DNA of 36,201 bases, from IMG/VR virus record IMGVR_UViG_3300040960_002045, positions 1-36,201 of that record, one strand, 5' to 3'. The number at the start of each line of letters is the position of its first letter. The stretch's first letter is position 1. The notes beneath the pieces are model-generated. The model was not told the origin of the DNA. It ran no database searches and saw only the letters and a list, made by a program, of their open reading frames with translations. A program made the position numbers and the translations under genes. Below, one piece after another: positions 1 to 36,201 of the stretch. This DNA is from a virus.

Positions 1-36
1 GAACTTGAAATCGAACCCGAAACAAAAATCAAATGA
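1..36 (+). CDS. C-terminal end of an unidentified late gene
   Basis: An open frame enters from the left edge and ends ELEIEPETKIK followed by TGA at 34-36. The stop overlaps the ATG at 33 in an ATGA arrangement, the usual tight packing of this genome. Only 11 residues are visible, so no function can be assigned. Its direction matches the structural block that leaves the right edge, so it is probably one of the last genes of that block. Confidence 0.6.
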   Translation, partial: ELEIEPETKIK

Positions 37-227
37 CAATAGCTGAAAAAATCACAAAAATTGACGCGGATCTGGTCGTTCTTGACGAGGAGCTAGATGC
101 GGCTCGTGCAAGACTAGACGAAGTGACAAAAGAAATTCGCGATCTTAACGAACGCATCAATCAGATACCGAAAGAACGGGCGACGCTCAAGGAAGTTAAG
201 GCCACTTTGGAATCACTAGACTCCTAG
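33..227 (+). CDS. Small coiled-coil protein, last rightward gene
   Basis: A 64-residue protein, acidic and basic in alternation, with a heptad-like pattern of Leu/Ile/Val over almost its whole length (AEKITKIDADLVVLDEEL onwards). It is predicted to be a single long helix or coiled coil. It starts on an ATG overlapping the previous stop and is followed within about 30 nt by a strong terminator, so it closes the rightward transcription unit. Function is not recognisable; small coiled-coil proteins at the end of phage late blocks are often fibre accessories or lysis-related proteins, but nothing here decides. Confidence 0.7.
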   Translation: MTIAEKITKIDADLVVLDEELDAARARLDEVTKEIRDLNERINQIPKERATLKEVKATLESLDS

Positions 228-258
228 TAATTTCAGAACGTCTCCACTGATAAAAGTG

Positions 259-293
259 AGAGCCCCCAACCACTCCGGAAGGGGGCTCTTTTC
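259..293 (+). terminator. Rho-independent terminator closing the rightward late block
   Basis: AGAGCCCCC at 259-267 pairs perfectly with GGGGGCTCT at 281-289, with a 13-nt loop, and runs into a T-rich stretch (TTTTCTT). It sits just after the last rightward gene and before the end of the converging leftward block. On the opposite strand there is no comparable T-run, so it acts mainly on rightward transcripts. Confidence 0.85.
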
Positions 294-352
294 TTGGTTT
301 ATACCTTGGTATAGGTCGGCTTTTTAAAACGCCTCACAGGGTCTGTTAGGAG

Positions 353-583
353 CTAATCAGCCGCCACTGTCTGGGGAATCTCTGTGTCCTTGGGCTTCTT
401 AAACGAGTCAGCTATGAGCCTAACTTCGTTCGGCGTAACCATGCTGATTCCGTTGAATGGAAACGGAGTTATTTCCTCGCTACCTTCGATGACTTCCTGT
501 AGAGCGTTTGCGACGCTAATTGCGGTTTCGGAGGCCATTGGCACGTTATGCCAGCGCCTCAAGACTTTCTCAAGATCACTCAT
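353..583 (-). CDS. Hypothetical small protein, end of leftward block
   Basis: A 76-residue protein beginning MSDLEKVLRRWHNVPMAS. I place the start at 583 because its ATG overlaps the stop of the upstream gene by 8 nt (ATGAGTGA), an arrangement repeated at several junctions in this genome. A longer in-frame start at 610 exists. There are no membrane segments or cysteine motifs; the N-terminal part is helical (ETAISVANALQEVIEG). It is the last gene of the leftward block. No family recognised. Confidence 0.65.
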   Translation of the reverse strand: MSDLEKVLRRWHNVPMASETAISVANALQEVIEGSEEITPFPFNGISMVTPNEVRLIADSFKKPKDTEIPQTVAAD

Positions 584-782
584 CTTCCAGCTCCTCGATT
601 TCTTGGGCAATCTCTGCCTTAACTGAATGTATGGTATCTACAAGCGACTTCGCTGATTCATCAGCCTTAGCAGATGCCCATCCGGCCTCCCACTCGTTAC
701 CCTTAAGACTCCCTATTGCGTATGGGCATTTAATGCCCTGGTGATAATTTTTATATCCTTGGTGATATATTTTGCTATTCAT
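576..782 (-). CDS. RMF/CrpP-like small protein
   Basis: A 68-residue protein whose N-terminal half carries the pattern of the ribosome modulation factor/CrpP family: a Gly-containing helix with a duplicated YHQG (residues 6-9 and 13-16), then KCPYA, then a short turn, then NEWEAGW. RMF binds ribosomes and promotes 100S dimers in stationary phase; phages and plasmids carry relatives of mostly unknown role. The C-terminal half is an acidic helix (IAQEIEELEDE) absent from RMF. It is the gene just downstream of the helicase. The family match is by motif only, and a nucleic-acid-binding or host-ribosome-targeting role is inference. Confidence 0.6.
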   Translation of the reverse strand: MNSKIYHQGYKNYHQGIKCPYAIGSLKGNEWEAGWASAKADESAKSLVDTIHSVKAEIAQEIEELEDE

Positions 783-796
783 ATGTTTTAGGTTTA

Positions 797-2110
797 TTAT
801 GTTATAGATAGTTCCTCCTGATCGCCCTGGATCTCTCCATGAACGGCAGAAAAAATGTCAGAGTGCCTGACTTGTCTGCTCAACCTCAATCCATTCATGC
901 TGGTGACTCGGCTTATGGCAACATAAAGAAGACCAGTAGCAAATGGTTTGGCTGGTGGCAAGTCTATATAAACTTTTTTTAGAGTAGATCCCTGCGAACT
1001 ATGTATCGTCATAGCCCACCCGAGGACAACAGGAAACGCTTTGAACTCTCCAGACTTTACCTGCTCTAACTCGGAATTTCTACCTATTGTCCATTTATGC
1101 TGAGTCCAAACCTTCTTCGGAAGATTTATCATGCCCTTGCCGTCCACATCGATAAGCATTCTTCCGTAGCGATCTACTCCATAGAATGTCCCTTGGTCGC
1201 CATTAACGCAATTTTGGTAGTCGCCTTCGGCCTTCCACGATCCGTTCGCTTTGACAACCACTCTAGCTCCCCTGCGAAGCATTAGTGGCTTCACGGGATC
1301 TTCGCCCTGCCATTGATTAGACTCGGTAGTGAACTCAATCTCTTGGCCGTGTAGCTTTGACAATTCGCGTAGGTTCACTCGCTTGGCTATGGCTCGGTAG
1401 GGAGTTAGTGTAATGCTGCCAGGTAAGGGTCTCCCAACACATCGATTCAGGATACGCAAATCTAGGTTAGATTGCTGGCCTGTTCGGATTCTAGAGAATA
1501 GCTCTCCCTCGGCTCTGGATTGTTGGCGAAAAATCCTGGTTAATCGGTAAGTTTTAACGCCCTTGAGGCACCTAGCCTCGGATATCCCGAATGGAGACTT
1601 GTAGCCCCACAGCTCAAGTGCCTCAGAATCTTTGTGTGAGCTTACAGGAGGCAGTTGGCCATCGTCCCCGACGAGAAGTATTCCGGCCCCGCCAAAAGCC
1701 TTTGTAGAGCGTCTAGAGTGCTGTAAGGCACTGTTTATGAAATCTAGCTGGTCTGCTCTGAGCATTGAGCATTCGTCGATGACAATCCACTCGGCTTCGA
1801 CTAAGGGAGCAGATCGCTTTCCTCCGAAATACCTAGTAGAGACGTCTGACTGCCGCAGTTTTGTGGCTTTCAGGTTTGGGTCTAGAGGATATTGCGATGG
1901 CATCCCAAATGTCTTGTGGACTGTCTGACCGCCAACTAGGGACGCCGCAAGTCCAGTGGGGGCACAGTAAACTATCTTGCTCGAGGATTTGTATAACTCA
2001 CGAACCACAACGCTTTTGCCTGAGCCAGCAGGACCAGACACGCGAAGGACTCTCTCAAAGCCCGACTGGATCGCCTTAACGATTTCTAACTGCTCTCCGG
2101 TCAGATTCAT
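797..2110 (-). CDS. SF1B DNA helicase (RecD/Pif1-like)
   Basis: A 437-residue ATP-dependent helicase. Visible motifs in order: Walker A GPAGSGKS (26-33), motif Ia APTGLAA (50-56), motif II IDEC (111-114), motif III GDDGQLPPV (148-156), a LTRIFRQ element (190-196), an NGDQGTF element typical of the RecD2/Pif1 SH3-like insertion (303-309), motif V IHSSQGST (369-376) and motif VI YVAISRV (396-402). All catalytic motifs are intact, so it should translocate 5' to 3' on single-stranded DNA. Similar phage proteins (Dda type) serve replication initiation and recombination. Its ATG overlaps the end of the sigma-like gene by 4 nt, so the two are co-translated. Confidence 0.93.
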   Translation of the reverse strand: MNLTGEQLEIVKAIQSGFERVLRVSGPAGSGKSVVVRELYKSSSKIVYCAPTGLAASLVGGQTVHKTFGMPSQYPLDPNLKATKLRQSDVSTRYFGGKRSAPLVEAEWIVIDECSMLRADQLDFINSALQHSRRSTKAFGGAGILLVGDDGQLPPVSSHKDSEALELWGYKSPFGISEARCLKGVKTYRLTRIFRQQSRAEGELFSRIRTGQQSNLDLRILNRCVGRPLPGSITLTPYRAIAKRVNLRELSKLHGQEIEFTTESNQWQGEDPVKPLMLRRGARVVVKANGSWKAEGDYQNCVNGDQGTFYGVDRYGRMLIDVDGKGMINLPKKVWTQHKWTIGRNSELEQVKSGEFKAFPVVLGWAMTIHSSQGSTLKKVYIDLPPAKPFATGLLYVAISRVTSMNGLRLSRQVRHSDIFSAVHGEIQGDQEELSIT

Positions 2111-2664
2111 TTAAACTTAGTATACCTAGCAAACTTCTTCATGGCCACCTTGCTAAGATATATTTGGTTACTTACCTGCTTTTCGGATAAGTCAACGATG
2201 GTTGCAATTTTGCTCAACGTATTGCCTTTTGCGTAGAGCCTCATAATGCATCTAGCCTTACTCGACTTGAGCATATCTATGAGGTCATACAAGTCCGAGT
2301 AGCTCTGTTGGTAATATTCAGTTTCATCGTTTATCGGGATTGGCGAGACATTTGGCTGATACAAATCCTTAGATGCATACCAAATGGCCGTGGATAAATA
2401 AGGCAGGTTCCATTTGTCTGTATCGCGAAGAGGCAATATCCTTAACCAGATCTCACCTGCGGCGTCTCCGGCATCCACTGCCCCTGCCGTTTTGCGATTA
2501 ACAGATTTTCCAGCAATCAATATCATTTTTGTCAAAGTCTCGTCGAGAGCTTTTAGCCTTTGTGACTCGGTAATTAGAAATTCGGCTTTATATCCTGGCA
2601 TGTCATCAGACCAATATCTATGACCATCCGTTTCTATTGTGCCTATAGGGGTTTTAAATATCAT
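2107..2664 (-). CDS. Sigma-70-family-like transcription factor
   Basis: A 185-residue protein with a two-domain layout like an ECF sigma factor. Residues about 63-106 resemble region 2 (DAAGEIWLRI, then YLSTAIWYASKDLYQ). Residues about 124-178 form a region 4-like helix-turn-helix (AKGNTLSKIATIVDLSEKQV, then a recognition helix). Such phage factors redirect host RNA polymerase to middle or late promoters. Its place in the leftward block next to the helicase fits a middle/late switch protein. The similarity is by pattern, not by a strongly conserved signature, so a DNA-binding regulator of another type remains possible. Confidence 0.6.
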   Translation of the reverse strand: MIFKTPIGTIETDGHRYWSDDMPGYKAEFLITESQRLKALDETLTKMILIAGKSVNRKTAGAVDAGDAAGEIWLRILPLRDTDKWNLPYLSTAIWYASKDLYQPNVSPIPINDETEYYQQSYSDLYDLIDMLKSSKARCIMRLYAKGNTLSKIATIVDLSEKQVSNQIYLSKVAMKKFARYTKFK

Positions 2665-3002
2665 GGGCCATATGGGTTGTGGGGTAAATAAACTGCATGT
2701 GTATAGTCGCAGACATTTGATACAAAATTTAGATCAACAAATAGCTTTTTCTTTTTAGCCATCTTAGATGCTTTTTCGGATTCACTCCTAAGCTTGTTCT
2801 TAATCTTCTGATTTATTACCTGTCTCTCAAGCACGTCCATTCTCTCTGGACCAACGACTCTACCCTCTCTATGTGATGCAGCAGTCCTAACCGCTTGTTC
2901 GCGGCTAGAATGAGATGAAACAAACCCCCACTCGTTTGCAACGATCCAGGGCTTCTCTGTCTTACTCCATGTCTTTCGGTTATATTTAGAGTTTTTCTTC
3001 AT
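2661..3002 (-). CDS. Hypothetical basic protein
   Basis: A 113-residue, strongly basic protein with a Lys/Arg-rich start (MKKNSKYNRKTWSKTEKPW) and a basic central helix ending in KMAKKKKLF. It overlaps the sigma-like gene by 4 nt and the gene upstream by 17 nt, so it belongs to the same operon. The charge suggests nucleic-acid binding, but no known domain is visible. Confidence 0.6.
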   Translation of the reverse strand: MKKNSKYNRKTWSKTEKPWIVANEWGFVSSHSSREQAVRTAASHREGRVVGPERMDVLERQVINQKIKNKLRSESEKASKMAKKKKLFVDLNFVSNVCDYTHAVYLPHNPYGP

Positions 3003-3294
3003 CTTCTAATTTATACCCAGCAGCCCAGGCAATGTAAACGGAATTTAATTCTTCTTCATTTAAATGCTTATTTTTATATACCAAAATATCTGCATTTCCA
3101 AAGCTTAGACAATAGAGTCTCCACATGTCGTCATCAATTTCAACTTTTAAATTTCTGCGACTAACAGGCATTAATTCACCATGATGCTTTCCTCCTAACA
3201 AAGGAGCAACAGACTCGGGTCTTTTGGAATTGCTACTTAATAGAATTCTAATCTCATGAGTGAGGATTTCTATGTTCTCATACATATTGATCAT
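2986..3294 (-). CDS. Hypothetical protein
   Basis: A 102-residue protein, mildly acidic, beginning MINMYENIEIL and ending with an amphipathic acidic helix (NEEELNSVYIAWAAGYKLED). It overlaps both neighbours by 17 nt, so it is translated as part of the operon. ATG codons three residues apart at the start leave the exact start open. No family recognised. Confidence 0.6.
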   Translation of the reverse strand: MINMYENIEILTHEIRILLSSNSKRPESVAPLLGGKHHGELMPVSRRNLKVEIDDDMWRLYCLSFGNADILVYKNKHLNEEELNSVYIAWAAGYKLEDEEKL

Positions 3295-3550
3295 CTTCCT
3301 CTCTTAATTTGTCTTGGACGAGCTTCGCATATCCTTGTATGTCCTCATAAGTGTCCAGATGCCTGTAATCTGCGGTCACAGCCCGACTAATTTTACTTAG
3401 GATCATATCGAAGGCCTCGCATATATCAAATGGAAGCTGTTCATAGTTCACGCCGTCACGGATAACCCGCTTGAGCCTTTGTGCAATTGCTGCGTTGTCG
3501 GAGAACCTTCCATAGGTTTCGCCGCGTTCTTTTAATGTTCGTTCTACCAT
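3278..3550 (-). CDS. DUF6378-like phage protein
   Basis: A 90-residue protein with the layout of a widespread phage family (DUF6378): LKERGETYGRF near residue 6, then AQRLKRVIR, then a central helix EAFDMILSKISRAV, then DTYEDIQGYAKLV. The alpha-helical pattern with conserved acidic residues resembles MazG-type nucleotide pyrophosphohydrolases, but no activity is known to me. It lies next to the deaminase gene, which supports a link to nucleotide metabolism (inference). Confidence 0.7.
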   Translation of the reverse strand: MVERTLKERGETYGRFSDNAAIAQRLKRVIRDGVNYEQLPFDICEAFDMILSKISRAVTADYRHLDTYEDIQGYAKLVQDKLREEDDQYV

Positions 3551-3551
3551 A

Positions 3552-3896
3552 TTAATATTCTCTTATTCTTATCTCTCTAATTCCGAAACGAGAGAGTGCC
3601 TCCGCACATTCCGGACAAACGTATTTGTGACCATAAACCCAAACAATGCTGGGCCTTATAGTCATCTCTAAAACCTTAAGCTTGTCGAGTAACCTAATCT
3701 CGGCATGCGTCGATTTGCAAAAGTGGGTTTGGTCACCTGTAGGCAATTCTAGTCGCTCACAAATATGGCCAGTATCTTCGCAATGATTCGCAGCAGTTAA
3801 AAAATCAGCCCCAACGTAACATCCCGCCGCAACGCCTCTTTTCTGGCAAGTGCTTTGAGGATGTACCTTCAATCGTAGATATTCAAACTCGGTCAT
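3552..3896 (-). CDS. Cytidine/deoxycytidylate deaminase family enzyme
   Basis: A 114-residue zinc deaminase. The signature is HAE at 64-66 (zinc ligand His and proton-shuttle Glu) and CPEC at 94-97 (the two zinc-binding Cys), with the usual hydrophobic strand before it (IVWVYGHKYV). dCMP deaminases convert dCMP to dUMP and feed dTTP synthesis during phage replication. The protein is shorter than typical dCMP deaminases of about 150 residues or more; extra Cys/His residues in the N-terminal half (C17, C26, H38, C39, H44, C46) could form a second zinc site. The exact substrate cannot be read from sequence. Confidence 0.85.
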   Translation of the reverse strand: MTEFEYLRLKVHPQSTCQKRGVAAGCYVGADFLTAANHCEDTGHICERLELPTGDQTHFCKSTHAEIRLLDKLKVLEMTIRPSIVWVYGHKYVCPECAEALSRFGIREIRIREY

Positions 3897-3900
3897 TTTA

Positions 3901-4389
3901 TTAATGAAATCCAGGTTCTCTCGTTAGATCTATCCAGTTAACATTATTTATGTCCGACATATAACAATCTTGGGCATACATCCTGTCTCTGTCTGGGATA
4001 CTTTTAGTCGTCCAAGACTTGTGGTGATATCCAAAAACAACCGCAGCATGGGTCATTGCTGCATTCAGATACATATACAGGAACGGCTTTGGCTCGGCAT
4101 TATCCCAGGAGTGCTTAGCACAAACTATAAAGTTTGATCCAAACGGCCAATCGGTCCTATCTGTGAAGTTACAGCTAAGGCCCTTAACCTCCATCCGCTT
4201 TGTCAGGCCACCACTTATACTGGTTACATAGAAATCGCCAGAGTCGGCATACTCCTTCCACTGATCGTGGGTAGGCCTTATCTTTGTCTCAGGGACATCT
4301 ACTATATAATCCCTCGATCTCCACCAGTCGGCGGCAACCTCAACGGCCTTCTGGCTTTTCTTTAGTCTTTCAACAAACTTAGTATTCAT
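3901..4389 (-). CDS. Putative PD-(D/E)XK-fold protein
   Basis: A 162-residue protein with a possible restriction-endonuclease-like core. A helix carries Glu17 (VEVAADWWRSRDY), Asp52 lies in a GDFYVTS strand, and Glu67-x-Lys69 lies in MEVKG. This order (E, D, ExK) is that of the PD-(D/E)XK nucleases. The rest contains several aromatic and histidine residues (YHHKSW). Phage proteins of this kind are usually of unknown function. It is separated from the deaminase by only 4 nt. The fold assignment is inference from three short motifs. Confidence 0.5.
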   Translation of the reverse strand: MNTKFVERLKKSQKAVEVAADWWRSRDYIVDVPETKIRPTHDQWKEYADSGDFYVTSISGGLTKRMEVKGLSCNFTDRTDWPFGSNFIVCAKHSWDNAEPKPFLYMYLNAAMTHAAVVFGYHHKSWTTKSIPDRDRMYAQDCYMSDINNVNWIDLTREPGFH

Positions 4390-4410
4390 ATATTGTTTTG
4401 GTTTATTATT

Positions 4411-4569
4411 TTATGTTACAATTTTCCTCAAGCGACATTCGCTCGGGTATAATTCATGGTTGACGTTTGATCGGATATTAAAGGGCCATAGGTCCATTAG
4501 ATAATTAGTAGCGACCTTGCCGTGCCACGGCAGAGAACAATGCGTTGAAATCAATTTCGTTTCACTCAT
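4411..4569 (-). CDS. Small 52-residue protein sharing a tail motif with the phosphatase
   Basis: A short reading frame (52 residues, stop TAA at 4411-4413). Its ATG overlaps the stop of the upstream gene by 8 nt (ATGAGTGA), exactly the overlap seen at other coupled junctions here, and it fills an otherwise empty gap. The sequence begins MSETKLISTHCSLPWHGKVA and contains HGKVATNYLMDL. This is nearly identical to the last residues of the metallophosphatase at 5888-6532 (HGKVATNHLMDL). It may therefore be a recombination remnant or a reused docking motif. Function unknown. Confidence 0.6.
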   Translation of the reverse strand: MSETKLISTHCSLPWHGKVATNYLMDLWPFNIRSNVNHELYPSECRLRKIVT

Positions 4570-4813
4570 GATTTAACTTGGTCGTCGGCGGATAAACAGA
4601 AAATTCCCCCGTGTCCATCAGTCTTCTGAATGTGTATCGGTAAGGTTCCGCCATCATCGATCTATCCATTGAATAGGTGCCGTCCTTGTTTTGAGAAAAT
4701 CTCTCGCCATCATCACGCCAAAGCGCCGAACAAGAGGACGCTGGGTGGTCCAATTCGTTATTTTTTTCACATATTGAAGGGTCAATTTGTGACAAATTGC
4801 TTTTTGTTTTCAT
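4562..4813 (-). CDS. Hypothetical protein
   Basis: An 83-residue protein beginning MKTKSNLSQIDPSICEKNN. The C-terminal half contains KDGTYSMDRSMMAEPYRYTF and reads like a small beta-rich domain. It is preceded by an A/T-rich leader without a Shine-Dalgarno sequence and overlaps the following small gene by 8 nt. No known family. Confidence 0.55.
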   Translation of the reverse strand: MKTKSNLSQIDPSICEKNNELDHPASSCSALWRDDGERFSQNKDGTYSMDRSMMAEPYRYTFRRLMDTGEFSVYPPTTKLNHE

Positions 4814-4882
4814 CTGTAAGTACTTATCAATTAAGCATATAACCAGCCGCTACAAGACAACGGGCTACCGCCCGAGCTAGAA

Positions 4883-5083
4883 CTAGGCGTTAGCAGAATA
4901 AAGCTTCAGGTGGTTGACCAGTTCAATCTGCTTGGTGGTCATCTCGTTGATTTCCCGCTCAAGCTCTTGGGCGTGGTTCCTCATTTCTTGATAAGCTGCG
5001 TTCCAGTCGTCCAGCTTCATTGAGCTTAGATCGCATTGGATGCGGTTTTCTTCGTCGTCAGTTCTTGGTGTATCAGTATCCAT
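4883..5083 (-). CDS. DTPRTD-type coiled-coil phage protein
   Basis: A 66-residue protein beginning MDTDTPRTDDEENRIQ and continuing in a helix HAQELEREINEMTTKQIELV. The combination of an N-terminal DTPRTD motif with a following ARxLERELNE-type helix is one I associate with small phage proteins of Verrucomicrobiota and related metagenomes. I chose the ATG at 5083 because the motif starts there and the preceding leader is A/T-rich; an upstream in-frame start at 5104 exists. Role unknown. Confidence 0.65.
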   Translation of the reverse strand: MDTDTPRTDDEENRIQCDLSSMKLDDWNAAYQEMRNHAQELEREINEMTTKQIELVNHLKLYSANA

Positions 5084-5121
5084 AATATTAAAAATTGCGA
5101 ACAAGTCGGAGCAGGCAACGG

Positions 5122-5226
5122 CTACCGCCGCGCCTGTCCTTTAGCGTTATGTAAAATATGACGAGCTTTAGCAGGCATACGACCACAGCAACCCGAAGGC
5201 ATGAACTTAATCAAAGCTGAGAGCAT
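5122..5226 (-). CDS. Possible very small protein
   Basis: An ATG frame of 34 residues (MLSALIKFMPSGCCGRMPAK then a basic tail) lies in the 185-bp gap between two genes. It has a Cys-Cys pair and a basic C-terminus. The direction fits the operon, but there is no overlap, no recognised family and no ribosome-binding site. The gap could equally be a leader. Confidence 0.25.
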   Translation of the reverse strand: MLSALIKFMPSGCCGRMPAKARHILHNAKGQARR

Positions 5227-5288
5227 CACCACTCGTCTTGAGCGCGGTTGCAAATAGTTAGGCTTCGTCCCTGATCTCTGTGTTTTCG

Positions 5289-5504
5289 TTACTCAATCAA
5301 GTCTATAGTTTCGGACAGTTCATTTCTGATCCACATGAAAACGTCCTCTGGGGTCTTGAATCGCTGTTCATCAATCCCGTACTTCAGTTGGTTTCGGCTA
5401 ACCATGTTCAGATCCCATATCGTGGATGCCATGTGTCCAGCCCGTATAGCTAGGCTGTGTTCCTCGGCATCCTCCGGTAGATTAAATATCAGTTTTGCTT
5501 TCAT
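5289..5504 (-). CDS. Conserved phage protein of the NLPEDAEEH type
   Basis: A 71-residue protein starting MKAKLIFNLPEDAEEHSLAI. It resembles a family of small phage proteins with KAxFNLPEE at the start, a central WDLN helix, then a LKYG turn and a C-terminal acidic helix. The ATG at 5504 overlaps the previous stop (ATGA), which is why I prefer it to a longer start at 5642 that would overlap the upstream gene extensively. Such genes usually lie among early genes; function unknown. Confidence 0.7.
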   Translation of the reverse strand: MKAKLIFNLPEDAEEHSLAIRAGHMASTIWDLNMVSRNQLKYGIDEQRFKTPEDVFMWIRNELSETIDLIE

Positions 5505-5821
5505 TGGTCGTTGTGCCCAAGACCTCGCGTGAGAATCTCGGACTCGTGTTTCAGCAGGTTCCCGCTTCGATCTCTCGGCAAGTCTGCTCGTTGGGTTTTC
5601 CATACGTGAGTATCGCCGCCGTGATCGCAATAGTTCGGGCAATCCACTCGGGACGGACTGAGAATGTCACGGCTCGTCTCTTTCCACGTTGTCCCGCAGT
5701 CGTCGCATTTCACCCATTGCCATCCGCAGACGGGCGAACGGGGCACAACAAGACGCTGGACATCAATGCCCACCTCTGCGGAGTTTTCTGGTGAATCGGG
5801 AGTCATTGGTTCGGTGGTCAT
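5501..5821 (-). CDS. Zinc-ribbon-like protein
   Basis: A 106-residue protein with a CGWQWVKCDDCGTTW segment and a later CPNYCDHGG segment, giving two Cys-rich knuckles typical of a zinc ribbon or rubredoxin-like fold. A Trp-rich surface (GWQWVKC) precedes the first knuckle. The N-terminus is acidic and Ser/Pro-rich, the C-terminus basic. Zinc ribbons of this size in phages often bind nucleic acid or modify transcription or translation; nothing here decides which. It is coupled to the following gene by an ATGA overlap. Confidence 0.6.
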   Translation of the reverse strand: MTTEPMTPDSPENSAEVGIDVQRLVVPRSPVCGWQWVKCDDCGTTWKETSRDILSPSRVDCPNYCDHGGDTHVWKTQRADLPRDRSGNLLKHESEILTRGLGHNDQ

Positions 5822-5887
5822 GAGTCAGCTTGGGCGTTAGCCTCAAGCTTTCGTCTCGTTTGATTGTTCCATATCGTTTTACTGCTT

Positions 5888-6532
5888 TTATAGATCCATA
5901 AGGTGGTTAGTGGCGACCTTGCCGTGTTCTATTACACCACATGCGATGGCCGGATGCGGTCCATGTTTACCATAAGCCATTGCATACGATTTCCGATCTA
6001 TTCCGTTGCCTACTTGCATTCCAAACACGCGGCAATTATCGCCCGTATGCCAAACCACTCCACATTCGGAATGGTGATGGCCTTGGACATAAGATCGCAT
6101 ATTGTCCTTTGCTTTTTTAGGAGCCTTGTTGCCTTCGCCGTGACAGTAGCGAACATTATCTATGGTTACGTCCTCAACGAACTTCCATCCAGGTGCATCA
6201 AACATTTCTCCGTAATCGCGAACCCACCTGCGGGATATCCCCGCAGAGTAGGCCTTGCGATGTACGATGCGATCATGGTTTCCAATGCAAACGTATGCTT
6301 CGGGAAAAGCCCGATACCATTTGCGGATCTCGGTAATCGCACGATCTAGTTCTTCTCCGGCACTGAATCCATCTGGGTCTGTCTCATGATATGATGAATA
6401 GTGATTGTCCACCAGATCTCCGATGAAAACAACCTGGTTACAACCGCAGCGGCGATCTACATTCTTACAGAATCGTAAATACTTTTTGAGCGTGAATGGG
6501 GCGTGTAGATCGCCTATGGCCAAAACCTTCAT
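5888..6532 (-). CDS. Calcineurin-like metallophosphoesterase
   Basis: A 214-residue enzyme with all metal-binding motifs: GDLH (7-10), GDLVDN (38-43), GNHD (84-87), a His at 131 (YCHGEG) and GHHH (151-154). These bind two divalent metals for phosphoester hydrolysis; phage members include protein phosphatases and 2',3'-cyclic phosphodiesterase-like enzymes, and the substrate cannot be told. Its last residues HGKVATNHLMDL recur in the 52-residue gene at 4411-4569. It shares a 4-nt ATGA overlap with the gene upstream. Confidence 0.9.
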   Translation of the reverse strand: MKVLAIGDLHAPFTLKKYLRFCKNVDRRCGCNQVVFIGDLVDNHYSSYHETDPDGFSAGEELDRAITEIRKWYRAFPEAYVCIGNHDRIVHRKAYSAGISRRWVRDYGEMFDAPGWKFVEDVTIDNVRYCHGEGNKAPKKAKDNMRSYVQGHHHSECGVVWHTGDNCRVFGMQVGNGIDRKSYAMAYGKHGPHPAIACGVIEHGKVATNHLMDL

Positions 6533-6774
6533 AGCGATGGAAGACCAAGTTTATTAAGAGCTTGGTTCAGCTCAAAGTCTCTGCCGCTCGCAGCAGATGG
6601 CCTATAGTCTTGTGTCATCTCAAACAACTCACCATTACTGCGAGGATTTGCGGAATTCCACCATATTACTGACGCAACCCAATTGGCTATGGTGCCATCG
6701 GTTACGTGCTTGCGGATCTCATATACCCAATGAAGTTGAGGTTTGCTTTTAACCCCTCTTCTGAATTCAACCAT
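6529..6774 (-). CDS. Hypothetical protein
   Basis: An 81-residue protein beginning MVEFRRGVKSKPQLHWVYEI, rich in Trp and Asn (NWVASVIWWNSANPRSNGEL), and ending NQALNKLGLPSL. I choose the ATG at 6774 because it overlaps the upstream stop by 8 nt (ATGGTTGA), like four other leftward or rightward junctions; a start at 6801 is possible. The downstream phosphatase overlaps it by 4 nt. No family recognised. Confidence 0.6.
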   Translation of the reverse strand: MVEFRRGVKSKPQLHWVYEIRKHVTDGTIANWVASVIWWNSANPRSNGELFEMTQDYRPSAASGRDFELNQALNKLGLPSL

Positions 6775-7183
6775 CTTTTCCGTTTTTTCTAATAATGCCA
6801 TAGGTGTTATTTATCTCCTTTATTACTTCTTCAATTGGTTGCTGCATCAGCAGCGATGTAAGGTTTATAATTGCTGCGAGTTCTACGGATGCTTCCCGTA
6901 GCTCGGTAGATGGCTCTGGCTCGCCCTCTGGTGGTACATTGAGATCGACGTGAGCATTAGTCTTACTAGAGTCAATCAGCTCATACACGTCGCGACCATC
7001 GACTGGTTCGCGAGGCTCAAAGCCACCAGACTTGTAGTTTGTTCCGATTCCATAGTCGCCTTGACTCGGTACAATCGCAACGAATTCGGTACCATCCTTT
7101 CTCTCAAGAAGGAGGCGGGTTACCCCGCTCTCCCTTATCTTGATAATTCTCTTTATGCGGCCTTGGATATACTGCACGGTCAA
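6767..7183 (-). CDS. Hypothetical protein next to the SSB candidate
   Basis: A 138-residue protein. The first 40 residues read like beta strands (QYIQGRIKRIIKI, TRLLLERKDGTEFVAIVP), then an acidic Pro-rich linker (VPPEGEPEPSTEL), then a C-terminal helix ending KEINNTYGIIRKNGKDG. The strand pattern could be a small OB- or SH3-type barrel, which would suit a partner of the DNA-binding protein encoded immediately upstream (4-nt overlap). That is inference only. Confidence 0.6.
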   Translation of the reverse strand: MTVQYIQGRIKRIIKIRESGVTRLLLERKDGTEFVAIVPSQGDYGIGTNYKSGGFEPREPVDGRDVYELIDSSKTNAHVDLNVPPEGEPEPSTELREASVELAAIINLTSLLMQQPIEEVIKEINNTYGIIRKNGKDG

Positions 7184-7827
7184 AACGCTAGATCTTCGCC
7201 TACTGAGACCGTCACAGATGCTTCCTGAACGGTTGCAGTTGGCTTGTCGATGCTCTCATCTACCCTTTGTATAAATTGATCGATCTCTGCATCGAACGCG
7301 AGTTCCATACTCGACGTGTCGCGTACCTTGCGACCGAACTTTTCGCTCACCTCGGCTTTCGGCAACCCAGTAAACCACCTAGCTTCGGAATCGTATGTCC
7401 AGGTCTGAGCAATCCTTTCGCCAGACTGAGTTATATACAATGCAGTCGGAACAACGGTCTTTCCATACTGGTTCTTCCAAGCTCGCTTTTCGTTTAAAGC
7501 AGCTTTGAGCTCAATTGGCTTATTGAGATCTATACCGCCAAGGATGTTAGCGACCCCAAGGAAATTGCTTTCATAGAGCTTGAACTGAGCGGCATCGTCG
7601 TTGTCCAAGTAGATCGTGAAGAACATGTCTTCACCTAACGGCTGTACGGCTGCTCCAGCTACCTTTCCTTGAAGTGACTGTTTAAACCAGCCAAGGGTCT
7701 TTCCCTTTTTTTCCCCGAAGCTCCAGTGACGAAACTCCCTCCCATCGTTAATATCAGGATCGGCATCCGCTCCTGGAACCTTGGCAAACCATTTGCCTTC
7801 GGATTTTATGCTATAGTATTTCTTCAT
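7180..7827 (-). CDS. Candidate single-stranded DNA-binding protein
   Basis: A 215-residue protein rich in beta-strand pattern and aromatic residues (KWFAKVPGAD, FRHWSFGEKKGKTLGWFKQ, EDMFFTIYLDN, KLYESNFLGVANILGGIDL). Its end is acidic and finishes with Phe (SVGEDLAF), the hallmark of phage and bacterial SSBs such as T7 gp2.5, in which the acidic tail and terminal Phe recruit replication proteins. The block also contains a helicase, exonuclease and HNH protein, so an SSB is expected. The OB fold is inferred from pattern and tail, not from a strict signature. Confidence 0.6.
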   Translation of the reverse strand: MKKYYSIKSEGKWFAKVPGADADPDINDGREFRHWSFGEKKGKTLGWFKQSLQGKVAGAAVQPLGEDMFFTIYLDNDDAAQFKLYESNFLGVANILGGIDLNKPIELKAALNEKRAWKNQYGKTVVPTALYITQSGERIAQTWTYDSEARWFTGLPKAEVSEKFGRKVRDTSSMELAFDAEIDQFIQRVDESIDKPTATVQEASVTVSVGEDLAF

Positions 7828-7846
7828 ATGTTTATTTTACTTGAGG

Positions 7847-8047
7847 TTAAATTTGAGCCTTTAAGCTGATGATATTCGGTGTCGCAGGTTGAGAATCGAC
7901 CCATTTGTCGAAGCCCGCCAGGCTGTTGAATCCTAGCATGTTTATGTCTTGTCGCTCTTTGCCTCGCTCCACGACTACGACAACACTACGCGCAGTGTCT
8001 CTGTTTAAATTACTTATAATCGATTCGTCTTTAGTATATTCTTTCAT
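7847..8047 (-). CDS. Hypothetical protein
   Basis: A 66-residue protein with a Val-rich strand (ARSVVVVVERGKERQDI) followed by GFNSLAGFDKWVDSQPA. It may be a small alpha/beta domain. Its ATG overlaps the stop of the HNH gene by one base (TAATG), so it is translated after it. No known family. Confidence 0.6.
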   Translation of the reverse strand: MKEYTKDESIISNLNRDTARSVVVVVERGKERQDINMLGFNSLAGFDKWVDSQPATPNIISLKAQI

Positions 8048-8454
8048 TATGATTTTGATTTCTTATTGATCTGCCTTAATTTTCTTTCGTCTGAGCTTTT
8101 TAATTTATGACAGGGCTTACACAAAGCCTGTAATCCCTCTGTTTCAACGTACAGCCGCCGCAGTACCTGTTCCCAATTGTACCCCAAAAAGCCCTCGCAG
8201 TCGAAACCATCGATAGGAACGACAGGCTCAATGTGATCGACCGCCATGTCTTTTTGTGGAAACAGGTTACCGCATTGCTTACACTCATGAAGCTTGCACA
8301 TCCTGCCAGTCCCTGGATTGACACCCGTCTTAACGTAGGCGTTTTTCAAGGCCTGGTATTTTGGTGGCCACTTAGCACCGCGAAGGGCACTCATTATGAA
8401 CGACCGAAATCGTGCCAAAGTCCATTGGCCATTAGCATATGGTTTCTCAACCAT
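8047..8454 (-). CDS. HNH endonuclease-like protein
   Basis: A 135-residue protein with a typical phage HNH core: CKQC (58-61) and CKPC (112-115) as the zinc knuckle, DHIEPV (73-78) carrying the catalytic His, and an N94 plus H116 further on. The N-terminal region (WTLARFRSFIMSALRGAKWPP) is characteristic of a small HNH family common in phages and sometimes involved in recombination or repair rather than homing. It is within the replication block, not free-standing. The ATG overlaps the upstream stop by 8 nt. Confidence 0.85.
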   Translation of the reverse strand: MVEKPYANGQWTLARFRSFIMSALRGAKWPPKYQALKNAYVKTGVNPGTGRMCKLHECKQCGNLFPQKDMAVDHIEPVVPIDGFDCEGFLGYNWEQVLRRLYVETEGLQALCKPCHKLKSSDERKLRQINKKSKS

Positions 8455-8632
8455 GATCGTTCATTATGTCGCGGATGTATTCCGTGCCAATCTGATCTAT
8501 GAGAGGCACCAAGTATTCATCCCTCCCCTTAAAGTAGATTTTCATCTCTTCATCAGCCACTACGCCGACTACCACTGCATCGCAGTTGTCAAGTAGCGTC
8601 TGTATGGTTCTATCATAAAGCTGTTGGTTCAT
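8447..8632 (-). CDS. Hypothetical small protein
   Basis: A 61-residue protein with a hydrophobic strand NCDAVVVGVVADEEM and an acidic C-terminus ending IRDIMNDHG. It is sandwiched between the exonuclease (4-nt overlap upstream) and the HNH gene (8-nt overlap downstream), so it is probably co-translated and could be a partner of either. No family recognised. Confidence 0.6.
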   Translation of the reverse strand: MNQQLYDRTIQTLLDNCDAVVVGVVADEEMKIYFKGRDEYLVPLIDQIGTEYIRDIMNDHG

Positions 8633-9384
8633 CTTAGCTTATTCACTATTAGGTATAGATTGGAGCATGCGTCGAAAACATCTAGGGCATGCTGTTGCTG
8701 GTCTCGTGTCCAGTGGCGAATTCCGGTTCTGCCATCCTCTACGGCGATGACAATGGACATTATGTTCGGCATATAGTCTAGACCTTCACGCTCGCGAATA
8801 ATGTCAGCTTCGACTGCTAGCTGGGCACAGTCCTTGATATAGGCTTTTGCCTCGGGCTTTCCGACCGTAACAGATCGGGTTTTAAAGTCCATCAGGACAT
8901 ACTGACCGCCCGAATCCTTAGCTAGGACGTCAATGGTGCCAGCCGTCTTTCGGCGTAGGCAGTAGCAGATGCTTTCTGCTGCTACTAATTCATGGCCCGT
9001 TTCTCGGAACCATTTGGCAAATGGGTTAACATAGGTCGCATACGGGCCGTTGTTCGGGCTTAGATCGCCTTCAGCCATCCGGTCCAAGTGACACTCTAAT
9101 GCTTTATGAACTGACGTGCCAAACTCGCTAGAGGTCACCTCGCGACCGTCAACGTCTTGCCTCATCCCATAACGCCGACGCTCGCATTCCTCCCAAGATA
9201 TGCCGCATTGGGCCATATCCCAAATCTGACGCCTCATCCAGCCGGACAAGAAGTCATTAGGAAGGCACCCAAGCATTGTAGTCACACTTGCCAAAGCATT
9301 GGACTTCCTAGCTTGGGTTGGAGTCGTGACGCTCTTAAGGAGCCTTACATCGCCTGATTTGCTGACTTTGTAAAAGTGGCTCAT
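8629..9384 (-). CDS. PD-(D/E)XK exonuclease (Cas4/RecB-like)
   Basis: A 251-residue nuclease. Motifs: GTSVHKALE (89-97) with the conserved His of RecB-type nucleases, Glu137, AGTIDVLAK with Asp152, MDFKTR with Asp166 and Lys168, and CAQLA with Gln188. This is the order H-E-D-DxK-Q of phage 5' to 3' exonucleases that resect DNA ends for recombination. Cys40 and Cys60 exist, but the three-Cys C-terminal cluster of Cas4 iron-sulfur proteins is not evident. With the helicase and SSB candidate it would form a recombination set. Confidence 0.85.
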   Translation of the reverse strand: MSHFYKVSKSGDVRLLKSVTTPTQARKSNALASVTTMLGCLPNDFLSGWMRRQIWDMAQCGISWEECERRRYGMRQDVDGREVTSSEFGTSVHKALECHLDRMAEGDLSPNNGPYATYVNPFAKWFRETGHELVAAESICYCLRRKTAGTIDVLAKDSGGQYVLMDFKTRSVTVGKPEAKAYIKDCAQLAVEADIIREREGLDYMPNIMSIVIAVEDGRTGIRHWTRDQQQHALDVFDACSNLYLIVNKLR

Positions 9385-9551
9385 AGCTTTTGCCCTTCTA
9401 AGTCCTTGCGATCCATGATCGCAGTAAAGACGTCGCCGTCGTCGTCATACCATCTGACGACTAATCTGCCAAACAAGGTTATACCCACTATGGCGACATG
9501 CCCCTCAAGGGATGGACAGTAGGCTATATCATTTATTTCGATTTTTTTCAT
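9381..9551 (-). CDS. Hypothetical beta-barrel-like protein
   Basis: A 56-residue protein beginning MKKIEINDIAYCPSLEGH. It continues HVAIVGITLFGRLVVRWYDDD, a run of alternating hydrophobic residues that looks like a small SH3-like beta barrel, as in proteins that modulate DNA or tail contacts. I place the start at 9551 (ATG preceded by an A-rich leader); a start at 9593 would overlap more. It overlaps the upstream gene by 23 nt and the exonuclease by 4 nt. Role unknown. Confidence 0.6.
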   Translation of the reverse strand: MKKIEINDIAYCPSLEGHVAIVGITLFGRLVVRWYDDDGDVFTAIMDRKDLEGQKL

Positions 9552-9768
9552 TTTGTAACATCCTCCGTTGGTGGCCCTTGAGCAACGGCCCAAGGAGTTT
9601 ATCTAACTCGTCCCGTGCGATTTCAATGTCGCACTTAAGCCCGAATATGTCCTGCTTATTTGTGAAGCAGTCATCAGTGCATTCATCTAAAAAGCTGATC
9701 AGGTGGCTTATCTCAGCGTGTTCGCCCACTGTAATGGGCTTTTTGAATTTAAATCTTTCTAAAGACAT
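9529..9768 (-). CDS. Hypothetical helical protein
   Basis: A 79-residue protein beginning MSLERFKFKKPITVGEHAEI. It has an acidic helix rich in Asp/Glu and Cys (C31, C35, C46) and a basic tail GHQRRMLQNEKNRNK, suggesting a small regulatory or DNA-binding role. It overlaps the downstream gene by 23 nt. No family recognised. Confidence 0.55.
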   Translation of the reverse strand: MSLERFKFKKPITVGEHAEISHLISFLDECTDDCFTNKQDIFGLKCDIEIARDELDKLLGPLLKGHQRRMLQNEKNRNK

Positions 9769-9773
9769 AATAT

Positions 9774-10037
9774 CTAAGTCAAGAACAGCTCTATAAGATG
9801 CGATCCGGAATAGGCCTTAGTTGGAGGGTCTATTTCCGTGTAGCGAATCCCGTCGCTTTCGGGGATTTCTAAAGGGGCAATTGAATCGGGATAACCTACA
9901 ATCGCATCAAGGTCCCAAATCGCTTCATTCATAGAGGTGGCCTGTATGAGGCCATACCTTCCCCCATTGCAATCAGGCCCCCAATCCACGACGTAGGTTT
10001 TTAGTTCCGCTTTTTTATTTGTTTTCATTTCTCTCAT
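9774..10037 (-). CDS. Hypothetical protein, first gene of the leftward block
   Basis: An 87-residue protein beginning MREMKTNKKAELKTYVVDWG; the second Met (10028) is an alternative start. It resembles small phage proteins with a YVVDWGPDCNG-type N-terminus and a central helix MNEAIWDLDAIVG. It is promoter-proximal in the leftward block and follows a 250-bp control region. No function recognised. Confidence 0.6.
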   Translation of the reverse strand: MREMKTNKKAELKTYVVDWGPDCNGGRYGLIQATSMNEAIWDLDAIVGYPDSIAPLEIPESDGIRYTEIDPPTKAYSGSHLIELFLT

Positions 10038-10330
10038 AACATAGGTACCCCCCCCGCCGACTTTTGAAAATCGAGGTGGTGGATTTGGTTATTGTTTTGG
10101 TTAGTGGTTCCTATTGTTACCAGGCTGTTAGTGCGGTCGATAATCGACGATTCACCAATGACAATTTGGCTTAGGTTCCGGTTAGTGTACAGGTTTTGCA
10201 CAAATTCAAAGGTAGCGCTGGTCGATCTCGTGTCAAATCGTTTTATGCTGGTTTTGTGCTAATAAAGTGTAAAATAATTCCTGACCAATTCTACCGAGCA
10301 GCTGGTGCGGTTTTAGGAGGGGGACTTTTG
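10038..10330 (-). promoter_or_regulatory. Control region of the leftward block
   Basis: About 290 bases upstream of the first leftward gene. They include a perfect 13-bp palindrome GTCGATAATCGAC at 10136-10148, a TTGTCA hexamer on the leftward strand close to it, and a run of C at 10050-10057. A palindrome at a promoter is a plausible operator for a phage regulator. No convincing -10/-35 pair with standard spacing is visible, so the exact promoter is uncertain. Confidence 0.35.
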
Positions 10331-10334
10331 GCAT
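10233..10334 (-). CDS. Possible very small protein in the control region
   Basis: A 33-residue leftward frame (MPKVPLLKPHQLLGRIGQEL and a short tail). It has no ribosome-binding signal and no family; the length is near what chance would give in this 500-bp gap. It is included because it lies in the leader of the main leftward operon, where a leader peptide is possible. Confidence 0.2.
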   Translation of the reverse strand: MPKVPLLKPHQLLGRIGQELFYTLLAQNQHKTI

Positions 10335-10524
10335 ATGTAGAAAAACAGCCAAAATAGGGCGACAAATATTGAATTTGTGAAAATGCCAGAAACGTACAAA
10401 AAATTATCTTTGAGATAAGGTCTAAAAATAAAAAATCAAAAACGTGGCGAGGCTGCTAAAAAAAAAAATTAGCTCGGTAATTGCTTTTTATAGGGAATTC
10501 CCCCGGCGCCGACTGTAAAAGGGA

Positions 10525-10726
10525 TGTAAATGTAAAAAAGTTGTAAATGTAAAAATAATGTAAATGTAAAAATAATGTAAATGTAAAACAATTGTAAATG
10601 TAAAACAAATGTAAATGTAAAAAGAACGTAAATGTAAAATGAATGTAAATGTAAATTGATTGTAAATGTAAAAAGTTTACATATGTAAATCAGTTGTAAA
10701 TGTAAAAAGTTGTAAATGTAAAAAAT
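10525..10726 (+). repeat. Left iteron array: 12 copies, 17-bp period
   Basis: Twelve copies of a TGTAAATGTAAAA core begin at 10525 and repeat every 17 bp (10525, 10542, 10559, 10576, 10593, 10610, 10627, 10644, 10661, 10678, 10695; the last at 10711, 16 bp on). The copy at 10678 is degenerate. An A/T-rich stretch lies just to the left (10380-10490). Arrays of 17-22-bp iterons next to A/T-rich DNA are typical replication-initiator binding regions of plasmids and phages. A matching array in the opposite orientation lies at 12461-12540. Confidence 0.9.
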
Positions 10727-10754
10727 TAGTTAACACGCAAAACGCTAGCAAAAC

Positions 10755-11217
10755 AGCAAAACGAGCGAAAAAACCGCCATTTTTGAAATACCAGGGCACA
10801 CGCTACCAGGGCACACGCAACTAGGGCACACGCAACTAGGGCACACGCTACCAGGGCACACGCTACCAGGGCACACGCCATCAGGGCACACGCTACCAGG
10901 GCACACGCCATCAGGGCACACGCTACCAGGGCACACGCTACCAGGGCACACGCAACTAGGGCACACGCAACTAGGGCACACGCAACTAGGGCACACGCTA
11001 CCAGGGCACACGCAACTAGGGCACACGCAACTAGGGCACACGCTACCAGGGCACACGCTACCAGGGCACACGCCATCAGGGCACACGCTACCAGGGCACA
11101 CGCTACCAGGGCACACGCTACCAGGGCACACGCTACCAGGGCACACGCTACCAGGGCACACGCTACCAGGGCACGAGCAACCAACTTTTAAATGTCAAAG
11201 AGCGAGCAAAACGAGCG
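10755..11217 (+). repeat. 13-bp direct repeat bracketing the minisatellite
   Basis: AGCAAAACGAGCG occurs at 10755-10767 and again, identical, at 11205-11217, on both sides of the 15-bp tandem array. A partial inverted copy is at 11226-11239. Direct repeats at the borders suggest that the array was gained or amplified as a unit. Confidence 0.6.
10794..11174. repeat. 26-copy 15-bp minisatellite
   Basis: The core GGGCACACGC recurs every 15 bp without a single slip from 10794 to 11169 (26 starts; the last copy is truncated). The remaining 5 bases have only three versions: TACCA, AACTA and CATCA. Two leftward frames stay open through the array: one reads ALVAC with versions differing by synonymous changes or Val to Met, the other reads VCPGS/VCPSC/VCPDG. 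Neither has an ATG, and upstream codons reach stops quickly. I treat it as a non-coding tandem repeat, possibly a DNA-packaging, partition or RNA-structure element. Confidence 0.9.
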
Positions 11218-11239
11218 TTTAAAATCTCGTTTTGCTCGC
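11202..11239. other. Perfect 14-bp inverted repeat
   Basis: GCGAGCAAAACGAG at 11202-11215 pairs perfectly with CTCGTTTTGCTCGC at 11226-11239 around a 10-nt loop. There is no T-run on either strand at its end, so it is not a normal terminator. It could be a cruciform or protein-binding site at the end of the minisatellite. Confidence 0.7.
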
Positions 11240-11248
11240 GCTTAAAAC

Positions 11249-11289
11249 AAAAAGCGGGAGCGAGTAAATACCCGCTCCCGCTCGTTTTT
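11249..11289 (-). terminator. Bidirectional terminator after the GP88-like gene
   Basis: AGCGGGAGCGAG (11253-11264) pairs with CCCGCTCCCGCT (11271-11282): 12 bp with one mismatch and a 6-nt loop. T-runs of five follow on both strands (11285-11289 rightward; complement of 11249-11253 leftward). It begins right after the stop of the leftward gene ending at 11288, ends that transcript and blocks readthrough in either direction. Confidence 0.85.
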
Positions 11290-12274
11290 ATCCATGAATG
11301 CCAATTGCAATGGGAATCCCGCGCATTTTATCGCTGCCGCAAGCATGTTCGCCATTTGGCAAACAGTTGCCACAATTGCCAGGGCAAGCGAACACGCGCG
11401 CGCCGTATTCTTTTTTCGCGTTTTGCGCGACCTCTAAACGGTATCTTGCGCTCCCTTCTCGAGTCTTGTCTTGATACGCGCGCGACTCAATCCAATTGCT
11501 TGAAACCTTAACAGCGATAAACTTTTCGCGAACAATTGGCAATTCTTTAACCGCTCGCGCAATCCCGCTTTTCTCATTGTATTTGCTCCCGCTTGAAAGG
11601 TTCAAAAGGTAATTCGATGGCCATTGATACCCGCTTGCGTGCAATTCTAAAAACAATTGCCAGCTTTTAGAATAGCCATAAACGCGAACATCCGGCCGCG
11701 TTTTGATTAAATCCATCCACTGGCGTAATGTTTGCAAGGAATCGAAATCGCCATCCACATAGAGACGGAATTTTGCGTTTTGCGGGAGCGCTTTGAAAGC
11801 TTCCTCAATATATCCAAACGCGTACCGAATCAAATAGGAATTTTGTAATTGGCGACAATATGCTGCCGGATAGCGCCAGGCCTTGAAAGAATAGCAAAAC
11901 CTTTTGCACGCTCCCGCTCCCGGGCAGTCTATAATTGGCAACGATGAAAAAGCGAAAAACGGAAGCTTTTTGTTCCCATTTGCTTTTATAACAGAAAACG
12001 GCGCCTTGTCTTTTCCCTCAATCCCGCAAAGGAAAAAATTAGATAATCGGTCTAAATGATATCCCCAGGAATTCCTTTTTCCAGTATCTAATTTCAAAAA
12101 GCTAATAACTCTTTGCAAATACTCGCAAAGATAATCGCCTCTATCGAATCCAATACAAACGCGCGCGATATACAGCGCAATTCTATTCGATATTGTGGCG
12201 TTTGAATCGCAATCGTAGGGAACCGGATTTTTTTTGTTTTTTGATTCTTTATAGCGTTTATTGAGTGATATCAT
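11288..12274 (-). CDS. GP88-family-like protein inside the iteron cassette
   Basis: A 328-residue protein with two Cys clusters: CPGAGACKRFCY at 117-128, followed by RYPAAYCRQ, and CPGNCGNC at 297-304 with C312. The first cluster and its context resemble the gene-product-88 family first noted in mycobacteriophages, whose function I do not know to be established. The Cys spacing could bind zinc or an iron-sulfur cluster. The gene is rich in GCGCG and CTCCCGC words, unlike its neighbours, has its own terminator, and is flanked by oppositely oriented iteron arrays. It may thus encode the protein that reads those sites, or be an acquired cassette. ATG at 12274 follows four CCAAAA units with no Shine-Dalgarno sequence. 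Confidence 0.7.
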   Translation of the reverse strand: MISLNKRYKESKNKKNPVPYDCDSNATISNRIALYIARVCIGFDRGDYLCEYLQRVISFLKLDTGKRNSWGYHLDRLSNFFLCGIEGKDKAPFSVIKANGNKKLPFFAFSSLPIIDCPGAGACKRFCYSFKAWRYPAAYCRQLQNSYLIRYAFGYIEEAFKALPQNAKFRLYVDGDFDSLQTLRQWMDLIKTRPDVRVYGYSKSWQLFLELHASGYQWPSNYLLNLSSGSKYNEKSGIARAVKELPIVREKFIAVKVSSNWIESRAYQDKTREGSARYRLEVAQNAKKEYGARVFACPGNCGNCLPNGEHACGSDKMRGIPIAIGIHG

Positions 12275-12279
12275 TTTTT

Positions 12280-12299
12280 GGTTTTGGTTTTGGTTTTGG
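12280..12299 (+). promoter_or_regulatory. GG(TTTT) array at the GP88-like start codon
   Basis: Four GG pairs separated by exactly TTTT lie on the + strand, 6 bp from the start codon of the leftward gene; its mRNA leader reads CCAAAA repeated. The + strand could form a two-tetrad G-quadruplex. Alternatively it is a simple A/C-rich leader like those of other genes here. Confidence 0.4.
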
Positions 12300-12301
12300 C
12301 T

Positions 12302-12397
12302 TTATCTAAGCGCATGCATTGCAAGGCAAAATGTTAACGATAAGAGCGCGAGCAATACCAGCGCTGCAGTGATTGTTTCAAGTATTCGATCTATCAT
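12302..12397 (-). CDS. 31-residue single-span membrane peptide
   Basis: The frame begins MIDRILETI and continues with a hydrophobic span of about 20 residues (TAALVLLALLSLTFCLAMHA), ending LR. It is leftward, 27 bp upstream of the GP88-like gene, so they are probably one transcript. Small membrane peptides of this size in phages act as toxins, superinfection-exclusion factors or partners of a larger protein; which one is unknown. It is too short for statistical support, but the membrane pattern and position are good. Confidence 0.5.
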   Translation of the reverse strand: MIDRILETITAALVLLALLSLTFCLAMHALR

Positions 12398-12460
12398 AAG
12401 GCCTTCACTCTTTCGGACTTAATAGACGACCGCAAACCGAATTGATTCCTTTACGGTTTT

Positions 12461-12540
12461 TTTACGTTTACATTCTTTTTACATTTACAACTATTTTACG
12501 TTTACACTTTTTTTACGTTTACAACTTTTTTACATTTACA
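12461..12540 (-). repeat. Right iteron array: 5 copies, inverted relative to the left array
   Basis: TTTACRTTTACA occurs at 12461, 12478, 12495, 12512 and 12529, an exact 17-bp period. Each is the reverse complement of the left-array core, with an extra A/G choice at one position. Same word, same period and opposite orientation on the two sides of the GP88-like gene strongly suggest that one protein binds both. Confidence 0.9.
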
Positions 12541-12556
12541 ACTTTTTTAAATCATC

Positions 12557-12650
12557 GAGATTGAGTCTCAATATCATTTGAAGTGTTGAGATTGAGTCTC
12601 AATATCACTTTACATTTTTTTTACAGTGATGAGATTGAGTCTCAATATCA
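12557..12650. promoter_or_regulatory. Three identical 20-bp palindromic operators
   Basis: GAGATTGAGTCTCAATATCA is present three times, identical, at 12557-12576, 12588-12607 and 12631-12650 (31 and 43 bp apart). The centre ATTGAGTCTCAAT is a perfect 13-bp palindrome, as expected for a dimeric repressor. They lie between the right iterons and the start of the rightward block, so they may control either the GP88 cassette or late transcription. No obvious repressor gene is in the window. Confidence 0.8.
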
Positions 12651-12820
12651 AAAAAGGGGGGGTATACCCTAACCAAACGGTCGGGCACAGAGACCAAGTC
12701 GCAAGGGCAAAAGAAAAAATACGACCTATTTTTCACTTTTGTAAAAAACTTTAAGTCAAAGTTGTCGGAATCGGTGTATAACTAATAGGGGCATATCGTT
12801 CCAAATGACATTTCAGCACG
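12651..12820 (+). promoter_or_regulatory. Probable start region of the rightward late transcript
   Basis: A 170-bp stretch without genes between the operators and the structured RNA. It holds a 10-bp palindrome GGGTATACCC at 12660-12669 and a TATAAC hexamer at 12776-12781 with only poor -35 matches upstream. A phage-specific promoter read by the sigma-like factor is possible. Otherwise I see nothing in it. Confidence 0.35.
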
Positions 12821-13091
12821 GTGGGGATCGACCGGACGATTCCAGTCTAGCGATAGACGATCCGAAAAGGGGCTGCACCTGGGCACTGAGTGACGACTTC
12901 TCAACCCGCTTGCAGATCGGCAAAAACCGACCGAGGGCAAAGGCACAATGAGGATTGGCGAACGGAGAAGGCAAACAAGTGACCTCACTCCTCGCGACGC
13001 AACGAGGCTTGAGACCTCGTCGAGGGAAGCTTACCAGGCTTTCCTAAAAGTCGATCTATGCTCTCCCTCGGACAAGGCACAACCAACCCCA
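12821..13091 (+). ncRNA. Structured leader RNA upstream of the tRNA-like domain
   Basis: About 270 bases, more G/C-rich than the surroundings, without a credible gene and with many strong helices. GTCTA-GCGA-TAGAC is a GNRA-capped hairpin (12845-12858) inside a helix GGATCG/CGATCC (12825-12830/12858-12863). CTGCA/TGCAG pairs at 12873-12877/12911-12915. TCGG/CCGA pairs at 12917-12930. ACGAGG/CCTCGT pairs at 13002-13020. CGAGGGA/TCCCTCG pairs at 13021-13027/13064-13070. The series ends directly at the 5' end of the tRNA-like domain. No match to GOLLD, ROOL, tmRNA mRNA-like domain or intron signatures is evident to me. It may be one RNA with the downstream element or its processed precursor. Confidence 0.6.
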
Positions 13092-13161
13092 GGGGGAAAA
13101 CTAGATTCGACATTATCCTTCGGGATAGTGGACGTGGGTGCGAATCCCACTTTCTCCACCA
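13092..13161 (+). ncRNA. tmRNA-type tRNA-like domain lacking the mRNA-like part
   Basis: A 70-nt element. The acceptor stem GGGGGAA (or GGGGAAA from 13093) pairs 7/7 with TTTCTCC (13151-13157) and has the G3-U70 wobble that alanyl-tRNA synthetase recognises, then ACCA (13158-13161). After the stem, AGATTCGAC (13103-13111) matches the tmRNA D-loop signature GGNTTCGAC at the canonical 14-nt offset. CATTATCC/GGATAGTG (13111-13118/13123-13130) is helix P2, closed by TTCG. Then GGACG and a T-arm GTGGG-TGCGAAT-CCCAC (13134-13150), as in tmRNA 3' ends. In tmRNA, P2 leads to the tag frame and pseudoknots; here it closes on four bases. T-loop position 55 is G rather than U, and the first D-loop G is A. 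The exact 5' end is uncertain by one base. Confidence 0.75.
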
Positions 13162-13168
13162 ATTTACA

Positions 13169-13333
13169 ATGAAAGAAATAGACATAGAAGTACAACAACT
13201 CACACCCGATCAGGCTCGGGCCTGGTGTGATGCGTTGCGGGTGGACTGGCGAAACTACATTGACGAAAAAGCGTCAAAGCCGGAAACTTGGGTAAACGCC
13301 TTGCAGAGGAGGGCATGGGAATCAGAAAAGTGA
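13169..13333 (+). CDS. First late gene, 54-residue hypothetical protein
   Basis: Begins MKEIDIEVQQLTPDQARAWC and ends with a helix ALQRRAWESEK. The ATG is only 7 nt after the encoded CCA of the tRNA-like RNA, so 3' processing of that RNA would give a nearly leaderless mRNA. It overlaps the HNH gene by 19 nt. A small helical protein before the packaging genes; no family recognised. Confidence 0.6.
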   Translation: MKEIDIEVQQLTPDQARAWCDALRVDWRNYIDEKASKPETWVNALQRRAWESEK

Positions 13334-13647
13334 TGCCTCGCTTAAACCTTAAAAGCCACTCAAGGCGAAAGGGTAAACCCATCGGATATAAGGAGTCGCC
13401 CAGAACTGATGTCGAAGCAGTGTCGATTCGGTCCAGTAGCAAGTGGACTAGGCTATCGAGACAAATCCGTAGAGAGCGCCCGATCTGCGAGGAGTGCCTT
13501 AGTAAAGGTGGACCGCTAAAACCAAGTCAGGAAGTGCATCACATTGTCAAAGTTCAGAGTAATCCAAACCTAGCATTCGATCCGGCTAACCTAATGGCCC
13601 TTTGTAAAGAATGTCACTTAGAGATTGAAAACAGAGAAAATGGCTAG
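13315..13647 (+). CDS. HNH endonuclease of the packaging module
   Basis: A 110-residue protein with a basic N-terminus and a classic HNH core: CEEC, then QEVHHIVKV, then a loop with NLMALCKECH. HNH proteins of this type sit directly before terminase in many HK97-like phages and assist genome cutting with the large terminase. I use the ATG at 13315, preceded by GAGGAGG, although the spacing is very short; TTG at 13288 and ATG at 13333 are alternatives. Its stop overlaps the TerS start by 8 nt (ATGGCTAG). Confidence 0.88.
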   Translation: MGIRKVMPRLNLKSHSRRKGKPIGYKESPRTDVEAVSIRSSSKWTRLSRQIRRERPICEECLSKGGPLKPSQEVHHIVKVQSNPNLAFDPANLMALCKECHLEIENRENG

Positions 13648-14014
13648 ACCACAAAAACTTGTAACCGACTACGCTCAAATCGAGAAGCTTTCCGAGATTG
13701 GCTGTAGCGACGAAGAAATCGCCGGAGTTATTGGCGTGGGAAAGCGAACATTTGTCCGAATGAAACAGCGAGACGACGATCTGGTTTTGGCATTGGATAG
13801 AGGTAAAGCTAACTTAAACGTAAAACTTAGGCGATTTCAGATTGAGATGGCTCTGAGTGGATCGGTCCCAATGCTTATACACTTGGGTAAGACGGTTTTG
13901 GGCCAGGGCCAGCCAAAGATCGAAGAAGCAAAGGAAAACCCATTGGCACAGTTTTTGCCAAGAGCCGAAACGCTAAAGAATTTACCTAAATCTGCGGATG
14001 AGCCGAGCGACTGA
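13640..14014 (+). CDS. terS: Terminase small subunit
   Basis: A 124-residue protein beginning MARPQKLVTDYAQIEKLSEI, with a helix-turn-helix (GCSDEEIAGVIGVGKRTFVR) that would recognise the packaging site, a central oligomerisation helix, and a C-terminal tail of Pro/Glu character. The ATG at 13640 overlaps the HNH stop by 8 nt and fits the family start better than the upstream TTG. It overlaps TerL by 17 nt, as is usual. Confidence 0.85.
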   Translation: MARPQKLVTDYAQIEKLSEIGCSDEEIAGVIGVGKRTFVRMKQRDDDLVLALDRGKANLNVKLRRFQIEMALSGSVPMLIHLGKTVLGQGQPKIEEAKENPLAQFLPRAETLKNLPKSADEPSD

Positions 14015-15626
14015 ATATGCTCAATCAATTGTCTCGGGCGAAGTCCAGGCATGTAGATGGATTAAGCTAGCTGCCGAAAGGCATATGGGCGATCTGAAGC
14101 GATCAGACGTGTACTACGATCTCGATGAGGAAGATCGTCGCTGCGGATTCATCGAGAACATTTTAACGCTCGAGGATGGATCTCCTTTCCTGCTCGAGCC
14201 TTGGCAAGCTTTTATAGTCGGATCGATATACGGCTGGAAATACGATCAAGATGATCGCCGCAGATTCAGGAATGCCATGATCTTTGTTTCCCGCAAAAAC
14301 GGAAAATCCGCTTTATTGGCTGCTATTATACTGTCGTCGCTGGTACAGGATGGCCAGTGCTATTCCCAGATGTTCGCGGTTGCTTCGGATCGCGGTCAAG
14401 CTACGCTGCTTCGCGACTACGTTTCTGGCTATATAAAGCGATCTGAACACTTGTCCGAAATTCTCGATGTGCAGACTTGGCTAACCAGGAACAAACTCAC
14501 CGATACGGTGTTCAAGGCGTTGCATGCCGATCATCGTCGCCTTGATGGATTAAACCCTGCTGTAGTTGTCTTTGATGAATTACATAGCCAAGAGGGACCG
14601 GAGTTAGACGACGTCATAAACTCGTCCTTCGGATCTCAGCCAAACTACTTATATGCCAAGATCTCAACAGCCGGAGAGTTTGGCAGGGAGAAGCCAGCTA
14701 TGAAGCAAAAAGACCTGGGCGAGAAAGTTCTGGAAGGAGTAGTCGAGCTGGATGACTATTTTTATTTGAACTATACTATCGACAAGGGCGACAAGTGGGA
14801 TGACCCGAGCATATGGCCAAAGGCTAATCCGAATCTAGGCGTAAGCAAGAACCTAGATTACATGACCGCCCTAGTAGATGTGGCTAATGAGATTCCACAA
14901 AAGGTCTTGGATTTTAAGACCAAGCAGCTAGATGTATGGATAGAGGCTTTCGATCAGTGGATCGACTCGCAGCGTTGGGATGAGCTAAAGGGCGACTTTG
15001 TGTGGGAAGATTTGCAAGGATGTAAAGCGTGGCTAGGGATCGACTTGGCTCGTGTTCGCGACATATCTTCCGTAGTAGCGGTAGTTCAAACCGATCCCGA
15101 TGAACCGCTAAAGATTTGGGGAAAGCATTTCATACCAAACGACGACATTGAGAGAAGAACTAGGCATGACAAGGTTCCTTATGCCGTTTGGCGTAACCAG
15201 GGCGATATCGTGACGACTGATGGCAATACAACCGACTTTGATGCGATATTTGAAACGATAATGCAATGGAGCGATCATCTAGAGATCCAAGAGATCGCCT
15301 ATGACAGGCATTTCTCAGCCGAGCTTGTCCAGAGACTGTATAACGAATCGCTCGAGCTTGTGCCGTTTGGACAGGGTTTTATCTCTATGAATGACGCGGT
15401 TTGTGGCTTAGAAAGGCTGCTGCTTGGCAAGAAAATGCAGCATAATGGCGATCCAGTCCTTTCCTGGGCGTGTTCAAACACGATTTTGGCCACAGATCCC
15501 GCAGGAAACCGGAAAATGGACAAAAAACGCTCAAAAGAGAAGATTGACCCGATGGTAGCCCTCGGAATGGCGATTGCTAGATCGCAGGACAGCATCGAAG
15601 ACGAAGGACCGCAAATTTACGTTTAA
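13998..15626 (+). CDS. terL: Terminase large subunit
   Basis: A 542-residue DNA-packaging motor. ATPase: Walker A SRKNGKSA (98-105) and Walker B VVVFDELH (189-196) with the catalytic Glu following Asp. The C-terminal nuclease begins around GIDLARVRD (347-355) with Asp349, the first metal ligand of the RNase H-like fold. Its length and the position after HNH/TerS are those of HK97-type terminases (Terminase_1 family). It ends before a leftward terminator. Confident. Confidence 0.96.
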   Translation: MSRATEYAQSIVSGEVQACRWIKLAAERHMGDLKRSDVYYDLDEEDRRCGFIENILTLEDGSPFLLEPWQAFIVGSIYGWKYDQDDRRRFRNAMIFVSRKNGKSALLAAIILSSLVQDGQCYSQMFAVASDRGQATLLRDYVSGYIKRSEHLSEILDVQTWLTRNKLTDTVFKALHADHRRLDGLNPAVVVFDELHSQEGPELDDVINSSFGSQPNYLYAKISTAGEFGREKPAMKQKDLGEKVLEGVVELDDYFYLNYTIDKGDKWDDPSIWPKANPNLGVSKNLDYMTALVDVANEIPQKVLDFKTKQLDVWIEAFDQWIDSQRWDELKGDFVWEDLQGCKAWLGIDLARVRDISSVVAVVQTDPDEPLKIWGKHFIPNDDIERRTRHDKVPYAVWRNQGDIVTTDGNTTDFDAIFETIMQWSDHLEIQEIAYDRHFSAELVQRLYNESLELVPFGQGFISMNDAVCGLERLLLGKKMQHNGDPVLSWACSNTILATDPAGNRKMDKKRSKEKIDPMVALGMAIARSQDSIEDEGPQIYV

Positions 15627-15630
15627 ACAC

Positions 15631-15661
15631 AAAAAAACCGCCCTCCCGCTAAGGAGGACGG
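15631..15661 (-). terminator. Terminator for the leftward lysozyme unit
   Basis: CCGCCCTCC (15638-15646) pairs with GGAGGACGG (15653-15661), one mismatch, 6-nt loop; on the leftward strand it runs into a T-run (15631-15637). It ends the lysozyme transcript. In the rightward direction no T-run follows, so late readthrough may be allowed. Confidence 0.8.
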
Positions 15662-15692
15662 CCTGCATAACCAAAACCAGCCTTGATCTTGG

Positions 15693-16064
15693 CTATCTGG
15701 TCTGGTGGGTCAAGTGTTTTTTCACTTTTTGCCAGTACGGAATCGTGGATTCCTTCAGAAACCCTCGCGGCCCACCATTGTGGATGCGACTTATGTATTC
15801 TTCTCGGCTCATCCCTTCTGGCCGCTTGTGGTCTTGGGCATACCGTTCCATGTACGCCATAAAGATCTTACGGGCCTTGTCAGGATCGAACGCATCCTCG
15901 TGCGTCCAATCCTCATTGGCCCACTCAGCCGCATCCTGCACATAGGCAGAATGCATTTGTAAGAGCCCATAGGCCTTTCCTGCATCGCCTACGGCGTTTT
16001 GGTCACCGCCGCTCTCTACGGCGATTATCGCCAATATTAGGGCAATCACGAGTGAACCTCCCAA
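15693..16064 (-). CDS. SLT-type lysozyme/endolysin
   Basis: A 123-residue cell-wall hydrolase of the lysozyme-like transglycosylase fold: IIAVESGGDQNAVGD (13-27) with the catalytic Glu17, then AYGLLQMH (31-38), the GLLQ motif of SLT enzymes. A short hydrophobic N-terminal stretch (SLVIALILAIIA) may be the first domain helix or a membrane anchor. It cuts the glycan strands of peptidoglycan to release virions. It lies on the opposite strand within the structural block, with the gene at 16046 upstream. Confidence 0.85.
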   Translation of the reverse strand: MGGSLVIALILAIIAVESGGDQNAVGDAGKAYGLLQMHSAYVQDAAEWANEDWTHEDAFDPDKARKIFMAYMERYAQDHKRPEGMSREEYISRIHNGGPRGFLKESTIPYWQKVKKHLTHQTR

Positions 16065-16273
16065 CCATTGCCTATAAAAGAGCCTTCAATGTGGTTCTGG
16101 GGATCATGAAAGCCGACTATCGCGTCTGGATAATCGGCCTTTGCCAAGGCAACAGTATCGTAGAAATCTACGACGGTTTTTCTATCCTGACCAGCTAGGA
16201 CGCTGGTATCTGGATATTTATCTATTTTGTACACGACTAGACCATGCACACTTGCTTCTATTGAATAGGTCAT
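16046..16273 (-). CDS. Hypothetical protein upstream of the lysozyme
   Basis: A 75-residue protein beginning MTYSIEASVHGLVVYKIDKY, with the strand-rich pattern of a small alpha/beta domain and Trp near the end (GNGWEVHS). It overlaps the lysozyme start by 19 nt, so both come from one leftward transcript. A lysozyme inhibitor or holin-like partner would be expected in this position, but there is no membrane segment, and no family is recognised. Confidence 0.55.
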   Translation of the reverse strand: MTYSIEASVHGLVVYKIDKYPDTSVLAGQDRKTVVDFYDTVALAKADYPDAIVGFHDPQNHIEGSFIGNGWEVHS

Positions 16274-16386
16274 ACGTTTTTCAGGCTTTCACTAGTTTTG
16301 ATCATGTCAAAAACAAACTTATAAAAAACATGTAAAATATTTAGTCAATTAACCCTAAAGTCATGTAATATTACTATAGAGGCATT
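16274..16386. promoter_or_regulatory. Divergent promoter region between lysozyme and portal
   Basis: An A/T-rich spacer of 113 bp between divergent genes. Leftward, a TTGACT hexamer lies 19 bp from TATAAG, a fair sigma-70-like pair. Rightward, TAATAT and TATAGA hexamers lie near the portal start with weak -35 matches. Assignment is tentative. Confidence 0.4.
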
Positions 16387-17604
16387 ATGCGTAATCCATT
16401 CCGTAGAAAATCGAAAGACGAGCCGCAAAATAACCTATCATCGCCCGATGAGTGGCTAGTCGATGCTCTCTTTCGTGGATTGTCATCCTCGGGAGTTAAG
16501 GTGACCCCGATTACGGCTCTGGGTGTTTCAACGGTCTACGCTTGCGTAAACGTCATCTCAAAAGCGATCTCTAGTCTTCCATTATGCATTTATGAGCACA
16601 GCGAAAACGGAGACAAGGTAAAGGCCTACAATCATCCTCTTTATAACGTCCTGACACTGAACCCGTCAAAGAACATGACGACCAGCGAGGTCATGGGGGC
16701 AATTGTTAGCAATCTCATACTTCGCGGAAACTCATACTCTCTGTTGGGTCGTGACGGTCTTGGAAACGTCAGGCAGATGATGCCGATTGAGCCAAGCGAC
16801 ATGAGCTTGCAGATTCATCCTGTCACAAACGAGATAGACTACTTGGTCGATGGCAAAAAGGTTCAGCGATCTAGGATTCTTCATGTCAAGGGGCTAAGTA
16901 GCTCCGGCGTTCTCGGCTTTGATACTACTACGCTAGCTAAAGATACAATCGGCCTAGCAATTGCCCTCCAGGATGATTTGGCGAGTTTCTTTAAGAACGG
17001 GGCAAAGATGGGTAGTATATTGCTATCTGATAAAACGCTCAAGGCTGAACAGATTCAGAGACTTCGCGATGCATTCGACAGCCGCCACAAGGGAACCGAC
17101 AATACATACAAGACGGCGATCCTGACAGACGGTCTAAGACCTTTTACAGAACGCTTCAGCTACCAGGATTCTCAACTGGCCGAGCAACGCAAAATCACGA
17201 CCCAAGAAATCGCCAGAACATTTGGTGTACCTTTGTCAAAGTTGCAGATCGAGTCGGCAACGCCTAGAGCTAATGTTGAGGAATCGAATCGGGACTTTGT
17301 TACCGGAACGCTTCGCCCGATTGTAGTCTCGCTCGAGCAGGTGTTGAATTTAAACCTAATACCAGAATCGCAACGAAACCAATTCTCTATCAGCTTCAAT
17401 ATGGACGCTCTCCTTCGCGGGAATGTCGAAGCTAGATATAATGCATATCGGATCGGACGTGAATCTGGATTTCTATCTGTTAACGAGATCAGAAGAATGG
17501 AAGGACTTAACGGCATAGGCGAAAAGGGAGATACCTATTTGCAGCCGCTAAACTTCACAGAACTCGGATCAGCACCTAATCAAGAGGACATAGAAGATGA
17601 GTAA
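16387..17604 (+). CDS. Portal protein (HK97 type)
   Basis: A 405-residue portal, the dodecameric channel at one capsid vertex through which DNA enters and leaves. Family marks: TPITALGVSTVYACVNVIS near residue 41, SLPLCIYE, HPLYNVLTLNPSKNMT, RGNSYSLL, an ARTFGVPLSKL segment near residue 277, and a C-terminal NEIRRMEGL. The length is typical of Phage_portal proteins. Its stop overlaps the protease start by 8 nt (ATGAGTAA). It is the first gene of the rightward cluster after the lysozyme interruption. Confidence 0.95.
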   Translation: MRNPFRRKSKDEPQNNLSSPDEWLVDALFRGLSSSGVKVTPITALGVSTVYACVNVISKAISSLPLCIYEHSENGDKVKAYNHPLYNVLTLNPSKNMTTSEVMGAIVSNLILRGNSYSLLGRDGLGNVRQMMPIEPSDMSLQIHPVTNEIDYLVDGKKVQRSRILHVKGLSSSGVLGFDTTTLAKDTIGLAIALQDDLASFFKNGAKMGSILLSDKTLKAEQIQRLRDAFDSRHKGTDNTYKTAILTDGLRPFTERFSYQDSQLAEQRKITTQEIARTFGVPLSKLQIESATPRANVEESNRDFVTGTLRPIVVSLEQVLNLNLIPESQRNQFSISFNMDALLRGNVEARYNAYRIGRESGFLSVNEIRRMEGLNGIGEKGDTYLQPLNFTELGSAPNQEDIEDE

Positions 17605-18337
17605 GATTTATATATATGATCAAATCGGCGGAAACGGAATTGTAGCTTTAGACGTCATCAAGCAGCTATCCGATCTAGATGGAGACATCGACGTACACAT
17701 TAATTCCGGCGGCGGGTCAGTAAGCCAAGGGATTGCTATTTATAATGCTCTTAAAGAATATGAAGGCCAGGTTCACGTTTTCGTGGATGGTTTGGCAGCT
17801 AGTATTTCATCGATCATCGCAATGGCTGGCGATACCCTTACAATGGCTGAAGGATCTCTAATGATGGTTCACGAGGTTTGGACTGAGATCGCAGGAAATG
17901 CCGGAGAACTTCGCAAGGAAGCCGAAGTGTTGGAGAAGCATACCAATACTATTTTGGATATATATGAAAGCAATACGCCTTTGAGTCGCGACGAGATCAA
18001 GAAAATGCTTAAGGCTGAAACTTGGCTAACTGCTGAAGAGGCATATGAGCTAGGCATCGCCACAGACATTTCAGGAGCACTCAAGCAAGCTGCCTCTGTT
18101 AATATAAATAGCTTCATGAATGCTCCCAAGGAGCTTGAGGCAATTATCGCTCTCAACACTAAGAGTCTAGATCCAGATCCAGAACCAGAACCAGAGCCAG
18201 AAAAATCGAACTCTGATTCTGAACAACCCCGGGTCGAGGAGGAAGAGGAAAAGAATTTCACAGATAAAGAATTTGTCGCTCGTTTAGAATCTGCCAAGCA
18301 GCGTCTGGCGACACTAACCAAACTGGCCAAGCTCTAG
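17597..18337 (+). CDS. ClpP-type prohead maturation protease
   Basis: A 246-residue serine protease. NSGGGSV (36-42) is the oxyanion strand, GLAASIS (65-71) holds the nucleophile Ser69, and MMVHE (89-93) holds the His92. After the catalytic domain comes an Asp/Glu/Pro-rich linker (about 193-220), coded by near-repetitive CCAGAA triplets. A C-terminal helix (RLESAKQRLATLTKL) would act as the scaffold-like part. It trims the capsid precursor during maturation. Order after portal and before capsid is standard. Confidence 0.93.
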   Translation: MSKIYIYDQIGGNGIVALDVIKQLSDLDGDIDVHINSGGGSVSQGIAIYNALKEYEGQVHVFVDGLAASISSIIAMAGDTLTMAEGSLMMVHEVWTEIAGNAGELRKEAEVLEKHTNTILDIYESNTPLSRDEIKKMLKAETWLTAEEAYELGIATDISGALKQAASVNINSFMNAPKELEAIIALNTKSLDPDPEPEPEPEKSNSDSEQPRVEEEEEKNFTDKEFVARLESAKQRLATLTKLAKL

Positions 18338-18381
18338 CGAGCGACTCGGCCCAAAAAAACAACCCATACACAACTAAAAAA

Positions 18382-19548
18382 ATGGATAAACTAGTAAACA
18401 AGCGCGCTCAGCTAGTTGCTGAAATGCGTTCTCTCCTCGATGGTAAGGAAGGCTTGAATACGGAAGACCAAGAAAAGTTGGCTAAAATTGAGGCCGACTT
18501 TGATTCTGTTGAAAAGCAAATCCGAGCTGAAGAGAAAATTAATAAGATTGAAGACAAGTTGGCTTCTGTTATCGAAGACAGCTACAAACCCTCAATCCAA
18601 AGGGAAAATAGCGTAGACGACTACCGAGCGGCTTTTGACGAGTATGCTCGCAAAGGACTCTCTGCTCTAACTGGCGAAAAGCTGGCTGCTCTACAAGTGG
18701 GCACCGACTCCGAAGGCGGCTTCATCGTTCCTGAGTCTTTTGAGACCAAGATCGTTGAAATTCTCCAGGATGTTAACCCATTCCGCAGCGTTGCAAACGT
18801 AATCCGCACCGCTTCAGATCGGAACATTCCGGTTGAGTCCAGCATCGGTTCTTTTGCATATGTCGCAGAAGAAGGAGCCTACGGATCTTCTGATCCCGTG
18901 TTCGCTCGCGTTACTCTCGGTGCTCATAAAGCAGGTGGTATTGTCAAGGTTTCCGAAGAACTTCTACAGGATGCTTTCTTCAATCTTGAGACTTACCTAG
19001 CTAACGTGGCTGGTCGTCGTTTTGCAAACCTTGAAGAAGCTTCTTTCTGCACAGGAACTGGTAGCAGCGAGCCTCAAGGTCTGTTCAACCCAACCTACAG
19101 CAACAATGTGACCGGAGCTGTTTCGGCTACTGCCGCAATCGCTAGCGACGATCTGATCGACGTTTTTCATAGCCTCGGACGTCAGTATCGCAGCAATGCT
19201 ACATGGCTGATGAATGACGCTGCTGCAAAGCTGATCCGCAAGCTCAAAGATGCTGAAGATCAGTACCTATGGCAGCCAGGTCTGCAAGCAGGTCAGCCCG
19301 ACACGATTTTGGGTCGCCCCGTTATCGTCTCGACTCAGGCTACTGCTCCAGCGGTTGACGCAAAGAGTGTTATCTTTGGAGATATGTCTTACTACACGAT
19401 TGCTGATCGTGCTGGCGTATCTGCTCAGAAGCTTAACGAACTCTATGCAGCAAACGGCCAGGTTGGCTACAAGTTCAGCACGAGAAACGACGCGAAGGTA
19501 ATTCTGAACGAAGCCTTCACTTCTTTCACTCACGGAGCTGCTTCCTAA
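18382..19548 (+). CDS. Major capsid protein (HK97 fold)
   Basis: A 388-residue capsid. Residues 1-60 form a charged coiled coil (delta domain acting as scaffold, removed by the protease). The rest shows HK97-fold marks: LQVGTDSEGGFIVPESF, EILQDVNPFRSVANVI, a KVSEELLQDAFFNLETYLAN spine helix, then GTGSSEPQGL, then LPD-type and YTIADRAGV segments. Its leader (18351-18381) is A/C-rich with no G and no Shine-Dalgarno sequence. Confidence 0.95.
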   Translation: MDKLVNKRAQLVAEMRSLLDGKEGLNTEDQEKLAKIEADFDSVEKQIRAEEKINKIEDKLASVIEDSYKPSIQRENSVDDYRAAFDEYARKGLSALTGEKLAALQVGTDSEGGFIVPESFETKIVEILQDVNPFRSVANVIRTASDRNIPVESSIGSFAYVAEEGAYGSSDPVFARVTLGAHKAGGIVKVSEELLQDAFFNLETYLANVAGRRFANLEEASFCTGTGSSEPQGLFNPTYSNNVTGAVSATAAIASDDLIDVFHSLGRQYRSNATWLMNDAAAKLIRKLKDAEDQYLWQPGLQAGQPDTILGRPVIVSTQATAPAVDAKSVIFGDMSYYTIADRAGVSAQKLNELYAANGQVGYKFSTRNDAKVILNEAFTSFTHGAAS

Positions 19549-19550
19549 GA

Positions 19551-19718
19551 TTGCAAATTAAAGCAATAAAAAGTTTTGCTACAAAAGGCAGTGGCTATCG
19601 GGTTGGGGAGACCTACCAGGTAGCCGCTGCCACTGGCAAACAATGGGTCAAAAACGGATGGGCCGTGGAGGTTAAAACCCCGCGAGCTAAGAAGTCTAAA
19701 AACCCAGAGGTAATATAA
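19551..19718 (+). CDS. Small protein after the capsid gene (TTG start)
   Basis: A 55-residue frame that starts on TTG two bases after the capsid stop: MQIKAIKSFATKGSGYRVGE, then TYQVAAATGKQWVKNGWAVEV, then a basic tail. This is the shape of a common small phage protein: a K-ALKSF start, a GYRVGE turn and an NGWAEEV end, found after capsid genes. No ATG is available, but the sequence is clearly protein-like and in step with the module. It may be a capsid accessory or decoration protein. Confidence 0.7.
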   Translation: MQIKAIKSFATKGSGYRVGETYQVAAATGKQWVKNGWAVEVKTPRAKKSKNPEVI

Positions 19719-19795
19719 GCCTCCCCATCTCAATGGTCTAATAATTTAATCAGTGGAGACTTCACGAGTTGGGGAGGTATCTCCTCTTATATAAA

Positions 19796-20389
19796 ATGCC
19801 TATCTACTACAGCTACAAAACCACTACAGGCCCAATCAGTGAACCCATAACATTGTCAGAGGCTAAGGCCCAACTCCGCGTAGAGTCGGATTTCACCGAC
19901 GATGACACTTGGATTACTACGGCAATAACAGTAGTTCGCGAGCAGGTAGAATCATTCACAAATAGGGCTTTAATGCCCCAGAGCTTTGAATTAGCCGTAA
20001 GCGAGTTTAGCGATGAAATAGAATTACCTAAACCGCCATATAGCAGCTTGTCATCTATACAGTATTATGATCTGGACAATGTTCTTCAAACTCTTTCCAG
20101 CACCTACTACCTGGTTAATGATTATACAGAACCAGCAGTAATTGCTAAAAAAACCGATCAGACTTATCCGGAAACATACGATAGGCCCGACGCGGTTAGG
20201 ATCGCCTTCTCGTCTGGATATGCAGATGCGGCTAGCGTTCCTGCATCCATAAAACAGGCCATGCTAATGCTTTTGACCGATCTATATGACAACAGGTCGG
20301 CTAGCTCGAGCCACTTAAATACAGTCAAAATAGACTGGACCCCAGCGGTCTTAAATCTCCTATCGACCAATAAATCCATACTCTACTAA
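19796..20389 (+). CDS. Head-tail connector protein (gp6-like)
   Basis: A 197-residue protein beginning MPIYYSYKTTTGPISEPITL, then SEAKAQLRVES with an alpha-helical body and a C-terminal MLMLLTDLYDNR. The EPITLSEAKAQLRV start is the signature of the gp6/Phage_connect_1 adaptor that docks below the portal. I prefer ATG 19796 to the upstream TTG. Its TAA overlaps the next ATG (TAATG). Confidence 0.88.
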   Translation: MPIYYSYKTTTGPISEPITLSEAKAQLRVESDFTDDDTWITTAITVVREQVESFTNRALMPQSFELAVSEFSDEIELPKPPYSSLSSIQYYDLDNVLQTLSSTYYLVNDYTEPAVIAKKTDQTYPETYDRPDAVRIAFSSGYADAASVPASIKQAMLMLLTDLYDNRSASSSHLNTVKIDWTPAVLNLLSTNKSILY

Positions 20390-20697
20390 TGCTATCCTCT
20401 AGGCTCCAGGTTTATGCTAAAAGCGAATCTGTAAACAGCTATGGGGAATCCGAGCTAACTACTTCGCTATACAAATCTATCTGGGCACAAGAAATGGAAA
20501 TAAAGATGGATGAAGTGAAAGATAGCGAATCAGTAAAGAGTATGGATGCTTATAAGTTCAAGACTCGCTTTAATAGCTGGTTAGATGAGAACTATGAGAT
20601 TCAGTACGACGATGGTCGGCTAACTATAGAAAGTGTCGAACCAGCAGGCCATCAATTACGCCAGTGGCTAATAGTTAAAGCCATTAGACAACAATGA
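20389..20697 (+). CDS. Head closure protein (head-tail joining family)
   Basis: A 102-residue protein of the phage head-tail joining family (SPP1 gp16-like): RLQVYAKSESVNSYGESELT, then IWAQEMEIKMDE, then a strand pair YEIQYDDGRLTIESVE. It closes the DNA channel and joins head to tail. It shares the SVNSYGE motif with the next gene, suggesting tandem duplication. Confidence 0.8.
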   Translation: MLSSRLQVYAKSESVNSYGESELTTSLYKSIWAQEMEIKMDEVKDSESVKSMDAYKFKTRFNSWLDENYEIQYDDGRLTIESVEPAGHQLRQWLIVKAIRQQ

Positions 20698-21071
20698 ATC
20701 AGCGATTTAAAATATTCACTAGGGGAAGTTCGCTTAATTCATATGGCGAGCTATCTGAAACATTCACCCAAGGATCGTCTGTATTTGGCAGAGCGAGGCA
20801 TTATACCGATGGTGAATCGCTGATATCAAACAAGCACAGACCTTTGCATAAAGTAGAAATAAAGGCTAGGCATTTTAGTGGCAGTATAAAAGACCAAGTA
20901 GAGTATCTGGACTATCGGTGGGAAATCGAGGGGGTCAGGAGATCTCACAGATCTGGAGTTATAAAAATAATAGCCAATAGGCTATATGCTCTCGCCTCAG
21001 ATTTTTATCTCCAGCCCAATGGCATTAATTTTTACTTAACTCCTTCGGGAAACAAATATTTGCAGCCATGA
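20694..21071 (+). CDS. Second head-tail joining-type protein
   Basis: A 125-residue protein with the same N-terminal plan as its neighbour (FKIFTRGSSLNSYGELSETF, then SSVFGRARH, then KVEIKARHF and LDYRWEIEGV). It is probably a duplicated copy with an added C-terminal tail, which carries two short near-repeats FYLQPNGIN and FYLTPSGN and ends KYLQP. This tail resembles motifs in fibre proteins. It overlaps both neighbours by 4 nt. Confidence 0.65.
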   Translation: MNQRFKIFTRGSSLNSYGELSETFTQGSSVFGRARHYTDGESLISNKHRPLHKVEIKARHFSGSIKDQVEYLDYRWEIEGVRRSHRSGVIKIIANRLYALASDFYLQPNGINFYLTPSGNKYLQP

Positions 21072-24000
21072 GCGACATCACAGTCAGTAGCGACATCCAT
21101 ACATTTATGCAGTCGGCCAGCAACTCGGCGGCTCGAGATAATTTAGGCGTAGGCGACACCGATGCCGTCAATCACGCATCACTTACGCTGACAGGGAACG
21201 CGACGGCGGTTGAGTTTATTGGCGACCTTGAGGGGGCAGTCCGGTTCAACGCGAAGGCTGGCGAGGCTCTGACTAAAGGCGATGCGGTTTACGTTTCCGG
21301 AGTTAGCGGGAATCTTCCTGTCGTTAGCAAGGCGGATTCCTCCAACTCGGCGACCATGCCTTCTTTCGGACTGGCTGGTTCGACGGTCAATCTGAATGCG
21401 TCGGTGCAGATTATTACATTCGGAACGCTTTCTAGCATCGACACGTCAGCCTTTACGCTAGGCGATACCTTATACGTAAACGGAACCGGAACGCTTTCGG
21501 CAACGAAGCCGACCGGAGAATCAAACCTCATCCAGAACATTGGAAAGGTTCAACGAGTTCACGCGTCCGCTGGATCGATTAAAGTCGGCGGGGCAGGTAG
21601 ATCAAACGATACACCTAATCTAAATGAAAATAAAATCTTTATTGGCAATAGTTCAAATGCTGCATCTACTGCGGCGATCAGCACCGTTATTACGGACAAC
21701 GCTAGCAGCGTTAAAACGTCCTATGAGTCGAACAGCGATACAAACGCCTATACAGACGCTGAAAAAACTAAGCTCTCGGGCATCGCGACTGGTGCGGAAG
21801 TCAATGCAGTGGATTCGGTCAATGCTCAAACCGGATCGGTTACCCTAGACGCTGACGACATTGACGACACATCTACGAATCACAAATTCGCAACGTCTGC
21901 CCAGCTCACGAAGCTCGATGGCGTAGAAAGCGGAGCGACCTCTGATCAGACCGGATCGGAAATCAAATCGGCCTATGAGGGCGAGCCGAATACCAATGCT
22001 TTTACTGATGCTGAAAAAACTAAACTCAGCGGAATAGAGACAGGGGCAACTGCCGATCAGGATTTATCATCCTATCAGTTGCAACCATCTGAGGGGGCAT
22101 TTGCGAACGGCGACAAAACCAAACTTGATGGCATCGAGGCTTCCGCAGATGTTACCGATGCGACGAACGTAAACGCTGCTGGAGCCACCATGAATACCGA
22201 CACGGATGTGAGCGGGAATTCGTGGGTTCTCGACGAGGATAGTATGTCCAGCAACGACGCCACAAAGGTTCCGACGCAACAAAGCGTCAAAGCCTATGTG
22301 GATGCCAACACTAGCAGCGGCGACGCAACCAGCATACAGGGGACGAACGTAGATAGCTCAGTTGGATCGCCGAGTGATGGCGACATCTTGGTTTATCGGT
22401 CAGCCGGATCGGATTTTGTGCTTGAGTCAAAGCCAGCAGCCGGATCAAACCCAGCCGCTGCGGACATCACGGATGCAACCGCCGATGGCATTGCCTTGAT
22501 AACAAGCTCGGATGCAAATCCGTTTACGGATGCGGATGAATCAAAACTCGATGGAATTGCAGCAGGGGCCGAGGTAAATACCGTCGACTCCGTAAACGCT
22601 CAAACCGGAGTTGTTGTTTTAGATGCTGATGACATATCCGACGCGACCACGACAAACAAATTCACTACAGCCTCAGATATTAGCAAGCTAGCCGGTATCG
22701 AGGCAGGAGCAACGGCGGACCAAACCGGAGCGGAGATAAAAGCGGCTTATGAATCCGAGGCGAATACCAACGCCTTCACTGATGCCGAGAAAACCAAACT
22801 AGCAGGGATAGCGGCAGGAGCCGAAGTTAATACGGTTGACAGTGTCAACGCGCAGACCGGAGCGGTGGTATTAGATGCGGACGATATATCGGATGCAGCC
22901 ACAACTAACAAATTTACAACTGCTTCTGATATAAGCAAGCTGGCTGGCATTGAGGCATCTGCAACGGCAGACCAAACGGGAGCCGAAATCAAAACCGCTT
23001 ATGAGGGCGAATCTGACACGAACGCCTTTACGGACGCCGAGAAAACCAAACTAAGCGGCATCGAGACCGGAGCAACCGCAGATCAGGATCTGTCATCTTA
23101 TCAGCTACAGCCATCAGAGGGAGCCTTTGCCAACGGGGACAAGACAAAACTTGATGGAATCGAAGCATCGGCAGACGTAACAGACACAGCGAACGTCACC
23201 TCGGCGGGTGCATTGATGGATTCTGAAGTCACGAATCTAGCTCAGGTCAAAGCTTTTGACAGTGCGGACTACGCAACCGCTGCTCAGGGAACGAAGGCTG
23301 ATTCAGCACAACAACCGCCGAGCGAAGGAGCGTTTGTTAATGGTGACAAAACAAAGCTGGATGGGATCGAGGTATCTGCTGACGTAACAGATGCAACGAA
23401 CGTGACCGCCGCAGGCGCGTTGATGGATTCCGAGGTAACGAATCTGGCACAGGTAAAGGCATTCGATAGTTCTGATTACGCAACTGCCGCTCAAGGAACT
23501 ACGGCAGATTCGGCACAACAGCCGCCATCGGAAGGTGCATTTGTTGATGGCGATAAAACTAAGCTGGACGGGATCGAAACAGGAGCTGACGTAACGGACA
23601 CTGCTAATGTAACGGCGGCTGGAGCCTTGATGGACTCGGAGGTAGATGCCGACATCAAAACGCTATCTCTGCCAGCCAGCACAACGATAAGCACGTTTGG
23701 AGCTAGTTTGGTTGACGATGCTGACGCAGCTACGGCAAGGACTACACTGGGCGTAGATGCCGCTGGTACGGACAACAGCACAAATGTAACGCTTACTGGG
23801 TCTGGAACCTATATTAGCATCGCAGGGCAAGCTATTACGGTCGATCCGATCACCGAAAGCGACATATCCGATCTCGGAACATACCTCACCGCCGAGTCCG
23901 ATACGCTGGACAGCGTGACAGGACGTGGAGCAACGACGACTAATGCCATCACTGTTGGGTCCATTGACATCAATGGCGAGATTGTAGAACTGGCCGTTAA

Positions 24001-24277
24001 TACGACCAGCGTTACTGGTTCGACGGCATTGGACCCAGCTAACGGAACAATCCAGAGGCTGACGTTTTCGGGCAATGTTACATTTACTGATTCTCTTGCT
24101 AACGGCGAGTCTATAACGATTCACATAGACGATGGAACTGCATACACTGCCACTTGGCCTACGATGGAATGGGTCGGTGGATCGGCTCCAACATTAGACA
24201 CCACCAGCGAAACAATCATAGTGATCTGGAAGGTTAATAGCACACTGTACGGAATGTCATCAGGAGTATCATCATGA
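21068..24277 (+). CDS. Long repetitive fibre protein
   Basis: A 1069-residue trimeric-fibre type protein. The first 180 residues hold a globular N-terminus (GEALTKGDAVYVSGVSGN, NIGKVQRVHASAG). Most of the rest is built from repeats of TDAEKTKLSGIETGATADQ and NGDKTKLDGIEASADVTD type, alternating with DSVNAQTGAVVLDADDISD. The last 150 residues look like a C-terminal beta region. Such repeats form long beta-structured fibres for receptor contact. The place between the head closure genes and the tail completion gene is unusual for a fibre. Confidence 0.85.
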   Translation: MSDITVSSDIHTFMQSASNSAARDNLGVGDTDAVNHASLTLTGNATAVEFIGDLEGAVRFNAKAGEALTKGDAVYVSGVSGNLPVVSKADSSNSATMPSFGLAGSTVNLNASVQIITFGTLSSIDTSAFTLGDTLYVNGTGTLSATKPTGESNLIQNIGKVQRVHASAGSIKVGGAGRSNDTPNLNENKIFIGNSSNAASTAAISTVITDNASSVKTSYESNSDTNAYTDAEKTKLSGIATGAEVNAVDSVNAQTGSVTLDADDIDDTSTNHKFATSAQLTKLDGVESGATSDQTGSEIKSAYEGEPNTNAFTDAEKTKLSGIETGATADQDLSSYQLQPSEGAFANGDKTKLDGIEASADVTDATNVNAAGATMNTDTDVSGNSWVLDEDSMSSNDATKVPTQQSVKAYVDANTSSGDATSIQGTNVDSSVGSPSDGDILVYRSAGSDFVLESKPAAGSNPAAADITDATADGIALITSSDANPFTDADESKLDGIAAGAEVNTVDSVNAQTGVVVLDADDISDATTTNKFTTASDISKLAGIEAGATADQTGAEIKAAYESEANTNAFTDAEKTKLAGIAAGAEVNTVDSVNAQTGAVVLDADDISDAATTNKFTTASDISKLAGIEASATADQTGAEIKTAYEGESDTNAFTDAEKTKLSGIETGATADQDLSSYQLQPSEGAFANGDKTKLDGIEASADVTDTANVTSAGALMDSEVTNLAQVKAFDSADYATAAQGTKADSAQQPPSEGAFVNGDKTKLDGIEVSADVTDATNVTAAGALMDSEVTNLAQVKAFDSSDYATAAQGTTADSAQQPPSEGAFVDGDKTKLDGIETGADVTDTANVTAAGALMDSEVDADIKTLSLPASTTISTFGASLVDDADAATARTTLGVDAAGTDNSTNVTLTGSGTYISIAGQAITVDPITESDISDLGTYLTAESDTLDSVTGRGATTTNAITVGSIDINGEIVELAVNTTSVTGSTALDPANGTIQRLTFSGNVTFTDSLANGESITIHIDDGTAYTATWPTMEWVGGSAPTLDTTSETIIVIWKVNSTLYGMSSGVSS

Positions 24278-24954
24278 ACATACTAAAGGTCACAGACGGA
24301 GTACCAAGAAAATATAGCGAGTCTCGTCTCAAGCGGGACAATCCAAATGTAAGTTTTCCGAGCGAACTAAATGCTTCAGTGCTTGCAGATTTTGACTGCT
24401 ATACATATACGATTGACTCAAAACCAGAATACAATCCAGTTTTGCAAAATCTGAATTCTGTATTTGAGCGAAGAGCAGATGAATGGTTTCAAATGTTTGA
24501 AGTCGTTGATTTTCATACAGACGTTGCAAAAATGCGTTTATGCGACAGCATCACATCGGATCGCTGGCAAACGGAGCAAGGCGGCGTTGAGTGGACTGAT
24601 GCAAGCGGCGATTTGTGGCGTATAGCTACAGATAGCAACAGCCAGCAGAAAATGACCTCTGTCCTGACTATGCTAAATGCAGATCCATCTTCAACTGGTT
24701 ACGCTAGCTGGAAAATGGACAAGAAAGTTACTGTCACTTACCCAGACGTAGACGAGGAGGGTGAAGATATTGAATTAACAGAAGAAATTTGGCAGTCAGA
24801 ATTTCGGCACAACACGCTAGAGGACTGGAACGAAATGGTTTCTCTGGTTAGCACTCACATTAAAAACTGTTTTACGGCTGAGGAGAACGCACTAGCTAAG
24901 GCTGATGCTGGCGACCTCACTGTAACTTTCCAGAGCGAGTTTGAATTGCTGTAA
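24274..24954 (+). CDS. DUF4376-like fibre assembly protein
   Basis: A 226-residue protein following the fibre with a 4-nt overlap. The middle part (VEWTDASGDLWRIATDSNSQ, then QKMTSVLTML) and the later VSTHIKNCFTAEENAL helix resemble DUF4376 proteins that accompany phage tail fibres, usually read as assembly chaperones. The N-terminal 90 residues are not recognisable. Coupling to the fibre supports the role. Confidence 0.65.
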   Translation: MNILKVTDGVPRKYSESRLKRDNPNVSFPSELNASVLADFDCYTYTIDSKPEYNPVLQNLNSVFERRADEWFQMFEVVDFHTDVAKMRLCDSITSDRWQTEQGGVEWTDASGDLWRIATDSNSQQKMTSVLTMLNADPSSTGYASWKMDKKVTVTYPDVDEEGEDIELTEEIWQSEFRHNTLEDWNEMVSLVSTHIKNCFTAEENALAKADAGDLTVTFQSEFELL

Positions 24955-26078
24955 TGCTGCGTTGGAAGTCCAGTTTAAAGCCTGCTGCTGCCGCTCCCAA
25001 CGACAACCTTGAGTTCACCGTTCGGACGACTGGATCAAGCGAGGTTGTAGATTTGACTCAAATGACTTACTCTGCGAGTACCTACGATTGTACAATTGAT
25101 TGGGGAGACGGCAGTACAACTTCTACGGTAACCGCTCACAATGATGCCGATCTAGCTCATACTTATTCAACCGCTGGGGACTATTCAATATCAATAAGCG
25201 GAACATTTGGGACGGTGTATACATCCGGCACGTCTCAGCTCGGCTATGGGAACACACTTAGGTCTCAAATTATATCCGTTCAGAATGTTGGTAGTTTAAA
25301 CTACACAGATGCGGATTTTTCTTGGAGCGGTTGCACAAATCTAACGACATTTAATTTTGGAAATGTTGACTATTCTGGCATTTCCTCCGTAGGTTTGCTT
25401 AGTTATTTTGTAGGTTGTTCTAGTTTAACGAGTATTAGTTTCGGAGATTTCGACACTAGCAGCGTGACCGGTATGGCTAGCATGTTCCAAAACTGCTCCT
25501 CGCTGACCTCTATCGATCTCTCCTCCTTCAACACTAGCAGCGTGACCAATATATCTAGCATGTTCTCCGGTTGCTCCTCGCTTACCTCTGTCGATCTTTC
25601 CTCCTTCGACACTAGCAGCGTGACCAATATATCTGGCATGTTCCGTGGCTGCTCCTCGCTTACGTCTGTCGATCTCTCGTCTTTCGACACTAGCAGCGTG
25701 ACCAATATGAGTAACATGTTCTACGGTTGCTCCTCGCTCACCTCTGTCGATCTCTCCTCCTTCAACACTAGCAGCGTGATCAATATGCGAAATATGTTCA
25801 GAGGAATGTCGTCGTCTTCTCAAGCTACTATAACGGGCATTGAAGACTTCGATATAACATCTCTGTTAAGAAATCGTTTAAGCAGTTTTCTTGACAGCAG
25901 CAGCCTTTCGACAACTGTTTACGATGAGTTGCTGGTCAACTGGGAAGGTCAGACTGGGTACAATAACCAGAACCCTAATTTCGGCTCATCTACATACACC
26001 GCTGGTAGTGCAGCGGCCACCGCAAGAGCTGCTTTAATTACTGCTGGATGGAGTATAACAGATGGTGGAACAGCATAG
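24954..26078 (+). CDS. BspA-type leucine-rich-repeat protein
   Basis: A 374-residue surface-type protein. Residues about 20-90 form a PKD-like domain (CTIDWGDGSTTSTVTAHND). Then come repeats GCSSLTSVDLSSFDTSSVTN and a short MFxGC end, about five copies at a 78-bp DNA period (25453-25780). This is the BspA/DUF285 leucine-rich repeat found in bacterial adhesins and in virus proteins. Presumably a host-binding or decoration protein. The C-terminal half is not recognised. The repeats are near identical in DNA, pointing to recent expansion. Confidence 0.8.
   Translation: MLRWKSSLKPAAAAPNDNLEFTVRTTGSSEVVDLTQMTYSASTYDCTIDWGDGSTTSTVTAHNDADLAHTYSTAGDYSISISGTFGTVYTSGTSQLGYGNTLRSQIISVQNVGSLNYTDADFSWSGCTNLTTFNFGNVDYSGISSVGLLSYFVGCSSLTSISFGDFDTSSVTGMASMFQNCSSLTSIDLSSFNTSSVTNISSMFSGCSSLTSVDLSSFDTSSVTNISGMFRGCSSLTSVDLSSFDTSSVTNMSNMFYGCSSLTSVDLSSFNTSSVINMRNMFRGMSSSSQATITGIEDFDITSLLRNRLSSFLDSSSLSTTVYDELLVNWEGQTGYNNQNPNFGSSTYTAGSAAATARAALITAGWSITDGGTA
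25430..25800 (+). repeat. 78-bp coding repeats of the leucine-rich protein
   Basis: ACACTAGCAGCGTGA starts at 25453, 25531, 25609, 25687 and 25765, exactly 78 bp apart. The units differ mainly at two spots (ASMFQNC, SSMFSGC, SGMFRGC, SNMFYGC), the positions expected on one face of the solenoid. Confidence 0.85.
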
Positions 26079-26082
26079 AATC

Positions 26083-26526
26083 ATGAAAATCCTACTCATA
26101 TCATTAGCATTTCTAGGAACCGTTCTAAGCGCAGCAGACCTGCGTTTGGAATGGCAGGACAACTCGGACAACGAGGATGGCTTTGAGATTTGGCGGAAGC
26201 AAAATGGTGGCGAGTGGTTACTTATTGCTGCGACAAATGCGGATGTCGAAAAATTTACCGATGGCGTGATTCCCATCGGAGTGACGCTATCTTATCGGGT
26301 CCGAGCTTGGAATCAATTCGGCGAATCGGACTGGACTAACATCGTTAGTATTAAAACATATCCTCCAGTCGCCCCTACTAACTTGAAGGGTGCAGCAATT
26401 AAGAGCAAAGAGGTGAGCTTTTCTTCACCAAACGGTGATTCACCGAACGGTGATTCATCAAAACTCGAGGTCAGGATTAGAACATACAGGGACAGTCTGG
26501 GGCGAATTGTCATATCGAGGTCATGA
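26083..26526 (+). CDS. Secreted fibronectin type III protein
   Basis: A 147-residue protein with a signal peptide (MKILLISLAFLGTVLSAAD; likely cleavage after position 17 or 18) followed by a fibronectin type III domain (LRLEWQDNSDNEDGFEIWRK, SYRVRAWNQFGESDWTN). A tail with two SPNGDSPNGDS repeats follows. A signal peptide is unusual for a virion protein and suggests export by the host, as for a surface or lysogeny-like moron. The start at 26083 gives the signal peptide; a longer frame from 26062 exists. Confidence 0.7.
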   Translation: MKILLISLAFLGTVLSAADLRLEWQDNSDNEDGFEIWRKQNGGEWLLIAATNADVEKFTDGVIPIGVTLSYRVRAWNQFGESDWTNIVSIKTYPPVAPTNLKGAAIKSKEVSFSSPNGDSPNGDSSKLEVRIRTYRDSLGRIVISRS

Positions 26527-26529
26527 AGG

Positions 26530-26940
26530 ATGAGCAGCGAGTTAATAGCAATGCTAGGCGGCGGCGTGACGGGATTCGTCATGAAGCTGATCTCGGCTCA
26601 AATGTCTATACAGGCAAAGGCGATAGACAACATGATCAATCGCCAGAAGCTTTCCGACGACTCAGCGGATCGGGCAGCCAAACGCGACGGCTCTGGCGGT
26701 GCTTGGATTCGTCGGCTTATCGCTATTTGCATTCTATTCTCGATGATCTTCGCGCCGTTTGTCATGGCCTTCTTCGATATTCCGGTGACGGTCGAAAAAT
26801 CCAAGGGCGGCATTCTCAGCTTTCTGGGTTTTGGTCTGAATGGCTGGAAAAATCTAGAGGGCTTCGTTCTCCTTCCCGAGGTTCGTCAGGGGATGCTTGC
26901 CATCCTTGGATTCTATTTCGGAAGTTCACAAGTTAAGTAA
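26530..26940 (+). CDS. Membrane protein, putative holin
   Basis: A 136-residue protein with a helix SELIAMLGGGVTGFVMKLIS (3-22), a strong membrane span RRLIAICILFSMIFAPFVMA (61-80) and a weaker C-terminal span (GMLAILGFYFG, 121-131). Phage holins of the three-span class have this size and layout and control the time of lysis, which would suit the lysozyme at 15693. The lysozyme is 10 kb away on the other strand, so the pairing is inference. Confidence 0.6.
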   Translation: MSSELIAMLGGGVTGFVMKLISAQMSIQAKAIDNMINRQKLSDDSADRAAKRDGSGGAWIRRLIAICILFSMIFAPFVMAFFDIPVTVEKSKGGILSFLGFGLNGWKNLEGFVLLPEVRQGMLAILGFYFGSSQVK

Positions 26941-26941
26941 G

Positions 26942-27142
26942 ATGGAACAACATTTTGTAAAATCTCTCTATTCGGCAGCGTTAGGACTAATTGGATCATT
27001 CACATCGATCACAAGCGTGAGCGAAATTCTGACGGTCCTCGGGGCCGTTGTGTCGATCTGTTCGGGATGCTTGGCAAGTTACCATTTGATGCTGGGAATA
27101 CGCATCCGCAAGCGGGACATCAAAGAAAGGGAGAACAACTAG
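26942..27142 (+). CDS. Small two-span membrane protein
   Basis: A 66-residue protein beginning MEQHFVKSLYSAALGLIGSF. It has two hydrophobic spans (SAALGLIGSFTSI and ILTVLGAVVSICSGCLAS) and a basic end IRKRDIKERENN. It is a second holin or antiholin candidate, as pairs of small membrane proteins often are. It is one base from the previous stop, and its TAG overlaps the next GTG by one base. Confidence 0.6.
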   Translation: MEQHFVKSLYSAALGLIGSFTSITSVSEILTVLGAVVSICSGCLASYHLMLGIRIRKRDIKERENN

Positions 27143-27645
27143 TGGCTAAGGCGAAAGTAGAAGTAAAGGTTCCTGAAAAGATTTTAATAGAGATTGAAGA
27201 GGAGCTTTTTAAGCTGGGAGACCCAAAGTGGGTTTTCGCACGATATCAGGCTGCCGCAAAAGAGGCTATGAAGCCAGTATTTAACCAGGTTTTCGCGACC
27301 GCTCCGAAAGACACCGGAAATCTTAAAAAGGCAATAACTCTCAACAGTAGACGAAGTCGCAAAAAAAAGGGAGTTTCCAGCGCCCGTGTAGGTGTTGGCT
27401 CTAAACAGATTTTTGTAAGACTAAACAAAAGCGGAAAGCCTGAATTGTATAGACCTGCTGACATCATAAATGCAATTGAGTATTCAAAGTCTGGAAAAGC
27501 TGGAACCGGATGGATGAGTCGAGCACAAAAAGAGAAAGCAAAACCTCGGGAACTTGAACAAAGAATTAGATCGTTTATCAATGTCGCTATAAAGAAAAGA
27601 ACTAAGTTTTTAATAAACAAAAGAAAAAAGGCTAAAGCAAAATGA
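27142..27645 (+). CDS. HK97 gp10-like tail completion protein
   Basis: A 167-residue protein starting on GTG in the TAGTG overlap. Core: KEAMKPVFNQVFATAPKDTG, then NLKKAITL and VGVGSKQIFV, as in the gp10 family (neck/tail completion) that caps the tail end. The C-terminus is strongly basic (KKRTKFLINKRKKAKAK). The next ATG overlaps by 4 nt. Confidence 0.78.
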   Translation: MAKAKVEVKVPEKILIEIEEELFKLGDPKWVFARYQAAAKEAMKPVFNQVFATAPKDTGNLKKAITLNSRRSRKKKGVSSARVGVGSKQIFVRLNKSGKPELYRPADIINAIEYSKSGKAGTGWMSRAQKEKAKPRELEQRIRSFINVAIKKRTKFLINKRKKAKAK

Positions 27646-28022
27646 TAACTGATTTAAGGTCTTACATATTAGCTGATTCTTCCATATCGGATGAAATAGG
27701 AACTAGACTATTTCCAGAAATAGCTCATAACATAACGGCAGACGATCCGTATGCAATATATACGGTTTTTAGTAGTAACACTGTCGATTGTCACTCAGAC
27801 TCTGGGATTCTGCACGAAGACCTTATAGAAGTGAGTGTCCACGCATCAACGGTTACTAAAGTTTATGAACTAGCCGAGTTGTTTAGAACCAGACTAAGCA
27901 ACAAAAGAGTTGCCTTGGGACCATATGACGCTTATATAAAGTGGTCCTCATTCAACACAAATTATTCAGACAACGATGAAATTTTTTCAGGGTCAATAAC
28001 CCTGGATATAACCTGGAGCTAA
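27642..28022 (+). CDS. Tail terminator-like protein (DUF3168 type)
   Basis: A 126-residue protein: MITDLRSYILADSSISDEIG, then DDPYAIYTVFSSNT, then EDLIEVSVHASTVTKVYELA. This is the order of DUF3168/gpU-like proteins that end the tail tube and join it to the head. It directly precedes the major tail gene. Confidence 0.8.
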   Translation: MITDLRSYILADSSISDEIGTRLFPEIAHNITADDPYAIYTVFSSNTVDCHSDSGILHEDLIEVSVHASTVTKVYELAELFRTRLSNKRVALGPYDAYIKWSSFNTNYSDNDEIFSGSITLDITWS

Positions 28023-28061
28023 GGGCTCCTCTAAAAACAACAACCTAAACAATAAAAAAAC

Positions 28062-28496
28062 ATGGCTAAATATGCAGCAAACGGAGCCACTATCTCGATC
28101 AACACACATGGATCGGATGACTCTCTATATAGTGGCGATAATGCAGAGACTATCTCAAATGTTGTTTCGTTCGGGGTTCCTTCAGACTCTAGCGACGAAA
28201 TCGACGTTTCGGATCACTCTTCAAACCGACGTGTATACGTTAATGGACTCATAGACAGTGATGATATGACTATCGAACTGATTTACGATCCAGAAGATAC
28301 TGGTCAAGGGTATCTTCGCGATTATGTTGGTTCTACCGAAAAAGAGTTTATAATTACTCTTAGCGGTCCATCGGCCAGCAATATTCATACCTTCGACGCC
28401 TTGGTTAAAAGCTTTAGCATCGATCTTCCAGCTGATGGAGCGATCACGGCTACGGCGACAATCAAGCGTGTTGGTAACGACGCATTGACCCCATAG
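28062..28496 (+). CDS. Major tail tube protein
   Basis: A 144-residue beta-rich protein (MAKYAANGATISI, VSFGVPSDSSDEIDVSDHSS, DSDDMTIELIYDPED, FDALVKSFSIDLPADGAIT). This pattern is that of siphovirus tube proteins, which stack as hexamers. It is preceded by an A/C-rich, G-free leader, like the capsid gene, fitting high expression. Confidence 0.88.
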   Translation: MAKYAANGATISINTHGSDDSLYSGDNAETISNVVSFGVPSDSSDEIDVSDHSSNRRVYVNGLIDSDDMTIELIYDPEDTGQGYLRDYVGSTEKEFIITLSGPSASNIHTFDALVKSFSIDLPADGAITATATIKRVGNDALTP

Positions 28497-28512
28497 TAAC
28501 TCCTAGCCGACC

Positions 28513-28830
28513 ATGAAAGAGCAAACTATTAAAGTTAAAATCAACGGAAAGAATCGCGAAGTCTATGCTGGCAATGCGGCTCTTTTACGTTTTCGTCGTT
28601 CTGGGGGAGATATGGCGTTAATTTCTTCGGCAACCGGAGAGGATAATAACGAGCTATTTGATTCCCTAGACGCAATCACAAAACTAATTTGCGTTAACCT
28701 AGTTGAGAATGACTTAACCCCAGAGGAAGTTGCCAACGGGGTAGAGTCTATGCCTGAACTATTTAACGCCGCAGGAGTCCTGCTTAATCAAGTTCCTTGG
28801 TTGGTCGGCTCCAGTAAAGAACAAGAATAA
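28513..28830 (+). CDS. Tail assembly chaperone, G-like
   Basis: A 105-residue protein between the tube and tape-measure genes with an alpha-helical layout (MKEQTIKVKINGKNREVYAG, then LRFRRSGGDM, then FDSLDAITKLICVNLVENDL). This is the place and size of the first tail chaperone that binds the tape measure. Confidence 0.75.
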   Translation: MKEQTIKVKINGKNREVYAGNAALLRFRRSGGDMALISSATGEDNNELFDSLDAITKLICVNLVENDLTPEEVANGVESMPELFNAAGVLLNQVPWLVGSSKEQE

Positions 28831-28841
28831 TACGGGCTCCG

Positions 28842-29087
28842 ATGACGCAGGGCGATTACGATAAAGCATTGCTAGATGATTTTGCATTTGCTGTAGTCGC
28901 CTTGCGTTTAAGGCCTGACGATTTCTGGTCAATGAGTCGCGGGGAATATCTGGCATGCGTAAACATGTGGCGACGACTCAATGGCCAGGAAGTGGAAAAT
29001 ACTAATAATCAAGAACGAGTAGACTCGTTCTCTAAATACTTGCAAGGCACCTTTGGGGGCAAATTAAGAAAAAATAATCATGGCTAA
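28842..29087 (+). CDS. Tail assembly chaperone, T-like
   Basis: An 81-residue protein (DYDKALLDDFAFAVVALRLR, then WSMSRGEYLACVNMWRRLNG) of the kind that follows the first chaperone. In many phages it is reached by frameshift. Here it lies in the -1 frame relative to the previous gene but has its own ATG after a 12-nt gap. Its upstream extension stops at a TAA (28815), and I see no classic slippery heptamer. It overlaps the tape measure by 8 nt (ATGGCTAA). Confidence 0.7.
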   Translation: MTQGDYDKALLDDFAFAVVALRLRPDDFWSMSRGEYLACVNMWRRLNGQEVENTNNQERVDSFSKYLQGTFGGKLRKNNHG

Positions 29088-31338
29088 AAGTGATCTAAGC
29101 TCAGTATATATCGAGGTCGTCGTAAATGCAGACGGTGTTGTTAAGCCTATGAGTGCTGCTCAGAAGGCTTTTTTCAATTTCCGCAAAGAAACGTCAAGAC
29201 ACAAGGGCCTAGGCAAATCGATAGCAGGTCAAATGACCAAAATGGCTGGAGGAATTTTTGCAGTACATAAGGCCGTTAGTCTCTTGTCGTCAGCCGCTAG
29301 GCAAATGTTTACAGACCTTAGCACATTCCAGCGAATGTCTGTAGAACTTAAGGTGGCCACTGGATCTGCGGAGAACGCCGAAGCAGCTTTCTCAATGATC
29401 CAGGACACGGCCAAAAGGCTTCCATCATCGATTCAGGATATCACAGAAGGCTTTGTTCGACTCAAGAACATGGGCCTTGATGCCAGCCAAAATTCACTAA
29501 TTTCTTTCTCCAATACGGCTGCCGCTATGGGGAAATCCCTTAAGCAATTTGTGGAAGCTGTTGCGGATGCTAATACGCGAGAGTTTGAGCGGTTAAAAGA
29601 ATTTGGTATCCTTGCGAGGAACCAAGGGGAAACCATTCGGGTAACATTCAGGGGGGTAACAAAAGATATAGAAAATTCAAGCAATGCTATTGTCGGATAC
29701 CTTACTGATATAGGAGATCAAGAATTTGCTGGGGCTGCGACTGAACAGATTAATACACTTTCAAGCCGAGTAACCAAACTTAAGGATGCCTTATTTGCAC
29801 TAAACATATCTCTTGGAAAGACAGAGGCTGGTGCAATTGGGGAATTTATGGGTTCCGTAACCGAGGGAATTGAAGATTTTGTTGATGAGCATGAACTTGC
29901 TAAGTTTGGCGCCCGACTAACTAAGGTAATGAAGATTGACGGGCCTGGGGGGGCATTTATGGGTCCCGCGGTCATGTCTATGGAAAGAATTCCCAAGACA
30001 GCAGAAGAAGTTAAAAAGATTTTTGAAAGCCTTAAGCAGTCTGAACTAAAGGTTGCCGAAGCATATATTGAACAAGAAAAGAAGTTGCTTATAGCCAGAA
30101 TAGCTTCCGGCGAACTTAGCAAAACTCAGGCTAATACAGATTCTGTTCGATTCGACACTATGAGGGCTGCTCTTGATACAGCCAAGGAAACCTTAAATAT
30201 AAAAGACGAAGAAGCAAAAAAGACCCTGGGTATAACAAGAAATGAAGAAGATGCAGTTGAACTAAAGAAACAAAATAAAAACATAGACGAGGCTCTCGCT
30301 GCATTTAGCAGAAATAGAAGAATTGAGGTATATAAACAGCTTGGTCTTGAAAAAGCTCTTTTAACAGAGAGAGACACATCTGTTCAAAAGCTAAAAGAAG
30401 CTGAGGCTTCTTTAGATACTATGAGGACTGGTCGTCAAGACCAGCAGCAAGTAGAGGCCGCCACAAAAAGAGTTATAGAGCTTAGGACTGAAGTGTTTCA
30501 ACTCGAGGACTCTATTAGATCTATAAGGCAGCAATCGGCTGATGAACTTGCAAGAGAAGCCCAGGCAGTAGAGAAGGCACTAGCAAAAGAGAAGGAAGCA
30601 AAAGATAAGTTAATAGCCGAAACCAATAGGCTAGGCGGAATTGATGCGGTAAGATCTAAATCCTTGTTGAGGATGACCATAAATCAGGCCGTAGAAACAA
30701 AGAAGGGGCTAGAGCTTCAAGCCGCTTTAGAGGCTCGTCTCAAGTTGCAAAATCTTGAACTAATAAAAGCAGAACATTTATGGGAAGAAGCATGGAATGC
30801 GGAACTTGTTGAAGAGGCTGAAGATGCTATAATTTCTGCCAAGGCAGCAATCCGTCAAACCGAGGAAGCCATCAAAGACGCAAAGATAAATAGGTTTGGC
30901 GAGGAACTTCAGAAATTATTTGACGACATAAAGGTAGGTATTGCTGATGCCATTGTTGAAGGAGAAAACTTTAAGGGAGTTCTGGAATCTATACTAAAGC
31001 AGATTGCAAAAACTCAAATTATTGGAGCGTTAACAGGACTTTTCCCGGGTCTTGGAACTCCACCAAAACAGGCGTTCAAGGGAGGTCCGGTAACAGCGAA
31101 CAGGCCATTCATAGTTGGTGAGCGTGGCCCAGAGCTTTTTGTTCCTTCTAACAGTGGGTCCATAACTCCTAATCATAGGACAGGTGGGGGAACCAGAAGC
31201 GTAAACGTAGTAAACAATTTTTCTATCGATGGCGGGGACAAGCGAGAAATGCAGCAAATGATTGCATCCTCGGTATCTGCTTCGGTGAGTTTAGCAGTAA
31301 ATAAAATGCAAGATAACAAAAGAAGGGGAATCAGATAA
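29080..31338 (+). CDS. Tail tape measure protein
   Basis: A 752-residue, mostly helical protein. N-terminus AQKAFFNFRKETSRHKGLGK, then the QMFTDLSTFQRMSVELKVA TMP_2-type region (FVRLKNMGL, SLKQFVEAVADANTREF). There are long charged helices in the middle and a Gly/Pro-rich C-terminal end with GALTGLFPGLG and FIVGERGPELFVP. At about 0.15 nm per helical residue, it suggests a tail of roughly 110 nm. The C-terminal GERGPELF motif is a common mark of this family. Confidence 0.93.
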   Translation: MAKSDLSSVYIEVVVNADGVVKPMSAAQKAFFNFRKETSRHKGLGKSIAGQMTKMAGGIFAVHKAVSLLSSAARQMFTDLSTFQRMSVELKVATGSAENAEAAFSMIQDTAKRLPSSIQDITEGFVRLKNMGLDASQNSLISFSNTAAAMGKSLKQFVEAVADANTREFERLKEFGILARNQGETIRVTFRGVTKDIENSSNAIVGYLTDIGDQEFAGAATEQINTLSSRVTKLKDALFALNISLGKTEAGAIGEFMGSVTEGIEDFVDEHELAKFGARLTKVMKIDGPGGAFMGPAVMSMERIPKTAEEVKKIFESLKQSELKVAEAYIEQEKKLLIARIASGELSKTQANTDSVRFDTMRAALDTAKETLNIKDEEAKKTLGITRNEEDAVELKKQNKNIDEALAAFSRNRRIEVYKQLGLEKALLTERDTSVQKLKEAEASLDTMRTGRQDQQQVEAATKRVIELRTEVFQLEDSIRSIRQQSADELAREAQAVEKALAKEKEAKDKLIAETNRLGGIDAVRSKSLLRMTINQAVETKKGLELQAALEARLKLQNLELIKAEHLWEEAWNAELVEEAEDAIISAKAAIRQTEEAIKDAKINRFGEELQKLFDDIKVGIADAIVEGENFKGVLESILKQIAKTQIIGALTGLFPGLGTPPKQAFKGGPVTANRPFIVGERGPELFVPSNSGSITPNHRTGGGTRSVNVVNNFSIDGGDKREMQQMIASSVSASVSLAVNKMQDNKRRGIR

Positions 31339-31751
31339 TGCCTACCATACCAGTATCCAATGCTCTTTATACGGGACCGCAGTTTAGCTCGTTTAACATA
31401 ACTAGGACTAAAAGCACTCCTACTACTGTCAGCCCCTTTTCGGGAGACTTGCAGGTATATGAATGGGTCGGCTCGGAAAAGTTTCAGTGGACCGGACAAC
31501 TGCCACCAGTAAGCTCAATAAGCGACAAGGAAGATTGGATAGAGTTTTTGTTAGACATGGAGGGAATGAGTGAAACATTTACATTTGACCTGAACTCGGT
31601 AACTAACAAACTGCATAAATACGCTCCACTTCCATCAAGCACCAGCCACACTCTACCCACTACCTGGAGGCTTGCTGAACCGATTGTAGGCTGGACAATA
31701 GATATTAACGGTTTCCTAGTAGGCGTTCAAATAAAAGCAATAGAACCTTAA
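31338..31751 (+). CDS. Minor tail protein downstream of the tape measure
   Basis: A 137-residue beta-rich protein (SALYTGPQF-like start MPTIPVSNALYTGPQFSSFN, then YEWVGSEKFQWTGQLPPVSS, then a C-terminal strand VGVQIKAIEP). In lambda-like tails, gpM-like proteins hold this place. TAATG-type one-base overlap with the tape measure. No stricter family visible. Confidence 0.7.
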   Translation: MPTIPVSNALYTGPQFSSFNITRTKSTPTTVSPFSGDLQVYEWVGSEKFQWTGQLPPVSSISDKEDWIEFLLDMEGMSETFTFDLNSVTNKLHKYAPLPSSTSHTLPTTWRLAEPIVGWTIDINGFLVGVQIKAIEP

Positions 31752-31755
31752 AACT

Positions 31756-32355
31756 ATGTCTCGGAACTTAGAGTCAACCATGAGCTCAAACTTGGCTTCT
31801 ACGGTGGTTAAGCCAGCATTCTTTGTAAAATTTGAATTCGATTATACTACCACTCCTGGAGATAGTGATTTGCGATTATGGACGGGTTCTGGAACAATAT
31901 CATATAATTCTGAAAATTATATAGGCTTGGGGAATCTAGTAAGCCTAGAGATGCCAGCGGAAAGCCAAGATGGGTCTGCACAGGCGGTAACATTTACTCT
32001 ATCTGGATTGCCTTCGACAAATATAAGCCTTGCCATGACCGAGCAATATCAGAACAGGCCAGTAACCTGCTGGTTTGCCACCATGTCAAATGCAACGACA
32101 ATTAGCGGCACTCCGTACAAGATATTTGAAGGACTTATCGACGTAATGGAGGTTTCGGACAATGGTAAGACCGCTTCAATATCCGTTAAGACAGAAGGTT
32201 TTGCTTATGGAGTGGGGCCATCTTCAGCTAGAAGGACCGAGCAGGACCAGAAAGAAAGATATCCTGGAACTGGACAATATGATCCAGCCGATAGATCGCT
32301 TCGTTTTGTTGCCGACCTGGCTGAGAAGGAGTTTCGTTGGGGACTGGCCGACTGA
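31756..32355 (+). CDS. Tail tip hub protein (gpL/DUF2163-like)
   Basis: A 199-residue protein with FVKFEFDYTTTPGDSDLRLW, then TGSGTISYNSENYIGLGNLV, a LSGLPSTNISLAM segment, then YKIFEGLIDVMEVSDNGKTA, and a C-terminal helix. This layout (an LWTGxG strand, then GLxD, then a Tyr/Arg-rich end with DRSLRFV) matches tail-tip hub proteins of the DUF2163 kind. Its stop overlaps the next ATG (TGATG). Confidence 0.72.
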   Translation: MSRNLESTMSSNLASTVVKPAFFVKFEFDYTTTPGDSDLRLWTGSGTISYNSENYIGLGNLVSLEMPAESQDGSAQAVTFTLSGLPSTNISLAMTEQYQNRPVTCWFATMSNATTISGTPYKIFEGLIDVMEVSDNGKTASISVKTEGFAYGVGPSSARRTEQDQKERYPGTGQYDPADRSLRFVADLAEKEFRWGLAD

Positions 32356-32714
32356 TGTTTGACTGGTCAAAAAATTGTGCTCACCAAGCAATCGACTTAT
32401 TTGAGTCAATAAAAGGAGTGAGTTTGGGAGATGAATTTCGTGATATAGATAATCCATATAAGGCTGCTAGGTTAATTCGTCCTTACGGATCTATATCGGC
32501 TTTCCTTGAATCAATTCCTTACCTAGATCAAGTAGAAGTAAGGAAAGCCCAAATAGGCGATCTGATGGTCTTTGAGTGGGGTAGTGGTATTCTTCATTTT
32601 TCTCTAGCTATAAATTCAGACGGCATAACATCCATTGGCCCATCTTCCAGCGGAAACCTATTCTTTAAAACTTTAGAAGCTAAACACGCATTTAAGATAT
32701 GGCAGACCCAATAA
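32355..32714 (+). CDS. DUF6950-like tail tip protein
   Basis: A 119-residue protein with WSKNCAHQAIDLFESIKGVS at the N-terminus, then KAARLIRPYGSISAFLES, then KAQIGDLMVFEW and a C-terminal AKHAFKIW. This is the pattern of DUF6950 proteins, which occupy the place of the NlpC/P60 peptidase (lambda gpK) in many tails. The Cys and several Asp/His residues of a peptidase-like core are present in part (C9, H11), but catalysis is unproven. Confidence 0.78.
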   Translation: MFDWSKNCAHQAIDLFESIKGVSLGDEFRDIDNPYKAARLIRPYGSISAFLESIPYLDQVEVRKAQIGDLMVFEWGSGILHFSLAINSDGITSIGPSSSGNLFFKTLEAKHAFKIWQTQ

Positions 32715-35700
32715 GCACTTTTCTAGTAAAAAAACTAGCTTTCACAAAACTTGCAGCTACCATAACGGCTCACGTTATAGTGGCTGCTGGATCAATGGTG
32801 GGTGCTAACCTATTAGCTCCTAAAAATAGATTTGGACAAACCAATGATCGAAACTCTCTAACGGTTCGCGGAGCAAATAGCAGAGGAGCCACAACCTCTA
32901 GACAGTATATATATGGTCAAGTTAAAGTTGGTGGAACTATTGTTTATATGGGCACAAGCGATGACGACCCAAATGACAATAGATATCTTCACATGGTCCT
33001 GGTACATTGTGATCATGAAACCGAGGAGCTTGGCGATCTGTATGTTAATGGGGAAGTAGTTAATTTTTCCGCATACAGCAGTGACGGTGCATTAAGGTCG
33101 GCCACAGGAACTAGGTATTCTGGGAGCCTATGGATTGCCGATCACCACGGTGGGCCTAGCCAAACGGTCAATAGCACACTAGATGCGGCTATGGGCAATT
33201 GGGGAAGCAGTGACAAGCTTAGTGGAATGTCATACACATACATTCGCATGTATCTTAAGGACGGCGAGGACAATGCTTTTCCAACTGGCATCCCAGAGTT
33301 CCAGAGAGTTATAAAAGGAAGAAAGGTTTATGATCCTCGAGAGGCTTCCCATGATCCAGATGATAGCACGACCTGGGAGTACAGTTCAAATTGGGCTTTA
33401 TGCGTTGCCGACTATTTGCAAAGCGAGTTCGGTTATGGGAGAATCGGACTTGGTCATAGCAAAATCAATGAAACAGAACTAATTGCTTCTGCCAATAATA
33501 GTGACGAAACCGTAAATAGCTCTTGGGATAATTGGTCGGCATCAGAGGACGTTGCCCTAAACACTCAGAGATTAATAACAGAAGGAGCAATTTTAGTTTG
33601 CCGCACGGCTGGAACGACGGGAAGTTCAGAACCAGCGGGTCCATATAGCGGTGGAGAAACCAACATATCAGATGGAACCGTCGTCTGGGATGTTTATTTA
33701 TCAGACTCAGCGAATACCGAAAGTAGGTATGAGCTAAACGGAATAGTCAATTCAGATGAAGATCCAATGGAGGTTGTGCGGTCAATGCGTACAGCCGCTG
33801 ATGGTCTGGTCGAATATATTGGCGGCGAATGGTTTGTTCGTTCCGGGCGGTACATAACTCCTACAATAACCTTAGACGAATCTGATTTTGCTGGTCCAAT
33901 ATCCGGTACAACCAAAGACGACCGTACCGTCTCGGTAAACACTATTAAAGGGGTTATAGTAAACAAAGACGATGCATACAATGTTATCGACGTTCCTTCC
34001 TTCACTAATTCCACATTTGTTGAGGAAGATAATGGGGTAGTTTCTACTAGGGAACTAGAGCTTTTATTTACTAACAGTCCGGCTTCGGCTCAACGTCTAT
34101 TCAAAATTGCTTTAGCTAAGGCACGTCAGCAGATCAGTCACAGGGCTACGTTCACGGCAAAAGCAATGCAGCTTCAGGTCGGCGATAATTTCAAGCTGGA
34201 TTTCGCTAGGTACAACTACAGTTCAACTGCCAGCACTCCAACTACATTCCAGGTATGGTCGCATCAGTTGAAGATCGGCGGCAATGGCGAACTTCTGGTG
34301 GATATGGAGTTTCGCGAGATTGCGAGTAATACATACGATTTCGACGCAACGACCGATCAAACTACAGTCGATCCCGCCCCAACGTCTTTTCTTCCAGATC
34401 CTTTTGAAGTGACGGCTCCGACCGCAATGTCGGCTAGTAGCGGTACTGACCAACTAATTGATTCAAGCGATGGAACGATATTGCCAACTGTTTTGGTGGA
34501 ATGGACTGCGGCGGCTAGTGTCAATGTCATCGGCTATCAAATCCGCTGGAAATACGCAAACCTCCCAAGAGATATTTGGTATAGGTATTTGACAGTAAAT
34601 GGCAGAAATAACACTTCATCGGTCATCACGGGCGTTCGGGAAAGTCGAGGCGATGCGAATCAGTACATCGACATCGACATCCGATCTTTGACTCCAGTTA
34701 AGGAAGGCGAATGGACGGTAGTCGAACACGGCCACGATGTCATCGGCAAATCGGCGGCTCCGTCAACTCCGACAGGACCTGGGACCGGATCAAAGCCAGA
34801 AGTTACGCCAATCGTTGAAGGCTTAAAAATCGAGATGGACGAGGGCAAGTTGTCCGACCTCGATTTCTTTAACTACCACATCTGGGTCAAAACCACAAAT
34901 TCGCCACCGACTTACAATTCAACAACAAAACTATACAGCGAGGTTGCCACGACCTCTACCAGCGGAACCACCAAAACGATCACCGATCTAACGGCGGGTC
35001 AGAATTACTACGTTTGGGTAGCGGCTATGGATGGCGGTCGCAGATTCAGCTCTTTGACCGAGGCCACTCCATTTCCGGCTGTTCCGGCAACCAACTTCCT
35101 AGACGTTTCTACTCAAACGCTGTCAGTTCAAATAGAAGTAGGACAAAGCGGTATTCCGACTGATTGGTCTGACTATGATATGGGTGTCGGGCTATATGTT
35201 GAAGGAGCACCCGCAACATATGTTTCATCGACTCCAACGAGTTCGGGCGAGTTCACGATTACGGCTGAATCAGCAACTCCAAGCGGCTGGACAATGGTAT
35301 CAAGTGTGAGCAATGGCCAATATATGGTTGGCATTCGCGGTAGACCCAATTCCTACGGCGATTTCCAGCTGACCAAGACTTACACCATTGACTACATGGA
35401 CGCTCGAGGCGTTATACATGAGCTACAAATAGTTAGACAGTGGCACATCGTACAGAGATACGTTTTGGGTCCTCCTAGATTTAATCCGATCACATTGCCA
35501 GCAAAGGGCGGCAGCGGCTTGGGTTTTAAAATTAACTACCTAAACGCATCAACCGCAAACGATGGTGAGGTTTTCGTCGCTGGAACAACATTCACCAAAC
35601 CCAACGGAACGACCACAACTGGCATTAGTGAAAACTACGTTGGGACTCCTTATGAGGGAGCGATCAGTCCTGTCACGGGATCAACCGGTGACTTTTGGCT

Positions 35701-36201
35701 GATGTGGACCGATACGGCTGCGGATACGCGATTCAGTCCGTTGACGTTTACGCATCAAAATGTTGTTCCGATCCGCGAATCAACTTCTGGAGGATATGAG
35801 GTTTTAAACAACGCCGGAACCGCCCAAGCCATCACATTCGCTTCGACCGATGTCCTTTTGGCTGCGGTTTGGCGAGACGACTCAACCACGGGTATCACCG
35901 GAATTGAGGAGTACGTCGACAAGAATCCGGGACAATCTAAAAACTTTGTAACTGGTGTTTCGGGTTACAAAATCGACGCCGAGACAGGCGATGCCGAGTT
36001 CAATGACGTAACTGTTCGCGGTGATTTGGTAGCTGGAACCGTTGACATTGGAACCGGATTCTCGCGAACACAAATTGACAGCAATGGTGTCAGTTCATGG
36101 GCTGGCGGTCGAATCCAAATCAATGCTTCCGATTCAGCATTCGGCGACGTCGGGCAAAAATGGACAGGCTCGCCAATTGAATCAATATGGATCGACTGCA
36201 A
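32699..36201 (+). CDS. Tail tip/host attachment protein (gpJ-like), runs off the window
   Basis: An open frame of at least 1167 residues from ATG 32699 with no stop to the edge. N-terminus: a hydrophobic segment ITAHVIVAAGSMVGANLLAP, as in gpJ and its relatives, then SRGATTSRQYIYGQVKVGGT. A mid region YELNGIVNSDEDPMEVVRSM matches the J central domain. Two Fn3-like parts follow (LPTVLVEWTAAASVNVIGYQ, YYVWVAAMDG). The visible end GTGFSRTQIDSNGVSSWAG is of the DUF1983/tip kind. An insert GTTGSSEPAGP with GTVVWD is common in virus tails. It recognises the receptor. Confidence 0.9.
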   Translation, partial: MADPISTFLVKKLAFTKLAATITAHVIVAAGSMVGANLLAPKNRFGQTNDRNSLTVRGANSRGATTSRQYIYGQVKVGGTIVYMGTSDDDPNDNRYLHMVLVHCDHETEELGDLYVNGEVVNFSAYSSDGALRSATGTRYSGSLWIADHHGGPSQTVNSTLDAAMGNWGSSDKLSGMSYTYIRMYLKDGEDNAFPTGIPEFQRVIKGRKVYDPREASHDPDDSTTWEYSSNWALCVADYLQSEFGYGRIGLGHSKINETELIASANNSDETVNSSWDNWSASEDVALNTQRLITEGAILVCRTAGTTGSSEPAGPYSGGETNISDGTVVWDVYLSDSANTESRYELNGIVNSDEDPMEVVRSMRTAADGLVEYIGGEWFVRSGRYITPTITLDESDFAGPISGTTKDDRTVSVNTIKGVIVNKDDAYNVIDVPSFTNSTFVEEDNGVVSTRELELLFTNSPASAQRLFKIALAKARQQISHRATFTAKAMQLQVGDNFKLDFARYNYSSTASTPTTFQVWSHQLKIGGNGELLVDMEFREIASNTYDFDATTDQTTVDPAPTSFLPDPFEVTAPTAMSASSGTDQLIDSSDGTILPTVLVEWTAAASVNVIGYQIRWKYANLPRDIWYRYLTVNGRNNTSSVITGVRESRGDANQYIDIDIRSLTPVKEGEWTVVEHGHDVIGKSAAPSTPTGPGTGSKPEVTPIVEGLKIEMDEGKLSDLDFFNYHIWVKTTNSPPTYNSTTKLYSEVATTSTSGTTKTITDLTAGQNYYVWVAAMDGGRRFSSLTEATPFPAVPATNFLDVSTQTLSVQIEVGQSGIPTDWSDYDMGVGLYVEGAPATYVSSTPTSSGEFTITAESATPSGWTMVSSVSNGQYMVGIRGRPNSYGDFQLTKTYTIDYMDARGVIHELQIVRQWHIVQRYVLGPPRFNPITLPAKGGSGLGFKINYLNASTANDGEVFVAGTTFTKPNGTTTTGISENYVGTPYEGAISPVTGSTGDFWLMWTDTAADTRFSPLTFTHQNVVPIRESTSGGYEVLNNAGTAQAITFASTDVLLAAVWRDDSTTGITGIEEYVDKNPGQSKNFVTGVSGYKIDAETGDAEFNDVTVRGDLVAGTVDIGTGFSRTQIDSNGVSSWAGGRIQINASDSAFGDVGQKWTGSPIESIWIDC

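Follow-up and report, generated by a model that had tools for sequence, protein, structure and literature searches.

Trans-translation is almost universal in bacteria. The standard tmRNA of bacteria and phages (RF00023) combines an acceptor stem carrying G3-U70, a reduced D loop with UUCGAC, helix P2, and a T arm; the element described here has all of these, but lacks the tag frame and the pseudoknots. A tRNA-like domain (TLD) is also common to the permuted two-piece tmRNA (RF04321), as found in the marine phage Melnitz (PMC9004378), whereas the order of parts in our element is unpermuted. The single phage case of a tag-less form in the literature that we searched is mycobacteriophage DS6A, whose tmRNA is listed as 'TLD only' (PMC4131195, table 2; PMC11915505; Mao et al. 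2009, cited there). Set beside our element by its description, it is likewise phage-encoded, with little beyond the TLD and no tag frame. PMC4131195 and PMC11915505 report that a DS6A-like TLD-only molecule inhibits tmRNA in E. coli in both chargeable and unchargeable form, perhaps through titration of SmpB. The 2025 tmRNA database lists 79 phage tmRNAs, 9 'standard, no CDS' forms, and 72 'permuted, no CDS' sequences (PMC11915505), the last of which are taken to be mitochondrial. The tag-less tmRNAs of jakobid and other mitochondria resemble the phage element in being a charged TLD without an mRNA domain that relies on SmpB from elsewhere, as the phage RNA presumably would; they differ in being organellar, and the phage P2 is closed by one continuous hairpin. 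CDS-less tmRNAs of about 65 bp from the Mallomonadaceae are also compact, unpermuted TLDs, but are known from plastid genomes and as two sequences (PMC11915505). The literature searched contains no report of tag-less phage tmRNA as a widespread family. An earlier note on this DNA knew of no described tag-less tmRNA in a phage; DS6A is such a case. The TLD-only tmRNA is therefore already known as a kind; new here are the scale (over 130 distinct sequences with several architectures, against one phage), the covariation, the spread of hosts, and the cassette behavior.

The window, by which we mean the whole stretch of 36,201 nt that was analyzed, is a tailed-phage virus record with TerL, portal, capsid, and tape-measure genes. 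Its TLD is intergenic, upstream of a short ORF followed by HNH, TerS, and TerL genes (Table 1), and is present in all six close relatives whose contigs cover the site. Read directly, it runs GGGGGAA AACTAGA TTCGAC [ATTATCC TTCG GGATAGT] GGAC GTGGG TGCGAAT CCCAC TTTCTCC ACCA. The 7-bp acceptor stem with G3-U70 is completed by A73 and an encoded CCA, and the stemless D loop with UUCGAC leads into P2, GGAC, and the T arm, an order that RF00023 matches from end to end. The 306 model positions skipped in this match (47.9 bits; cut-off, 47; E = 4e-16) are the entire mRNA-like part. The minimum-energy fold consists of exactly P2, the T arm, and the acceptor as read; because its energy is modestly unusual (z -2.0) and too weak a criterion alone, comparison with relatives was used as the main evidence. 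The model that gives the family score in Table 1 was built from viral relatives, the window copy (L001) included. The 5' end lies at 13093 by the Rfam match and at 13092 by relatives with GGGGGAA/TTCCTCC, with a G5-U68 pair in the window copy.

Table 1. Features of the TLD and its surroundings in the window
Feature	Position	Strand	Evidence and remarks
Conserved structured leader upstream of the TLD, about 275 nt	12815..13090	+	Compensatory pairs in close relatives
Whole TLD-only tmRNA, 70 nt, CCA encoded	13092..13161	+	RF00023 over model 1-374; family model, 57.6 bits; six close relatives
Acceptor stem, 5' strand, including G3 of G3-U70	13092..13098	+	Pairs with 13151-13157; G3-U70 in 134/134 relatives
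Stemless D-loop region AACTAGATTCGAC; 'AG' where 'GG' is usual	13099..13111	+	Direct reading; alignment of relatives
Helix P2, 8 bp (13111-13118 with 13123-13130), UUCG loop at 13119-13122	13111..13130	+	Fold; still paired in the close relatives L032 and L069 despite wholly replaced stem sequence
GGAC linker joining P2 to the T arm	13130..13133	+	Direct reading; RF00023 match
T arm, stem of 5 bp, loop UGCGAAU, G instead of U55	13134..13150	+	Fold; RF00023; relatives
Acceptor 3' strand TTTCTCC, A73, and CCA	13151..13161	+	Direct reading; RF00023
Short ORF 3' of the TLD	13169..13333	+	Followed by HNH, TerS, and TerL (13288-15626); order common to G001

A tag reading frame with a resume codon was sought within the window TLD and is absent: the UUCG loop closes P2, and its 4 nt make such a frame impossible. 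Pseudoknots between the P2 strands, also sought there, have no room in the 18 nt that separate TTCGAC from GGAC. As a phage-encoded TLD with no tag frame, the element belongs with the TLD-only tmRNAs. Two other classes were considered and rejected. A tRNA (RF00005) would have a D stem and an anticodon arm, and the window gave no RF00005 match over the cut-off and no tRNA in ARAGORN; a permuted tmRNA, in which the 3' acceptor piece comes first and the 5' coding piece second, scored 19.6 bits against a cut-off of 47. Judged by its sequence, 13092-13161 thus encodes a complete tmRNA TLD of a tailed phage, without tag frame or pseudoknots. The earlier note had proposed such a phage-encoded, tag-less domain. 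Its 7-bp acceptor with G3-U70 and encoded ACCA and its 5-bp T arm agree with the direct reading and the fold, its UUCG-closed P2 without tag frame or pseudoknots agrees with the fold and the gap in the RF00023 match, and the proposal as a whole is upheld by that match, the fold, and the strong covariation described below. Of the searches that it suggested, the Rfam tmRNA covariance model was positive; ARAGORN found neither tRNA nor tmRNA in the window.

The leader has 78 predicted pairs, 3 of which show compensatory changes in five sequences, against 0 in all slid controls. It matched nothing in Rfam over the cut-off and is confined to close relatives. We considered whether it might be a relocated tag domain and rejected this, on the grounds that it has no tmRNA match, is absent from the more distant TLD phages, and stands beside a P2 that is closed within the TLD.

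Compact TLDs of this kind are found in many viruses. A strict pattern (ATTCGAC, a short gap, and a T arm) matched 91 loci in viral contigs, 80 of which fold as compact TLDs under a filter of at least 6/7 acceptor pairs; nearly all of the 80 have 7/7. With a relaxed pattern, 91 of 93 more loci among the matches listed were compact TLDs, so that the verified total is a lower bound of at least 171 loci in viral contigs, plus one in a phage contig binned as a bacterium. Both patterns fixed several core bases and so missed more divergent forms. A similar strict pattern that also required TCCA was run on 84,980 bacterial and archaeal species and gave 38 loci. Only one of these was compact (L134), on the contig just mentioned, which has TerL and portal genes of phage type; of the other 37, nearly all were the 3' ends of ordinary full ssrA genes, and no compact TLD on a bacterial chromosome was found with this pattern in those species. 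Five isolated phages carry the element: the Streptomyces phages pSt2308, LuckySocke, and BRock, Pontimonas phage phiPsal1, and Stenotrophomonas virus Jojan60. All five copies exceed the RF00023 cut-off, and at none of the five sites is a tmRNA annotated. Sequence matches to the compact TLD also occur in GiJojo and Alone3. These elements reveal an annotation gap, in that ARAGORN misses 173 of the 176 loci, while Rfam detects most of those sampled. In Jojan60 (L261), a short hypothetical CDS that may be spurious is annotated over the TLD (2389-2529).

Covariation was assessed on 134 distinct compact sequences, from which 80 representatives were drawn at 80% identity, with shuffles as controls. 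Single-linkage clustering chained 126 TLDs into one group, and greedy representatives were used instead; as the sequences share ancestry, the shuffle statistics are guides rather than exact probabilities. P2 is paired in 79/80, 76/80, 73/80, 72/80, and 67/79 representatives at positions 1 to 5 (shuffled means 34, 38, 33, 37, and 32, respectively), and acceptor positions 4-7 and T-stem positions 1-3 are paired in 79 or 80 of 80, above the shuffles. All variable stem positions covary across the 134 sequences. The compensatory changes in acceptor, P2, and T stems that the earlier note looked to as support are therefore present. G1-C72, G2-C71, and G3-U70 are constant, the last in 134/134. Whereas U70, C71, C72, and A73 were set by the search pattern, G1-G3 were left free, and an A3 would have passed the filter; the constancy of TTCGAC, GGAC, U70, and A73, which the pattern imposed, is not independent evidence.

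The D and T loops also vary together. Sequences with GG in the D loop have U or C at T-loop position 2 and those with AG have G, with no exception among GG and AG sequences (71 vs 8, Fisher p 4e-11 at 80% identity; 27 vs 4, p 3e-5 at 70%, where the AG type comprises four lineages); L184 has neither GG nor AG. These positions correspond to what we take to be the G18-Psi55 contact of tRNA, and from their covariation we infer that the L-shaped elbow is retained. The span between TTCGAC and GGAC ranges from 12 to 38 nt, which is too short for pseudoknots. Where P2 is short, it is a simple hairpin; among the longer forms, many are built of an outer stem, then an A-rich internal loop, and within it a CC..GG hairpin. 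L304 and L330 are larger still, at 94 nt in all and without CCA, which is encoded in 60 of the 134 distinct sequences. As a separate observation, the P2 loop of L006 (3234-3318; also L015 and L079) reads GCA GCG GGT GGT GCC GCG TAG, a possible frame encoding AAGGAA followed by a stop, which may be due to chance.

Phages do have full tmRNA genes, and Streptomyces phage Riptide has both a full tmRNA (W06 94862-95130, tag ANSKFAFALAA) and a degenerate-looking compact copy without UUCGAC (L264, near 2001-2056), so one might suppose that the compact TLD is a full tmRNA that has decayed by loss of the tag and is now drifting. Against this, even where TerL is at least 96% identical, in the window group, P2 has changed from CATTATCC-UUCG-GGATAGTG to CGTTTGC-GAAU-AGCAAACG with pairing retained. 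This rewriting and the strong covariation over 80 divergent representatives refute decay for the family, and we give it hardly any credence. Instead, the covariation shows, as far as alignment can, that the tRNA-like fold is under selection, with the alanine identity pair and the elbow contact retained and no tag frame present.

The surroundings of the TLD differ among phages. Ordinary tRNA genes lie on the same stretch at about 30 of the 176 loci, some of them 1-7 nt away; other loci precede TerL (in class A and in the window group), an MCP gene, or a portal gene. The element is optional in two wider groups, occurring in 42/65 TerL relatives by covariance model (a count that replaces the 27/67 of a script scan) and in 17/77 MCP relatives. 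In the MCP group it sits between a terminator-like hairpin with a T run and the pre-MCP region, and in several relatives without the TLD this hairpin is joined directly to the pre-MCP region. Absence from otherwise collinear relatives, which the earlier note had held against its own reading, is thus real in two distantly related phage groups; we read it as the mark of an optional cassette rather than of an artifact. TANNNT boxes 5-8 nt 5' of G1 are enriched (18 observed vs about 5 expected), suggesting that transcription begins at the TLD in part of the family. In that part, which includes one actinophage group, the element resembles an optional cassette with transcription of its own. No TANNNT box precedes G1 in the window copy, whose RNA is probably cut from a longer transcript that continues into the HNH-TerS-TerL genes.

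Position just 5' of TerL, MCP, or portal genes is frequent, and in L305-L308 a tRNA-Thr follows the TLD nearly without a spacer, as might be expected of a processing mark, that is, a tRNA-like element whose cleavage by RNase P and RNase Z would separate late transcripts and which would have no role in translation. We think this improbable: a plain tRNA would suffice, the enriched boxes argue otherwise, and G3-U70, which processing does not require, never changes, in contrast to the freely varying acceptor positions 4-7.

SmpB was sought in 31 records of TLD phages and found in none, with 10/10 bacterial controls positive; these phages would therefore need the host SmpB as partner. The same set of records bears on the idea that the TLD is an attP copied from host ssrA. 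The 3' ends of ssrA do occur in phages, next to a tyrosine integrase, in Gordonia phage PantheRoc (L265) and Tsukamurella phage TPA4 (L266), where they are likely attP. However, such an integrase is present in 1/31 compact-TLD records, 36 kb from the TLD, compared with 2/2 adjacent in these attP controls; the window has none (no PF00589 match), and an att site needs neither the 5' half nor a covarying P2. An attachment site is accordingly a very remote explanation.

The remaining readings place the RNA in translation. In the one that we favor, the host AlaRS would charge the phage TLD RNA with alanine, and host SmpB and EF-Tu would bind it and carry it to stalled ribosomes. There it would compete with host tmRNA for SmpB and for the ribosomes themselves, so that trans-translation would be lowered or short-circuited during infection and no tag would be added; some actinophage TLDs would seemingly do so from a promoter of their own. 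For the window, we consider it somewhat probable that a TLD-only tmRNA of a tailed phage is alanylated by the host, recruits SmpB and EF-Tu, and acts as a competitor of host tmRNA (we infer the mechanism). We put forward more tentatively, as slightly short of an even chance, the general statement that many unrelated tailed phages carry an optional, partly separately transcribed tmRNA decoy that is alanylated and captures host SmpB together with stalled ribosomes, so that tagging is switched off or bypassed during infection. The suggestion of the earlier note, that the RNA may be alanylated and enter ribosomes or compete with host tmRNA, fits the invariant G3-U70, the covarying elbow contact, and the published inhibition.

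Several findings count against a decoy. Many relatives lack the element. Riptide and the L178 contig (G019, 124 kb), which has a compact TLD at 46486-46567, also have a longer tmRNA, which is odd for a pure inhibitor; that of L178 is 392 nt long (77588-77979). A pure SmpB sponge needs no charging, so the invariant G3-U70 demands more than titration. As charging is dispensable for inhibition in E. coli yet G3-U70 is never lost, we think that the phage function includes ribosome entry beyond titration, and this keeps alive the main rival, tag-less rescue. Here the charged TLD, with host SmpB and EF-Tu, would enter stalled ribosomes, the nascent chain would move to its alanine, and another factor would resolve the complex, leaving the protein unmarked for degradation. 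The invariant identity pair implies that charging matters, as would be expected of peptide acceptance more than of a bare sponge. Many copies stand beside late structural genes or tRNAs, where support of translation would help, and a rescue role is inferred for mitochondrial forms without a tag frame (PMC11915505). Nevertheless, without a resume codon the ribosome would have neither template nor stop codon, and the sole experiment reported, in E. coli, is one of tmRNA inhibition (PMC4131195, PMC11915505). We regard tag-less rescue as unlikely, although well ahead of a mere processing mark. As for the L178 tmRNA itself, the tag that ARAGORN assigns to it looks unusual.

Thus, viruses may use a tag-less TLD RNA to block or short-circuit host ribosome rescue. 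Its occurrence in no fewer than 171 viral contigs and in five isolates, with covarying stems and near late genes or tRNAs, suggests deliberate management of ribosome rescue by phages, and the general decoy, if true, would be a common and overlooked viral control of this process in bacteria. Named phages cultivated on Streptomyces or Pontimonas account for four of the five isolates, so the question is testable now.

Two further observations concern the window and its kin. The class A phages G002, G003, and G004 have parts of the replication module and tail-fiber genes in common with the window; their packaging and head genes are unrelated to those of the window, and all three carry a TLD. On the minus strand of the window, a repetitive ORF composed of ALVAC units (10726-11184) is probably a tandem DNA repeat rather than a gene.
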